From Clostridiaceae bacterium (GTDB lineage Bacteria; Bacillota; Clostridia; DSM-8532): a DNA stretch of 54,143 bases. Below, piece after piece: positions 1 through 54,143 of the stretch. The notes under the pieces were generated by a model, which was given only the letters and a program-made list of their open reading frames with translations, did no database searches and was not told where the DNA came from. The position numbers and the translations under genes were made by a program. Positions within the stretch are counted from its first letter, which is position 1; each line of letters opens with the position of its first letter. The DNA is taken from the NCBI GenBank assembly GCA_012522505.1, contig JAAYKJ010000133.1, positions 1 through 54,143 of the forward strand, written 5' to 3'.

Positions 1-419
1 ACCTTTTGTACGCACCTTTGATACGTACCTTTGGTGCGCTTCTCTTGTATGCGCCTGCATTGGCGCACAATTCTCATAAGAATCCTTTGTATTCAGTAAC
101 AGGATTGATTCATAGCGCTCTTTTGTTTCGTGAGAGCGAAGGCAGGGGATATATATTATTAGAATTGGGCAGAAGCATTTAGGCTTTATACAATCTCTGC
201 CAGATGAATATGCAGAGCAGCAAAGGGGATTACAGTAGCTGTGCAGCGAAGCGTATATCATAGCTAGGTATTGCTTACCCAAGTATCAATTTGAGCCCTT
301 TTGATCTTGATGAGGCTGCACGAACAAATGTCACAGCAAGAGCAGAAAAGGATTCTATCAAATGCGCCTAAGACCCTTAAATTCAAAAGAACATAAGGGT
401 TTTAACAAGGAGGACTGAA
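1..419. other. Intergenic lead-in with no intact gene
   Basis: No complete gene is visible. Positions 1-80 are rich in short repeated words (variants of GTACGCACC and TTTGGTGCGC) and include a weak minus-strand copy of the dispersed repeat seen at 18.8, 29.1 and 38.4 kb. Positions about 265-374 can be read as a short open stretch ending in TAA, but it has no start or ribosome site and I do not recognise it. An AAGGAGG ribosome site just before 420 belongs to the EAL gene. Confidence 0.5.
36..80 (-). repeat. Weak copy D of dispersed repeat
   Basis: Read on the minus strand, GAGAATTGTGCGCCAA matches the centre of copy B, but flanking sequence diverges. It may be a decayed copy. Confidence 0.3.
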
Positions 420-2513
420 ATGGAAGTTAAGATTTTGGTGGTAGATGACTCGCTACCTGACCGTTTGACTATAAAAAATTTTCTAAGCGAATATAGCATA
501 TTAACTGCTTGTGATGGTATGGAAGCCATGCGTGTGCTTAAGGAACATGACGGTATTAACATAATCATACTCAACTTAAGATTGCCTGATATGAGTGGGT
601 TCCAGTTTCTTCAGTCTCTAAAAGAGGATGAGCGGCTTAGGAAAATACGCATCATAATATTAACCAATTCTGATGAGCTGAACAATGAGATCAAGGGATT
701 AAGGCTGGGTGCTACAGACTTTGTTCGCAAACCACTACATAAGGCTTCACTAAAGACCAGAATTGATGTTCATGCTTCACTGTTACGTGCTGAGTTCGCA
801 TTGGAGCAAAGAGTGGATGCTCAGACGATTACCTTTGATATGATTTTCAAACAAGCTCCTATCGGTATTGCAATATCACAAAGCTCTGATCCGAAACATT
901 CTGATCAGGTTATTGTAAGAGTCAATCCAGTATATGAGCAAATTACAGGTAGAACAAAAGAAGAACTTTTTTACACAGGATGGGAACAGATCACACATCC
1001 TGACGACCTGGAAGAGGATATGAAAAACTTGAAAAAACTACACGCTGGTGAAATTCAATGCTATTCAATGGAAAAACGATATATTAAGCCTGATGGGTCG
1101 GTTGTGTGGGTTTACATGGTCGTTGCAGCCCTTACACCAGGAAACAACAACAAACTAAATCACATCTGCCTTATTCAGGACATCACAGAAAGAAAACAAA
1201 TTGAGATAGAACGTAAATATATCAGTGAACACGATAGATTGACAGGTCTATATAATCGTGATTATCTGGAGTTACTCTTTGCAAGCGATGCCAAGCAAAA
1301 AAAATCGTTACAAAGGGCTTTTGTGGGCATTAATCTAATTAACGTTCAGTCGATAACAGCCAATTATGGGTTTATCTACACACAGGGCTTAATAAAAAAA
1401 ATCGCTGAGATACTTAGGCAGTATTGCACTGATAAGTGTATTCTGTTCCATACGCATGAAAATCGGTTTGTTTTCTATTTTGTTCACTATAAAGACAAAA
1501 ACGAGCTTATTGATTTTTCCAATGCTATTACAGAGGCTCTCGAATCACAATTGGCAACAGACAGGATAGGCGGTGGGATTGGAGTTCTTGAGTTAGAACA
1601 GGATCAATATGAAGCAGATATTGATATAGTTCTAAGAAGACTTCTGATTGCGTCAGAAAGGTCTATCAGCCTATTTGGGAAGAACTTTGAAACTTGTTTT
1701 TACGACCAGGAGCTTGAGGCATTGGTGACCCGCGAAAGAGAGGTTATGGAGGCTCTTATTGCTATAGCGACTGATGAATGCACCCAAGATGAGCTGTTTT
1801 TGCAGTATCAGCCAGTTGTGAATTTAAAAACAGGTTCAGTTTGTGGATTTGAGGCACTGGCCAGATTAAGCACAGAGAAACTCGGGATGGTGCCACCGGC
1901 TGAATTCATTCCGATTGCAGAGAAAACCAAACTGATTATTCCTATTGGTGAAAAAGTGATTGTCAAAGCATTTCGCTTTATGAACAAACTAAAGGAACTA
2001 GGATATGATGCAATCAAAGTTTCTATAAATACCTCCGCTATCCAGCTATTAAGTCCTGATTTCACATGCAGGATGTTTGAAATGATAGATCAGATGCAGG
2101 TGAACATAAGGAATATCGTTATTGAAATTACCGAGTCTGTATTTACTTCGGATTATGAGAAGATCAACAAAATTATAGAAAAACTTAGGGAGACTGGGAT
2201 GCACATAGCCATAGATGACTTTGGGACAGGCTATTCCTCTCTGGCCAGAGAAAACGAATTAAGAGCGGACTCCTTGAAAATCGACAAATGTTTTATTGAT
2301 AAGCTATCAGGAGAAGAACTTGATAAAGCAATAACAAGTGATATAATTTCGATAGCACATAAACTTGGGCATAGTGCAATTGCTGAAGGGGTTGAGCACG
2401 ATGAGCAACTGCAGTACTTAAAAAAGCATGGCTGCGATAAAATACAAGGATATCTTATCAGCAAGCCGCTTGACGAACAAGCGGCCCTGGAGTTTTTGAA
2501 AAAGCATGTTTAG
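420..2513 (+). CDS. Receiver-PAS-(degenerate GGDEF)-EAL c-di-GMP phosphodiesterase
   Basis: This is a cytoplasmic protein of 697 residues. Its domains in order are a response-regulator receiver (about 1-120), PAS (about 137-262), a degenerate GGDEF (about 270-420) and EAL (about 445-697). The EAL domain keeps the signature residues FEALARL, an INTS asparagine, IEITE, IDDFGTGYSS, LKIDK, AEGVE and IQGYL, so c-di-GMP hydrolysis is expected. GGDEF is replaced by HENRF, so it should not make c-di-GMP, though it could bind GTP as regulatory domains of this type do. In the receiver the acidic pair D9-D10 and the KP motif are present, but the phospho-acceptor position is asparagine (N52, in LNLRLPDMSG), so normal phosphorylation is unlikely. 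An AAGGAGG site fits the ATG. The membrane GGDEF-HD gene follows 42 bases later, probably in the same operon. Confidence 0.93.
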   Translation: MEVKILVVDDSLPDRLTIKNFLSEYSILTACDGMEAMRVLKEHDGINIIILNLRLPDMSGFQFLQSLKEDERLRKIRIIILTNSDELNNEIKGLRLGATDFVRKPLHKASLKTRIDVHASLLRAEFALEQRVDAQTITFDMIFKQAPIGIAISQSSDPKHSDQVIVRVNPVYEQITGRTKEELFYTGWEQITHPDDLEEDMKNLKKLHAGEIQCYSMEKRYIKPDGSVVWVYMVVAALTPGNNNKLNHICLIQDITERKQIEIERKYISEHDRLTGLYNRDYLELLFASDAKQKKSLQRAFVGINLINVQSITANYGFIYTQGLIKKIAEILRQYCTDKCILFHTHENRFVFYFVHYKDKNELIDFSNAITEALESQLATDRIGGGIGVLELEQDQYEADIDIVLRRLLIASERSISLFGKNFETCFYDQELEALVTREREVMEALIAIATDECTQDELFLQYQPVVNLKTGSVCGFEALARLSTEKLGMVPPAEFIPIAEKTKLIIPIGEKVIVKAFRFMNKLKELGYDAIKVSINTSAIQLLSPDFTCRMFEMIDQMQVNIRNIVIEITESVFTSDYEKINKIIEKLRETGMHIAIDDFGTGYSSLARENELRADSLKIDKCFIDKLSGEELDKAITSDIISIAHKLGHSAIAEGVEHDEQLQYLKKHGCDKIQGYLISKPLDEQAALEFLKKHV

Positions 2514-2555
2514 GATTGCAGAAAGATGGATGGCAAGGTTGAGGACGGTGAAGTG

Positions 2556-5255
2556 ATGAAAAAGAATCATGCAACCCCATATATACGGAACCGTATCTTA
2601 TTGATATTTGTTATCACCTTATTGTTATCAACTGCTTTCTCTGGAGCAGTGGTTTTTACAAAGTGGATTGCTTCGGCGAATAAAATAACCGCACAGAAGG
2701 CATCTGATAACAATGAAGAGATCTATAACCGGATCTATGCCTTCATACAGGCACCTTATCATCTGAACGACGTCAATCGTAGAATTATTGAGAATGGGAT
2801 GCTTAATCTGTCTGACGCAAAACAGAGAGAAAAGTATTTTGTCAGCGTTCTTAAGGCACACAGCCATGAAATATACAGCTTCAGTTACTGTACCGCAAAC
2901 GGTGACTATTACGGTGCGCAAAGAAATAAAAACGGCGCGATAGAGGTCATAAAAAACAATGCTGAGACCGGCGGAAACTCGTTGTATCATTCAACTGGCC
3001 TGGGCTTAACGGCAGGCGAGCGAGGGGTCGAGGCTGGAGAATTTGATCCCCGGACTTACGCATGGTATCAAGCCGCAGTCGAGGCCAGAGGCCCCATATT
3101 CTCTCCCCTATACAAGCATTTCTCGATAGATGATTTGGCAGTATCCGCTGCATGGCCAATATATAATGAATCGGGTAATCTTGAGGGTGTGCTTGGAACC
3201 CACATCCTTCTATCTGACATTGGTTCATACCTTAAGGAAGCAGTGGATAAACATAACGGCATGGCCTATATCATCGAAACGAGTTCGAATGATTTGATTG
3301 CGAATTCTACGGGTACCGCAAACTTTACAGTTCTTCAAGATGGTACATTGAAACGACATGGACTTGAAGATATAGGCGACATCGTTATTCAGAAAGCATA
3401 CGAACAATATAAAACAAAAAGCAAGCACCTGCAAACCTATAAAGGAGAAAAGGACAATTTCTTTGTGAATGTAAAAGAAATTCGTATGGACGGAATTGAT
3501 TGGGTTCTTATATCAGCAATCCCCAAGTCTATTTTCATGTCGGATATTAATAGTACCATGCATTGGGCAGGGCTAATTGCCTCTCTTTCTCTTCTGTTTG
3601 CAATCCTGGTTTATAACTTGCTCATGGCGATGTATTTAAAACCACTGAAATCTTTATTGCAGATATCGGGTGAATTATCTTCCGGAGACTTGTCTAAAAG
3701 AGTTGACATTGTTCGAAATGATGAACTTGGCTTAATCTCCAAAAGTTTTAATCGTGTGGCAGATAAAATGCAGTCGTTAATCGAGAACTTGGAGACTACA
3801 GTGCAGGAGCGCACCCGGGAATTACAGAAGGCTAATACTGAATTGGAGTCAAGCAAGACCGAACTCCGCTTGATTCTCGATTCAGCAGTTGAAGCCATTT
3901 ATGGTATTGATTTAAAAGGAAACTGCACCTTTTGTAACCAAAGCTGCATTGAAATGCTGGGATATAATGACCAGTCTGAATTACTCGGGAAAAACATGCA
4001 TTGGCAGATTCATCACACCCACAGCAACGGAACTCCATTCCCCGTAGATGAATGTAAGATCTTCAAAGCTTTAACCAACGGTGAAGGTTCCCATGTAGAG
4101 GATGAAGTCTTCTGGCGCAAGGATGGGACCCCTTTGAATGTGGAATATTTCTCGTATCCGCAGATAAAAAACGGTAAAATTATAGGTGCTGTAATCACTT
4201 TTATGGATATAAGTGAACGCAAACAAAAGGAAATGGAAATTGAATACTTGAATTGTCACGATCCATTAACCGGACTTCACAATAGGAGATGTTTTGAGAA
4301 AAATCGCGCTAAGATTGACACTCCGGATAACCTTCCTTTATCCGTCATTTTTGCAGATATTAACGGGCTGAAGATGACCAATGACATATTTGGACACACT
4401 GCTGGCGATGGGCTGATCAAAAAAGCATCGGAAATTCTTAAGCAGGTCTGTAGGAAGAACGATGCGGTTGCCCGCGTCGGAGGGGATGAGTTCATTATCC
4501 TTCTGCCAAAAACAGACAGGGCAGAGGCCAAAAAGGTTTTGGAAAAAATACAGTCGGAGGTTGCCACTGCACGTATACAAGCCATTAAGTGCAGTATTTC
4601 CCTTGGACTTGATACAAAACAGAGCCCGGAGCAATCCCTGGATGAGGTAATCGCAAATGCGGAAAACGCGATGTACAAAGATAAGACGATGAACCGCAAA
4701 TCAATAAATCGAAATATCATCGACACGATCATCGAATCCCTGCACGCAAAAAGCCCGGAAGAAAAACGGCACTCGGTTACTGTAAGCGAGTTGTGCTCTG
4801 ATATGGGAGCTGCTTTACATCTCCCCGAAACCGATATCAATAAGCTAAATCGGGCAGGATATTTGCATGACATCGGAAAAATAGTACTGGATGATAACAT
4901 CCTGGTTAAGGATACCTTAACGGATGAAGAGCTTGAGAAAATGCAGCAGCATTCCGCAGTTGGATACCGAATCTTAAGTCTATTCGACGACACGCTGGAT
5001 TTGGCGGAATACGTATATGGCCATCATGAAAGATGGGATGGCAGCGGATATCCCCGGGAACTTAAAGGCGAGCAAATCCCCTTAATCTCAAGAATCATTG
5101 CAGTAGCTGAGACCTATGACCGCGTCTTGAACAGAGGCAAACTTCTCTTGGACGAACGAAAAAAGGCTGCGCTTGATGTCATAAAACAGGGCGCTGGGAC
5201 GCAGTTTGATCCGCAAATCGCCTTATTGTTTTCCCAATTGATAGAAAAAAGGTAG
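2556..5255 (+). CDS. Membrane CACHE-HAMP-PAS-GGDEF-HD sensor, diguanylate cyclase with HD-GYP-like domain
   Basis: About 899 residues. An N-terminal membrane segment (IRNRILLIFVITLLLSTAF) is followed by an extracytoplasmic double-CACHE-like domain (about 40-325), a second membrane segment (about 330-355), HAMP (about 355-405), a short coiled coil, PAS (about 430-550), GGDEF (about 565-715) and an HD domain (about 730-899). The GGDEF motif RVGGDEF (about 642-646) is intact. The HD part keeps HDIGKI, a later QH, HHERWDGSGYP and a final AETYD in place of the usual AD-DA, so it is HD-GYP-like. Both c-di-GMP synthesis and breakdown are therefore possible. An in-frame ATG lies at 2526, but the one at 2556 has a better spaced GAGGA site. 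It probably forms an operon with the EAL gene; the CACHE ligand cannot be read from sequence. Confidence 0.92.
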   Translation: MKKNHATPYIRNRILLIFVITLLLSTAFSGAVVFTKWIASANKITAQKASDNNEEIYNRIYAFIQAPYHLNDVNRRIIENGMLNLSDAKQREKYFVSVLKAHSHEIYSFSYCTANGDYYGAQRNKNGAIEVIKNNAETGGNSLYHSTGLGLTAGERGVEAGEFDPRTYAWYQAAVEARGPIFSPLYKHFSIDDLAVSAAWPIYNESGNLEGVLGTHILLSDIGSYLKEAVDKHNGMAYIIETSSNDLIANSTGTANFTVLQDGTLKRHGLEDIGDIVIQKAYEQYKTKSKHLQTYKGEKDNFFVNVKEIRMDGIDWVLISAIPKSIFMSDINSTMHWAGLIASLSLLFAILVYNLLMAMYLKPLKSLLQISGELSSGDLSKRVDIVRNDELGLISKSFNRVADKMQSLIENLETTVQERTRELQKANTELESSKTELRLILDSAVEAIYGIDLKGNCTFCNQSCIEMLGYNDQSELLGKNMHWQIHHTHSNGTPFPVDECKIFKALTNGEGSHVEDEVFWRKDGTPLNVEYFSYPQIKNGKIIGAVITFMDISERKQKEMEIEYLNCHDPLTGLHNRRCFEKNRAKIDTPDNLPLSVIFADINGLKMTNDIFGHTAGDGLIKKASEILKQVCRKNDAVARVGGDEFIILLPKTDRAEAKKVLEKIQSEVATARIQAIKCSISLGLDTKQSPEQSLDEVIANAENAMYKDKTMNRKSINRNIIDTIIESLHAKSPEEKRHSVTVSELCSDMGAALHLPETDINKLNRAGYLHDIGKIVLDDNILVKDTLTDEELEKMQQHSAVGYRILSLFDDTLDLAEYVYGHHERWDGSGYPRELKGEQIPLISRIIAVAETYDRVLNRGKLLLDERKKAALDVIKQGAGTQFDPQIALLFSQLIEKR

Positions 5256-5282
5256 GGGTATAGGAAGGCCCTGCACTTATTA

Positions 5283-5309
5283 CGCAGTTTGAATCGCTGC
5301 GCAGTTTTT
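5283..5309 (+). terminator. Possible weak terminator after GGDEF-HD gene
   Basis: A short CGCAG/CTGCG stem with a nine-base loop is followed, after three bases, by five T. It is placed correctly behind the GGDEF-HD gene, but the stem is short. Confidence 0.35.
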
Positions 5310-5349
5310 GGTGTGCCAATACAATGTGAAGAAATTTATATTATTGTAA

Positions 5350-5423
5350 GTTTTCAACATGTATTATATAATTGTAACTATTAATAGACTATAATAAAGA
5401 TATCAGTGTTATATGTTGAAAAC
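5350..5423. promoter_or_regulatory. Promoter flanked by perfect 11-bp inverted repeat
   Basis: GTTTTCAACAT (5350-5360) and its exact reverse complement ATGTTGAAAAC (5413-5423) flank a TATAAT box at 5390-5395. Arm centres are 63 bp apart, about six helical turns. This lies directly upstream of the two-component system, so I read it as a candidate operator pair for looping or for autoregulation. No convincing -35 was found. Confidence 0.5.
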
Positions 5424-5445
5424 AACGGTAATGGAGTGAAAAAAC

Positions 5446-5538
5446 ATGTTTCTTTGGAATAAAAGTGACGGTATCAGGTATATACTGGCTGCTCTCCCGG
5501 CTGATCAACTCTTCTTGTGTCCGACACCAAGGAAGTAA
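5446..5538 (+). CDS. Candidate 30-residue leader ORF ahead of response regulator
   Basis: An ATG at 5446 opens a 30-codon frame starting MFLWNKSDG and ending in TAA at 5536-5538. A GGAGTG site sits 9 bases upstream. The stop lies two bases before the preferred ATG of the response regulator (5541), and the regulator's AAGGAAG ribosome site is inside the end of this small frame, so translation of the two could be coupled. I do not recognise the peptide, and it could be chance. Confidence 0.35.
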   Translation: MFLWNKSDGIRYILAALPADQLFLCPTPRK

Positions 5539-5540
5539 CG

Positions 5541-6290
5541 ATGATCTTTGGCAGCGGCATAATAAAAACGGGAGATGCTAAAAGCCATATGACCATACTA
5601 ATCGCAGACGACGAAAAAGACATCCGAAACTTAATAAAAATCAATCTCGAGGAAGGTGGATATACCACCGTGACAGCGCAAGACGGTAAGGAAGCGTGGG
5701 AGATCCTTACAACCAAGAAAGTCCATCTGGCGATCCTTGATGTTATGATGCCGGTGATGGACGGTTTTAACCTTCTTCGCAAAATTCGAGAACACAGTAC
5801 TGTCCCTGTAATCTTTCTGACAGCGAGGGCTGGTGATATGGATAAAGTGCTTGGGCTCGGATTGGGCGCGGATGACTATCTTGTCAAACCTTTTTCCATT
5901 TCCGAGCTAATGGCCCGTGTGGGCGCACAACTGAGACGGAATCATGAGTATCTCTCACCCAAAGAAAATACCAACACACAAATTACCTACGGAAATTTGT
6001 CCATAAACAAAGAAATCTGCTGCGTATTTAAAAATGGAAAACTTATTGAACTTAGCGCGAAGGAATACAAGCTGCTTCTGTATTTCATGGAGCACCCAGA
6101 GAAGGTTTTTACAAGACGGCAGCTTTATGACGCTGTATGGGATGAAGAGTATTATTTTAGCGATAATACTGTGATGGTTCATATCAGCCGAATCAGGAAC
6201 CAAATCGAAGATAACCCGCAAAGCCCCCAATATTTGAAAACCATTCGCGGTATCGGTTACAAGTTCCATTATACTGGTGAAATGCCATGA
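5541..6290 (+). CDS. OmpR/PhoB-family response regulator
   Basis: About 249 residues. The receiver domain begins at MTILIADDEKD (about residue 17) and has the acidic pair, the phospho-acceptor in LAILDVMMPVMDG, the threonine in FLTARAG and the lysine in LVKPF. A winged-helix DNA-binding domain (about 150-245) ends TIRGIGYKF, typical of OmpR/VanR-type regulators. Three starts are possible: GTG 5517, ATG 5541 and ATG 5589. I prefer 5541 because AAGGAAG sits seven bases upstream; 5589 would give a protein without the N-terminal extension. The stop overlaps the start of the histidine kinase in ATGA, so the two are co-translated. Promoter-flanking inverted repeats upstream suggest autoregulation. 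Confidence 0.92.
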   Translation: MIFGSGIIKTGDAKSHMTILIADDEKDIRNLIKINLEEGGYTTVTAQDGKEAWEILTTKKVHLAILDVMMPVMDGFNLLRKIREHSTVPVIFLTARAGDMDKVLGLGLGADDYLVKPFSISELMARVGAQLRRNHEYLSPKENTNTQITYGNLSINKEICCVFKNGKLIELSAKEYKLLLYFMEHPEKVFTRRQLYDAVWDEEYYFSDNTVMVHISRIRNQIEDNPQSPQYLKTIRGIGYKFHYTGEMP

Positions 6291-7684
6291 AAAGAAAAAT
6301 ATCCAATCAATTTCTCATTAATTTTGTTGTAATTTTCTTGCTGACAGTAATGGCGACAATACTCGCTTTTGTGTTTCTGTCTCTTGCAAACAGATTAATT
6401 ACAAACTCATTGGTAAAAAATCAGTTCTCCGCAAGCGCAATTGTCAAAGATGATTACACGCAGATTGATGCATCTACTGTCTTACGAAATGGTGGTGGGG
6501 TGCAGGTTTTAGACAGGGAATACCGTGTTGTTTATTCAGAAGGTCTTGATACTATTGGAAAAGATAAGCTGACTACCATGGAATTCACTTCATTATTGAC
6601 GAATAGCAAGAGTCAGCCTTACAATTATGACATTCTCTATCATCCAGAAGGTGATTTTTGGTTGATTGTTACCTTTCCTTCTTCCATTCGGCTGGATTTT
6701 TCCATCATATATAATCAAGAAGGCCCCGCCAGTGATATAATACAGACCGGTTGGGTGATCTTCATTGTGGGTCTGCTCTATCTTTTGATTATTGCGATCA
6801 TCACCTTTATCTATTCAAGAATTACAGCCTCCCGTATAACTATACCTCTGCAAAAGCTATGTGATGGCACAAAGCTTTTGCGGGAAGGAGATTACTCTGC
6901 ACGGGTTGATTTAAAACTAAAGAACGAGTTTGCAGAGCTTCAGAGCACCTTTAACGATATGGCTGACCGCATCGAGCAAGAAATTTCCCTGCGCAAGAAA
7001 TCGGAGGAGGAAAGGCGGCGTTTGATTCTCGATATCTCCCATGACCTTAAAAACCCAATGGCCAGTATACAGGGGTATGCACAGTTCCTTATGAAGAAGT
7101 CGAACATGACCAAACAGGAACGTGATAGACACCTCAAGGTTATTATCAATAACAGCAAAAGGGCCAGCCAGTTACTCTCCGAGCTATTTGAGCTTTCTCA
7201 AATGGATAGTCCGGAATTTTCATTGAAACTTGTACGGACTGATATTTGCGAATACATCCGACAGATTTGCGGCGAACTTGTACCCCAGTTAGAGAGGGAA
7301 GGCTTCGAGTATAAATTTGATATTTCCGAAAGTAGCGTTTTTGCGTTGGTCGATATTGATCGTTTTGGCCGAATCATTCAGAACCTTGCGAGTAATGCGC
7401 TGAGGTATAATCCCCGGGGAACCCTGATCACGGTGCGCTTGATAGCACAGAACCGTCAGGTGATGATTGATTTCAGCGATAATGGGATAGGGATTCCAGC
7501 TCAACTGGCAGATACCATTTTCATGCCTTTTGTCAGGGGAGATAATTACCGCAACATCAAAACCAGCGGTAGTGGATTGGGACTTTCCATAGCGAAAAGA
7601 ATTGCCGAGGAACATGGGGGAGACTTAATACTGCATCCCATAGAGAAGGGAAGTACTTTCCGAATTACAATTCCCACAAATTAA
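6287..7684 (+). CDS. Membrane sensor histidine kinase
   Basis: This protein has 465 residues. Two membrane segments (about 9-35 and 150-176) enclose a roughly 110-residue outside domain, followed by HAMP (about 178-230), a HisKA dimerisation domain with phospho-acceptor H252 in DISHDLKNP, and a HATPase domain with the N box NLASNALRYNP, the G1 box DNGIGIP and the G2 box GSGLGLS. All catalytic boxes are intact. It starts inside the stop codon of the OmpR-type regulator, which is its evident partner. The extracytoplasmic signal is unknown. The alpha/beta hydrolase gene 88 bases downstream may be a target or co-transcribed. Confidence 0.94.
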   Translation: MKRKISNQFLINFVVIFLLTVMATILAFVFLSLANRLITNSLVKNQFSASAIVKDDYTQIDASTVLRNGGGVQVLDREYRVVYSEGLDTIGKDKLTTMEFTSLLTNSKSQPYNYDILYHPEGDFWLIVTFPSSIRLDFSIIYNQEGPASDIIQTGWVIFIVGLLYLLIIAIITFIYSRITASRITIPLQKLCDGTKLLREGDYSARVDLKLKNEFAELQSTFNDMADRIEQEISLRKKSEEERRRLILDISHDLKNPMASIQGYAQFLMKKSNMTKQERDRHLKVIINNSKRASQLLSELFELSQMDSPEFSLKLVRTDICEYIRQICGELVPQLEREGFEYKFDISESSVFALVDIDRFGRIIQNLASNALRYNPRGTLITVRLIAQNRQVMIDFSDNGIGIPAQLADTIFMPFVRGDNYRNIKTSGSGLGLSIAKRIAEEHGGDLILHPIEKGSTFRITIPTN

Positions 7685-7772
7685 GATGGATTTAAGCTTC
7701 ATATCAGCTGTGTGACAGATTTAATTGCTATGATAGTGACAAGCTTGAAATGTAGTTGATGGAGGTTTTTTT

Positions 7773-8975
7773 ATGATGCAAACAGTTACTTTTTTTATTT
7801 TGACGATTATTTCGGTCATCGCTCTGATTGGGGTTTTATTTCTGTCAGCTTATCTTGGTATTGCGTTGTTAAGGAAAAAGACGAATCCAAAGCAGATCAT
7901 TCGTTTGAAAAAAATGTCGATATTTTTTGCAGCCACGATGGTATTAAATGCGGGCCTTTTAACCATATCACAATTTATTGCCTCCACGCCACGTATTGTT
8001 GATGAAAACGGAAACACGCCCGAAAACAGTATTGCAGAGCTTACAAAGCTTGAACTGAACGGAAGAAAGCAGTGGATTAGTATAAGAGGCTGGAAAGACA
8101 CTGCGCCTGTGCTGCTCTTTCTGGCGGGAGGCCCCGGTGGCACGCAGATGGCGGCAGTACGGCACGAGTTGGCAGAGCTGGAGAAGCATTTTGTTGTCGT
8201 CAACTGGGATCAGCCTGGCTCTGGGAAATCCTATTCAGCTGAGCCCATAAAAGACATTACTGTTCAAACCTATATTCAGGATGGCCACGCATTGACGGAA
8301 TACCTGAAAGCACGTTTCTCGCAAGAAAAAATTTATCTGATTGGTGAGTCTTGGGGAAGCGCATTGGGGATTTTTCTTGTTGACGAATACCCAGAGTCTT
8401 ACCATGCGTTCATTGGTACGGGGCAAATGGTTGATTTTGCTGAAACGGAGCGGATGGACTACATGAAGGCAATTGAAATCGCTCAATCCAGAGGCGATAC
8501 TGAATTAATAACACAGCTTACCGAAAACGGCATGCCACCTTATTATGGAAATGAAGTAACCTGGAAAAGCGCAGTGTACTTGAATTACCTCAGTAATTAT
8601 ATGGCGGGAAATCCCGAAATCCACAATCCAGGTTACAACACGCTTCGGGATATCGGTTCCTCTGAGTATGGGCTTCTTGATAAAATTAACTTTTTCCGGG
8701 GTATTGTCAACACATTTAATCATGTATACCAACAGCTTTATGATATCAACATGAGAACAGACTATGCAAAACTGGATGTGCCTGTCTACTTTTTCTTGGG
8801 ACGGCATGATATCAATGCGCCTACAGTGCTGGTCGAAGAATACGTACAGGCGCTGGAGGCACCCGACAAGAGGATTGTATGGTTTGATCATTCCGGTCAC
8901 AGCCCGTGGATAAACGAACGGGGGAAATTTGTGGAGGAAGTTCTATCTTGTTTTTCAGATAACAAAACGCCATGA
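7773..8975 (+). CDS. Membrane-anchored alpha/beta hydrolase, proline-iminopeptidase-like
   Basis: This protein has 400 residues. The N-terminus has two hydrophobic stretches (about 5-35 and 48-68) joined by a basic loop (RKKTNPKQ), so the enzyme is probably held in the membrane. From about residue 90 it is an alpha/beta hydrolase of the prolyl-aminopeptidase type: GGPGGT forms the oxyanion-hole region, GESWGS carries the nucleophile serine, GRHDIN the aspartate region, and HSGHSPW the histidine. The substrate cannot be deduced; relatives act on peptides or small esters/amides. A GGAGG site precedes the ATG; a second ATG follows immediately and could be used. It sits just after a two-component system and is closed by a strong terminator. 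Confidence 0.85.
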   Translation: MMQTVTFFILTIISVIALIGVLFLSAYLGIALLRKKTNPKQIIRLKKMSIFFAATMVLNAGLLTISQFIASTPRIVDENGNTPENSIAELTKLELNGRKQWISIRGWKDTAPVLLFLAGGPGGTQMAAVRHELAELEKHFVVVNWDQPGSGKSYSAEPIKDITVQTYIQDGHALTEYLKARFSQEKIYLIGESWGSALGIFLVDEYPESYHAFIGTGQMVDFAETERMDYMKAIEIAQSRGDTELITQLTENGMPPYYGNEVTWKSAVYLNYLSNYMAGNPEIHNPGYNTLRDIGSSEYGLLDKINFFRGIVNTFNHVYQQLYDINMRTDYAKLDVPVYFFLGRHDINAPTVLVEEYVQALEAPDKRIVWFDHSGHSPWINERGKFVEEVLSCFSDNKTP

Positions 8976-8997
8976 AAATAGGGTAAGAGATAGCTCG

Positions 8998-9048
8998 CGG
9001 ATAATTCCACAACATGCGGTTGGCAGATTGTGGAATTATCCGTTTTTT
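8998..9048 (+). terminator. Strong Rho-independent terminator
   Basis: A perfect 15-bp stem (CGGATAATTCCACAA at 8998-9012 with its complement at 9028-9042) and a 15-base loop are followed by six T. It ends transcription of the hydrolase gene before the convergent VWA gene. The opposite strand has no T run. Confidence 0.88.
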
Positions 9049-9089
9049 AGAAGTGTTTTCGTACCTTTTAATTGCTCTTGGAAACAATC

Positions 9090-9749
9090 TTAAGATTTAC
9101 TTCTGTTTCCACGCTTCTCATAGTCATTTTTGATTTCGTCACTCCAGTCCTCTGGCATTGCGCAACTTTTACGGAAAGACGTGACAGCTTCGTTCATAAC
9201 TTGAAAGTTCAACTTAATACCCTTGCTGTCTGCAAGGTAGTTCTGGGCGCGGTCTGCAGAAATGCCGAATTTTCCCGCTGTTTCAACAGCATCGATATTT
9301 GCACCGAGAAAGAGAAACTCCCATCCATATTCACTCGTCTGTCGTTTGATTAGTGCTTTGACTTTCTCTGCCGAATACTCGCTACTGGAATTTTCTTCGC
9401 CATCGGTTATGATGACGAACATCACTTTTTCTGCACGATAGTCTTTAGCAGTATGTTTTTGAGCGTTACCAATTTTTTCGATTGTCCTTCCTATTGCATC
9501 GAGAAGCGCTGTTGATCCGCCAATTTGATACTCTTTCTCGGTGATTGAACTGACCGCTTTAATATCGATACGGTCATGGAGCAGATCGTAATGATTATCA
9601 AACAGCACTGTTGTAATGAGGCACTCGCCTTCTACTGCTTTCTGTTTTTCGAGCATTGAATTGAAGCCCCCAATAGTGTCCTTTTCCAAGCCACTCATCG
9701 AGCCGCTTTTGTCCAGTATGAATACCAGTTCGGTTAATCCTTTTTTCAT
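9090..9749 (-). CDS. VWA-domain protein (TerY-like)
   Basis: This protein has 219 residues and consists of essentially a single von Willebrand factor A domain with no signal peptide, so it is cytoplasmic. The metal-binding (MIDAS) motif is complete: DKSGSMS near the N-terminus, the threonine in GGSTALLDAIG, and the aspartate in ITDGEENSS. Such small cytoplasmic VWA proteins act as metal-dependent protein-protein scaffolds. The reading frame is open for another 26 codons upstream, but AAGGAGG lies just before the ATG at 9749. It follows the macrodomain gene on the same strand by 100 bases and is likely co-transcribed. Partner proteins are not evident from the sequence. Confidence 0.88.
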   Translation of the reverse strand: MKKGLTELVFILDKSGSMSGLEKDTIGGFNSMLEKQKAVEGECLITTVLFDNHYDLLHDRIDIKAVSSITEKEYQIGGSTALLDAIGRTIEKIGNAQKHTAKDYRAEKVMFVIITDGEENSSSEYSAEKVKALIKRQTSEYGWEFLFLGANIDAVETAGKFGISADRAQNYLADSKGIKLNFQVMNEAVTSFRKSCAMPEDWSDEIKNDYEKRGNRSKS

Positions 9750-9849
9750 TGGAATGTCCTCCTTATGCTTATTATGGCATAAGGATAACATTTCCTGATG
9801 AATGAGAGGTCGCTTGGAAAGCGACAAATTTCAGACAGGAGAAATTGGA

Positions 9850-10872
9850 TTATCCCCCCAACAAGGGCAGATCATATTTGAAAAGTACCTCGTTAATCGC
9901 ATAGATATCGTATTTCCCAGTAATGATAAAATACTCTACAATCACATCAAATTTCTGGCTGTGAGACAGAGCAAAACCCGCTCGCTGTAATAGATCTTCT
10001 GTTTCATCAAGTGTTAATTCCAACGCAATGGCAAGAGCAATGGCAGTGCGTTTGCTTGGCATATATCCTTTACTCGTCCTTATTTTTGAGAACAATTTTC
10101 TGTCAAGGTTGGCTCGCTTATAGACCTCTACATCTGTCTTTCCCTTGGCATCTATCAATCTCAGAAGTGTCGTGGAAAATGGTTCGTCAAGATTCCGGAT
10201 CAAGGCGGAAATATTGCCGATTTGGGTTTCATGTATTGTTTCAGCGACTTTTGGAATCCGAACATTATACGAAATGTCAGCTTCTTCAAGCGCTTCCTTC
10301 TCAACATCAAGTAATGCGCGCCGGGTGAATTTGCGTTTTGCAACATAGTGTTCGTCAATATAACTGGCGACTTCGCCAAGCAACTTCTCACTGATTATAA
10401 ACGCTGCCTTGTCAAAGACACAGAGGAATATATCCATATCGTAGTCCGAGAGAAAGAGCTGCATTTCTGAGGTTGCAACTTTCAAGGCCTCTTTTTTCGG
10501 ATATCCATATATCCCGCTTGAGATGAGAGGAAAGGCAATGCTCTTACATTTGTTTTCGACAGCAAGCCGAAGAGAGTTCCTATAGGCAGAGCGCAGGAGT
10601 TCTTCGCTCTGTTCGGGCTCCCATTGATGGTAGACGGGGCCTGCTGCGTGAACAACGTACTTTGCAGGTAGGGCGTACCCTGGTGTAATCGTTGCCTCGC
10701 CAGTCCTGATTGGCGCTAATTTGTCGCAGGCGGCCTGCATTTCATGTGCTCCAGCTGATTGAAATATTGCACCACAAACACCGCCGCCCATTTTCAGGCC
10801 GGTGTTTGCTGCATTAACAATAGCATCAACGTTCATTTTAGGGATATCTTGACGGACGATGGTAAATGGCAT
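9850..10872 (-). CDS. Macrodomain protein with C-terminal helical domain
   Basis: This protein has 340 residues. Residues 1 to about 170 form a macrodomain that binds or hydrolyses ADP-ribose derivatives: VDAIVNAANTGLKMGGGVCGAIF supplies the ligand loops, with PAKYVVHAAGP and FPLISSGIYGYP following. Residues about 225-340 form a helical, helix-turn-helix-like domain (KLFSKIRTSKGYMPSKR to the end) that, from memory, recurs in Firmicutes beside macro and VWA proteins; I cannot verify this here. The frame is open upstream to 10956, but CAGGAGG stands before the ATG at 10872. The VWA gene lies downstream on the same strand. ADP-ribosylation-related signalling or stress response is an inference. 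Confidence 0.88.
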   Translation of the reverse strand: MPFTIVRQDIPKMNVDAIVNAANTGLKMGGGVCGAIFQSAGAHEMQAACDKLAPIRTGEATITPGYALPAKYVVHAAGPVYHQWEPEQSEELLRSAYRNSLRLAVENKCKSIAFPLISSGIYGYPKKEALKVATSEMQLFLSDYDMDIFLCVFDKAAFIISEKLLGEVASYIDEHYVAKRKFTRRALLDVEKEALEEADISYNVRIPKVAETIHETQIGNISALIRNLDEPFSTTLLRLIDAKGKTDVEVYKRANLDRKLFSKIRTSKGYMPSKRTAIALAIALELTLDETEDLLQRAGFALSHSQKFDVIVEYFIITGKYDIYAINEVLFKYDLPLLGG

Positions 10873-11637
10873 CAGCAAACCTCCTGAAAAACTTTTGCTA
10901 TTTAGGTATTTCGCAGACGCATTCTTTGTGCCCATACACCTTCTGCTTATTACCAAGGGAAACCCTTTCGCAATAATTATACGTTCATCGGAGCAAGGCT
11001 GTCAATTTACCAGCTCTTTTGCCTTCAGAAATTATACACTAACCATCCTATCTGGAGTTTTCGAAATATATCCCCAAAATGGGGATGGACAAGTAACAAC
11101 AAAGGGTTGGTCGATCCGCAAAGAAGGAACCCGCCTGAAATGTAAGAAGGGAATATGCGGTAGTTTGGAATTTGAGTTTTATAGGATTTGTATGATCCAT
11201 TATCTTGTGGTAAAGCTAAAAAGAGGATTCAATTGCTGGCTGCAAAAACCTCAATTAACTAAAGGGAACCGATTGGATAAGAATATTGCCCAGAACATTG
11301 GTGTGAGACCATATACATTAATCAAATGCTACTTCAGTAACGGGTCGAGGCTTGTGGTACGCTCCAGTTGGTACGCACCGCTAGTGGGGGATTGAACCCC
11401 ACCACTGAAGCAGCGATTTATCCCCCGCCTATTCGCGTTTATTAGCCCTCACAGCTAAAAAATACACTTCATTTATTCCTTTGCTTTAGGCTAAATAAGG
11501 CAAGGGCCTTCGGAGCGTTTTATAAATATTTGAACACAAAATTATTCTTCGGTGGAGGTAGAAACCTCCATCGAAGAATAATTATTTTACAAACATTTAG
11601 CTATAGACAAGTTACCTTCCACCCCGGAGTTTTGGTC
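10873..11637. other. 765-base gap between macrodomain and LRR genes
   Basis: The gap holds a terminator hairpin (11540-11583) for the LRR gene. An apparent plus-strand open frame starting at 10859 runs through much of it, but I see no recognisable domain, ribosome site or plausible protein. A phrase at 11442-11470 (TTAGCCC, then GCTAAAAAATACA) recurs at 15863-15890. The rest shows nothing I can name. Confidence 0.5.
11540..11583. terminator. Hairpin terminator after LRR gene
   Basis: A 19-bp stem with one wobble pair (GGTGGAGG against CCTCCATC in its core) and a six-base loop. Read on the minus strand it is followed by TTTTG; on the plus strand by ATTATTTTA. It is correctly placed to end the minus-strand LRR transcript. 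Confidence 0.72.
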
Positions 11638-12711
11638 TCAGTTGGCAGGGTTCCTGTCTTTTTTTAGATCTGTAAGGTTATGTAGGCTATTGGTTATGCT
11701 GAGATCAATAATTTTGTTGTCATAAACATCAAGCGTATATAAACCCGTAAGAGAACTAAGGCAATTGATATCCGATATCTGATTGTCAGCAATATACAAT
11801 TCCCTCAAAGAGGTTAGTGAGCCGAGAGCGGTAATATCCTTAATTGAGTTATCATTTAAGTTTAGACTGCTCAGCCCGGTTAGCTGGGCAAGTTCACTGA
11901 CATCCTCAATGCAGTTATCAGAAAGGTTAAGTTGTTGCAAGGCGTACAAACTGCTAAGCCCACTAAGAGTATAAACATAATTCCCACCTAAAGAGAGTTT
12001 TTCCAAGCTTGTGAGGGCGCTTAGGGCAGTGATGTCTTCCATATAATTATAATCAAGGTTTAGGTGTTTGAGTTTCGATAACCCCTGAATGCTGGAAATA
12101 TTTGAAATATTGTTGTAAGATAAATCGAGAACTTCCAATTGGGATAATTTGCTTATCGGACCCAGGTTTGAAATGTTGTTGTGATTTAGTCTTAATTCTG
12201 TCAGAACCGTCATGTGCTGAATACCATCCAGACTTCTAATATTTGCGTTTTCAGCTGTCAGGCTTGTTATTGAATTAACGTCGTCGACAAAGATTAGACC
12301 TTGAGGTTTTCCGATTTGATTCCGAACGATCCTCTCCAGGTTTTTGTCGGTAAAATCAACCAAACCCGCCTTCATCCGAATGATTCTTGTGTCACTTTCG
12401 GTGAAAAATTCTGTCACCTCATCCACGTTCACTTTTCCTGTTTTGATTTGAAAAGCGATAAAGTCGAAGTATTTGTCTGTTTCTTCCAGCTCATCGACAT
12501 TTTGAGTAACGGTTTGTGCCTGCCCGCCGAAGGAAATGGAAATGATTCCGTTATACCACAGGTAATAACCTCCGAGTGCCAGACCTCCCAAAATAATGAC
12601 CACCACCAGTATGGTCAGCAGCGGTTTCAGATTGCTTTTCTTTTTCTGTACTTCACTTTTTTGCTTATACTCCTCTAAATAGTCGGGTGTTCCACTAGGT
12701 CCAGTAGCCAT
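11638..12711 (-). CDS. Membrane-anchored leucine-rich-repeat protein
   Basis: This protein has 357 residues. It has a short cytoplasmic N-terminus, a membrane segment (about 28-52, LLTILVVVIILGGLALGGYYLW), a spacer (about 55-145) and nine internalin-type leucine-rich repeats of 22 residues each to near the C-terminus (pattern L-x-x-L-x-L-x-x-N-x-I-x-x-I). The repeats should lie outside the membrane as a curved protein-binding surface. There is no LPXTG sorting signal; anchoring is N-terminal. A strong AAGGAGG site precedes the ATG. It is monocistronic with its own hairpin terminator. The ligand is unknown; the class typically mediates protein or surface interactions. Confidence 0.9.
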   Translation of the reverse strand: MATGPSGTPDYLEEYKQKSEVQKKKSNLKPLLTILVVVIILGGLALGGYYLWYNGIISISFGGQAQTVTQNVDELEETDKYFDFIAFQIKTGKVNVDEVTEFFTESDTRIIRMKAGLVDFTDKNLERIVRNQIGKPQGLIFVDDVNSITSLTAENANIRSLDGIQHMTVLTELRLNHNNISNLGPISKLSQLEVLDLSYNNISNISSIQGLSKLKHLNLDYNYMEDITALSALTSLEKLSLGGNYVYTLSGLSSLYALQQLNLSDNCIEDVSELAQLTGLSSLNLNDNSIKDITALGSLTSLRELYIADNQISDINCLSSLTGLYTLDVYDNKIIDLSITNSLHNLTDLKKDRNPAN

Positions 12712-13110
12712 TATAAAATCCTCCTTTATTCATATACTCATTAGTACTGTTTGGTAAGGTCATATTTCTGTGCGCCAAGGAGAACGAAGATGAGCCTACA
12801 GGAAGTCGGTATATCGCCATGAATCGACTGAAAGAAAAAATAATGTAATAAAAATCAAGTTTATGTAATAAATTATATCAAAATACTTTGATAATGGCAA
12901 TACCGCAATATAAAAGAAAGGACGTTATCACTTTACATAATAAACATAACATGACATGCCAGGTGCCAGATGGCTTTTCATCTTAGAAAACAGAAAAATT
13001 CTCTTCAAGGCAGAGTTGTTCGGCAAAATGATTCCATGGGAGTTGTCTGGATGGCGAACTTGCTGGTATGATAGAGATATATTTCGACAGCAAAGGAATA
13101 GAACCGTGAT
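12712..13110. other. 399-base divergent intergenic region
   Basis: This AT-rich spacer lies between the minus-strand LRR gene and the plus-strand GTPase-nuclease gene. The right end holds a probable promoter for the latter (13043-13072). I see no riboswitch or small gene. Confidence 0.5.
13043..13072 (+). promoter_or_regulatory. Probable promoter of GTPase-nuclease gene
   Basis: TTGTCT (13043-13048), an 18-base spacer and TATGAT (13067-13072). The expected transcript start is about 30 bases before the ATG, leaving no room for a tet(M)-style attenuator leader. Confidence 0.5.
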
Positions 13111-15780
13111 ATGAAAAAACTAGTGGTTGGTATATTGGCACATGTTGATGCCGGCAAGACAACATTATCGGAGAGCTTGCTGTACCTAAGCGGAAAAATA
13201 CGAAAACTGGGGCGAGTGGATAATAAGGATGCGTATTTGGACAATTTTGAGCTCGAAAGATCAAGAGGGATTACGATTTTTTCCAAACAAGCGGTTTTCA
13301 GAATTGAAGATACACAGATTACGCTGCTGGATACCCCCGGCCATATGGATTTTTCAACAGAAATGGAAAGAACACTGCAGGTTCTGGATTATGCGATATT
13401 AGTGATTAGCGGAGCTGAAGGTATACAGGGTCATACGCTAACGTTGTGGCGATTGCTTGCCCGGTATCGAATACCGGTTTTTCTATTCATCAATAAAATG
13501 GATCAGGACAGGGCTGAAGAAGAAGAACTCATCGATGAACTAAAAAGAAAGTTAAATGACGGATGTATTGCGTTCAAACACGATGATACAGATGAATTTT
13601 ATGAACAATTGGCCATGTGTGATGAAGAATTGATGGAAGCTTTCCTGCAGACCGGACAAGTGGAAACAGCGCAGATCAGCAAAGCGATATTGAAACGCAG
13701 GGTATTCCCATGTTTTTTCGGTTCTGCATTGAAAATTGATGGTGTTGAACAGTTTCTTCACGGGCTTCTGAAGTATTCAGTCAGTCCATCGTATCCAGAG
13801 ACATTTGGGGCAAAAGTGTTCAAAGTCGGAAGGGACGAACAAGGTCTCCGTCTCACATATATGAAGATTACCGGCGGAAGGCTGACCGTTAGAGATGTTG
13901 TGAGCAACGGTTCATGGGAAGAAAAAGTAAATCAGATCCGCATCTATTCCGGACAAAAGTATGATGCAGTGCCTGCTGCAGAAGCCGGTACTGTCTGCGC
14001 GGTTGCAGGACTTAGCCGGACCAGACCGGGGGATGGGCTGGGTGAGGAGAAGCCTTCGGATATTCCTTTCTTGGAGCCTGTGCTATCCTATCAGATTTTA
14101 CTTCCGGAAGGCTGCGATCCGAGGATGATGATTCCAAAACTTCGTCAACTTGGGGAAGAAGATCCGCAGCTTAATATTGTTTGGGATGAGCTGCTTCAGG
14201 AAATTCAGGTTCAGATAATGGGAGAGGTTCAAATAGAAATCCTGCAAAGCATGATACAAGACCGGTTTGGTATTGAGGTGTCCTTCGGTTCCGGCAGGAT
14301 TGTTTATAAAGAAACCATATCAGATATTGTTGAAGGGGTGGGGCATTTCGAGCCATTGCGGCACTACGCAGAGGTTCATTTGCTTATGGAACCGGGAGAA
14401 CGCGGAAGTGGTCTGCAGTTTGCGGTAGACTGCAGTGATGATGTCTTGTCGAAAAACTGGAAGAACCTCATTCTGTCTCATCTCAAGGAAAAAACGCATA
14501 AAGGGGTTCTTACAGGATCAGCAATTACAGACATGAAGATCACATTGGTTTCGGGGCGAGCACACAATAAGCATACCGAAGGTGGTGACTTTAGAGAGGC
14601 AACCTATCGTGCAGTTCGCCAGGGTTTAAAGGAATCAGAATCGATATTGCTCGAACCGTACTATTCATTCCAGCTGGAGCTTCCAGAAAAAATGGTTGGG
14701 CGCGCAATGTCTGACATCGAGAAAATGTATGGAAAATGTCAGGTGACGCAAATACATGGGGGAGTGGCAATCCTAACCGGAGACGCACCTGTTTCCACCT
14801 TTCAAAACTATCAACAGGAAGTAACTGCCTATACAAAGGGCTTGGGCAGGCTCTTCTGCACGCTGAAGGGGTATGAAATCTGCCATAATCCTGAAGAAGT
14901 GATTGCAATGATAGGCTATGATTCAGAAAGAGACACGGAGAACCCAACGGGATCTGTATTTTGTGCAAATGGAACCAGCTTTTTGGTAAGCTGGGATGAA
15001 GTGAAGGATTATATGCACGTTGAAAGCTATTTCCAGCCAAAGTCAGATTTGTTGGATGAAGCACATGAAAACCATATTCCACACGCCAGGGATAGATGGC
15101 TTGAACCCGAAGAAGTTGATAAAATCTTTAATAAAACATTTTATGCAAACCAGGGGAAAAAGCCTGCCCGTCCTAAAAGAAAGGCACCTTCAGATTACAA
15201 AAACCTGCACAATGACTATATTGGCAGACCGAAAGAAAACCGAGAGGAATATCTTCTTGTCGATGGTTATAATATTATTTTCGCATGGCCAGATCTGAAG
15301 GCCCTCAGTGAAGAAAATATGGACAGCGCCAGGACAAAACTGCTCGATTATCTGAGTAAATACCAAAGTTACCGGAAATGTCAGATTATCGCCGTGTTTG
15401 ATGCCTATCGTGTCCAGGGTCATCAAGAAGAAATCATCGATTATGAAAACATTCATGTTGTTTACACCAGGGAGGCACAAACAGCAGATCAGTTTATTGA
15501 GAAGTTTGCCCACGACAATCGAAAGAAATATAGTATAACGGTTGCTACGTCAGATGCACTGCAACAGGTTATCATAAGGGGAGCGGGCTGTGATCTGCTG
15601 TCAGCAAGGGAACTGAAGCAAAAAATTGATAGTGCAAATGATAGTGTTATCCAGACTTACCTGGAAAAACAAACACCAGATCGTAACTATTTGCAAGATT
15701 CGCTATCTGCTGATACAAAGCAACAGATGGAAGAACTAATTAGCCCAGAGAGTATGGAACAGGATCAAAGACGGGACTGA
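13111..15780 (+). CDS. Tet(M)/EF-G-like ribosomal GTPase fused to Rae1/YacP (NYN) endoribonuclease domain
   Basis: This protein has 889 residues. Residues 1 to about 650 match the size and layout of ribosomal protection GTPases (Tet(M)/Tet(O), EF-G paralogues): P-loop AHVDAGKT (10-17), RGITI switch, DTPGHMDF (74-81), NKMD (128-131) and GSALK, followed by EF-G-like domains II-V. A basic linker (about 655-705, RPKRKAPSDYK) leads to a YacP/Rae1-type NYN nuclease (about 712-850): LLVDGYN with D718 and N721, VFDAY with D764, TADQF with D793 and VATSD with D815. B. subtilis Rae1 cuts mRNA in the ribosomal A site, and Tet(M)-type GTPases bind the same side of the ribosome, so ribosome-directed RNA cleavage is the inferred role. 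Tetracycline resistance is not implied. It is a single gene with its own promoter. Confidence 0.9.
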   Translation: MKKLVVGILAHVDAGKTTLSESLLYLSGKIRKLGRVDNKDAYLDNFELERSRGITIFSKQAVFRIEDTQITLLDTPGHMDFSTEMERTLQVLDYAILVISGAEGIQGHTLTLWRLLARYRIPVFLFINKMDQDRAEEEELIDELKRKLNDGCIAFKHDDTDEFYEQLAMCDEELMEAFLQTGQVETAQISKAILKRRVFPCFFGSALKIDGVEQFLHGLLKYSVSPSYPETFGAKVFKVGRDEQGLRLTYMKITGGRLTVRDVVSNGSWEEKVNQIRIYSGQKYDAVPAAEAGTVCAVAGLSRTRPGDGLGEEKPSDIPFLEPVLSYQILLPEGCDPRMMIPKLRQLGEEDPQLNIVWDELLQEIQVQIMGEVQIEILQSMIQDRFGIEVSFGSGRIVYKETISDIVEGVGHFEPLRHYAEVHLLMEPGERGSGLQFAVDCSDDVLSKNWKNLILSHLKEKTHKGVLTGSAITDMKITLVSGRAHNKHTEGGDFREATYRAVRQGLKESESILLEPYYSFQLELPEKMVGRAMSDIEKMYGKCQVTQIHGGVAILTGDAPVSTFQNYQQEVTAYTKGLGRLFCTLKGYEICHNPEEVIAMIGYDSERDTENPTGSVFCANGTSFLVSWDEVKDYMHVESYFQPKSDLLDEAHENHIPHARDRWLEPEEVDKIFNKTFYANQGKKPARPKRKAPSDYKNLHNDYIGRPKENREEYLLVDGYNIIFAWPDLKALSEENMDSARTKLLDYLSKYQSYRKCQIIAVFDAYRVQGHQEEIIDYENIHVVYTREAQTADQFIEKFAHDNRKKYSITVATSDALQQVIIRGAGCDLLSARELKQKIDSANDSVIQTYLEKQTPDRNYLQDSLSADTKQQMEELISPESMEQDQRRD

Positions 15781-15806
15781 TATTAACCTCTTCTGCTTAT
15801 GGAAAT

Positions 15807-15837
15807 CTGCTGTGGCAAACTGCAATTTGCACAGCAG
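15807..15837 (+). terminator. Hairpin after GTPase-nuclease gene
   Basis: A 12-bp stem (CTGCTGTG, a bulged G, CAAA, pairing with TTTGCACAGCAG) with a six-base loop stands 27 bases after the stop. No T run follows, so termination is uncertain. Confidence 0.35.
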
Positions 15838-16038
15838 TAATGAAGTCGAATCCCTACTAACTTTAGCCCATAGGGCTAAAAAATACATTCCTATAATCTT
15901 GGAAGCTTTTGATAAAATCGCTGAAAATGCATTGATTTTTCTTGAATATGAAGGAATTCAAGTTTCAGCTTGGTTTATAATAATGCCATAAACAAGCAAC
16001 TCAAATGAGATTTAGCGAATGAAAGGAGTGCACAGTGG

Positions 16039-17040
16039 ATGAAAATCGTCTTTCATGAGGAGGAAATCATTGATATTATCGAGAAAGTTGTCAGAAAAAC
16101 AATGACAATGGACTTAACCTGGGATTGGCCATGTGGCGTTGCTTATTATGGTATAACCAGAGCTTATGGGGCAACGGGAAACAAAGAATATTTGAATATA
16201 CTGAAACAATGGACAGATGAATATATTGAATTGGGCTTGCCCGAATGGTCGATCAACACTTGTGCCATGGGGCATATGCTGATTACGCTGTATGAAGAAA
16301 CCGGGGACTCAAAATATTGGGAAATTGTTATAAGCAAATTGGATTTCCTTCGCAAAAAAGCGGTGCGTTTTGGCGACAATGTATTGGTACATTTGGGTTT
16401 CGAAGAGCAAGCCTGGGCGGATACTTTGTTTATGGCTGCTTTTTTCATGCTTCGCGCTGGCATCAAGCTGAAGGATCAAGATTTGATTCAAGATGCATTA
16501 AACCAATACTATTGGCATATAAAATACCTGCAAGACCCTAAAACAGGCTTTTGGTACCATGGCTATGACAATATTCAACAGGACCATATGTCCGGATTCT
16601 TTTGGGGAAGAGCTAATGCTTGGGCAGCTTACAGCATGTCACAGATTAAATCCATATTACCGGAATGGTACCTTTATCCTCAATGCATGGATATTGAGTG
16701 CTCTCTTCGCGATTTGCTTGCGGCACTGAAATATGTTCAAACTGAAAATGGGTTATGGCGGACGCTGGTGAATGATGATGAGTCCTATGAAGAGGTATCT
16801 GCATCTTGTGGTATCGCCGCTGCCATGGTGAACAACAGAAATCCATTGCATACCAAATACATCCAGAAAGCGCTGGATGGAATTCTTGCAAACATCAGTG
16901 AAGATGGACGTGTGCTGAATGTGTCGGGTGGCACAGCTGTCATGAAAGACAGGGAAGGCTACTGCAATATTCCTAAAGTATGGATGCAGGGGTGGGGCCA
17001 AGGGCTTGCACTGGCTTTTCTGTCCGCTCTTATCCAATAG
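16039..17040 (+). CDS. GH88/GH105 unsaturated glucuronyl/galacturonyl hydrolase (YteR-like)
   Basis: A cytoplasmic enzyme of 333 residues without a signal peptide. It has the alpha/alpha-barrel signatures of family GH105: WDWPCGVAYYGI near residue 30, EEQAWADTLFMAAFFM around 125 with the catalytic aspartate, HGYDN and FFWGRANAWAAYSM around 175-200, and a C-terminal VWMQGWGQGLALAFL. Family members remove the unsaturated uronic acid left on oligosaccharides by polysaccharide lyases, typically from rhamnogalacturonan or related pectin fragments. An AAAGGAG site precedes the ATG. The downstream sugar isomerase gene supports a role in plant sugar use, but it has its own promoter. Substrate choice between GH88 and GH105 members is not certain. 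Confidence 0.88.
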   Translation: MKIVFHEEEIIDIIEKVVRKTMTMDLTWDWPCGVAYYGITRAYGATGNKEYLNILKQWTDEYIELGLPEWSINTCAMGHMLITLYEETGDSKYWEIVISKLDFLRKKAVRFGDNVLVHLGFEEQAWADTLFMAAFFMLRAGIKLKDQDLIQDALNQYYWHIKYLQDPKTGFWYHGYDNIQQDHMSGFFWGRANAWAAYSMSQIKSILPEWYLYPQCMDIECSLRDLLAALKYVQTENGLWRTLVNDDESYEEVSASCGIAAAMVNNRNPLHTKYIQKALDGILANISEDGRVLNVSGGTAVMKDREGYCNIPKVWMQGWGQGLALAFLSALIQ

Positions 17041-17119
17041 AAGCTTAGTTAACGCTATGCACAGCTATATCCCAAGTATATGGGGGGTGGACAGTAACTA
17101 CTAGCGTGGAGCGCTATTC

Positions 17120-17150
17120 TTGTGCATACACAAACAACTTGTACATACAA
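17120..17150. promoter_or_regulatory. Paired AraR-like palindromic operators
   Basis: Two palindromes, TTGTG-CATA-CACAA (17120-17133) and TTGTA-CA-TACAA (17139-17150), lie 18 bp apart centre to centre. The second overlaps the -35 box of the isomerase gene. They resemble AraR (GntR-type) operators, whose core is TTGTACGTACAA. The regulator is not identified. Confidence 0.5.
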
Positions 17151-17168
17151 CGTAGATAGTGTTATAAT
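17139..17168 (+). promoter_or_regulatory. Promoter of sugar isomerase gene
   Basis: TTGTAC (17139-17144), an 18-base spacer and a perfect TATAAT (17163-17168), 33 bases upstream of the isomerase ATG. Confidence 0.68.
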
Positions 17169-17200
17169 AATACTGAAAAACAAGTATTGGAGGTCTTTTT

Positions 17201-18682
17201 ATGCTAAATATTCCTAAAGTAAAGCTTGGAATAGCTGCTGTCAGCAGAGACTGTTTCCCTGTACAGCTCAGTGAATCCAGAAGGAAGGCGGTTGTTGCTG
17301 CCTGTAAAACAGAAAAAATAGACATATTTGAAGCTAAAACTGTCATTGAAAATGAAAAGGATGTTCTGAAGGCACTAGAAGAATTGAAAACTGCTGGAGT
17401 AAACGCTTTGGTGGTTTACCTTGGGAATTTCGGGCCCGAAGGGCCGGAGACAATGCTTGCCCAAAAATTTGGAGGGCCAGCAATGTTTGTAGCAGCTTCC
17501 GAGGAAACCGAGAAAGGTTTGATTGCAGACCGCGGGGATGCTTACTGTGGGATGCTGAATGCTTCATATAGTCTTGGCCTTCGCGGAATGAATCCATACA
17601 TACCCGAATACCCTGTTGGGACTCCAGATGAGATTGCATCAATGATCGATGATTTTGCAGATATCGCCAGAATCCTTCTGGGGTTGAGAAAGCTTAAAAT
17701 ATTTACATTTGGGCCGCGCCCGCAAGATTTCCTCGCCTGCAATGCACCAATCAAGCCCTTGTTTGATTTAGGTGTTGAGGTGATGGAGAATTCTGAACTG
17801 GATCTCTTTGAAGCCTTTAACAACCACAAAGACGATCCCAGAATTCCGGCAAAAGTAAAAGAAATGGAAGAAGAGCTTGGACAGGGCAATGGGTATCCCG
17901 GTATCCTTTCTAAGTTGGCACAATATGAACTGACGCTTCAGGATTGGATGGATAATAATCTCGGAGCATCAGAATATGCAGTATTCGCAAACAAGTGCTG
18001 GCCTGCATTCCAGACACAGTTTGGCTTTGTACCTTGTTACGTAAATTCCAGGTTTGCTTCCCGCGGTATTCCCATTGCCTGCGAAACGGATATTTATGGA
18101 GCACTCAGTGAATATATCATTACCTGTGCAACCCAAATACCGGCAACCCTATTGGATATTAACAATACTGTTCCAAAAGACATGTATGAGAACAATCAGG
18201 ATAAGTTAGGCGCCTATAAGCTGAATGATCTTTTTATGGGGTTCCATTGTGGAAATACGCCAAGCTGTTGTATGAAAGACTACTCAATGAAATTTCAACG
18301 GATCATGCATCGGTTACTTGAGCCCGATCAGGAACCAGATATTACAAGAGGAACCCTGGAAGGAGCAATCCGACCGGGTGAAATTACTTTCTTCAGGCTG
18401 CAAAGTACGGCTGATGCTGAATTAAAAAGTTATGTTGCTGAAGGAGAAATTATTGATTTGGATCCAAAATCCTTTGGTGGTATTGGTATTTTTGCTATTT
18501 CGGAAATGGCAAGATTCTACAGGCATGTCCTGATAGCAAAACGTTATCCGCATCATGGTGGTGTTGCCTTCAAGCATGCAGGCAAAGTATTGTTTGCTGC
18601 AATGAAGATGTTGGGGGTGGAAGACGTTGCTTTCAATCAACCCGCCAGCATGCTGTATAAGAATGAGAACCCGTTCAAATAG
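17201..18682 (+). CDS. L-fucose/L-arabinose isomerase family protein
   Basis: This cytoplasmic protein has 493 residues and the fold-wide features of the FucI/AraA-like group: an N-terminal Rossmann-like half (LKTAGVNALVVYLGNFGPEG) and a C-terminal half with metal-site candidates (E in CETDIYGALSEYI, FMGFHCGNTPSCC, and HHGGVAFKHAGKV near the end). Such enzymes interconvert aldoses and ketoses with a divalent metal; which sugar is used cannot be read here. A strong GGAGG site precedes the ATG. The upstream AraR-like palindromes over the promoter and the preceding GH105 gene suggest induction by a plant-derived pentose or deoxyhexose. Several members of this broad family are uncharacterised, so the reaction is an inference. 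Confidence 0.85.
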   Translation: MLNIPKVKLGIAAVSRDCFPVQLSESRRKAVVAACKTEKIDIFEAKTVIENEKDVLKALEELKTAGVNALVVYLGNFGPEGPETMLAQKFGGPAMFVAASEETEKGLIADRGDAYCGMLNASYSLGLRGMNPYIPEYPVGTPDEIASMIDDFADIARILLGLRKLKIFTFGPRPQDFLACNAPIKPLFDLGVEVMENSELDLFEAFNNHKDDPRIPAKVKEMEEELGQGNGYPGILSKLAQYELTLQDWMDNNLGASEYAVFANKCWPAFQTQFGFVPCYVNSRFASRGIPIACETDIYGALSEYIITCATQIPATLLDINNTVPKDMYENNQDKLGAYKLNDLFMGFHCGNTPSCCMKDYSMKFQRIMHRLLEPDQEPDITRGTLEGAIRPGEITFFRLQSTADAELKSYVAEGEIIDLDPKSFGGIGIFAISEMARFYRHVLIAKRYPHHGGVAFKHAGKVLFAAMKMLGVEDVAFNQPASMLYKNENPFK

Positions 18683-19081
18683 AAAATAGGGAATTGCTTG
18701 CAATAACTTCATATTGAACGGCATAATCAAATTTCATGATGTCCCCTGTCTCTTTAGGCAGGGGATAATTTATGTGTTCTTTCGTAAATTGCGTGCCAAA
18801 ACCCATGCGCTGAAAGCGACTTGTTCTACGGATCGAGCCGCGTGGTGTGTCCCAGAGCTTGGGTTATCCTCCATTCGTGGCCTCCAGACAGACGGGGGGT
18901 TGTGAACATTTGAACAATTTCTGCTTCATGACGGGTGCAAATCGAAAACCGGAAAAAAGGATTGTTATAGCCTCCATCCGCATAAGTATACTATATGGGT
19001 TGAATTGAATGAAGCTCTTTTGTAGGCAAGAAAGATACAAAGTATTCAGCCGGGTGAAAAATGTAGGAGAGGAATGACAAG
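18683..19081. other. 399-base gap with hairpin and dispersed repeat copy A
   Basis: The gap holds a small hairpin (TCCCCTG against CAGGGGA, 18742-18765) without a clear T run and copy A of the dispersed intergenic repeat (18781-18840). The remainder before the YkvI-like gene shows no gene. Confidence 0.5.
18781..18840 (+). repeat. Dispersed intergenic repeat, copy A
   Basis: It shares GCGCTGAAAGYG and the 19-base end TTGTTYTACGGATCGAGCC with copy C (38410-38480), and TTGYGTGCCAAAAC-type sequence with copy B (29088-29159, minus strand). It lies between two plus-strand genes. Confidence 0.6.
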
Positions 19082-20152
19082 GTGAGGCAGAAGGGGATAT
19101 CATCGCTAAAGGTGGCTGCGACATATATCGGTACCATAGTGGGGGCAGGCTTTGCAACTGGCCAGGAGGTGCTCCAGTTTTTTAACAGGTTTGGTATCCT
19201 GGGGTTGGGTGGACTGCTCATAGCAACAGTTCTATTCATTGTGTTTGGCTATATAATCATGGATCTGGGCAATGCATTGCGTGCCCGTTCTCATCTTGAG
19301 GTCATTCGGCATGCGGGTGGGAATATATTGGGCACCTTTACTGATCTTGTCATCACTGTTTTCCTGTTCGGTTCTTTAACTGCAATGATAGCCGGTACCG
19401 GCGCTCTTTTTGAGCAGCAGCTGAAAATACCGCCCTTACCCGGTAATTTGCTTATGGCTATAATAACTGCATTAACTGTATTAACAGGGATTAATGGCGT
19501 CATCAATTCTATCAGCTATGTGGTGCCGTTTCTCCTGCTCTCGGTTTTTGGAATATGTATCTACTCTGTGATGATTACCCCTGTAAACCTGAAGACTGTG
19601 CCAGTACTGAGCGGGCGTAGCGGTATCATCAATCACTGGCTGGCTGCGGCAATTTTATATGTTTCTTACAATACGGTTATTTCGATAGCAATTCTTGGAC
19701 CCCTCGGAGTGAGTGCGCAGAGCAGAAAAGTAGTTTGGAACGGCGCTGTTTTGGGTGGTCTTGGCCTGGGAGCGGGTGCTGTTATGATATACACAGCCCT
19801 GTCAAGCCATGCTGCCGAGATTGTGGATCTTGAAGTTCCAATGGTTTTCATTGCAGGCAGCATAATGCCGGGTGCACAGTTTATATATGCTATCGTGCTG
19901 ATTGCAGAGATTTATACCACTGCAGTTGGTGCACTCTTTGGGTTTGCTTCACGTGTTGTCGATGTGCATAAAACACCCGGAAATGGAAAAAAGGTCATTC
20001 TACTAACTTCGCTGTGTGCATTATTGGCCAGCCAGCTTGGTTTTTCAAACCTGGTTAAATTCATGTACCCGGTGGTGGGATACTGCGGTGCAGCCTTACT
20101 TTGTGCCTTGGTGATTACAACGCTGAGAGAGAAAAACTCTGTCTCATCGTAG
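19082..20152 (+). CDS. YkvI-like multi-spanning membrane transporter
   Basis: This protein has 356 residues and about ten hydrophobic segments. The start reads KVAATYIGTIVGAGFATGQEVLQFF, the GAGFATGQE motif near the first helix being characteristic of YkvI-type proteins, which are distant relatives of the APC/amino-acid transporter superfamily. It should sit in the cytoplasmic membrane. Substrate is unknown. The start is GTG at 19082, supported by AGGAGAGG upstream. It has no obvious operon partner; the converging antiporter gene follows after 134 bases. Confidence 0.85.
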   Translation: MRQKGISSLKVAATYIGTIVGAGFATGQEVLQFFNRFGILGLGGLLIATVLFIVFGYIIMDLGNALRARSHLEVIRHAGGNILGTFTDLVITVFLFGSLTAMIAGTGALFEQQLKIPPLPGNLLMAIITALTVLTGINGVINSISYVVPFLLLSVFGICIYSVMITPVNLKTVPVLSGRSGIINHWLAAAILYVSYNTVISIAILGPLGVSAQSRKVVWNGAVLGGLGLGAGAVMIYTALSSHAAEIVDLEVPMVFIAGSIMPGAQFIYAIVLIAEIYTTAVGALFGFASRVVDVHKTPGNGKKVILLTSLCALLASQLGFSNLVKFMYPVVGYCGAALLCALVITTLREKNSVSS

Positions 20153-20286
20153 GTAAACATGGAGGCAAGTGCTTGACTGCCTGTCTGTCACGAGCGAATT
20201 GTGACTTCAGGCATGATGCTGGAAACCCCCATGTTCAGCTATAGCGGTGATGTGCCCTACACGAAAGCGGGGATTACCAGTGATGC

Positions 20287-21453
20287 TTACTCGGTAATTT
20301 CTCCGGCTTTTTTCAGGCCCATTTTAGTAAAAGCAGGTCCAACCATTTCATAAATAAAGGTTGCACAGAGAATGACGGCGCGTATGGTTGCACCATACTC
20401 AGGCAGTACTTGCGAAGCAATCAAAGAAAGCCCGATTGCTACACCTGCCTGAGGTATCAGTGTTAGTCCAATATACTTTTTGATGGTATCTGGTGCTTTG
20501 GCTATTGTAGCACCGAATGAAGCGCCCAGGATTTTTCCTGCAACCCTGAACAGAATATATATGATACCTATCAGACCAATCTTCGGAAGGTAAGAAACAT
20601 CCAAACCCGCACCGGAAACGACAAAAAACATTAAGAAGATAGGTGGCGTAATCATATCGGTGAGCCTGAAGATTGATTTAGCTGAATCACTAATGTTTAC
20701 CAGCATAGCACCCATGCACATGCACAAAAGCAAGGAAGACAAACCCAGCAAGGTAGCCAGTGAAGAACCCAGAAAAACAAAACCTGCCGTTAGGATCAGC
20801 CTGTTTGAATCTTTCCTGAAATATTTGAGGGGCACCTTAAATAGAATCCCAAGAATAAAACCGAGCGCAATTGATCCAATGATTTCGATAAAAGGTGACA
20901 GAATGGCCATCAACCCGGAGGCATGTCCGGGATTCAGCATTGAATTTACAACGGCCATGGAAAAACCGAAAGCGATCAGACCGACAGCATCATCCAATGC
21001 CACAACACTCATAAGAGTTTCAGTAACAGGACCCTTTACCCTGTATTGTCTTATCACCATGAGTGTTGCTGCAGGTGCTGTAGCCGATGCAATGGCCCCC
21101 AAAAGCAGAGATATTTCAAAATCAAAACCAAAAAGCACCAATGCAACTGTTACAAAAAGAGTAGCAGTAAGGCTTTCGAAGATAGCGATGATGATAGGCA
21201 TTGTTCCAACTCTTTTCAAATAGGAGAGCTTAAACTCAGACCCTATTGAAAAGGCAATAAAAGCCAGGGCTATTTCAGAAATCAATTCCAGTTCAGAGAC
21301 CAGTTCGCGAGAAAGCAACTTGAAGCAAAAAGGCCCGATCAATAAGCCGGCGATTAAATATCCTGTTACATTCGGAAGTTTAATCAGCTTAACAACACGC
21401 CCGAAAATCAGCCCTGTAAAAAGCAGCAAGGCAAGTATTAATAGTGTATTCAT
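20287..21453 (-). CDS. Cation/proton antiporter (CPA2, Kef/NapA type)
   Basis: This protein has 388 residues and about twelve hydrophobic segments covering the Na+/H+ exchanger fold, with no C-terminal TrkA domain. It starts MNTLLILALLLFTGLIFGRVVKL; typical motifs include GLLIGPF, AFSIGSEFKL and ALDDAVGLIAFGFSM, where the paired aspartates are the expected ion-binding site. It should exchange Na+ or K+ for protons across the membrane. The PII-like gene ends 13 bases upstream on the same strand, so the two form an operon and the small protein is a good candidate regulator. Confidence 0.9.
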   Translation of the reverse strand: MNTLLILALLLFTGLIFGRVVKLIKLPNVTGYLIAGLLIGPFCFKLLSRELVSELELISEIALAFIAFSIGSEFKLSYLKRVGTMPIIIAIFESLTATLFVTVALVLFGFDFEISLLLGAIASATAPAATLMVIRQYRVKGPVTETLMSVVALDDAVGLIAFGFSMAVVNSMLNPGHASGLMAILSPFIEIIGSIALGFILGILFKVPLKYFRKDSNRLILTAGFVFLGSSLATLLGLSSLLLCMCMGAMLVNISDSAKSIFRLTDMITPPIFLMFFVVSGAGLDVSYLPKIGLIGIIYILFRVAGKILGASFGATIAKAPDTIKKYIGLTLIPQAGVAIGLSLIASQVLPEYGATIRAVILCATFIYEMVGPAFTKMGLKKAGEITE

Positions 21454-21466
21454 AATTATCTTTCCA

Positions 21467-21799
21467 CTAAACCCCCTCGGCAGTTAGTGCCGGTAAAGTA
21501 AATAATACTGCGGTATCAGGTTTTGACAAGTCACCGACGACCTCGCGAATTATTCTTCTAACAGTTTCAACCTGTTCATCATTAAGGACCATAAAGATGG
21601 TTTTACTTTCCCGATCATCAAGTTCCAGTCGAAAACGGATAGATGCAAATATCGGAAAGTCATTGCTTTTCCTGGCAAGCTCCTTAACGAGGCCGGTACT
21701 GTCAATAATTGTTGCACCGGAGATTCCATGTTCTATCAGACCTTCAAGAAAGTCATCCAGCTTGTCAACCTTGTTCAGTACAATTAACACCAGTTTCAT
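21467..21799 (-). CDS. PII-like small regulatory protein
   Basis: This protein has 110 residues. It begins MKLVLIVLNKVDKLDDFLEGLIEHGISGATIID, the beta-alpha-beta start typical of PII/PII-like ferredoxin folds, and ends with a second such unit (IFMVLNDEQVETVRRIIREVVGDL). Residues typical of classical GlnB (T-loop tyrosine, ATP site) are not evident, so it belongs with PII-like proteins that regulate transporters. AGGAGTG precedes the ATG at 21799; longer upstream frames lack a site. It is the first gene of an operon with the cation/proton antiporter and may gate it in response to a nucleotide or ion. Confidence 0.75.
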   Translation of the reverse strand: MKLVLIVLNKVDKLDDFLEGLIEHGISGATIIDSTGLVKELARKSNDFPIFASIRFRLELDDRESKTIFMVLNDEQVETVRRIIREVVGDLSKPDTAVLFTLPALTAEGV

Positions 21800-21929
21800 G
21801 CAGTTCACTCCTGTGTATCCCCCTGAAAATGTTCTTAATATTATCGTATAATGCCACAGCTTCAGGGTTGTTATATAATACCCACTTTGGGTTACCCATT
21901 TTATGTCGCAGGATTGCACTTTCGTATAG

Positions 21930-21958
21930 ATCTTATGACAGATCAAATTTTTTATCAA
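21930..21958 (-). promoter_or_regulatory. Possible promoter of PII-like/antiporter operon
   Basis: On the minus strand TTGATA, a 17-base spacer and TAAGAT, about 130 bases before the PII-like start. The -10 box is weak. Confidence 0.35.
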
Positions 21959-21994
21959 GCCCAATAGTTCACAAATTTTCTGTCATTGACGGCC

Positions 21995-22072
21995 TTTATT
22001 TTGGTTTCTTGTATGGAATGACATGGAATGGTATTTATTTTGGTTCCTTGTTTGGAAAGACACAGTATGGTA
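21995..22072. repeat. Two-unit 39-bp tandem repeat
   Basis: Units start at 21995 and 22034, both beginning TTTATTTTGGTT, followed by CTTGTWTGGAAWGACA and ending ATGGTA. They lie upstream of the NlpC/P60 lipoprotein gene. Confidence 0.6.
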
Positions 22073-22147
22073 TTATGAAATCATTGATTGACATGATCAC
22101 TCCAATTCAGGTTCATACACAAAAGAAAACTAAAATGGTGAGGTTTT

Positions 22148-23785
22148 ATGAAAAAAATCGTTTTATTTATGATGTTCATATCTATTCTGTTGGTGTCCTG
22201 TAAGGCAAAAGACCGTGAAAACATTCATATCTCCGAAACGGGAAACGGGAACGAAACCATCATCGGAACCGTCTTACCTGGTAAGCCGGATTCTGAGCAT
22301 GTACTCAATCAGCAGACCGGAGGAACGGATAACCAGCAGTCTGATGAAGGGGATGAGCAGATGAACAATCAGAATGAACCTGAAAATGATGGACGGAATG
22401 TGGGTAATTTTGACACGCCTGAATATGATGGACGGAGTGTGGGTAATTTTGATACGCCTGAAGATGATGGACACAATTTGGGTCAAAGGCCTGAAGAGAC
22501 TACCATCAACAATGACAGTCGTGAGTATATTGGTCCTGAAATACCGGGTGTTACTGCACAGATGCAAGATGCAGCTTTCTGGATTAACCGTTACGAACCC
22601 TCAGATGAAATCATTTTAACCACAAATGAGATAAGAGACTATAATGAAGACAATTTCAAAAAACTCCCCTTTCTGAATGATTTAATTAGTCAGCCTGAAA
22701 CGATGTCTGGCAATCAGATCAGACAATGGATTAACCAATTAAGCACTGTCCCGAAATCAACTCGCTTTAATCAGGAGGGAAAGGAATACCGCCAAGCTGA
22801 TTATGAACTGATGGAACAGAATTTGAATCTGGATAGTACTCCCACCGAACCAACAATTCGATATGGATTAACGGTAAGAAGGACCTTGATGCGAACCTGG
22901 CCATCGGAAAAAGGTTCATTCTCACAACCCCAAAACCGGAAAATTGATTACAACGTCGAAACTGCTGTATATCCCGCTGAGCCAGTTTCCATCTATCATA
23001 CGAGCAAGGACGGGAAATGGTTTTTTGCGGGGATATATCATTACAAGGCATGGATTCCGGTTGAAGATATTGCGCTTTGTACAAAGGATGAACTGCTTTC
23101 TTTTCAAGCACATCAGAATTATATGCTGATCAGTGGGGCTAAGCTCTACACACCTGAATCAGAGGATGAGCGGATCTCAAAACTACAATTGGATATGGGG
23201 GTTTCTTTGCCAAAGGCGAATCGCAGTAGTGGTTACGAGGTGCTTTACCCTGTAAAAAATGATACGGGTGGTCTCGAATTCCTGTCTTTGAAACTTCCTG
23301 AATCTTCCGACATGTCAAGTGGATATCTCCCTTACACAACAGCCAATGTTCTGAAGCAGGCCTTTAAATTTATCGGAGAACCATACGGTTGGGGAGGCAT
23401 GAATAACGCAAGGGATTGCACGGCATTTCTTGTGGATATCTATCGATCCTTCGGAATAAGACTCCCGAGAAATTCTGATCAACAGCAGCAGTCAAAGACG
23501 ACAATATCTTTACAGGGCAAGGATCGAACAGAACGCCTTCAGATCATAGAAGGGTTAAAGCCGGGTTCAGCCCTTTATATGCCAGGTCATGCAATGATGT
23601 ACCTGGGTGAATATCATGGTACGCACTTCATAATTCATGATATTACAACGATATATGAGAAAGGGAAAGATGGCAGTTTGAAAGCTATACCACTCAATCA
23701 GGTGTCAGTTACTCCGCTGGAGGTTTATAACTCAAAAGGCAATGAGTATTTAATGCTGTTGACGACAATAGTGGAATTCCAGTGA
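22148..23785 (+). CDS. SH3-NlpC/P60 family lipoprotein, putative cell-wall endopeptidase
   Basis: This protein has 545 residues. The N-terminus is a lipoprotein signal with lipobox LLVSC (lipid on C18). Residues about 20-130 are a low-complexity acidic linker with 13-residue repeats (DGRNVGNFDTPEY). The middle (about 135-390) contains SH3-like wall-binding segments, and the C-terminal NlpC/P60 domain (about 395-545) has the catalytic cysteine in ARDCTAF, a histidine in PGHAMMYLG and a third polar residue in IIHDI. The enzyme should cut peptidoglycan stem peptides outside the membrane. It precedes the VanX/L,D-transpeptidase-like lipoprotein by 39 bases, so both are probably co-transcribed for wall remodelling or recycling. 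Confidence 0.9.
   Translation: MKKIVLFMMFISILLVSCKAKDRENIHISETGNGNETIIGTVLPGKPDSEHVLNQQTGGTDNQQSDEGDEQMNNQNEPENDGRNVGNFDTPEYDGRSVGNFDTPEDDGHNLGQRPEETTINNDSREYIGPEIPGVTAQMQDAAFWINRYEPSDEIILTTNEIRDYNEDNFKKLPFLNDLISQPETMSGNQIRQWINQLSTVPKSTRFNQEGKEYRQADYELMEQNLNLDSTPTEPTIRYGLTVRRTLMRTWPSEKGSFSQPQNRKIDYNVETAVYPAEPVSIYHTSKDGKWFFAGIYHYKAWIPVEDIALCTKDELLSFQAHQNYMLISGAKLYTPESEDERISKLQLDMGVSLPKANRSSGYEVLYPVKNDTGGLEFLSLKLPESSDMSSGYLPYTTANVLKQAFKFIGEPYGWGGMNNARDCTAFLVDIYRSFGIRLPRNSDQQQQSKTTISLQGKDRTERLQIIEGLKPGSALYMPGHAMMYLGEYHGTHFIIHDITTIYEKGKDGSLKAIPLNQVSVTPLEVYNSKGNEYLMLLTTIVEFQ
22388..22485 (+). repeat. 39-bp in-frame tandem repeat in lipoprotein gene
   Basis: Units start at 22388, 22427 and, partly, 22466. 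Each full unit encodes 13 residues (DGR-N/S-VGNFDTPE-x). The repeat makes a flexible linker that could change length by slippage. Confidence 0.8.
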
Positions 23786-23824
23786 TCTCGGTTTTATTTG
23801 ATAAAGATATAATGGGGGAAGGAA

Positions 23825-25303
23825 ATGAACGGTACAAAACGTATATTTGCATGCATAATAATGTTATCGGTTCTGCTGTCTTTTGGTGGTTGCAAATCCA
23901 AAGAAGTGTCAGAAACAACAGCAGGTAGTAAGACTACCGTTGAAAACATCGATAAGCAGAATACGACAACTCCACCACCTCCACCTTTGCAGAATGATGA
24001 ACCTGAACAGGATGGAATTATAAGCACCGACCCGACACAGGCGTCCCAGGAACCAGAGCAGGAAAACAGGGAAGAAGAAAGAGAGATCCTGGAAATCAAT
24101 GGCCTGGTTCTAATAAATGATATCGATCCCGAAATTGAAGTTGAGCTAAAGTATGCCACCAGTGAAAATTTTGCAAATCAAAAGGTATACCCTTACGATA
24201 TCTGTGTCTTGCAAAGGTCAACAGCAGAAAAGCTGGCAAAGGCCAACCAGGAATTCATGAAGCTTGGTTACCGTATCAAGGTATGGGATGCATACCGGCC
24301 TGTATCTGTACAACGCACCTTTTGGGAAATTGTTCCCGACTCAAGATATGTCGCAAACCCAGACAAGGGTGGTTCCAAGCATAATCGAGGTACTGCCGTT
24401 GACGTTACGCTCATAGATATGAAGGGGAATGAACTGGAGATGCCATCTGGATTTGATGATTTTTCAGGGAAGGGTTCAAGGAATAATACCAATATGTCTG
24501 ATACCGCCAGAGATAATATGAACCTGCTGACCGATATCATGGTCAGAAACGGGTTTACGACAATCTCATCCGAATGGTGGCATTATAACGACAGCGATTC
24601 GGATATGTATGGAGTGATAGACGTGAATCTGGAAGAGTTCCTGCAGGGGGATGCGCCATCGGATTCAAGCGGGCTGGTGATCGATCCGTTTATTGACAGG
24701 CTAAGCGAAATTGTTGGGAGCAGCAGCCAGGTTTTGCTTGTTGTGGCGGATAAAATTGATGCAATTGAAGCCAAAGCATATGCCTATGAAAAGAAAAATG
24801 GGTTGTGGCAGGCTGTTTTTGAGCCTATGGATGTGGTATTTGGTTCCCGTGGCCTGACCGACCACAAACAAGAGGGCGACAAAAAATCGCCCATTGGAAT
24901 ATTTCCTCTGGAAAGATGCTACGGTCGTGTAGAGAACCCCGGAACGAAGCTTACCTATACCCAATTCGCCGAGAATGATTTCTGGGTGGATGATCCCGAA
25001 TCAAAATATTACAACACCTATCAGAAAGGGGCTTCAAATGGCAATTGGAAATCTGCTGAGGATTTATATGCAATTGGGCAACCCTATAAGTATTTCATTG
25101 TTATCGAATATAACACGAAAAATCCACTTCCCGGAAACGGCAGCGCAATCTTTCTGCATATCTGGAAAGAGAAAGGGAGCCCTACTGCTGGCTGTACGGC
25201 AATGTCGGAGCAGAATCTCCTTAAAGTCATCCGTTGGCTGGATCCAACCCAAATCCCTGTCATCATCCAGACAACCACAAAGGGTGAAGGTTCCATTTTA
25301 TAA
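23825..25303 (+). CDS. Lipoprotein fusing VanX-like D,D-dipeptidase and L,D-transpeptidase-like domain
   Basis: This protein has 492 residues. Lipobox LLSFGGC is followed by a Thr/Pro/Glu-rich linker (about 25-95). Residues about 98-275 are an M15D (VanX/DdpX) dipeptidase: AYRPVSVQ, SKHNRGTAVDVTL with zinc-binding H and D, and SEWWHYND with the catalytic E and zinc H. Residues about 295-485 match the L,D-transpeptidase (YkuD-like) fold, ending in HIWKEKGSPTAGCTAM with the expected H and C. Outside the membrane, one enzyme half would free D-Ala-D-Ala or related dipeptides while the other links or exchanges wall peptides. A vancomycin-resistance role is not implied; there is no vanH or vanA gene nearby. 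It starts 39 bases after the NlpC/P60 gene. Confidence 0.88.
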   Translation: MNGTKRIFACIIMLSVLLSFGGCKSKEVSETTAGSKTTVENIDKQNTTTPPPPPLQNDEPEQDGIISTDPTQASQEPEQENREEEREILEINGLVLINDIDPEIEVELKYATSENFANQKVYPYDICVLQRSTAEKLAKANQEFMKLGYRIKVWDAYRPVSVQRTFWEIVPDSRYVANPDKGGSKHNRGTAVDVTLIDMKGNELEMPSGFDDFSGKGSRNNTNMSDTARDNMNLLTDIMVRNGFTTISSEWWHYNDSDSDMYGVIDVNLEEFLQGDAPSDSSGLVIDPFIDRLSEIVGSSSQVLLVVADKIDAIEAKAYAYEKKNGLWQAVFEPMDVVFGSRGLTDHKQEGDKKSPIGIFPLERCYGRVENPGTKLTYTQFAENDFWVDDPESKYYNTYQKGASNGNWKSAEDLYAIGQPYKYFIVIEYNTKNPLPGNGSAIFLHIWKEKGSPTAGCTAMSEQNLLKVIRWLDPTQIPVIIQTTTKGEGSIL

Positions 25304-25371
25304 CTAATTTTCTATGGCTTGTGCCGCAGGCCAATCGTTTTGCTGCCGCTTCATTCATTGCTTTCTATATG

Positions 25372-26340
25372 CTAGTATTTCAAATTGAAATCGACCTGAT
25401 TGGCAAGTTGTTTTCCATCTATATAACGGGTAAAGTTTTCCTGAATCAGTGCTGCATATCTGCTCCAGTTACCAGGGGATGTACCGGAAGAATGCGATGT
25501 GATGATTACATTTGGCATTTTCCATAAAGGGCTATCCGAAGGGAGTGGTTCGGGAACGGTAACATCCAACCCTGCACCGGCAATCCTTCCTTCCTGCAAG
25601 GCACATATCAGAGCTTCCTGGCAAATCGCTGAACCCCTGCCAACATTCACAATAAAAGCTTCCGGCTTTAATAATGCAATTCTTTCGGCAGACATGATCC
25701 CTTTTGTCTCTGGCGTGTTTGGCAGAGCAAGCACCAGATAGTCGGATTGCGCCAAAACCCGATCCAGTTCCTCCATACCGTACAGTTCGTCTACATAAGC
25801 CGGACGTTCTCCTGGAGTACGCTTTAATGCGATAACTTTTGCCCCAAAGGCTTTTCCGAGGATGGCTACTTCACTTCCGATATCACCAAGGCCGATAACA
25901 CACAACGTCGATCGGTACAGATCACGAACCTGCGGTATAACAGCCCATTTACATTTCTGACGGTTCCGCTCGTACTGTATCAGGTTTCTGTTGAAGGAAA
26001 GAATCATCGCAAAAACATGCTCTGCAATGGGTTTGCCGTAAACACCGCTAGCATTCGTAAGAATCACTTTATCGGATGCAAACAGGTTGATGTCGGCGAT
26101 ATTGTCGGCGCCTGCACTGGGAAGCTGAACCCATCTTAGCGCCATTGCCTTTTTGAGGTATTCTCTGCGTGGTTGCCCGAAGATGATTTCTACATCAAGA
26201 TAGTCGTCCTGGGTTGTGTTTTTTTCATGCTTTACATAACAGGTAAAACCATGAGAGTGGGTTAATTGCTCCATGAATTTTTCGTCAAATGAATGAACAT
26301 CATTATACGATACCAATACTTTTCTGTTCCTGCTTATCAA
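25372..26340 (-). CDS. D-isomer-specific 2-hydroxyacid dehydrogenase
   Basis: This protein has 322 residues. It contains an N-terminal substrate lobe and the NAD-binding lobe with GLGDIGSEVA (about residues 149-158), followed by VNVGRGSAICQEAL carrying the substrate arginine, a glutamate in VPEPLPSDSPLW and the catalytic histidine in ITSHSSG. It should interconvert a 2-keto acid and a D-2-hydroxyacid using NAD(H); the substrate is unknown. It follows the GntR regulator by 116 bases on the same strand and may be read through from the GntR-type promoter at 27.5 kb. It converges with the VanX/L,D-transpeptidase-like gene. Confidence 0.92.
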   Translation of the reverse strand: MISRNRKVLVSYNDVHSFDEKFMEQLTHSHGFTCYVKHEKNTTQDDYLDVEIIFGQPRREYLKKAMALRWVQLPSAGADNIADINLFASDKVILTNASGVYGKPIAEHVFAMILSFNRNLIQYERNRQKCKWAVIPQVRDLYRSTLCVIGLGDIGSEVAILGKAFGAKVIALKRTPGERPAYVDELYGMEELDRVLAQSDYLVLALPNTPETKGIMSAERIALLKPEAFIVNVGRGSAICQEALICALQEGRIAGAGLDVTVPEPLPSDSPLWKMPNVIITSHSSGTSPGNWSRYAALIQENFTRYIDGKQLANQVDFNLKY

Positions 26341-26456
26341 TTTGTCTCGCTCCTTAATGCATATCCTAGTGTAGAGTTTATTTTATCATAATAATCTGAA
26401 GAACTCCATATCACATCATAAAGAGGAGATTTAACAGGGATGCCATAATGGTTGGG

Positions 26457-27200
26457 TTACACCATAGGGCTATTCGTTCCATCATGGTTCAGGATGATCA
26501 GATTTTCTTTCTCGTCTATGGATTCATAGACCTTTCTCTCTGCATGCTTCAGAATATCCGCCATTGCCTCATAAGAAGCCTGACTATCCTTTCTTTTTAA
26601 AGCCACAAGGAGCTTCAAATTTAATTCAAGTGAAGCTTTTGGAGAGCCGGGAATCGAGTAAAAAAACGCTGCAAAAAATGAATAAATTGGTTTGAAAGAT
26701 TGAAATGTAAGCTTACTGATAACATTAGCGGAAGCGGTAATAATTCTGAAATGAAAATCATAATCGCATTCGGTTAGTACAGTAAAATTGGTAAGGTTTT
26801 CTTCTTTCTTTTTCAAATTAGCGGTTAGATAATTGATATCTTCAGTTGTAATACGAGAAGCCGCTTCCTTGGCAGCATCAGTTTCTGTAACAAACCTAAA
26901 CTTCAGAAGGGAATTGAGTGTTTGTCGGTCAATAACCCTGCGAACACACAGCGATTGCACTAATGCATCCAGAGATCCTTCGTTATAAAAATCCTTAATA
27001 AAGGTTCCACTTTGAGGATGAGTTTCTGTAAATCCGTTTTGTGACAACATTGCTATGGCTTCCCTAACTGCAAAGCGACTTGCCATATGCTTAACAGCCA
27101 ACTCCCGTTCTGTGGGGAGCTTACTGCCTACAGGATAAACTCCGTTGATGATGTCTTTTCTGATTTTATCGAAAATTTTACTGGATAGCCCTGAGCCCAT
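26457..27200 (-). CDS. FadR-type GntR-family transcriptional regulator
   Basis: This protein has 247 residues. The N-terminal winged helix-turn-helix (about 5-70) reads SKIFDKIRKDIINGVYPVGSKLPTERELA, the classical GntR signature. The remaining part is an all-helical FCD/FadR-type ligand-binding domain (about 90-235). Such proteins bind TGGT-N3-ACCA-like sites and are usually released by a carboxylic acid ligand. Two such sites surround the promoter at 27476-27517, upstream of this gene, suggesting autoregulation. The ATG at 27200 is preceded by GAGGAAGAAGG; a longer frame to 27278 lacks a site. The neighbouring 2-hydroxyacid dehydrogenase is a plausible target. Confidence 0.9.
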   Translation of the reverse strand: MGSGLSSKIFDKIRKDIINGVYPVGSKLPTERELAVKHMASRFAVREAIAMLSQNGFTETHPQSGTFIKDFYNEGSLDALVQSLCVRRVIDRQTLNSLLKFRFVTETDAAKEAASRITTEDINYLTANLKKKEENLTNFTVLTECDYDFHFRIITASANVISKLTFQSFKPIYSFFAAFFYSIPGSPKASLELNLKLLVALKRKDSQASYEAMADILKHAERKVYESIDEKENLIILNHDGTNSPMV

Positions 27201-27388
27201 ATAAATAATAATACCTTCTTCCTCGCATTGTAGTACAAGTATTCCAAATGACCGTCCCAATATACAACATGCTAACATAAATACAATAATTAAACAAACG
27301 GATTATCCATTTACCAAAACAGCAAATAGATAGTTGTCTGTCCTACATAAACCATGGATGTTGGTTAAAGTATACACACAGAGGATTC

Positions 27389-27434
27389 ATCAGGTGCAAG
27401 GGGTTTCTTTGCGTTTGCAGAACCCTTGCACCTG
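27389..27434. repeat. Hairpin in gntR leader
   Basis: CAGGTGCAAGGG...TT pairs with AACCCTTGCACCTG over about 14 bp with one bulged G and a loop of about 15 bases. It falls inside the roughly 280-base leader of the gntR transcript. No T run follows on either strand. Confidence 0.55.
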
Positions 27435-27475
27435 GTGAAACAGGGGGATTAGAAGGGGCGAATTAACCCAATAAC

Positions 27476-27517
27476 TGGTTATACCAAAATTATAATATTG
27501 GTATAACCAGTTGTCAA
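27476..27517 (-). promoter_or_regulatory. Consensus promoter with two GntR-type operators
   Basis: On the minus strand TTGACA (27512-27517), a 17-base spacer and TATAAT (27489-27494) form a full-consensus promoter. TGGTATAACCA (27499-27509) lies in the spacer and TGGTTATACCA (27476-27486) covers the start point; together they make a perfect 15-bp inverted repeat (27473-27512). TGGT-N3-ACCA is the site type of FadR-group GntR proteins, and the next gene on this strand encodes one. Confidence 0.8.
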
Positions 27518-27621
27518 CATAAATTCTCCTAAACTTTGAAACAAATCGCCTGAACTTTCCTTCGGAAGTGCAATTCTCCTGGATTTATATGCCGGATTGT
27601 AGATACACTGCTAAATCGACC

Positions 27622-28995
27622 TTAGTCTGCATTTTGATTATTGATAATAAACCGCCTGTGTTCCCAATGAGAGCGTTTGTAATAGATATAGACTAAGACA
27701 CTGCACAAAATCCACCCTGCAGGGTAGGCGAATATAATCGGAAAAAAGTTATCCATGAAAATTCGTGAAAAGATAAGAAGGTAAATCTGACGGAACACCA
27801 CAAAAGACCCCAACATAATGAACATTGGCGCTCTTGTGTCCCCCGAGCCGCGTAAAGCGCCCACAAGGATCTGGTTTATACAGACAGCCAGATAAAAGGG
27901 AGAGGTGAATCGCATATACAGAGCGCCATAATAAATAACTTCGGGGTCACTGTTGAACAGCGAAATAAGCTGAGGTGCAAACAACATCATGGGGATGATC
28001 AAGACGACTGTGCAGCCAATGGACAGCAGCAGAGCGCTCTTTATCCCCTTCTTTGCACGTGGAATATTACCGGCACCAATATTCTGACCGACAAAGGTTG
28101 TGCTTGCCATGGAAAAGGCTTGTAATGGAAGCAGAGCGAACACATCCACTTTTCCATAAGCAGAATAGCCAGCCATATAGGCCGAACCAAAGCGATTGAT
28201 GTAGCTCTGCACGAAGACATTCGAAAAAGCTGTAAGCCCTTGCTGAACAGAAGAAGGGAGACCAATTTTTAAAACATTTATCAAGATTTCCCGATTGATT
28301 TTCAAATGGCTCCAAATTAACCGGTATGGCCCGGATGTACGGGACAAAACAATAAGGATAAGCGCAGAGCTGAGAAGTTGAGAAATAACAGTTGCCCAAG
28401 CAACGCCTGAAACCCCCATATTTAATGCAATAACAAAAACAAGGTCCAGTATAATGTTCATAACAGCAGAAAAAATAAGAAACCAAAGCGGGCGCTTGGA
28501 ATCTCCGACAGCTCGGAGAATACCTGACCCCATGTTATATAAAATAAGGCCGGTAATCCCGGAGAAAAAGATGCGCAGATAAGTGACTGCCTCCTGAAAC
28601 ACATCATCGGGCGTATCCATCAACCGAAGCATAAGGGGCACGAAAGCAATGCCGACTGCTGTCAGAATCACTGAGAAGAACAGAGACATCACAATGGTGG
28701 TATGTACGGTATCATGTACGGCCTTTTCATCACGGGCTCCATAATACTGTGCGATGATAACATTTGCTCCCATTGAAAAACCCATGAATACACCGATAAG
28801 CATATTGATGATGGATCCTGTGCTGCCAACAGCTGCCAACGCCTCTTTACCTACAAAATTACCAACTACAAGTGTGTCCACCGTATTATACAATTGCTGA
28901 AAAAGCTGTCCGATCAGCAGGGGTATCGAGAATTGGATCAGAAGCCTAATAATGGGCCCCTGTGTCATATTTTTATCTTTACGTGTATTTGCCAT
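27622..28995 (-). CDS. MATE family efflux transporter
   Basis: This protein has 457 residues and twelve hydrophobic segments in two homologous halves. The N-terminal half opens TQGPIIRLLIQFSIPLLIGQLFQQLYNTVDTLVVGNFVGKEALAAVGSTGSI, the standard MATE start. The family exports drugs or metabolites in exchange for Na+ or H+. It has its own promoter (29025-29053) and lies upstream of, but probably separate from, the gntR operon, which has a strong promoter in between. The substrate is unknown. It is not closely similar to the second MATE protein at 52.1 kb. Confidence 0.93.
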   Translation of the reverse strand: MANTRKDKNMTQGPIIRLLIQFSIPLLIGQLFQQLYNTVDTLVVGNFVGKEALAAVGSTGSIINMLIGVFMGFSMGANVIIAQYYGARDEKAVHDTVHTTIVMSLFFSVILTAVGIAFVPLMLRLMDTPDDVFQEAVTYLRIFFSGITGLILYNMGSGILRAVGDSKRPLWFLIFSAVMNIILDLVFVIALNMGVSGVAWATVISQLLSSALILIVLSRTSGPYRLIWSHLKINREILINVLKIGLPSSVQQGLTAFSNVFVQSYINRFGSAYMAGYSAYGKVDVFALLPLQAFSMASTTFVGQNIGAGNIPRAKKGIKSALLLSIGCTVVLIIPMMLFAPQLISLFNSDPEVIYYGALYMRFTSPFYLAVCINQILVGALRGSGDTRAPMFIMLGSFVVFRQIYLLIFSRIFMDNFFPIIFAYPAGWILCSVLVYIYYKRSHWEHRRFIINNQNAD

Positions 28996-29024
28996 TACAA
29001 ATCCGCCCTTATGTTGACCTGTTT

Positions 29025-29053
29025 ATTATAAGCTTTTATTCATACAAACGCAA
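29025..29053 (-). promoter_or_regulatory. Promoter of first MATE gene
   Basis: On the minus strand TTGCGT (29048-29053), a 17-base spacer and a perfect TATAAT (29025-29030), about 30 bases before the MATE start codon. Confidence 0.65.
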
Positions 29054-29087
29054 GCCGTTTAAATCATTATGGGAAGTACAACACAAG

Positions 29088-29159
29088 GCTGGACCCGAAA
29101 ACAGGGCGCTTTCAGTGCCAGCGTTTTGGCACACAATTCGCGCAAGCGCTTATTGAACT
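29088..29159 (-). repeat. Dispersed intergenic repeat, copy B
   Basis: Read on the minus strand it carries TTCAATAAGCGC, GAATTGTGTGCCAAAACGC and CTGAAAGCGCCCTGTTTT, matching copies A (18781) and C (38410) over most of its length. It lies between the MATE and cupin genes. Confidence 0.6.
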
Positions 29160-29202
29160 GAAGGAAGTGGCTATCATCACTTCAGCGATGAATGCTGGGA
29201 TA

Positions 29203-29239
29203 CAAAAAGAATTCCTCCACTTACTTTGAAGTGGGGGAA
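29203..29239 (-). terminator. Terminator of cupin gene
   Basis: Minus-strand hairpin with an 11-bp stem (TTCCCCCACTT with AAGTGGAGGAA, one wobble) and a six-base loop, followed by TTCTTTTTG. It is 27 bases past the cupin stop codon. Confidence 0.65.
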
Positions 29240-29265
29240 CATCACCATAGAGTGTTACCATACTG

Positions 29266-29868
29266 CTAATGGTTATGTTCAGCAGCCATGGCATCCTCTT
29301 TTGTTGCATGAACAGTACCATGCGGATGCTGTGGTGGCGCATATATCGAGTATAGCTTAAGAGGCATACTGCCTGTATTTATCAAGTTATGCCATGTTCC
29401 TGCAGGTATCACGAAGGCATAATCATCCATGACAACACTTTGGTAATCCAGGTTATTTCTATTATCTCCCATCATGACAAGCCCCTGACCCTGTTCAATT
29501 CGTATGAATTGATCCAGGTCTGGATGGACTTCCAAACCAATATCTTCGCCTACATTGAGGCTCATCAGCGTTATCTGTAAATGCTTACCTGTCCACAACG
29601 CAGTGCGAAAAGTATTGTTTTGTCTGGCAGCCGCTTCAATATTCACTGCAAAAGGCTCCGGGCCATAATCCTTTATATCAATATACATCGGTTGCTGTAT
29701 TTCTCCATGTAATGGGTAGTATGGTCCGATAAAATGGTTTGAAAAATCCTGGTTATACCATGGTATGTTTTCCCAGTATGTATTTGGGTAAATTCCAAAA
29801 TTGTTCATCGGGTTATGCATTGGGGCGCTTGTATAATACGGGCATGGTTTTAATCGGCGGGCATACAT
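29266..29868 (-). CDS. Cupin-domain protein with Tyr/Pro-rich N-terminus, possible spore component
   Basis: This protein has 200 residues. The first 75 or so are rich in Tyr, Pro, Asn and His (CPYYTSAPMHNPMNNFGIYP), a composition reminiscent of spore-coat proteins. Residues about 80-195 form a single cupin barrel of the mannose-6-phosphate-isomerase-like type: GEDIGLEVHPDLDQFIRIEQG and PAGTWHNLINTG supply the expected metal-binding H, D/E and H. No signal peptide is present. AAGGAAGG precedes the ATG. A sigma-K/E-like promoter stands about 80 bases upstream, supporting mother-cell expression during sporulation. Enzymatic activity is unknown. Confidence 0.85.
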   Translation of the reverse strand: MYARRLKPCPYYTSAPMHNPMNNFGIYPNTYWENIPWYNQDFSNHFIGPYYPLHGEIQQPMYIDIKDYGPEPFAVNIEAAARQNNTFRTALWTGKHLQITLMSLNVGEDIGLEVHPDLDQFIRIEQGQGLVMMGDNRNNLDYQSVVMDDYAFVIPAGTWHNLINTGSMPLKLYSIYAPPQHPHGTVHATKEDAMAAEHNH

Positions 29869-30354
29869 TTCGATCCTTCCTTTCGTTATCTTAGCCTGTT
29901 ATTGAGAAGGTTTGGGGGCGATTATTATCTGGGTGGTCTACGATCCTATTGTATGTTTTATGGTAAATAAATGTGCTTCATTTGATGGAATCCATTATGG
30001 TTGGGTGCACATGTATCCGTTGGAATAAACCTTCTTTACCTGATGTGTGCATCCTTATCGACAATAATTGACAAATCGCTTATCATCTATATTAGGACGG
30101 TGATATGAAGAGGTTATTCTTTGGAAGATATGCGCTGTTTATGACCTTCAAACATAACCATCCTGTTGTGCATGTTATCTTTTGAAGCGAGGATCTATAG
30201 ATGATAAAAAGAACAGTACATCTTCATAAATCATCATTTTTGCGTTGAAATGCCATTCGATCCTCTCTATGATTGAAGAAAAAATGAACTTGCGATTAAA
30301 TTCATTGATATATACTGAAAAACGAAATATCATTTAGAAAGCAGGTATGAATCC
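29869..30354. other. 486-base divergent spacer before GH2 gene
   Basis: This spacer contains the sigma-K-like promoter of the cupin gene (minus), and on the plus strand TTGACA at 30068 with a 16-base spacer to a weak TATTAG, plus TTGCGA/TATACT (30290/30311, 15-base spacer) nearer the GH2 start. No gene is visible. Confidence 0.45.
29947..29974 (-). promoter_or_regulatory. Sigma-K/sigma-E-type sporulation promoter
   Basis: On the minus strand AC, 17 bases, then CATACAATA. This fits the sigma-K pattern AC-N16/17-CATANNNTA and also resembles sigma-E sites (CATACAAT). It lies about 80 bases before the cupin start. No sigma-A promoter stands nearby on this strand. Confidence 0.55.
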
Positions 30355-33300
30355 ATGAACAGAAAAATACTTTTCAATGATGGCTGGGAATTTGCCAAAA
30401 GCAGTCTTGAAGAAAAAAATCCGAATGCTCTTGTGTTTACATCAATCGATATTCCCCATGACTGGCTGATTTACAATACTTTGAACCTCTATGAAAACAG
30501 CATTGGATGGTATCGGAAATCCTTTTTTGTTACAGAAAAAGTTGATCATATTTTGCTTTACTTCGAAGGTGTCTACATGGATTCCTCTTTGTATGTAAAC
30601 GGAAAATTCATTGGGGAATGGAAATATGGCTATTCTTCCTTCGAGCATGAAATTACCGGGGCAGTGAAGGAAGGAGAGAATGAGATTCTGGTCAAAGTTG
30701 TGCATCAAAGTCCCAACAGCCGGTGGTATTCCGGTGCTGGTATATACCGTAATGTATGGATGAAAACAAGAAACCGTAATCACATTGTTACCGATGGAAT
30801 ATATATATCAACAAAAGAGATGGATGATGGATGGGAAGTGGAGATTGAAACCGATCTGATCACAGACAGAGACGTGATGATTTCGCATAACCTCTATTAT
30901 AAGAATCAGATCGTTACCTCCACGATGGAGTTTGTTCCAGAGGTCGCTTCAGGGCAGAATTGCCCGACTGCCAAACGCAGCAATAGCAGATTGTTTGTGA
31001 AAAATCCAATGCTGTGGAGTGTTGAAGAGCCAAATCTTTACCAGCTGACAACTGAGTTGTATTTCACTGAGGGTGAACAAGCAACTGAAAAGGTGGAATC
31101 CATCTCGCAGAATGTTGGGTTCCGAACGATCCTGATGGAACCTGAAAAAGGTCTTTTCCTGAACGGCCGTAAGATAAAGCTGAAAGGGGTCTGCGAACAT
31201 CATGACTTGGGCGCACTGGGTGCAGCATTTAATAAAACCGCACTTGCAAGAAGATTTGCTATCTTGAAGCAAATGGGTGTGAATGCGATCAGAACTGCCC
31301 ATAATATGCCGGCTCCTGATCTGATGGATCTGGCGGACGAGATGGGATTGCTTGTGCTGTCAGAGGCCTTTGACATGTGGGAAAAGCCTAAGACAGAGTA
31401 TGATTATGCGCGGTTTTTCAAAGAATGGGCATATAAGGATGTCAGTAGTTGGGTATTACGGGATCGGAACCACCCAAGCCTTCTGATGTGGAGCATTGGT
31501 AATGAAATCTATGAAACCCACACGGATGAACGAGGGCAGGAAATTACCCGTATGCTAAAAGAATATGTGAGAGAGTTTGATCCGAAAGGCAATGCGGGGG
31601 TTACCATAGGCTCCAACTGCATGCCTTGGGAAAACGGTCAGAAATGTGCCGATATACTAAAAATTGCTGGTTACAACTATGCAGAGAAGTATTATCACGT
31701 GCACCATGAAAAATATCCCGATTGGGTTATCTTCGGCAGTGAGACAAGCTCTGTGGTACAAAGCAGGGGAATTTACCACTTTCCTTACGAGAGGGCTATT
31801 CTCACGGATGAGGATGAGCAGTGCTCCTCACTCGGAAACAGTCAGGTAAGCTGGGGTGCTAAATCATCCGAATTTTGCATTGCTTCTGAAAGAGATGCGG
31901 CCTTTTCATTGGGCCAGTTCTTATGGACTGGTTTCGATTATATCGGCGAACCAACACCCTATCAAACAAAGAATTCATATTTTGGTCAAATCGATACCGC
32001 TACCTTTAAAAAGGATTCCTACTACATCTATCAAGCTGCATGGACGGACTACAAAACAAATCCCATGGTTCATATTTTTCCATACTGGGACTATAACCCG
32101 GGACAAATGATTGATGTAAGAGTATGCTCCAATGCTCCCCAAATTATGCTTCTACTGAACGGGGAGCTCATCGGTACCCATGACGTTGATTTTTCAAGCG
32201 GAATGCAGTTTTTCGCATGGTGGAAGATACCATACACGCCAGGTGAACTTAAAGCGATTGCCTACGATGAGGCAGGTAGAATCATTGCCACCGATAGCAG
32301 GAAATCCTTCAAGGATGCAAAGCATATCCGACTGAGTGCGGATAAAGAGAAATTGAAAGCAAACGGCACAGATCTGATCTTTGTTGAAATCATGGCAGAG
32401 GACGGATCAGGCAATCCCGTTGAAAATGCAAACAACCGTGTCCACGTTGAGGTTTCTGGAGCAGGCCGATTGATTGGATTGGATAACGGAGACAGTACAG
32501 ACTATGATCAATATAAGGGGTTAAGCAGGAGACTTTTCAGCGGCAAGCTGATGGCCATCATTGGTTCAACCCTGGAGACAGGAGAGGTCTCTATAAAAGT
32601 CTCTTCCATAGGAATGGAAAGCCAGACTTTGCAGTTCGAAGCCCTTCCGCCCGAAGGGGAAACTCTGGATGGGGTTTCCTGTCAAATGAAGAATCAGGAT
32701 ATGCCATGCATCGTGGGCATCCCAAACGAAATTCCACTGCGAAAGATTGAACTTCTTTGTGCTACAGAAAGGGTTTTTGATCAACCCCAAAAGCAAATAA
32801 CCGTTGAGGCAAGGCTGTACCCAGAAAACACCTCTTATCGGGATGTGGAATGGAGTGTGGTCAATGATGCTGGAATTCCTTCAAATGTTGCCAGGGTTGA
32901 AGCAAAAGGACTTATGGCAAAAGTGACAGCGGTGGGGGATGGAGCGTTCAGGCTCCGATGTACCAGTCGAAATGGCACGGATAAGACAAAGCTCTTATCC
33001 GAATTGGAATTTATAGCGGAGGGTATCGGCGTAATATACAAAAATCCGTATGAATTTATCACAGGTGGTCTGTATGATTACTGCAAGGGAGAGGCTGGAG
33101 AAGGGAATGAACAAGGCTTTTCCACAAGTAGTGATGGTGAGACACAGGTTGGTTTTCACAACCTTGATTTCGGAAGTTCTGGCTCTGATACAATCACCAT
33201 TCCGATATATGCCCCCAGTGATGACGAATACCATCTGCAAATTTATGAAGGAATGCCGGGAGAGGCAGAAAGTCAACTGATTGCAGACGTCGTTTACCAA

Positions 33301-33432
33301 AAGCCGTATATTTGGGATGTTTACCAGGAGGAAACATATAAGCTGTCAAAACGCTTGCGGGGAATCACATCGATCTGTTTTGTACTCAAACAGAAAGTAC
33401 ATATTAAAGGGTTTTCATTTGAAACACAGTAA
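30355..33432 (+). CDS. Glycoside hydrolase family 2 (beta-galactosidase/glucuronidase-like)
   Basis: This protein has 1025 residues and no signal peptide, so it is cytoplasmic. The N-terminal sugar-binding jelly roll (about 1-160) contains IPHDWLI and NSIGWYRKSF, then comes an Ig-like domain and the TIM barrel (about 260-560). The acid/base is E384 in SIGNEIYETH and the nucleophile E463 in IFGSETSS. After the barrel there are further beta-sandwich domains (about 580-1025), including a DUF4982-like segment and an Ig-like segment (ANGTDLIFVEIMAEDGSG). Members cleave beta-galactosides, beta-glucuronides or beta-mannosides from plant oligosaccharides. It is longer than typical LacZ-like short forms. 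Specificity cannot be assigned. Confidence 0.92.
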   Translation: MNRKILFNDGWEFAKSSLEEKNPNALVFTSIDIPHDWLIYNTLNLYENSIGWYRKSFFVTEKVDHILLYFEGVYMDSSLYVNGKFIGEWKYGYSSFEHEITGAVKEGENEILVKVVHQSPNSRWYSGAGIYRNVWMKTRNRNHIVTDGIYISTKEMDDGWEVEIETDLITDRDVMISHNLYYKNQIVTSTMEFVPEVASGQNCPTAKRSNSRLFVKNPMLWSVEEPNLYQLTTELYFTEGEQATEKVESISQNVGFRTILMEPEKGLFLNGRKIKLKGVCEHHDLGALGAAFNKTALARRFAILKQMGVNAIRTAHNMPAPDLMDLADEMGLLVLSEAFDMWEKPKTEYDYARFFKEWAYKDVSSWVLRDRNHPSLLMWSIGNEIYETHTDERGQEITRMLKEYVREFDPKGNAGVTIGSNCMPWENGQKCADILKIAGYNYAEKYYHVHHEKYPDWVIFGSETSSVVQSRGIYHFPYERAILTDEDEQCSSLGNSQVSWGAKSSEFCIASERDAAFSLGQFLWTGFDYIGEPTPYQTKNSYFGQIDTATFKKDSYYIYQAAWTDYKTNPMVHIFPYWDYNPGQMIDVRVCSNAPQIMLLLNGELIGTHDVDFSSGMQFFAWWKIPYTPGELKAIAYDEAGRIIATDSRKSFKDAKHIRLSADKEKLKANGTDLIFVEIMAEDGSGNPVENANNRVHVEVSGAGRLIGLDNGDSTDYDQYKGLSRRLFSGKLMAIIGSTLETGEVSIKVSSIGMESQTLQFEALPPEGETLDGVSCQMKNQDMPCIVGIPNEIPLRKIELLCATERVFDQPQKQITVEARLYPENTSYRDVEWSVVNDAGIPSNVARVEAKGLMAKVTAVGDGAFRLRCTSRNGTDKTKLLSELEFIAEGIGVIYKNPYEFITGGLYDYCKGEAGEGNEQGFSTSSDGETQVGFHNLDFGSSGSDTITIPIYAPSDDEYHLQIYEGMPGEAESQLIADVVYQKPYIWDVYQEETYKLSKRLRGITSICFVLKQKVHIKGFSFETQ

Positions 33433-34166
33433 CTTTTTTGTTTCTGCCCGGCATCCATTTTGACTTCGCATGGTTCCGTTTCGCATGTAGCAAGGATGAA
33501 ACAGGGTCAAGTTTGCTTTTCCCTGTTTCCTTTCGTATTACCCAAAAGGGGAACATAACGATCCAGCTCTCACCATCATGAATAACTCAATACCTATTAC
33601 GATCTTCTGACCGCAGCGAAGCAGATAATTATCCATAATCATGGTTCGATCGGCAATACAAAATACCTTACTCAGCTATATGCAACCTTTCGGCTGTATA
33701 TAAACAGTTAGGCACCCTGCATAATCTTCACCAGACCCTGTACGATAAGTTGGGTTCCTGCTATAATCAATTTGGAATCAACCATAACAAGCCCTTTCCT
33801 TACCGAACAGAATTCTCCATACGATTGCAAACAAACCTTTCGATCCAATTGCAATCTTTGGCTTGCTCATATCGCTCATTCAAAGAGCAATTTGGTCTTG
33901 GCTTAACCGTTATGTTCCCACATTGTTATCGTATCCAACCGTAAGGGTAGTATACGCGGTATAAACTGGAACCGATTTGTTCATTCTGTATCGACAGCCT
34001 GGCAGGCCAACAATCACCTTAATCAGTCCGATGTTGTAAACCGATGCCCGCCACCAAGGCCTTATTGACTTCTCAGAAGTTGATGTAATATCAGGCAAAA
34101 CCTGACTGAATAAATCATTCGATGCAGTAAACGCTAAATAGAGCAATGAGGAAAGAAGGCGCAAAA
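33433..34166. other. 734-base gap with no recognisable gene
   Basis: Apart from a possible terminator at its left end (33498-33529), I see no gene, repeat or known RNA. Short open frames on both strands have no ribosome site or recognisable domain. Confidence 0.45.
33498..33529 (+). terminator. Possible terminator after GH2 gene
   Basis: A nine-base perfect stem (GAAACAGGG/CCCTGTTTC) with a 14-base loop is followed by CTTTCG, only a weak T run. Confidence 0.38.
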
Positions 34167-35642
34167 ATGATAGAAATAAAGACAAATGCTTTGGCAGGGT
34201 GGAATCTGGATAACAGTTATACGGCATTGCCGGAGATTTTCTTTAGAAGAATGAATCCGACTCCGGTGCGATCACCGGAACTGGTTATTTTGAACGAACC
34301 ATTGGCGCAGGAGCTTGGCCTTGAAACAAGTGAAATGAAAAGTGATGCAAACATAGCTGTTCTTGCTGGAAATCGTATTCCCGAAGGCTCAGACCCCATT
34401 GCACAGGCTTATGCAGGACACCAATTCGGCTATTTCACAATGCTTGGAGATGGCAGGGCTTTGTTGCTGGGAGAGCAGATTACTCCTGCAGGTAAACGGT
34501 TTGATATTCAGTTAAAGGGTTCGGGTAGAACTCCTTTTTCCCGCAGGGGCGACGGTCGGGCAACTCTTGGACCGATGCTCCGGGAATATATTATCAGTGA
34601 AGCCATGAATGCACTGGGTATTCCTTCCACCCGAAGTCTGGCTGTTGCTAAAACAGGTGAAACTGTCATTCGGGAAGAGGAACAACCCGGTGCAGTTTTA
34701 ACTCGTGTTGCAGCCAGCCATATCCGCATAGGGACATTTGAATTTGCATCTCAATGGGGTTCGGAAAAAGAACTTCGCAGCCTGGCTGATTATACATTAC
34801 AAAGGCATTTTCCTCATGCTGAAAATGAGGAGAATCGTTATCTTGCCTTTCTTCAGCAAGTGGTTCAGCGCCAGGCAGCCTTGATTGCAAAGTGGCAGTT
34901 GGTGGGTTTTATCCATGGGGTTATGAATACCGACAACATGGCACTAAGCGGAGAGACGATTGATTATGGCCCATGTGCCTTTATGGACACATATGATCCG
35001 GATACGGTGTTTAGCTCCATTGACACGGGTGGCCGATATGCTTATGGCAGACAGCCAGATATAGCTGTATGGAACCTGGCACGGTTCGCAGAAACTCTCC
35101 TGCCGCTGTTGCATGAAGATCAGGAATGGGCCGTTCAACTCGCACAAAATGCGATTCAGCATTTCAAGAAACTATTTCACGATTACTGGTTGTCAGGCAT
35201 GCGGGCAAAACTGGGGATTTTTGGTGAAGAACCAGAAGATGTCTCTCTTATTGAAGAACTATTAAAGTTGATGCACAATTATTCTGCAGATTATACCAAT
35301 ACATTCCGAAATTTAACGTTAGATACCATGACCGATTCAATCCTTTTTGACAGCCCAGAATTTGCCAGGTGGTATGAAGCATGGCAAGGCAGACTGAACA
35401 GACAGCAGAAAACAGAATCCGCTTCACGAGATTTGATGCGAAAGAGCAATCCTTCCATTATCCCCCGAAATCATCGGGTGGAAGAGGCACTGCAAGCTGC
35501 TGTGAACCAGGAAGACTACAGTTTGATGGACAAACTTCTGGGTGTGCTTTCAAATCCCTTTGCATATTCCCGTGAGCAGAATGCTTATGCTGCACTACCC
35601 GAGCCTTCAGCATGCCCATACAGGACTTTCTGCGGTACATGA
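34167..35642 (+). CDS. selO: SelO/YdiU family protein AMPylase (pseudokinase fold)
   Basis: This protein has 491 residues, near the family norm. Conserved motifs are [72 protein letters not shown] with the catalytic-loop aspartate, and DYGPCAFMD in place of DFG. It ends RTFCGT, with a conserved C-terminal cysteine where other family members carry selenocysteine. Bacterial SelO transfers AMP from ATP to hydroxyl side chains of proteins and is linked to redox stress. AGGAAAGAAGG precedes the ATG at 34167; an in-frame ATG at 34146 lacks a site. The gene stands alone. Confidence 0.93.
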
Positions 35643-36216
35643 ACATACAAAAGTGAGCTGTTACAACAGTATAGAAACCAACAGATGGCTTTCAGCGGTA
35701 CATGAATATATAAAAATCGACAAAAAAAGCATTCGAGGAAATAAATGCTGATTATCATTCGCAACGATAGTGTTTATAATCCTTCGGGCTCAACCTGAAG
35801 AAAAAATTATGACGGGAAATACTCCTCGGTTTGACGAATCACATCTTGACGGAACAGGTAATAAATTCGTGAAATATGTAAAACAATGCCTAAACTGTTT
35901 ACAATAGGATACGAAGAAAGTATAATGATATCAAACTTTCATATTGTTACCGAAATATATGCAAAATTAACCACAAGTCTGCTATATTAAGTGACCATTC
36001 AGGAATCCAAATCAGCACACACACAATTGTCAGCATATGAGAGCAAGCAAACATCGTTACAGTATTGATCAGCATATGAGAGCAGTAAACATCGTTACAC
36101 AGTATTATCAGCATTTGAGAAAAGGTATACATCGTTAGATCGTATGAACCAAAGAGGAATCGACAGAGAGAAATATGAGAAGCACGAATGTTACAAGTGA
36201 TTGGGGGTAATGTAAT
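35643..36216. other. 574-base gap with direct and tandem repeats
   Basis: A direct repeat of about 27 bases (GCGGTACATGAAYATAYAAAA at 35630 and 35695) straddles the selO stop codon. A three-unit 39-bp tandem repeat (36030-36139) lies just ahead of the kinase-nucleotidyltransferase gene. No gene is visible. Confidence 0.55.
36030..36139 (+). repeat. Three-unit 39-bp tandem repeat upstream of sugar kinase fusion
   Basis: Units start at 36030, 36069 and 36108, each with TCAGCATATGAGAGCA (third copy TCAGCATTTGAGAAAA) followed by ACATCGTTA. The regular spacing, about 80 bases before the start codon, suggests iterated protein-binding sites. No known binding motif is recognised. Confidence 0.7.
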
Positions 36217-38214
36217 ATGAATACTGGAACAGCCATTACCAATAGCATTGATCTCTCCATACCTGGTCGTCTATGTCTTTTTGGAGAGCACTCTGATTGG
36301 GCAGGCTCATACACCAGGTTCAATTCAAATATAGTACCTGGCCAGGCAATCATCGTAGGCGTTGAGCAAAATATCAAAGCCAAGGCTGAAAAATCAAAGA
36401 ATTTGAAGATTCAATCTGTGCTTCCGGACGGTACCGAAACCGAAGTGTTTGAAGCACCAATGGATGTCAAAGTCCTTAAGGATATTGCTGCAAAGGGAAT
36501 ATTTTTTTCGTATGCAGCCGGCGTTGCCGCATATATTGTTCAATACTATAATGTTGAGGGAATAAAACTATATTGTTATGAAATGACACTTCCGATGAAA
36601 AAGGGTCTTTCATCCAGTGCAGCCATCTGTGTATTGGTTGCCAGAGCGTTTAACAAGTTGTACGATTTACGACTAAATGTACGCGGAGAGATGGATATTG
36701 CATACAGGGGTGAACTATTAACTCCATCAAGATGTGGACGATTGGATCAGGCTTGTGCATATGGCGAAAACCCCATTTGGATGACCTTCGACGGGGACAT
36801 TTTAAATGTAGAGCGAATTAATGTCGGCAAAGAACTCTACTGGGTTTTTGCTGACTTACAAGCCCACAAAGATACCAGAAAGATTTTATCGGATTTGAAT
36901 AAATGCTATCCTTTTGCCAGCAACCCAATCGAAGAAAAGGTTCATGAGGCATTAGGGCCGGATAACAGCAGGATTATTACCGAGGTAAAAAAGGCTATGA
37001 AGAAAGGAGATGCCCAAAGGATTGGTCAGCTTATGCTTCGGGCACAGAAGATTTTTGACCGGAAGGTTGCACCGGCATCTCCTGAAGAACTAAAGTCTGA
37101 AAAACTTCACACGGTACTGAACGATCCAAGGCTTCAAAAGTATGTATGGGGAGGTAAAGGTGTCGGATCGCAGGGGGATGGTTCCATTCAATTCATTGCG
37201 AAAACGAAGAAAGATCAAAAAAAGCTTGTGGAGTTTCTCAATAATCAATATGGATTGCAAGCATACACCCTAAACATCAAAAAGTGCAGCAGTGTCAGAA
37301 AAGCAGTCATTCCTGTTGCGGGTTTTGGGACAAGGATGTATCCTGCCACCCGTACTATGAAAAAAGAGCTTTTTCCTGTAATTGATAAGGACGGTCTAGT
37401 AAAGCCCGCACTGTTAATTCTTCTTGAAGAGCTTGATAATTCGGGGATAGAAGAAATTTGCCTTATTGTAGCCCAAAAAGATCGGGAAGCCATAGAAGCA
37501 ATATTTTCAGGTGACCTCTCTGACGAGCATCGGAGAAAGGTTCCTTTAGAGATGCAGGAGTATGATAGAAGAATACAGAGGATTGGCAGGAAAATCTCTT
37601 TTGCCTATCAAGACGAAAGGCTTGGATTTGGTCATGCGGTGTATCAAAGCAGAGATTTTGCAAATGGTGAGCCAGTTCTCCTTATACTGGGAGACCATTT
37701 GTTTTCTTCAACATGTGATGAACCTTGCGCAGTCCAATCAATAGAGGCCTATGAGCTTTCGGGAGGAAAACTTACAGTTCTAATTTCTGAGGTTTCTCTT
37801 CAGCATATTTCAAAGCATGGTGTTGTAACTGGATATTGGACAAACGAGGAAGAATCGTATCTTGCAGCTACAGGAATTTTCGAAAAACCATCCATCGATT
37901 ATGCTAAGAAAAACCTTGCCGTCAAAATGAAAAACGGGGATACAAAATTCTTTGCGGTTTTTGGGCAGTATATTTTAACTCCGGAAGTTTACGAAATCTT
38001 GGAAAGGAACATACGTGAAGAACGAGTTGAAAATGGTGAATATCAGTTGACGCCAGTGCTCAATGAAATACTGAATACCAAAGGTATGATCGCTGCTGTT
38101 CCGAAGGGCAAGCGGTTTGATATTGGAAATCCTGAAGCATACAGGGATACAATTCGTAGTTTTTTCATCATGCATAACCAAGATCACAGGTACATATCAA
38201 AGTCCACTGAATAG
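36217..38214 (+). CDS. Bifunctional GHMP sugar kinase - sugar-1-phosphate nucleotidyltransferase
   Basis: This protein has 665 residues. Residues 1 to about 355 are a GHMP kinase of galactokinase type: SIPGRLCLFGEHSDWAG (motif 1), PMKKGLSSSAA (129-136, ATP loop) and VWGGKGVGSQGDGSIQF (motif 3). Residues about 360-655 are a GalU-like nucleotidyltransferase: VIPVAGFGTRMYPATRTMKKELFPV with the nucleotide loop G369-R373, then LILGDHLF and GQYILTPEVY. The two halves would take a free sugar to its 1-phosphate and then to a UDP- or other NDP-sugar, a salvage arrangement analogous to the Bacteroides Fkp fucose enzyme. The sugar (galactose, glucuronate, arabinose) is undetermined. GGGGG precedes the ATG. 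Tandem repeats lie upstream. Confidence 0.88.
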   Translation: MNTGTAITNSIDLSIPGRLCLFGEHSDWAGSYTRFNSNIVPGQAIIVGVEQNIKAKAEKSKNLKIQSVLPDGTETEVFEAPMDVKVLKDIAAKGIFFSYAAGVAAYIVQYYNVEGIKLYCYEMTLPMKKGLSSSAAICVLVARAFNKLYDLRLNVRGEMDIAYRGELLTPSRCGRLDQACAYGENPIWMTFDGDILNVERINVGKELYWVFADLQAHKDTRKILSDLNKCYPFASNPIEEKVHEALGPDNSRIITEVKKAMKKGDAQRIGQLMLRAQKIFDRKVAPASPEELKSEKLHTVLNDPRLQKYVWGGKGVGSQGDGSIQFIAKTKKDQKKLVEFLNNQYGLQAYTLNIKKCSSVRKAVIPVAGFGTRMYPATRTMKKELFPVIDKDGLVKPALLILLEELDNSGIEEICLIVAQKDREAIEAIFSGDLSDEHRRKVPLEMQEYDRRIQRIGRKISFAYQDERLGFGHAVYQSRDFANGEPVLLILGDHLFSSTCDEPCAVQSIEAYELSGGKLTVLISEVSLQHISKHGVVTGYWTNEEESYLAATGIFEKPSIDYAKKNLAVKMKNGDTKFFAVFGQYILTPEVYEILERNIREERVENGEYQLTPVLNEILNTKGMIAAVPKGKRFDIGNPEAYRDTIRSFFIMHNQDHRYISKSTE

Positions 38215-38409
38215 TTTTGTGGTAGAAACACGGAAACCTGCTTGCATAAGCTGATGAAAGCAAAGGGGTTATGGGTAGCGGTTATTTGGGCTGCCGTGTT
38301 TTATGCAATTCTTAATGATACTCTAGCTTACATCAGCGACGAGTCATTCAAAAATTGTATGACAATATCAGTTTCGCAATGAAATATACAGAACACCATC
38401 AAACTCCGT

Positions 38410-38480
38410 TCAATGAGCGCAAACGCGTATTGTGCGCCAAACGCTGACGCTGAAAGTGCCTTGTTTTACGGATCGAGCCG
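38410..38480 (+). repeat. Dispersed intergenic repeat, copy C
   Basis: It matches copy B from TTCAATRAGCGC through GYGCCAAA and CTGAAAG, and copy A from CGCTGAAAG to the end TTGTTYTACGGATCGAGCC. It is the most complete plus-strand copy. Confidence 0.6.
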
Positions 38481-38494
38481 TATACAAATTATCA

Positions 38495-38538
38495 AGCACA
38501 CAGCAGGCTTTGATTGATATCAAAGCCTGCTGTGTGCT
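38495..38538. repeat. Perfect 20-bp inverted repeat hairpin
   Basis: Left arm 38495-38514 and right arm 38519-38538 are exact complements around a four-base TGAT loop. There is no T run, so it is not a standard terminator. It stands 82 bases before the HAD GTG start and directly after repeat copy C. Confidence 0.85.
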
Positions 38539-38619
38539 ATAGTGATGAATGTATTATATCTGAAACACATGAAGGAACCCCGTCTTCGGAAAAGATGGGA
38601 AACAGGAAGGAGATTCAGC

Positions 38620-39282
38620 GTGGTTGCAGTTATTTTTGATATGGATGGCGTTCTGGTTGATTCAGAACCGGTTATTTTGGAAGCGGCAATGTTAGGTTTA
38701 CAGGAATATGGCGTGTGGGCCAAGCCGGATGATTTCACTCCTTTTGTGGGCGCCGGCGAAGACAGATTTATTGGCGGAGTTGCCGAAAAATATGGTGTAT
38801 CCTACCGAAAAGAAATGAAAAAAAGAGTTTATGAAATTTATCTGGACATCGTTCAGGACAAAATAAAGGTGTTCCAAGGTGTTCACGAACTTCTAAGCAG
38901 GCTGCATGGCAAGGGAGTAAAAATTGCTTTGGGTAGTGCTGCTGACATGATTAAGGTTGATGCAAACTTGAAGGCAGCTGGTATTTCCATGGAACTGTTC
39001 GGCGCTGTAGTCAGCGCTGAAAATGTGAAACACAAAAAACCAGCGCCGGATGTCTTTATTCAGTCCGCGCAGGCAATAAGGGTAAACCCTGAAAACTGTA
39101 TCGTCGTTGAGGATGCCGTAAACGGAATTAGAGCCGCAAAGGCCGGGGGAATGAGGTGCATCGCGGTTACAACCTCTTTTACCGAAGAAGAGCTTGCTGC
39201 CGAGCAACCGGATTGGATTTGCACGGATATTCCTGCGGTAGAGCGTGTACTGATGCGCCTTATCGATGGTTGCGGTAAGTAA
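38620..39282 (+). CDS. HAD-family phosphatase/phosphomutase (beta-phosphoglucomutase-like)
   Basis: This protein has 220 residues. HAD motif I is FDMDGVLVDSE with nucleophile and acid aspartates; motif II lies in IALGSAAD; the motif III lysine is in HKKPAPDVF; motif IV is VEDAVNGIRAAKA. A helical cap (about 15-85) is present, as in beta-phosphoglucomutases and small sugar-phosphate phosphatases. The frame is open upstream to 38542, but AAGGAGA lies before GTG 38620, giving a protein that starts directly at the first strand of the fold. It follows the sugar kinase fusion gene, so a sugar-phosphate substrate is plausible. Confidence 0.9.
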   Translation: MVAVIFDMDGVLVDSEPVILEAAMLGLQEYGVWAKPDDFTPFVGAGEDRFIGGVAEKYGVSYRKEMKKRVYEIYLDIVQDKIKVFQGVHELLSRLHGKGVKIALGSAADMIKVDANLKAAGISMELFGAVVSAENVKHKKPAPDVFIQSAQAIRVNPENCIVVEDAVNGIRAAKAGGMRCIAVTTSFTEEELAAEQPDWICTDIPAVERVLMRLIDGCGK

Positions 39283-39324
39283 CATATAATTCATACACCA
39301 GACTTATTCAGGTCACACGGTTTC

Positions 39325-39343
39325 GGCCGAGGTGGCCTTTTTT
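39325..39343 (+). terminator. Possible terminator after HAD gene
   Basis: A short GGCC/GGCC stem with a five-base loop is followed directly by six T. The stem is only four pairs. Confidence 0.42.
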
Positions 39344-39566
39344 GCCATACTTATTTTTAAGTATCCAGCAGACACGTATTGACATATCATGGAGGTGATG
39401 TATAAAATAGTATACAAAATAAACAAATAAAGGAAAGATGTAGTACTCAAAACAATAATGTTAATTCTAAATATAGTAAAATGATTATGTGAAGCCAATG
39501 TTTATGCTAACTCAAAAATTTAGTAATAATTAACGGCACTCAAATACGATTTAGAGCTGAGTAAAA

Positions 39567-40180
39567 TTGAGTTTGTCAAAGAAAAATGCAGAATTACTTT
39601 TTGAATTAGGATATAAAAGACCATCTTATGCAGAAAAAGTATACCCGACAGATATCTACGAGTATAAAGGTGAAACTTGGTGCGTTGGAGGTAGAATTGT
39701 TACCATCATCAGGTCGAAGCTTTCTTGGATTGGACAAGGCGAGGGAAACCTAATAATGCAGCAAAACCGAATTTTACATCAAAAGATGCAATATCAATAA
39801 TTAACTCGTTGGCAGCCAAATTAGGTTACATATCAGAAAGTGGAGGATGGGACAACATTCCGGATTCATTAACAGATAGTTCTCTTATTGGTAAGAACCA
39901 GTACACAAATAAATATGGGTATCCTGACGGATCCCTTGCAGGGTCGGGAACCAGTAATCATGGTCTAGGGAGCGCTTTAGATTTGAATTTTGGCTTGGCA
40001 GAAGAGGCTAAAATTGGTTGTGGCATACGTCATTGGGTTGAGGACTTTGGCAAAGGTTATGGCTTTTGGGGATATTGCAAAAAAAATGCTACAGAATATA
40101 TAGAAGAAGATGGAATAGGTAATTTTGAAGAGTCATGGCATTTAAACTATTATGGACCAAATGGACCTAAGTCCCGATAA
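39567..40180 (+). pseudogene. M15 (VanY-like) peptidase split across two frames at a GGGAAAC heptamer
   Basis: The N-terminal half (39567-about 39745; SKKNAELLFELGYKRPSYAEK) and the C-terminal half (to TAA 40178-40180) lie in different frames. The second half holds the zinc-peptidase motifs SNHGLGSALDLNFG and EESWHLNYYG of D-Ala-D-Ala carboxypeptidases (M15B). Joined by a -1 shift they give about 204 residues. The frames meet at GGGAAAC (39743-39749), in the phase needed for -1 slippage. This is either a frameshifted remnant or a programmed frameshift; there is no signal peptide and no good ribosome site (TTG start). It lies directly before an RHS fragment, so it may be a displaced RHS toxin-type tip. 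Confidence 0.6.
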
Positions 40181-40188
40181 AAATAATT

Positions 40189-40545
40189 ATGCCATACAAA
40201 TACACTTATGATGTCCTCAACAGGCTTGAAACAGTAACCGAGCCTGGAGGCAGGACAACCAGCTACACTTACGACAGGGCAGGAAACCGTGAAACCTAGT
40301 CAATCACAGAGAACGTACAGACTGTAGCTAATACATACTACTACAACACACAGAACCGCCTGATGAACTTTGTCACCAAAACAGATGGTACTGCTGCAAA
40401 ACACACGGTATTCATTTACGACAACAACGGAAATCAGCTTAAAACCGAAGAACCCGAACACATTGGGAGAATATATGCCATGTACCATCTACCGCATTGT
40501 TTAAAGCATAAATCAGATTTTCGATGTGGTAAAAGGTATCTTTAA
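40189..40545 (+). pseudogene. RHS/YD-repeat protein fragment with nonsense codon
   Basis: From ATG 40189 the frame reads YKYTYDVLNRLETVTEPGG and SYTYDRAGNRET, typical YD repeats of RHS proteins, then meets TAG at 40297-40299 where a glutamine would fit. The same frame continues after the stop with further YD-like text (FIYDNNGNQLKTEEPEHIG) and then loses similarity before TAA 40543-40545. It is a decayed piece of an RHS core without the rest of the protein and lies eight bases after the M15 peptidase remnant. Such fragments are commonly left by recombination at RHS loci. Confidence 0.75.
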
Positions 40546-40606
40546 ATTTGGAAAGAGACATGGTATGTAACATGACATGTTGTGTTTGATGTAATGATAT
40601 AAGTAG

Positions 40607-40647
40607 TATAAAAAAGCTGATTACTGAATTATTCAGCAATCAGCTTT
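40607..40647 (-). terminator. Terminator of GH11 gene
   Basis: Minus-strand hairpin of about 16 bp with one mismatch (AAAGCTGATTGCTGAA against TTCAGTAATCAGCTTT) is followed by a T run (TTTTTTATAC). It lies 22 bases beyond the GH11 stop. Confidence 0.82.
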
Positions 40648-40669
40648 AAGGCTTAGTTAATTGCTGTGA

Positions 40670-41866
40670 TCAATAATCCCAATGCCAATAGACGTCGAAA
40701 ATACCTCCTGACAAGAAAACGTCATCATTGCTGCATATACCTGTGTAGCATAGACTCTTGCCATTATAGAGAGATCTGAAGCAGCAATCACCACGGATAT
40801 CGAAAAAGTGAAACTTTTGTGCAGTTGATATCGTATCGCTGTCCGCTCTCACGCGGCCGGTGCTGTCTCTTACCGTAACATACTTACCAGTACGCTTGGA
40901 CTTTAAAACTACTACGGGTGCCCATTCTACATAATCATAATAATCTATATGCTCATAACATAAGAATTGTATTTCAAACATTGCCTTCTCTTCTGTCATA
41001 CTTACGGTTGTTGAAGGGTTCATTTTGTCGGCGCTGTCGATGTACATAACCTTTCCCGCATCAGGATAACGGGTTAGTAAACTTATTGTTCTTACATAGG
41101 GAGCCTCATCATCTATGATGCCACTCATTTTTATATTGGAGCTGCCTTTGCTTTCATACCCTTCAGTTTCCATGACCTGATAGAACGGACTAAAGTCTCC
41201 CATGGTTAAACCTGCTTTTTCCCATGCCTCAACGTGATTTTTAAAAGTAATGGTACCACTTAAATTATTTCCCGTAGGTTTTTTGGGCGTACGAATACTC
41301 CAGTACTGATAGAATGAACCGTTTCCTCCCAAGATCCATGGCTGGTCTATCCGCGTTGTCCTGTATAGGTTATATGTAGCACCATCACTTTCCACCGTAC
41401 CTAATGATACTACATCAGGGCCTGTTCCTGGAGGCGTCCAGTTACCATAGCTTTCAACGACGTAATATTCTGCGACCTGGTAGGTAGATCCTTCAGGAAG
41501 CTTAGTCCATCCGTACAAAGCCAAATATCCATTGTTACCGGGATCAAAGCTGCCTTCATAGTATACTTTCCTATATCTGTTGCCGCTTTGCCACCCTTTT
41601 CCGCAGGTAAAGTTAAAGCCACTTGCTCCATTACTGTTCCAGGAAACAGTATACGCATTATGCGTTGTATTTTGGTAGTTTACTGTTCCCTTGTCATTAG
41701 TCCAGCAAAAATAAAAGGAGCCTTCATGAATACCTTCTTGATAGCTTGCAAAAACATTGTGCGGGGTGAATGCTGTAAATGCTGTTATAATCATTGTAAC
41801 AACAATTACTCGCAGTAGTATTTTTTTAGAGTAGCCATTTGATGAAGGTGAAAACAACTTTCTCAT
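40670..41866 (-). CDS. Secreted GH11 endo-1,4-beta-xylanase with C-terminal beta-trefoil-like domain
   Basis: This protein has 398 residues. A signal peptide (about 1-40, ending NVFA) is followed by a GH11 jelly roll (about 41-250). The nucleophile is E133 in VAEYYVVESYG and the acid/base is E235 in VMETEGYESKGSSNI; QYWSIRTPKKPTG and the thumb region are typical. It should hydrolyse xylan outside the cell. Residues about 255-398 form an accessory domain whose text (LKSKRTGKYVTVRDSTGRVRADS, FHFFDIRGD) resembles a fascin or ricin-type trefoil repeat, possibly a carbohydrate-binding module. AAGGAGG precedes the ATG. It lies next to RHS debris in AT-rich DNA, consistent with acquisition by transfer. 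Confidence 0.92.
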   Translation of the reverse strand: MRKLFSPSSNGYSKKILLRVIVVTMIITAFTAFTPHNVFASYQEGIHEGSFYFCWTNDKGTVNYQNTTHNAYTVSWNSNGASGFNFTCGKGWQSGNRYRKVYYEGSFDPGNNGYLALYGWTKLPEGSTYQVAEYYVVESYGNWTPPGTGPDVVSLGTVESDGATYNLYRTTRIDQPWILGGNGSFYQYWSIRTPKKPTGNNLSGTITFKNHVEAWEKAGLTMGDFSPFYQVMETEGYESKGSSNIKMSGIIDDEAPYVRTISLLTRYPDAGKVMYIDSADKMNPSTTVSMTEEKAMFEIQFLCYEHIDYYDYVEWAPVVVLKSKRTGKYVTVRDSTGRVRADSDTISTAQKFHFFDIRGDCCFRSLYNGKSLCYTGICSNDDVFLSGGIFDVYWHWDY

Positions 41867-42215
41867 ACACTACCTCCTTAAATAAGTTAATATTGGTATA
41901 TTATAATATACAAATATTATAATACCATAACGAGGATATAAATGTAAATATTATTAATACAATTACATCATTGACAAAATATGCTAAAGTTCAACTTTTG
42001 TGTACTTCCGGACTTATATTCTTGATGCTTCATGGGTAACAATAGCGAAAAATCTGTTTACATTCATCGAATCGTAAGAAAAAGGATCGGAATCCAATCG
42101 AATTTTATTGCCAAGTCTAAGCGATTTCATGCTATAATAAGGAAAAGGGTTCATAAAAAGCCGAATAATGCTGATAGTGACATCTGAATCCATAATTTAA
42201 ACCAGGTGGTATATA
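41867..42215. other. 349-base AT-rich divergent spacer
   Basis: The GH11 side holds a perfect 16-bp palindrome GTATATTATAATATAC (41896-41911) within a larger imperfect hairpin, with TATAAT on both strands. On the plus strand a candidate promoter (42108-42138) serves the acyltransferase fusion. No gene is visible. Confidence 0.5.
42108..42138 (+). promoter_or_regulatory. Possible promoter of acyltransferase fusion gene
   Basis: TTGCCA (42108-42113), a long 19-base spacer, and a perfect TATAAT (42133-42138), about 78 bases before the ATG. Confidence 0.45.
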
Positions 42216-45188
42216 ATGTCGGAAGGTTCGATTAAGTCTGAAAGAGAAAGAGTTCCCTATTGGGATAATATCAAAGGAATCCTGATTCTTCTGGTGGTTT
42301 TTGGCCATTTTATATGGGGCTATATGGGTACGGGTCTTGCTGGTGTCATCCTCAGCTTCATATATATCTTCCATATGCCTGCTTTTGTTTTTGTGTCGGG
42401 CTTTTTAAGCAAAAGTGAGCACTCCCGATCAAAGCAATCTCTTATTAAGCTGGCATTGATATACATTCTTTTTAATACCACTATCATGATCGTAAGCGTC
42501 GCTGTGTTTGGATCGTCTTTTCAGCTACTGACACCCAGCTATTCATTCTGGTTTCTATTGTCCCTGATCATATGGCGCGCAGTTGAGAAATACATACCGC
42601 AATCCAATCTTTTCATCATCGTTTGCGTTGCTGCTGCGATCCTGATTGGGTTTTGGAAGGATGTTACCAATGTCCTTGCGATTGCCCGTACGATTGCGTT
42701 TTTCCCGTTTTTTCATATTGGGTACAAATTGCCTGCTGAAAAAACACGTCACCTCATATATCATCGCAAACCTAAAATTTATATCATAGGAATATTGTCA
42801 CTGCTGTATGCTGCTCTCCTGTCGGTTCTGTTTTTAAACAGGAATCCCTGGCTGGGCGAAACTGATTTTCTGATGAATAGCTACAGTTCTGTAACGGATG
42901 CCATTACCAGAATAACACTATTGTGTCTGGCCGGTTTAGTGACCGCTGCCCTTGTTCTTCTAGCCCCTGTAAAGCCTATACCGCTTCTGTGCAAATGGGG
43001 CAAAAATTCATTATCCATATATGTTTTACATCGGTTTATCACTTTCGCATACGCAAAGAGTTTTCCTGCTGCGACATATTCAGATTATTACATTATCTAT
43101 GCATTTGGCGCGGCTTTCATAACTACTCTTGTTTTGGGATCGGACATGGTCGCCGGTAAGTTCAACCAATTCATTAACAAAGCCATGCAATTTTTCGCAT
43201 TTAATGAATTATATGCTAAGAAAAAGACGAAACGAGTTGCTGCCATAGTATCCTTACTCCTCCTGTTCCTGATGCTGCCAATGTTGCCCAAAATTCAACC
43301 TGCCCGGAAAGCGACGGTACAAGCAAACTTGAGCCAGCAAAATTTTGACGATGTTATTCACTCAGTAATCACCAGTGAGCAGGAGGCAGCGCTAAAGGAT
43401 GCCGTTACCATTGCTTTTGTCGGGGATTTGATTCTACTACAGGATCAGGTCAGAAATGCTTATCAGGATTCCACAGGTGAGTATGATTTTACGCCCATGT
43501 TTGCATATACGAAAGATTATCTGACCGAAGCGGATTTAGCTATCGGGATTTTTGAAGGCCCGATGGCCGGGGAAGAAGTCGGATACTCCACAAGCAATTT
43601 CGGAGATGGCATACCGCTTTATCTGAATTACCCAGATGCATTTGCATATGCTGTTAAGGAATCGGGCATCGATCTGGTGTCCACCGCGAACAATCATCTT
43701 CTGGACAAAGGGGAAGAGGGGGCAATGAGGACCCTGGATGTCCTGGATCAGGTAGGGCTGATGCACGTAGGCTCATGGCGTAATTCTTCTGAAAAGGCCT
43801 CGGTTCCGGTGATTGAAGTAAGAGGAATCCGGATCGCTTTTTTTGCCTATACATATGGCAGCAATTACTATAAAGGTGAATACTTTCTGCGGGAGAACCC
43901 ATCGCTGACATCGATTCTGGCAGACCCATCGGATGAATATTTTGAAGAAGTAAAAATGATGGTCCTGAATGATTTTCAAAGGATCAGGGAAATGGAGAAT
44001 CCGCCGGATAAAATAGTGGTTATTCCGCATATGGGGACACAATTTTCCCACGAAACCGACCTTTATCAAGATACATGGAACAATATTTTTGTGGAGGCAG
44101 GCGCGGATATAATTCTGGGTGATCACGCCCATGCTGTACAGCCGATTGAATTTCGGCGGGCAACAGATAAAGCGGGTAAGGAGAAACTTACTGTCATTGT
44201 CAATTGTCCAGGGAATTTCGCAAACTCATATACGGAAAAGAATGGGGATGCTACAGCGATTGTAGAAATATTCCTCGATCCCATAGATAAAAAAATTATA
44301 TGTGCAGGCGTGGTTCCCATGTATACTCAATGCCCCATCAACGGAAATTATCGTGCACTCCCCATTTATAGTATCGTCAATGACCACGTGCTGCAGGGAG
44401 AAATTAGCAGATACGAGTTCGAGCGGGTGGAACAGGTGGTTAACACGGTCACATCCGTCATGCTGGGGACGCCATTAACTATCGACCAGATACAGGAAAG
44501 ACATTATTTGTTTCCGGAAGGATATGTTAGGCAGGAGGTATGCCCTATAAAAATTACTGAGGATATGAGAAACACGGTATTATTCGGGTTGTTGTCTGAA
44601 GCGAAATCAGTCTGTTTTGTTGGTGACAGCCTGACAGAAGGAACAAAAAACGGTGGTTATGGCTGGTATGAACCGCTGGTTGCTGCGTTTCCCGACCTGA
44701 TCGTATACAAGCAGGCTTGGGGAGGTGGGACGACTCGTACACTTATTGATAATACAAAAACGATATTGGCCAATAATGCACAATTGTACGTGATCGCTAT
44801 TGGAACCAACGATATCAGGTACCGGGATGAGCAGATATGTGCTATGGATAAAGAAAGCTATATAAAAAACATTGATACGTTGATAGGTAAAATTCTGGAT
44901 GGAAACCCTGAAGCTAAGTTTGTCTTTATAAGCCCTTGGCTTGCCCAGGCGAATGATCCCTATACAAGAGTATCTATTGAGGAGCGGGATGAGATGTTGC
45001 ACGAATATGGAGAAGCACTTCGAAGCTACTGTATTATGAATGGGCATTTGTATATCAACCCCAATCCTTCCCTCAAAGCATTGTTAACAAAATACCAACC
45101 ATCGGATTATCTACTGGATCATATTCATCCTAATGCAGGCAAAGGGATAGCATTATACAGTGAAAAGGTTTTGGAGGCAAGCCAGTAA
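42216..45188 (+). CDS. Triple fusion: acyltransferase-3, CapA-like phosphoesterase fold, SGNH esterase
   Basis: This protein has 990 residues. Residues 1 to about 375 are a membrane acyltransferase-3 (OafA/YrhL-like) domain with about ten helices, starting YWDNIKGILILLVVFGHF with the catalytic histidine. Residues about 395-735 are a CapA/PGA_cap domain: FVGDLILLQDQ, TANNHLLDKG, IPHMGTQFSHET and LGDHAHAVQPIE. Residues about 795-990 are an SGNH hydrolase with D804-S805 in GDSLTEG, N865 in GTNDIR, and D968/H971 in DHIHPN. Acyltransferase-SGNH fusions modify surface sugars; CapA is tied to poly-gamma-glutamate synthesis or export. The three together suggest addition and trimming of acyl groups on an extracellular polymer. 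The neighbouring gene is an acyl-CoA synthetase-like enzyme. Confidence 0.9.
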   Translation: MSEGSIKSERERVPYWDNIKGILILLVVFGHFIWGYMGTGLAGVILSFIYIFHMPAFVFVSGFLSKSEHSRSKQSLIKLALIYILFNTTIMIVSVAVFGSSFQLLTPSYSFWFLLSLIIWRAVEKYIPQSNLFIIVCVAAAILIGFWKDVTNVLAIARTIAFFPFFHIGYKLPAEKTRHLIYHRKPKIYIIGILSLLYAALLSVLFLNRNPWLGETDFLMNSYSSVTDAITRITLLCLAGLVTAALVLLAPVKPIPLLCKWGKNSLSIYVLHRFITFAYAKSFPAATYSDYYIIYAFGAAFITTLVLGSDMVAGKFNQFINKAMQFFAFNELYAKKKTKRVAAIVSLLLLFLMLPMLPKIQPARKATVQANLSQQNFDDVIHSVITSEQEAALKDAVTIAFVGDLILLQDQVRNAYQDSTGEYDFTPMFAYTKDYLTEADLAIGIFEGPMAGEEVGYSTSNFGDGIPLYLNYPDAFAYAVKESGIDLVSTANNHLLDKGEEGAMRTLDVLDQVGLMHVGSWRNSSEKASVPVIEVRGIRIAFFAYTYGSNYYKGEYFLRENPSLTSILADPSDEYFEEVKMMVLNDFQRIREMENPPDKIVVIPHMGTQFSHETDLYQDTWNNIFVEAGADIILGDHAHAVQPIEFRRATDKAGKEKLTVIVNCPGNFANSYTEKNGDATAIVEIFLDPIDKKIICAGVVPMYTQCPINGNYRALPIYSIVNDHVLQGEISRYEFERVEQVVNTVTSVMLGTPLTIDQIQERHYLFPEGYVRQEVCPIKITEDMRNTVLFGLLSEAKSVCFVGDSLTEGTKNGGYGWYEPLVAAFPDLIVYKQAWGGGTTRTLIDNTKTILANNAQLYVIAIGTNDIRYRDEQICAMDKESYIKNIDTLIGKILDGNPEAKFVFISPWLAQANDPYTRVSIEERDEMLHEYGEALRSYCIMNGHLYINPNPSLKALLTKYQPSDYLLDHIHPNAGKGIALYSEKVLEASQ

Positions 45189-45230
45189 AGAAGCTATGGT
45201 TAGCTCTTCCGAAGCGCCGGTAAAGAAGGG

Positions 45231-45259
45231 TTGAACAAAGTATTAACTTGATCTATAAT
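45231..45259 (+). promoter_or_regulatory. Promoter of acyl-CoA synthetase-like gene
   Basis: TTGAAC (45231-45236), 17 bases, then a perfect TATAAT (45254-45259). The gene starts about 75 bases after the expected transcript start. Confidence 0.62.
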
Positions 45260-45260
45260 A

Positions 45261-45296
45261 GACTGTAGAATTCAGACGGTTAGTACGGTCTTTTTT
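45261..45296 (+). terminator. Hairpin with T6 overlapping transcript start
   Basis: GACTGT/ACGGTC stem (one wobble) with an 18-base loop is followed by six T. It may terminate the upstream fusion gene or attenuate the downstream one. Confidence 0.42.
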
Positions 45297-45339
45297 CATT
45301 TTGATTATTATGGCTAAGGTAGAACGGGAGGATTAGTAA

Positions 45340-46974
45340 ATGCCTATTACTGAATTTTTGTCACGCAATGCTAAACTTTATGGTTCAGAGTTATGTTTAA
45401 CAGAAATCAATCTGGACCTTCAAGAAAGTCACAAAGTTATCTGGCGTGAATATGAGTTGATCGAAAATAACCCTGCTGGAGAATACCGCAGAGATATGAC
45501 ATGGCGTGTTTTCGATGAGAAAGCGAACCGGATGGCAAATCTTCTGATTAAAAGAGGAATAAAGAAGGGTGATAAGGTAGCTATACTTTTGATGAACTGC
45601 CTGGAGTGGCTACCTATTTATTTTGGAATTTTAAAAGCCGGTGCAATAGCTGTACCTCTGAATTTCCGCTATACTGCTGAAGAAATAAAGTATTGTCTGG
45701 AATTATCCGATACTGTTGCACTGATATTTGGGCCTGAATTTATTGGCCGATTAGAAAACATCTTCGATCAGATTCCGCAAGTGAAGACACTGTTTTTTAC
45801 CGGAGAGAACCGCCCCAGCTTTGCAGAAAACTATGACCGCCTCACTGCCAATTGCTCATCGGAAGCGCCAAACATAACGCTCACAGATGAAGATGACGCA
45901 GCTATCTATTTTTCATCAGGGACTACCGGTTTTCCAAAGGCAATCCTACATAATCACGGAAGCCTGGTATCATCCTGCTATACTGAACAAAAGCATCACG
46001 GGCAAGCCAGGGAGGATAATTTCCTGTGCATCCCACCACTTTATCATACCGGCGCAAAGATGCACTGGTTTGGCAGCTTGCTGTCGGGCAGTAAGGCCGT
46101 ATTGCTACGAGGAATTAAGCCTGAATGGATCCTCAAAACAGTCTCGGAAGAGAAAATCACCATTGTATGGCTGTTGGTTCCTTGGGCGCAAGATATCCTT
46201 GACGCGATCGAAAGAGGAGACGTTAAGCTGGAAGACTACAACCTCTCTCAATGGCGTCTCATGCATATTGGTGCACAGCCTGTTCCTCCAAGCCTTATTC
46301 ACCGATGGAAGAAATATTTTCCAGACCATGCGTATGACACCAATTACGGCCTCAGCGAATCCATCGGGCCCGGATGTGTTCATCTGGGGGTTGAAAACAT
46401 CCATAAGGTTGGCGCGATTGGTATACCGGGTTATCAATGGGAAGTGAAGATTACCGATGAGAACGGGGCCTGTGTGAAACAGGGTGAAGTCGGGGAACTG
46501 GCTGTCAAAGGCCCTGGGGTGATGAAATGCTACTATAACGATCCGAAGGCAACTGCTGCTGTTTTACGGGACGGCTGGCTTTTTACCGGGGATATGGCCC
46601 GGATGGATGAAGATGGCTTTATTTATCTGGTCGACAGGAAGAAAGATGTAATTATCAGTGGTGGTGAAAATATCTATCCCGTACAGGTTGAAGATTTTCT
46701 CCGCGCCCATGATGCCATCAAGGATGTTGCTGTTATTGGGCTGCCAGACAATCGTCTGGGTGAGATAGCAACCGCAATCATTGAGCTGAAGCCTGGTTTT
46801 GATTGCTCTGAACAGGAAATCGCCGAATTTTGCTCTCCGCTGCCACGGTATAAGCGACCCAAAAAAATTATATTCGACAAGGTTCCGCGGAATCCAACCG
46901 GAAAGATAGAAAAACCAAAACTAAGAGAAAAGTATGGTGCAACACGCCTTGTTGAGGTCCAGACCGGCAGTTGA
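45340..46974 (+). CDS. AMP-dependent acyl-CoA synthetase/ligase
   Basis: This protein has 544 residues and the class I adenylate-forming fold: YFSSGTTGFPKA (ATP loop, near 190), YGLSES, GWLFTGDMARMDEDGFIYLVDRKKDVIISGGENIYPVQVE (hinge and C-domain) and the catalytic lysine in NPTGKIEKPKL. It activates a carboxylic acid as an acyl-AMP and usually transfers it to CoA; chain length is not predictable. Its position after the acyltransferase fusion suggests it may supply the acyl donor, though separate promoters and a hairpin lie between them. No signal peptide. A GGGAGG site precedes the ATG. Confidence 0.93.
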   Translation: MPITEFLSRNAKLYGSELCLTEINLDLQESHKVIWREYELIENNPAGEYRRDMTWRVFDEKANRMANLLIKRGIKKGDKVAILLMNCLEWLPIYFGILKAGAIAVPLNFRYTAEEIKYCLELSDTVALIFGPEFIGRLENIFDQIPQVKTLFFTGENRPSFAENYDRLTANCSSEAPNITLTDEDDAAIYFSSGTTGFPKAILHNHGSLVSSCYTEQKHHGQAREDNFLCIPPLYHTGAKMHWFGSLLSGSKAVLLRGIKPEWILKTVSEEKITIVWLLVPWAQDILDAIERGDVKLEDYNLSQWRLMHIGAQPVPPSLIHRWKKYFPDHAYDTNYGLSESIGPGCVHLGVENIHKVGAIGIPGYQWEVKITDENGACVKQGEVGELAVKGPGVMKCYYNDPKATAAVLRDGWLFTGDMARMDEDGFIYLVDRKKDVIISGGENIYPVQVEDFLRAHDAIKDVAVIGLPDNRLGEIATAIIELKPGFDCSEQEIAEFCSPLPRYKRPKKIIFDKVPRNPTGKIEKPKLREKYGATRLVEVQTGS

Positions 46975-46998
46975 ACCTATTCAGTACGCCTCAACCTG

Positions 46999-47027
46999 AT
47001 GAGTGGCATTCTTTGAATGCCACTCAT
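46999..47027. terminator. Convergent-gene hairpin
   Basis: A perfect 13-bp stem (ATGAGTGGCATTC with its complement) and a three-base loop between the convergent acyl-CoA synthetase and GHL10-amidase genes. The stop codon of the latter lies inside the right arm. No T run on either side. Confidence 0.55.
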
Positions 47028-49912
47028 TGGCTGAAATAGCGGACGATGGATTCGGCAATCGTTTTCATCAGTTTTTGCTGTTCCCTTTCATCGGTCAGCC
47101 ATTCAAACTCAACAGGATTGGGGACAAAACCACATTCAATCAGCAATGAGGGGGTCCATGTGCCCCTGATGACATAAAAGTTCTTCACGTGTATGCCGCG
47201 GTTTTTTCGGTTCAGTGTAGTGGTAACGTAGTCAAGCATTTCTTCCGAAATGAACCTGGCGTGAGCTTCCCGATAGTAGGTAGAGAAACCGAAATATTCC
47301 GAGATGTCAACATTGTCCGGCATGCTGTTGGAGTGGATTGAAATGAACATATCGGGCATTGCGTTTTTTGAGGCGGCCAAGCGATCGTTTAGGGACAAAT
47401 CAATATCGGTGGTTCGCGTCATCAGAACCTTCGCACCCAGAGACTCCAGCTCGGCCTTCAGTTTAAAACTATTATCAAGGTTCATATCCTTTTCAGCGTA
47501 ATCTAAGCCAAGAGGGCCAATTGCTCCTGTTTCACTGCCACCATGGCCAGGATCTACCATGATGGTAATACCCGAAAGAGGTTTTTCACCTTCTTTGGCA
47601 TATATGCGGTGCTTAAAATGAATTTCCAGCCCGTCTGCTGTTTTTTCCATATAGTAACCTTCAATATTTCGGCTTTCTTTCAAAGACAACGTGTATTGAG
47701 TAGTATTTTTTTTAGCCGACATTTCAATCGAGGAAAACAGCCGATTATCCGGGAGTACGGGTTGTTTTGATGTTGAGCCAGCAGAAATATGAATGTTGAA
47801 TATCTTGCCGTCAGAGGTGATATATGATGCAGGAGATGCTTCAATATTCAGCTTTAGCACATCCCATTTTTCCCCCGTAATGTATTCGGATGATTTGATG
47901 ATAGGCTTTTCAGTTCTTTCCGATGATATTTTTACAGCAGATTTCTTCACATATTGACCTGTAGACAAACGTGCGTAATTTCCGGTCATGCCGGTAATGA
48001 AATCCACCATTCCCCCATAAAGCTCATGAACACCCCCGCCATCAGTGTTGGGAACCGCATACGTATATATCATATCCCCGGCGACCTTCGCATAATAGGG
48101 GGCACCTTCCATGATTACACCGATATGGGCGGGTGCTTTCCTTGTTATTACGTTCCCTTTGTAGTTCATTGTATAAACCGGCGCACCGAGATCAACAACA
48201 CGGGGTGCACCTGTAAAGGATGGTAGTGTATAAGTGCAAGTGTAGGTCACCGGATACAGACCGCTGCGATAATCGCTTTTGCCGGATACCATTTTAAGCT
48301 TTTGTCCGTTTATATCTACAGTAACTTCGGAACCAACCGGGGCTTTGCAGGAAAGGGTGATTTTTTCACCCGGGGAACGGTATTCCTGTGATTGAGGAAA
48401 AACCGATGATTTGATGATATCAGCTGAATCCATTGGTTTTAAAGGTTCGGAAGTTGTTCGATAGACAGTACGGGTATCCTGTGAAGTTCCCTGAGTAACT
48501 GTAAAGGTGTTGGCACCTTCCGATAAAGGCACAAGCACTCCGAAGTATCCTTGCTTCGACCTGTTGGTGACGGGTTCTCCGTTTAGGTATAGAGGCTTTT
48601 CCGGGTCGGATGCCCCGTTTAGATAAAACCGGGAATAGCTTGTGCGAAGATCCTCCAGAGGTCTGGAAAGGGATACAGGAATCTCTACACGATACTGATC
48701 CGGGTTCTGGTAAAGGGTGCGAATGGCTTCTGATAATGCGGCATTTTTCAAAAGCGATGAACTGCTTGATAAAATGCTACCCTTAATCTCGGGAGTGCAT
48801 CTATTATATATCAGCTGCCTTTCTATCTCTGCTGTTCCATACCACGGGCTTTTCAGATCCTTGTTTCCAGCCTTGTAGGCAGCATGGCCGATGTATAAAT
48901 CAACGTTTGTTCCAGAAACCGCGTTTATCCACCATTCCGACAGTTTTTTGTAGTCGGCGATGGTGTACCCGATATTCCAGAAAACCTGAGGTGCGATATA
49001 ATCGATTGTTTCATTTTGGATCCATTGCAGAGAATCGGCATATTGGTGATGATAGGATTCCTGACCGGCTGTGGCACTGCCAAGAGCATTGCTTGATCTG
49101 TTTGCCCATATACCGAATGGGCTGATACCAAAACGAATATTCTTTCCAGAGGCTTTGATGGCTGCAGAAACTTCGCTTATAAGAGAGTTCACATTGTTTC
49201 TGCGCCAGTTTTCAATGCTTTCATTTCCCTTTCGATGCTGCATATAGGTGGATTGATCCTGAAAACTCTTACCCGGATAGAAGAAACCGTCGAAATGAAT
49301 ACCATCAATGTCATATTCATGGATGATTTCCAAAGTGCTGTCCAGAATAAGTTTTCTGACTTCGGGAATGCCCGGATTAAAGTAAAGGTTCCCATCCGAG
49401 TGCCTGATCACCCAATCCTGATGTATCTTTGCCGGGTTGGAGGGTGCCAGCGAGGAAAAGTGATGATCGGGTTCACTGGAGGCCTTCTTGGTTACCCGAA
49501 AGGGAGTAATCCATGCATGCAGTGCCATGTCCCTAAGATGTGCCTGTTCAACCCAGAATGCAAGAGGATCAAAGCCCTGTTCGGGCTGAAGCCCTTCACC
49601 ACCGGTTAAAAACCTGGACCAGGGAAAGTATTTTGAGGGATAGATCGCATCTGCTGCAGGCCTGACCTGAATGATGATTGTGTTCAACCCAATTTTTTTT
49701 GCGTTGTCTAAAATTTTGACTGCTTCTGCCTTTAATACTTCTGGATTGATGGTTGGCTTTTGCGGATAATCCGCATTTGCGGCAGTAGCAACCCATACGC
49801 CCCTTAAGTCGTTTTGAGCAGGTGTGGGAGGGGCTGCTTCGTTTGCATGGGATGGCATCCCAAATGTAAGAACTATAACTAGAATGAAGAGCAAAACTTT
49901 TCTTATGTACAT
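47024..49912 (-). CDS. Secreted GHL10 (DUF187) glycosidase-like plus amidase_3 cell-wall enzyme
   Basis: About 962 residues with a signal peptide (about 1-25). Residues about 35-350 are a GHL10/DUF187 TIM barrel: RGVWVATAANADYPQKP at the start, and IDGIHFDGFFYPG with the likely acidic active-site residues. The middle (about 400-750) consists of beta-rich segments with little family signal. The C-terminal N-acetylmuramoyl-L-alanine amidase_3 domain (about 780-962) reads GITIMVDPGHGGSETGAIG, FISIHSNSMPDN and IECGFVPNP, giving the zinc H, E, H and catalytic E set. It should act on peptidoglycan, cutting both glycan-associated and amide bonds. A TTG five codons upstream could also be used. Confidence 0.9.
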   Translation of the reverse strand: MYIRKVLLFILVIVLTFGMPSHANEAAPPTPAQNDLRGVWVATAANADYPQKPTINPEVLKAEAVKILDNAKKIGLNTIIIQVRPAADAIYPSKYFPWSRFLTGGEGLQPEQGFDPLAFWVEQAHLRDMALHAWITPFRVTKKASSEPDHHFSSLAPSNPAKIHQDWVIRHSDGNLYFNPGIPEVRKLILDSTLEIIHEYDIDGIHFDGFFYPGKSFQDQSTYMQHRKGNESIENWRRNNVNSLISEVSAAIKASGKNIRFGISPFGIWANRSSNALGSATAGQESYHHQYADSLQWIQNETIDYIAPQVFWNIGYTIADYKKLSEWWINAVSGTNVDLYIGHAAYKAGNKDLKSPWYGTAEIERQLIYNRCTPEIKGSILSSSSSLLKNAALSEAIRTLYQNPDQYRVEIPVSLSRPLEDLRTSYSRFYLNGASDPEKPLYLNGEPVTNRSKQGYFGVLVPLSEGANTFTVTQGTSQDTRTVYRTTSEPLKPMDSADIIKSSVFPQSQEYRSPGEKITLSCKAPVGSEVTVDINGQKLKMVSGKSDYRSGLYPVTYTCTYTLPSFTGAPRVVDLGAPVYTMNYKGNVITRKAPAHIGVIMEGAPYYAKVAGDMIYTYAVPNTDGGGVHELYGGMVDFITGMTGNYARLSTGQYVKKSAVKISSERTEKPIIKSSEYITGEKWDVLKLNIEASPASYITSDGKIFNIHISAGSTSKQPVLPDNRLFSSIEMSAKKNTTQYTLSLKESRNIEGYYMEKTADGLEIHFKHRIYAKEGEKPLSGITIMVDPGHGGSETGAIGPLGLDYAEKDMNLDNSFKLKAELESLGAKVLMTRTTDIDLSLNDRLAASKNAMPDMFISIHSNSMPDNVDISEYFGFSTYYREAHARFISEEMLDYVTTTLNRKNRGIHVKNFYVIRGTWTPSLLIECGFVPNPVEFEWLTDEREQQKLMKTIAESIVRYFSQ

Positions 49913-50258
49913 GGCATGACCCCGCAATATTATTTTATATTGGCTATACCATTATTATAACAAAAAAATCTAAAAAAGGTATGGTTTCTACATTAATTTT
50001 TCATGACAGAGTCCCTGAGCAGTAAAGAAATCCATAACCTTGGACGTCGGGGCGCGAAGATACAGAAAATCAAATCATCAGTTTCACAAAATAAATGGTT
50101 TAGCCAAGCTTTGCGAGGGTATAATTAACCATAAACCATGGGATGTTTTACATTTCATATCGGGCAAAATTGAAGTTATGACGCGGCCGGGTGATGTATA
50201 AAACAAAATTAATTAAAAGTTCCAGCTTTAGGCTACGAAATAAAACGGGGGTGGAGTT
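49913..50258. other. 346-base divergent spacer
   Basis: This is the spacer between the GHL10-amidase and NDH-2/DoxX genes. TATAAT near 50120 lacks a good -35. The NDH-2 gene has a GGGGGTGG ribosome site. Nothing else is recognisable. Confidence 0.4.
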
Positions 50259-52145
50259 ATGGCTTTGAAAAGAATAGTGATTGCAGGAGCCGGATATGGC
50301 GGCATAAAAGCCGCATTGTATCTGAACAGACGAAAGGGAAAGGACGATCTGGAAATCACCATTATCGACAAACACGATTATCATACGCTGCTGACCGAGC
50401 TTCATGAAGTTGCTGGAAACAGGGTGTCTGAAGAGGCTGTTAAAATCCCGCTGAAAGAGATTTTTCACAATACCGGTGTGAAAGTCGTTCAAGATGATTT
50501 AACCGAATTTGATTTTCAAAACAACAAGGTTGCCTCTAACAACCATGAATATAGGTATGATTTTCTGATCCTTGGCACAGGCAGTAAACCTGAATTCTAT
50601 GGGGTTCCGGCTGAAGCAGCCTTTACAATCTGGTCCTACGAAGACGCAATAAAGATCAGAGAGCATATAAAAGAATGTTTTGTGAAAGCGGCAGCAGAAA
50701 AGGATGAAAAGGAGATTGAAAAGCTGTTGACATTTGTTGTCGCAGGGGCTGGCTTTACCGGGGTGGAAACAATTGGAGAGCTGGCGCACTGGACCAGGGA
50801 GATGGCCCGGGAGCATGAAATCGACAGGGAAAAAGTAAGGTTGATTTTGGTAGACATGCTACCAAGGGTTCTAAACAGCCTTAGTGAGAAAAACGCGGCA
50901 AAAACGCATCGCTATCTGGAAAAGAAGCTTAGGGTTGAGATTATGCTCGATACAGGCATCAAAGAGATCACGCCAGATGGATTTTCAACCGAAGGCAGCT
51001 TTATCCCTTCAAAAACCATAATCTGGGCAGCAGGGGTTACGGCCGGTGAAGCTGTTGAAAGGATGGCCGTTGAGAAAAACAAACCTTCCAAAAGGCTTGT
51101 TGTGGACGAGTATTGCAGGACTGAACATGAAAATGTTTATGCCATTGGAGATATTTGCGGAATGCGTGACGAAAACGGCAAGGAATACCCTGCAATGGTT
51201 GAAACCGCATTACATTCTGCCGAAGGTGCGGCGAAGAATATTTTAAACGCCATACGGAAGAAGGAGCCGGACAAGGTTACGATTAAATTGCATGGATGCA
51301 TGGTATCCGTCGGGAATTTTTATGGCGTCGCTGAGATCATGGGAAAAACTCTGCCTGCCTTCCTGGCAGTTCTGATGAAATATTTGGTCAACATCCATTA
51401 CTTGTTTGGGATAGTTGGATTTAAGGGTGTTGGAAGATACCTTTACCATGAATTCTATGAAAGAAAGCAAAGAAAAATCCTGCCTGAAAAGCATTGGTCA
51501 AGAAGAATGCAGGTATGGTGGTTGGTACCGTTACGAATGTTTTTTGGTGTTACATGGCTTTTGGAAGGCATCAAAAAGGTTACCCAGAACTGGTTGACAG
51601 AGGCCAAGCTTGCATCTTTTCTGGGGATGAGCACCGATGGCATAACGTCAGCCACCGGAAGTGCTGGTTACATCACCGAACTGCATGAGACATTTAGTTT
51701 GGATTTGGGCATTCTCCATTTTATTTTGGGAGAGGAAAGAAGTTTGGTTGAAGGGAGCATCATAGGTACTGAAATGTTTGCAAAGCTTGAGGTGCTTCAT
51801 ATCGGCAATTTTAACCTTGTTAACTGGTTTTTGCAGAATATTGTGCTTGCGAATGACGCGACAGCGATGTTCTTCCAAGTGTTGGTTGTCATCCTTGAGA
51901 TTGCAGTCGGACTGATGCTTTTAGGTGGTGCGTTCAACTTTATTGGCTCGGTCATCTCTTTTGGTTTGATGATGATGTTCCTCACATCAACGGGTTTATA
52001 TGAGAAATCCTGGTGGATGGTATTCGCTTCCATAGCAACCATGGGCGGAGCGGGACGCGGCTTTGGACTGGATTATTACCTGCTTCCCTGGCTGAACAAC
52101 CTATGGGACAATTTCCGCAAAAACGGCAAACTGAAGCGGTATTAA
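50259..52145 (+). CDS. NDH-2-type NADH dehydrogenase fused to DoxX-like membrane domain
   Basis: This protein has 628 residues. Residues about 1-400 are a type II NADH:quinone oxidoreductase-like flavoprotein: IVIAGAGYGGIKAA (FAD), ILGTGSKPEFYG, FVVAGAGFTGVE (NAD), and VYAIGDICGM followed by the AMVETALHSAEGA stretch. Residues about 425-620 form four or so membrane helices of DoxX/SURF4 type (LVPLRMFFGVTWLLEGIKK, LEIAVGLMLLGGAFNF, SFGLMMMFLTSTG). It would pass electrons from NAD(P)H to a membrane quinone or other acceptor without pumping protons. The fused DoxX domain gives it a membrane anchor NDH-2 normally lacks. It converges on the second MATE gene with only three bases between. Confidence 0.9.
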   Translation: MALKRIVIAGAGYGGIKAALYLNRRKGKDDLEITIIDKHDYHTLLTELHEVAGNRVSEEAVKIPLKEIFHNTGVKVVQDDLTEFDFQNNKVASNNHEYRYDFLILGTGSKPEFYGVPAEAAFTIWSYEDAIKIREHIKECFVKAAAEKDEKEIEKLLTFVVAGAGFTGVETIGELAHWTREMAREHEIDREKVRLILVDMLPRVLNSLSEKNAAKTHRYLEKKLRVEIMLDTGIKEITPDGFSTEGSFIPSKTIIWAAGVTAGEAVERMAVEKNKPSKRLVVDEYCRTEHENVYAIGDICGMRDENGKEYPAMVETALHSAEGAAKNILNAIRKKEPDKVTIKLHGCMVSVGNFYGVAEIMGKTLPAFLAVLMKYLVNIHYLFGIVGFKGVGRYLYHEFYERKQRKILPEKHWSRRMQVWWLVPLRMFFGVTWLLEGIKKVTQNWLTEAKLASFLGMSTDGITSATGSAGYITELHETFSLDLGILHFILGEERSLVEGSIIGTEMFAKLEVLHIGNFNLVNWFLQNIVLANDATAMFFQVLVVILEIAVGLMLLGGAFNFIGSVISFGLMMMFLTSTGLYEKSWWMVFASIATMGGAGRGFGLDYYLLPWLNNLWDNFRKNGKLKRY

Positions 52146-52148
52146 CAC

Positions 52149-53519
52149 TCAAACTTCTGAGGCTAGTGGTACAAGGTTTTTAATGTTTTTTGCGTACATT
52201 TGCCTGAAAAGCAGCAGGCTGACGATAAAAGCGACCATGTCGGCGATCGGAAAAGCATACCACACATAGCCCAAACCAATTTTGCTTAAAAAGTATGCAA
52301 CAGGAAGAATGATCACCAGTTGCCGCAGAATAGAGACCACCAGGCTGTACAGACCATTCCCAACTGCTTGGAACAATGTGGACATCATGATGCTTATGGC
52401 GGCGGTTACAAAAGTGATACTGATGATACGGAATGCCGGAACTCCTATTTGCAGCATTTCTTCTGATGCGTTGAAAATTTTCAGCAAACGGTCAGGTAAT
52501 GCAAAAAAGATAGCCGTTCCCAAGGTAAGAACTATTCCTGCAATCAAGCAGCCCACTTTCAGAGTATCCGTCACCCGCTTTTTATTCCCTGCACCGTAGT
52601 TGAACCCCATAATGGGCATGACCCCCTGCATCAACCCAAATACAGGCATGAATACAAAGGAGTTTAGTTTGTAATAGGCCCCCAGAACTGCAACGGCAGC
52701 TTCTGAAAAACCGATCAGGATGGCATTCAGACTGGCTGTAAGGAAAGACATAATGGATTGCATGATGATCGCTGGAAAACCTACCTTGTAGATATCCTTC
52801 AAGGTTTTACCGCGAAATTTGAAACGCTTTAATTTAAAATGGACAGCATGGCTCTTAGTAAACATAATGTACAAGCAAAACAGCATGGATAATATCTGTC
52901 CAGTAACAGTCGCAACAGCTGCTCCTTTTACACCCATCTTCGGAAAACCCAGCAAACCATAGATCATAATGGGATCCAGTATGATATTCAGTATGGCTCC
53001 GGTTAGCTGAAAGATCATTGGATAGATCATATTACCGGTGGCTTGCAGGGTTTTTTCCACATCGATAAGGATAAACATTCCGAACGAGAACAACGTAACA
53101 GTTTGTATATAATCGGTACCCATATTAACAACTACCAGGTTGTCTGAGAAGCTTTCAAAGAAAGGTCTTGTAAAAAATATACCCAGCAGTGCGAAAACAA
53201 GCCAATAAATAATTGACAGCACCAAACCATGGGTTGCGGCACTGTTTGCTTCATCACGTCGGCCTTCACCCAGCCTGCGGGAAATCAATGAGTTCACACC
53301 TACGCTGGTGCCAACAGCCATAGCAATCATCAAGGTCTGTACAGGGAATGCGAGGGATAAGGCTGTCAGCGCGTCCTGACCGAGACTCGAGACAAAAATA
53401 CTGTCGACAATATTATATAAGGATTGTACCAGCATGGAAAACATAGCTGGCAGTGACATGGTGATGATTAATCGAAAAATGGGGGAAGAGCCCATTTTGT
53501 TATCTTTGATGGAATCCAT
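52149..53519 (-). CDS. MATE family efflux transporter (second)
   Basis: This protein has 456 residues and twelve hydrophobic segments. It starts GSSPIFRLIITMSLPAMFSMLVQSLYNIVDSIFVSSLGQDALTALSLAFPVQ, typical of the NorM/DinF-like group, and contains the second-half repeat QSIMSFLTASLNAILIGFSEAAVAVLGAYYKLNSF. GGGAGG precedes the ATG at 53519; the frame extends upstream but without a better site. A palindromic operator is centred on its -10 box, so a local repressor probably controls it. The substrate is unknown. It shares the family with, but differs clearly from, the MATE protein at 27.6 kb. Confidence 0.92.
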   Translation of the reverse strand: MDSIKDNKMGSSPIFRLIITMSLPAMFSMLVQSLYNIVDSIFVSSLGQDALTALSLAFPVQTLMIAMAVGTSVGVNSLISRRLGEGRRDEANSAATHGLVLSIIYWLVFALLGIFFTRPFFESFSDNLVVVNMGTDYIQTVTLFSFGMFILIDVEKTLQATGNMIYPMIFQLTGAILNIILDPIMIYGLLGFPKMGVKGAAVATVTGQILSMLFCLYIMFTKSHAVHFKLKRFKFRGKTLKDIYKVGFPAIIMQSIMSFLTASLNAILIGFSEAAVAVLGAYYKLNSFVFMPVFGLMQGVMPIMGFNYGAGNKKRVTDTLKVGCLIAGIVLTLGTAIFFALPDRLLKIFNASEEMLQIGVPAFRIISITFVTAAISIMMSTLFQAVGNGLYSLVVSILRQLVIILPVAYFLSKIGLGYVWYAFPIADMVAFIVSLLLFRQMYAKNIKNLVPLASEV

Positions 53520-53618
53520 ATGTTGTTTTCCTCCCGGGGCAGGGGCCAATATAATACAAATGCTTGTGGCACGTTATAGGGCCTAACCCGCCTTAGTGCT
53601 AATTAAATATACAAACAG

Positions 53619-53657
53619 TGATTTATGGAGTATACCATAAATCAATATATGGATCAA
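53619..53657 (-). promoter_or_regulatory. MATE promoter with palindromic operator on -10
   Basis: On the minus strand TTGATC (53652-53657), 17 bases, then TATACT (53629-53634). TGATTTATGG and its exact complement CCATAAATCA (53619-53644) form a 10-bp palindrome whose six-base centre is the -10 box itself, a classic repressor position. Confidence 0.68.
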
Positions 53658-53785
53658 TAACTTATGATTTAGCATAGTTCACGAACAAATTCTGCCCACC
53701 CTCAATTGTTTGGTAAAATAAATGTTAAAATATGTGGTACACTGATAATAATCGATACGGTTTATCATATGGTGAGGAAACAGGC

Positions 53786-54143
53786 ATGAAGATGAAAAAA
53801 CAGGTACTTGTTATTGGAGGAGGCGCTGCCGGTCTGATAGCAGCGATTTCTTCCCGCAGAGCAGGCGCAGAGGTTACCGTACTGGAGAAAAATCCGAGGA
53901 TAGGAAAGAAAATACTGGTGACGGGAAACGGCAGATGCAATTATACCAATATCAATGCCGATGTGCCCTGGTATCACGGCGAAAACCCTGAATTTGTAAG
54001 TGAAGCGCTGAAAGCCTTCACAGTGAAGGATACCCTCCGCTTTTTTGAAGGATTGGGGATTGATTATAAAATCGAGGAGATGGGGAAGGTCTTCCCCATG
54101 TCTGAACAGGCCTCAAGGATTCTGGACGTTTTTCTATATGAGA
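53786..54143 (+). CDS. HI0933/BaiN-type FAD-dependent oxidoreductase, N-terminal part
   Basis: The first 119 residues are visible; the window ends inside the gene. It starts KKQVLVIGGGAAGLIAAISSRRAGAEVTVLEKN, a dinucleotide-binding motif, followed by IGKKILVTGNGRCNYTN, the hallmark of HI0933-like (YhiN/BaiN) flavoproteins. Relatives include bile-acid 7-dehydroxylation enzyme BaiN, but most are uncharacterised. GAGG stands nine bases before the ATG. Completeness and function cannot be judged from this fragment. Confidence 0.9.
   Translation, partial: MKMKKQVLVIGGGAAGLIAAISSRRAGAEVTVLEKNPRIGKKILVTGNGRCNYTNINADVPWYHGENPEFVSEALKAFTVKDTLRFFEGLGIDYKIEEMGKVFPMSEQASRILDVFLYE

Follow-up and report, generated by a model that had tools for sequence, protein, structure and literature searches.

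The 889 aa protein encoded at positions 13111-15780 of Clostridiaceae contig JAAYKJ010000133.1, of which the whole 54,143 bp stretch analysed is here called the window, joins a Tet/EF-G-like translational GTPase to a C-terminal Rae1-type endoribonuclease. It is probably the lineage's own Rae1, tethered to a GTPase and taking over from the free enzyme encoded in the mrnC-rlmB-rae1-sigH operon. Proteins of this architecture were already known: Atkinson 2015 (PMC4342817) described 'Tet proteins' from ten Clostridiales that carry a YacP-like NYN domain, with a proposal of RNase-based resistance. The window protein comes from a clostridial genome, has its YacP-like NYN domain after a Tet/EF-G-like GTPase and belongs to the same set. 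The passages of Atkinson 2015 on the fusions give the domain observation and the suggestion of resistance, without displacement of Rae1, an empty site, a sister group or a missing loop. New here are the mutual exclusivity of fused and free Rae1, the empty rlmB-sigH site, an unfused sister GTPase and the missing SPVST loop. A literature search that did not reach the main Rae1 papers returned no functional follow-up on the fusion.

The open reading frame begins with ATG, and its frame, length and coordinates are exactly those initially annotated. Pfam assigned six domains, every one above its curated cut-off and far beyond chance expectation (Table 1). The window protein has the GTPase motifs first read from the sequence (AHVDAGKT, DTPGHMDF and NKMD), and an alignment of 103 distinct fused homologues shows hardly any variation in them. 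The C-terminal part had been likened to the text of Bacillus subtilis Rae1, and the NYN_YacP domain is real, but the 'HVATSD' quoted for it is the B. subtilis wording and the window protein has 'TVATSD'.

Table 1. Coordinates of the fused gene and its features in the window
Feature	Position	Strand	Details	Basis
CDS	13111..15780	+	889 aa; Tet/EF-G-like translational GTPase and Rae1 (NYN_YacP) endoribonuclease domain	
G domain, GTP_EFTU	13123..13776	+	residues 5-222; AHVDAGKT, RGIT, DTPGH, NKMD and GSA motifs	Pfam (E 7.6e-52); near-invariant in 103 homologues
EF-G domain II, EF-G_D2	13810..14040	+	residues 234-310	Pfam
EF-G domain III, EFG_III	14074..14289	+	residues 322-393	Pfam
EF-G domain IV, EFG_IV	14293..14637	+	residues 395-509	Pfam (E 4.9e-19)
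Domain IV tip loop	14554..14601	+	residues 482-497, GRAHNKHTEGGDFREA; family-specific, replaces Tet(M) YYSPVSTPADFR	alignment
EF-G domain V, EFG_C	14647..14889	+	residues 513-593	Pfam
Post-domain V extension	14890..15018	+	residues 594-636, ending ...WDEVKDYMH; common to unfused sister GTPases, which end near there	
Linker	15019..15249	+	residues 637-713; predicted disordered 643-709 (pLDDT about 30-40); second half basic	
NYN_YacP / Rae1 endoribonuclease domain	15253..15738	+	residues 715-876	Pfam (E 4.2e-53; 180.2 bits, cut-off 24.6), Foldseek
Asp718 codon	15262..15264	+	B. subtilis Rae1 D7	alignment
Asp764 codon	15400..15402	+	Rae1 D53	alignment
Asp793 codon	15487..15489	+	Rae1 D81	alignment
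Asp815 codon	15553..15555	+	Rae1 D104	alignment

The full-length architecture is conserved across the 103 homologues, and all four active-site-type aspartates, which align with D7, D53, D81 and D104 of B. subtilis Rae1, are retained in 103/103. Also invariant in the nuclease are N721, T786, T791, A792, I796, E797, V811, S814 and Q819. On the GTPase side, few or no exceptions occur at A10, D13, G15, K16 and T17 of the P-loop, at T55, at T75-H78 and at K129, and both halves are thus strongly constrained. The database matches include 80 named relatives with the fusion, nearly all from Clostridia/Bacillota. The closest named homologue (L027; 73%) is filed under Calditrichales bacterium MX18-03, an organism far from Bacillota, which reflects either horizontal transfer or a wrong label. 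A relative from the same genus (L024/L025; G020:C15) has an apparent frameshift within the nuclease domain of its fused gene, due to sequencing error or decay.

Modelled alone, the NYN domain reached a pLDDT of 86.3, and Foldseek matched it to just three PDB chains at E ≤ 0.001, all of B. subtilis Rae1 (5mq9, 5mq8; E 1.6e-12 to 5.3e-11); among viral protein models, none matched the nuclease fold at that threshold. B. subtilis YacP/Rae1 is the best solved relative of the C-terminal part, with about 31-36% identity in the structural alignment. They share the NYN fold, the four aligned aspartates and occurrence as a single copy per genome, but the B. subtilis enzyme stands alone, at about 170 aa, and its gene is next to rlmB (yacO), whereas the window form is one domain of a much longer protein encoded elsewhere. 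They also differ at the position of R118 of B. subtilis Rae1, which is Arg in 25/27 free Rae1 proteins and mostly Leu in fused forms, so that contacts with the ribosome or the substrate may differ. A part in the maturation of rRNA and tRNA has been suggested for NYN domains (cited in Atkinson 2015, PMC4342817), and an RNase that matures or degrades rRNA or tRNA, positioned on the ribosome by the GTPase, would agree with that proposal. We consider this very unlikely, as sequence, fold and the pattern of replacement all assign the nuclease specifically to the Rae1 family, and Rae1 of B. subtilis is an endonuclease whose target is mRNA in the A site of the ribosome (PMC12320835; PMC6613710).

Replacement of free Rae1 by the fused protein is well supported. 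The only NYN_YacP domain in the window's genome is the fused copy. Among 398 genomes sampled evenly across the phylum, NYN_YacP was found above cut-off in 215, about half of the sample having none, and the fusion, identified independently via its GTPase half, was found in 28. None of these 28 has a second NYN_YacP, against about 14 co-occurrences expected under independence (Fisher p = 1.6e-8, or ~1e-4 when each of 13 families is counted once, which corrects only partly for kinship). Members of the Rae1 family are habitually, though not by strict definition, free small proteins encoded between rlmB and sigH, and free rae1 lies between these genes in 24/24 sampled loci. The fused form departs from this in being part of a larger protein and elsewhere in the genome. 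Of 16 genomes with the fusion that were examined, 13 have sigH immediately after rlmB, at distances of -21 to 288 bp, and a translated search of the rlmB-sigH site in those 13 found no remnant of rae1. As about half of the phylum sample lacks NYN_YacP, an empty rlmB-sigH site is not in itself proof of replacement, and the weight of the argument rests on the complete lack of co-occurrence.

The same pattern is seen within families. The window's genome has rlmB-X, with rae1 missing and the fusion present, while a relative from the same family (G018; assembly 86% complete) has rlmB-rae1-X and no fusion, X being the corresponding gene in both. In family f60, too, both kinds occur, the fusion in G247 and free Rae1 in other genera. 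In the NYN tree, the fused nuclease domains make up one side of a branch (support 100/98; 100% of 200 bootstrap trees), which is consistent with a single fusion event. The gene is absent from four nearly complete relatives in the window's family and is thus dispensable.

The GTPase half was initially called a ribosomal-protection type. The five EF-G-like domains and intact GTPase motifs of tetracycline ribosomal protection proteins are all present, the nearest solved relatives of residues 1-590 are Tet(O) and Tet(M), and identity to these is about 30%. The label itself is not supported. Scores against the curated NCBIfam models fall short by a wide margin (tet_protect, 439 against a cut-off of 775; TetM/W/O/S, 303 against 1100), and the window protein has GRAHNKHTEGGDFR where Tet(M/O/S/W) have GLYYSPVSTPADFR. 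In Tet proteins, the loops of domain IV dislodge tetracycline (Atkinson 2015, PMC4342817). At the tip of domain IV, the window protein has AHNKHTEGGDFR, while Tet(M), Tet(O), Tet(S) and Tet(W) have YYSPVSTPADFR. The SPVST loop is kept in Tet(M/O/S/W) and in the pGJTET1 protein, and none of the examined members, fused or unfused, has it. The replacement loop is itself conserved, with H485 in 101/103, T489 in 103/103 and D493 in 101/103 fused homologues. Unlike Tet(M) and Tet(O), the window protein also has the extension after domain V and the nuclease domain. In a tree of the GTPase part, the fused proteins form one group (SH-aLRT 99) with unfused proteins of about 650 aa as its sister (98), and Tet(M) and Tet(O) lie elsewhere. 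From these comparisons the half would best be described as a non-tetracycline Tet/EF-G-like GTPase, and its placement as Tet(M)-type in the strict sense is not supported. A more distant 669 aa GTPase (L172, G365) with the loop GKHHLEHTHGGDFR branches outside the fused and unfused groups and possibly belongs to another Tet-like subfamily.

These differences bear on the suggestion of Atkinson 2015 (PMC4342817) that the fusions confer resistance. There, the GTPase would dislodge an A-site drug, tetracycline or another, in the fashion of Tet(M), with the RNase adding to the effect, and this agrees both with Tet(M)/Tet(O) being the nearest solved structures and with the TetM/TetW/TetO/TetS family labels of relatives in public records. 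We nevertheless regard an antibiotic response as unlikely, given the absent tip loop, the missed cut-offs, the replacement of a chromosomal housekeeping RNase and the lack of conserved neighbours. No conserved neighbour gene family was found among 81 loci, where the best flanking cluster reached 17/81 and the clusters resemble common ABC-transporter and kinase families. In the window, the adjacent genes encode a leucine-rich-repeat protein, a macro-domain protein, a VWA-like protein and functions in sugar metabolism. PADLOC models returned no match, and with no conserved neighbours either, the defence role first entertained for the protein is not borne out; the context gives no pointer to a defence or resistance island.

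The unfused sister GTPases are annotated as 'TetM/TetW/TetO/TetS family' or 'translation factor GTPase family' proteins and include examples on Ligilactobacillus salivarius megaplasmids. They are 41-50% identical to the window GTPase and share the same kind of tip loop (GGDFR) and the same post-domain V extension with the fused proteins, but stop at about ...W..(x)..MH and have no linker and no nuclease. Of the six sampled genomes with an unfused sister GTPase, four also carry free Rae1 (G337, G209, G233 and G315), and the other two (G343 and G388) have the GTPase and no NYN_YacP. The fusion can be read as a Rosetta stone that predicts a Tet/EF-G-like GTPase working with Rae1, and the unfused GTPases that co-occur with free Rae1 are candidate partners. 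The displacement of Rae1 and the existence of an unfused, partner-like GTPase make the selective admission of Rae1 to A sites directly testable.

Two relatives illustrate the annotation. One unfused relative on an L. salivarius megaplasmid (L186:6001-7920) is labelled as TetM/TetW/TetO/TetS tetracycline resistance and lacks the Tet tip loop, and a fused relative on an Agathobacter rectalis plasmid (L187:3974-6775) has the same family resistance label. Both labels are likely over-annotation. Reports of a tetracycline phenotype in L. salivarius were considered as evidence on the unfused relative and set aside, as tet(M) was reported there together with tet(L). Among gut clostridia and lactobacilli, many genes labelled 'TetM/TetW/TetO/TetS' may encode translation factors, which would affect resistome counts.

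Domain IV of EF-G and of Tet(M) enters the A site. As domain IV and Rae1 would claim the same space there, the two halves of the fused protein would be expected to act in order, GTPase first and nuclease second, which is the main refinement of the initial proposal that the GTPase delivers or gates the nuclease. By analogy with B. subtilis Rae1, we infer that the fused protein cuts in the A site, and we infer too that its targets are stalled ribosomes and that cutting is coupled to GTP hydrolysis. On a stalled ribosome with no productive tRNA in its A site, the GTP-bound GTPase would dock at the factor-binding site, and the tip of domain IV would clear or probe the A site. Once GTP is hydrolysed and domain IV withdraws, the nuclease on its tether would move into that A site, or into the one of an adjacent ribosome, and cut the mRNA there. 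Tentatively, the protein may then be a machine timed by GTP: it would recognise stalled ribosomes, clear their A site and cut the mRNA, one molecule passing the A site from its domain IV to its nuclease. That the fused form displaces free Rae1 in many gut and soil clostridia suggests that these bacteria may use it to cut mRNA on stuck ribosomes, and the role in ribosome quality control that was first put forward is plausible for a genuine Rae1-type nuclease fused, and conserved at full length, with a GTPase of the EF-G/Tet superfamily.

The full-length AF2 model (mean pLDDT 79.7, pTM 0.61; nearest PDB matches, EF-G structures) is disordered over residues 643-709, with no confident linker structure and no fixed position of the nuclease relative to the GTPase or the A site. 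A linker that is long, variable in length (64-144 residues in homologues) and predicted to be disordered is what would be expected of an ordinary Rae1 carried on a paralogous GTPase with its own job, the link serving only co-expression or proximity to the ribosome; free GTPase and free Rae1 also occur separately in other genomes. This seems to us an improbable account of a fusion that is kept across many families, with split or broken copies only in a few draft assemblies and a linker whose second half is basic in 101/103 homologues (residues 675-713; median net charge +7). The linker had been described as basic; that holds for the second half, and the whole 77 residues are balanced, with 15 K/R and 15 D/E. 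A long flexible linker also fits the sequential action of GTPase and nuclease proposed above, or cutting on the ribosome next to it.

Cutting in the A site would be expected to be followed by the action of a rescue system. Neither SmpB nor tmRNA was found above cut-off in the window's genome, which is 99% complete (G000:C134, C139, C128), and this counts against the proposed reading. The SmpB and tmRNA genes are often neighbours, so one assembly gap could remove both; real loss is the alternative.

Upstream of the fused gene (12712-13110), an Rfam search of the window gave no match for a regulatory leader, and a leader there was rejected as a candidate, with promoter and terminator counts near the shuffled expectation and a leader peptide not demonstrated. 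Inside the CDS, a perfect 7-bp hairpin with a T run (13461-13477) is one of four terminator-like sites, against 2.5 expected, and is probably due to chance.

The fusion was also found on two unverified, unannotated 'Bacteriophage sp.' contigs from human faeces (L242:5421-7958 and L243:8001-10520), a case of phage carriage or mis-assignment. Elsewhere in the window, the VWA-like protein, a weak match, is encoded beside the macro-domain protein, which has a long C-terminal extension (9090-10956). Inspection by eye also picked out a 665 aa frame that seems to combine a GHMP-type sugar kinase with a GalU-like nucleotidyltransferase (36217-38214), and a 990 aa frame that seems to join a membrane acyltransferase to CapA-like and SGNH-hydrolase-like parts (42216-45188).
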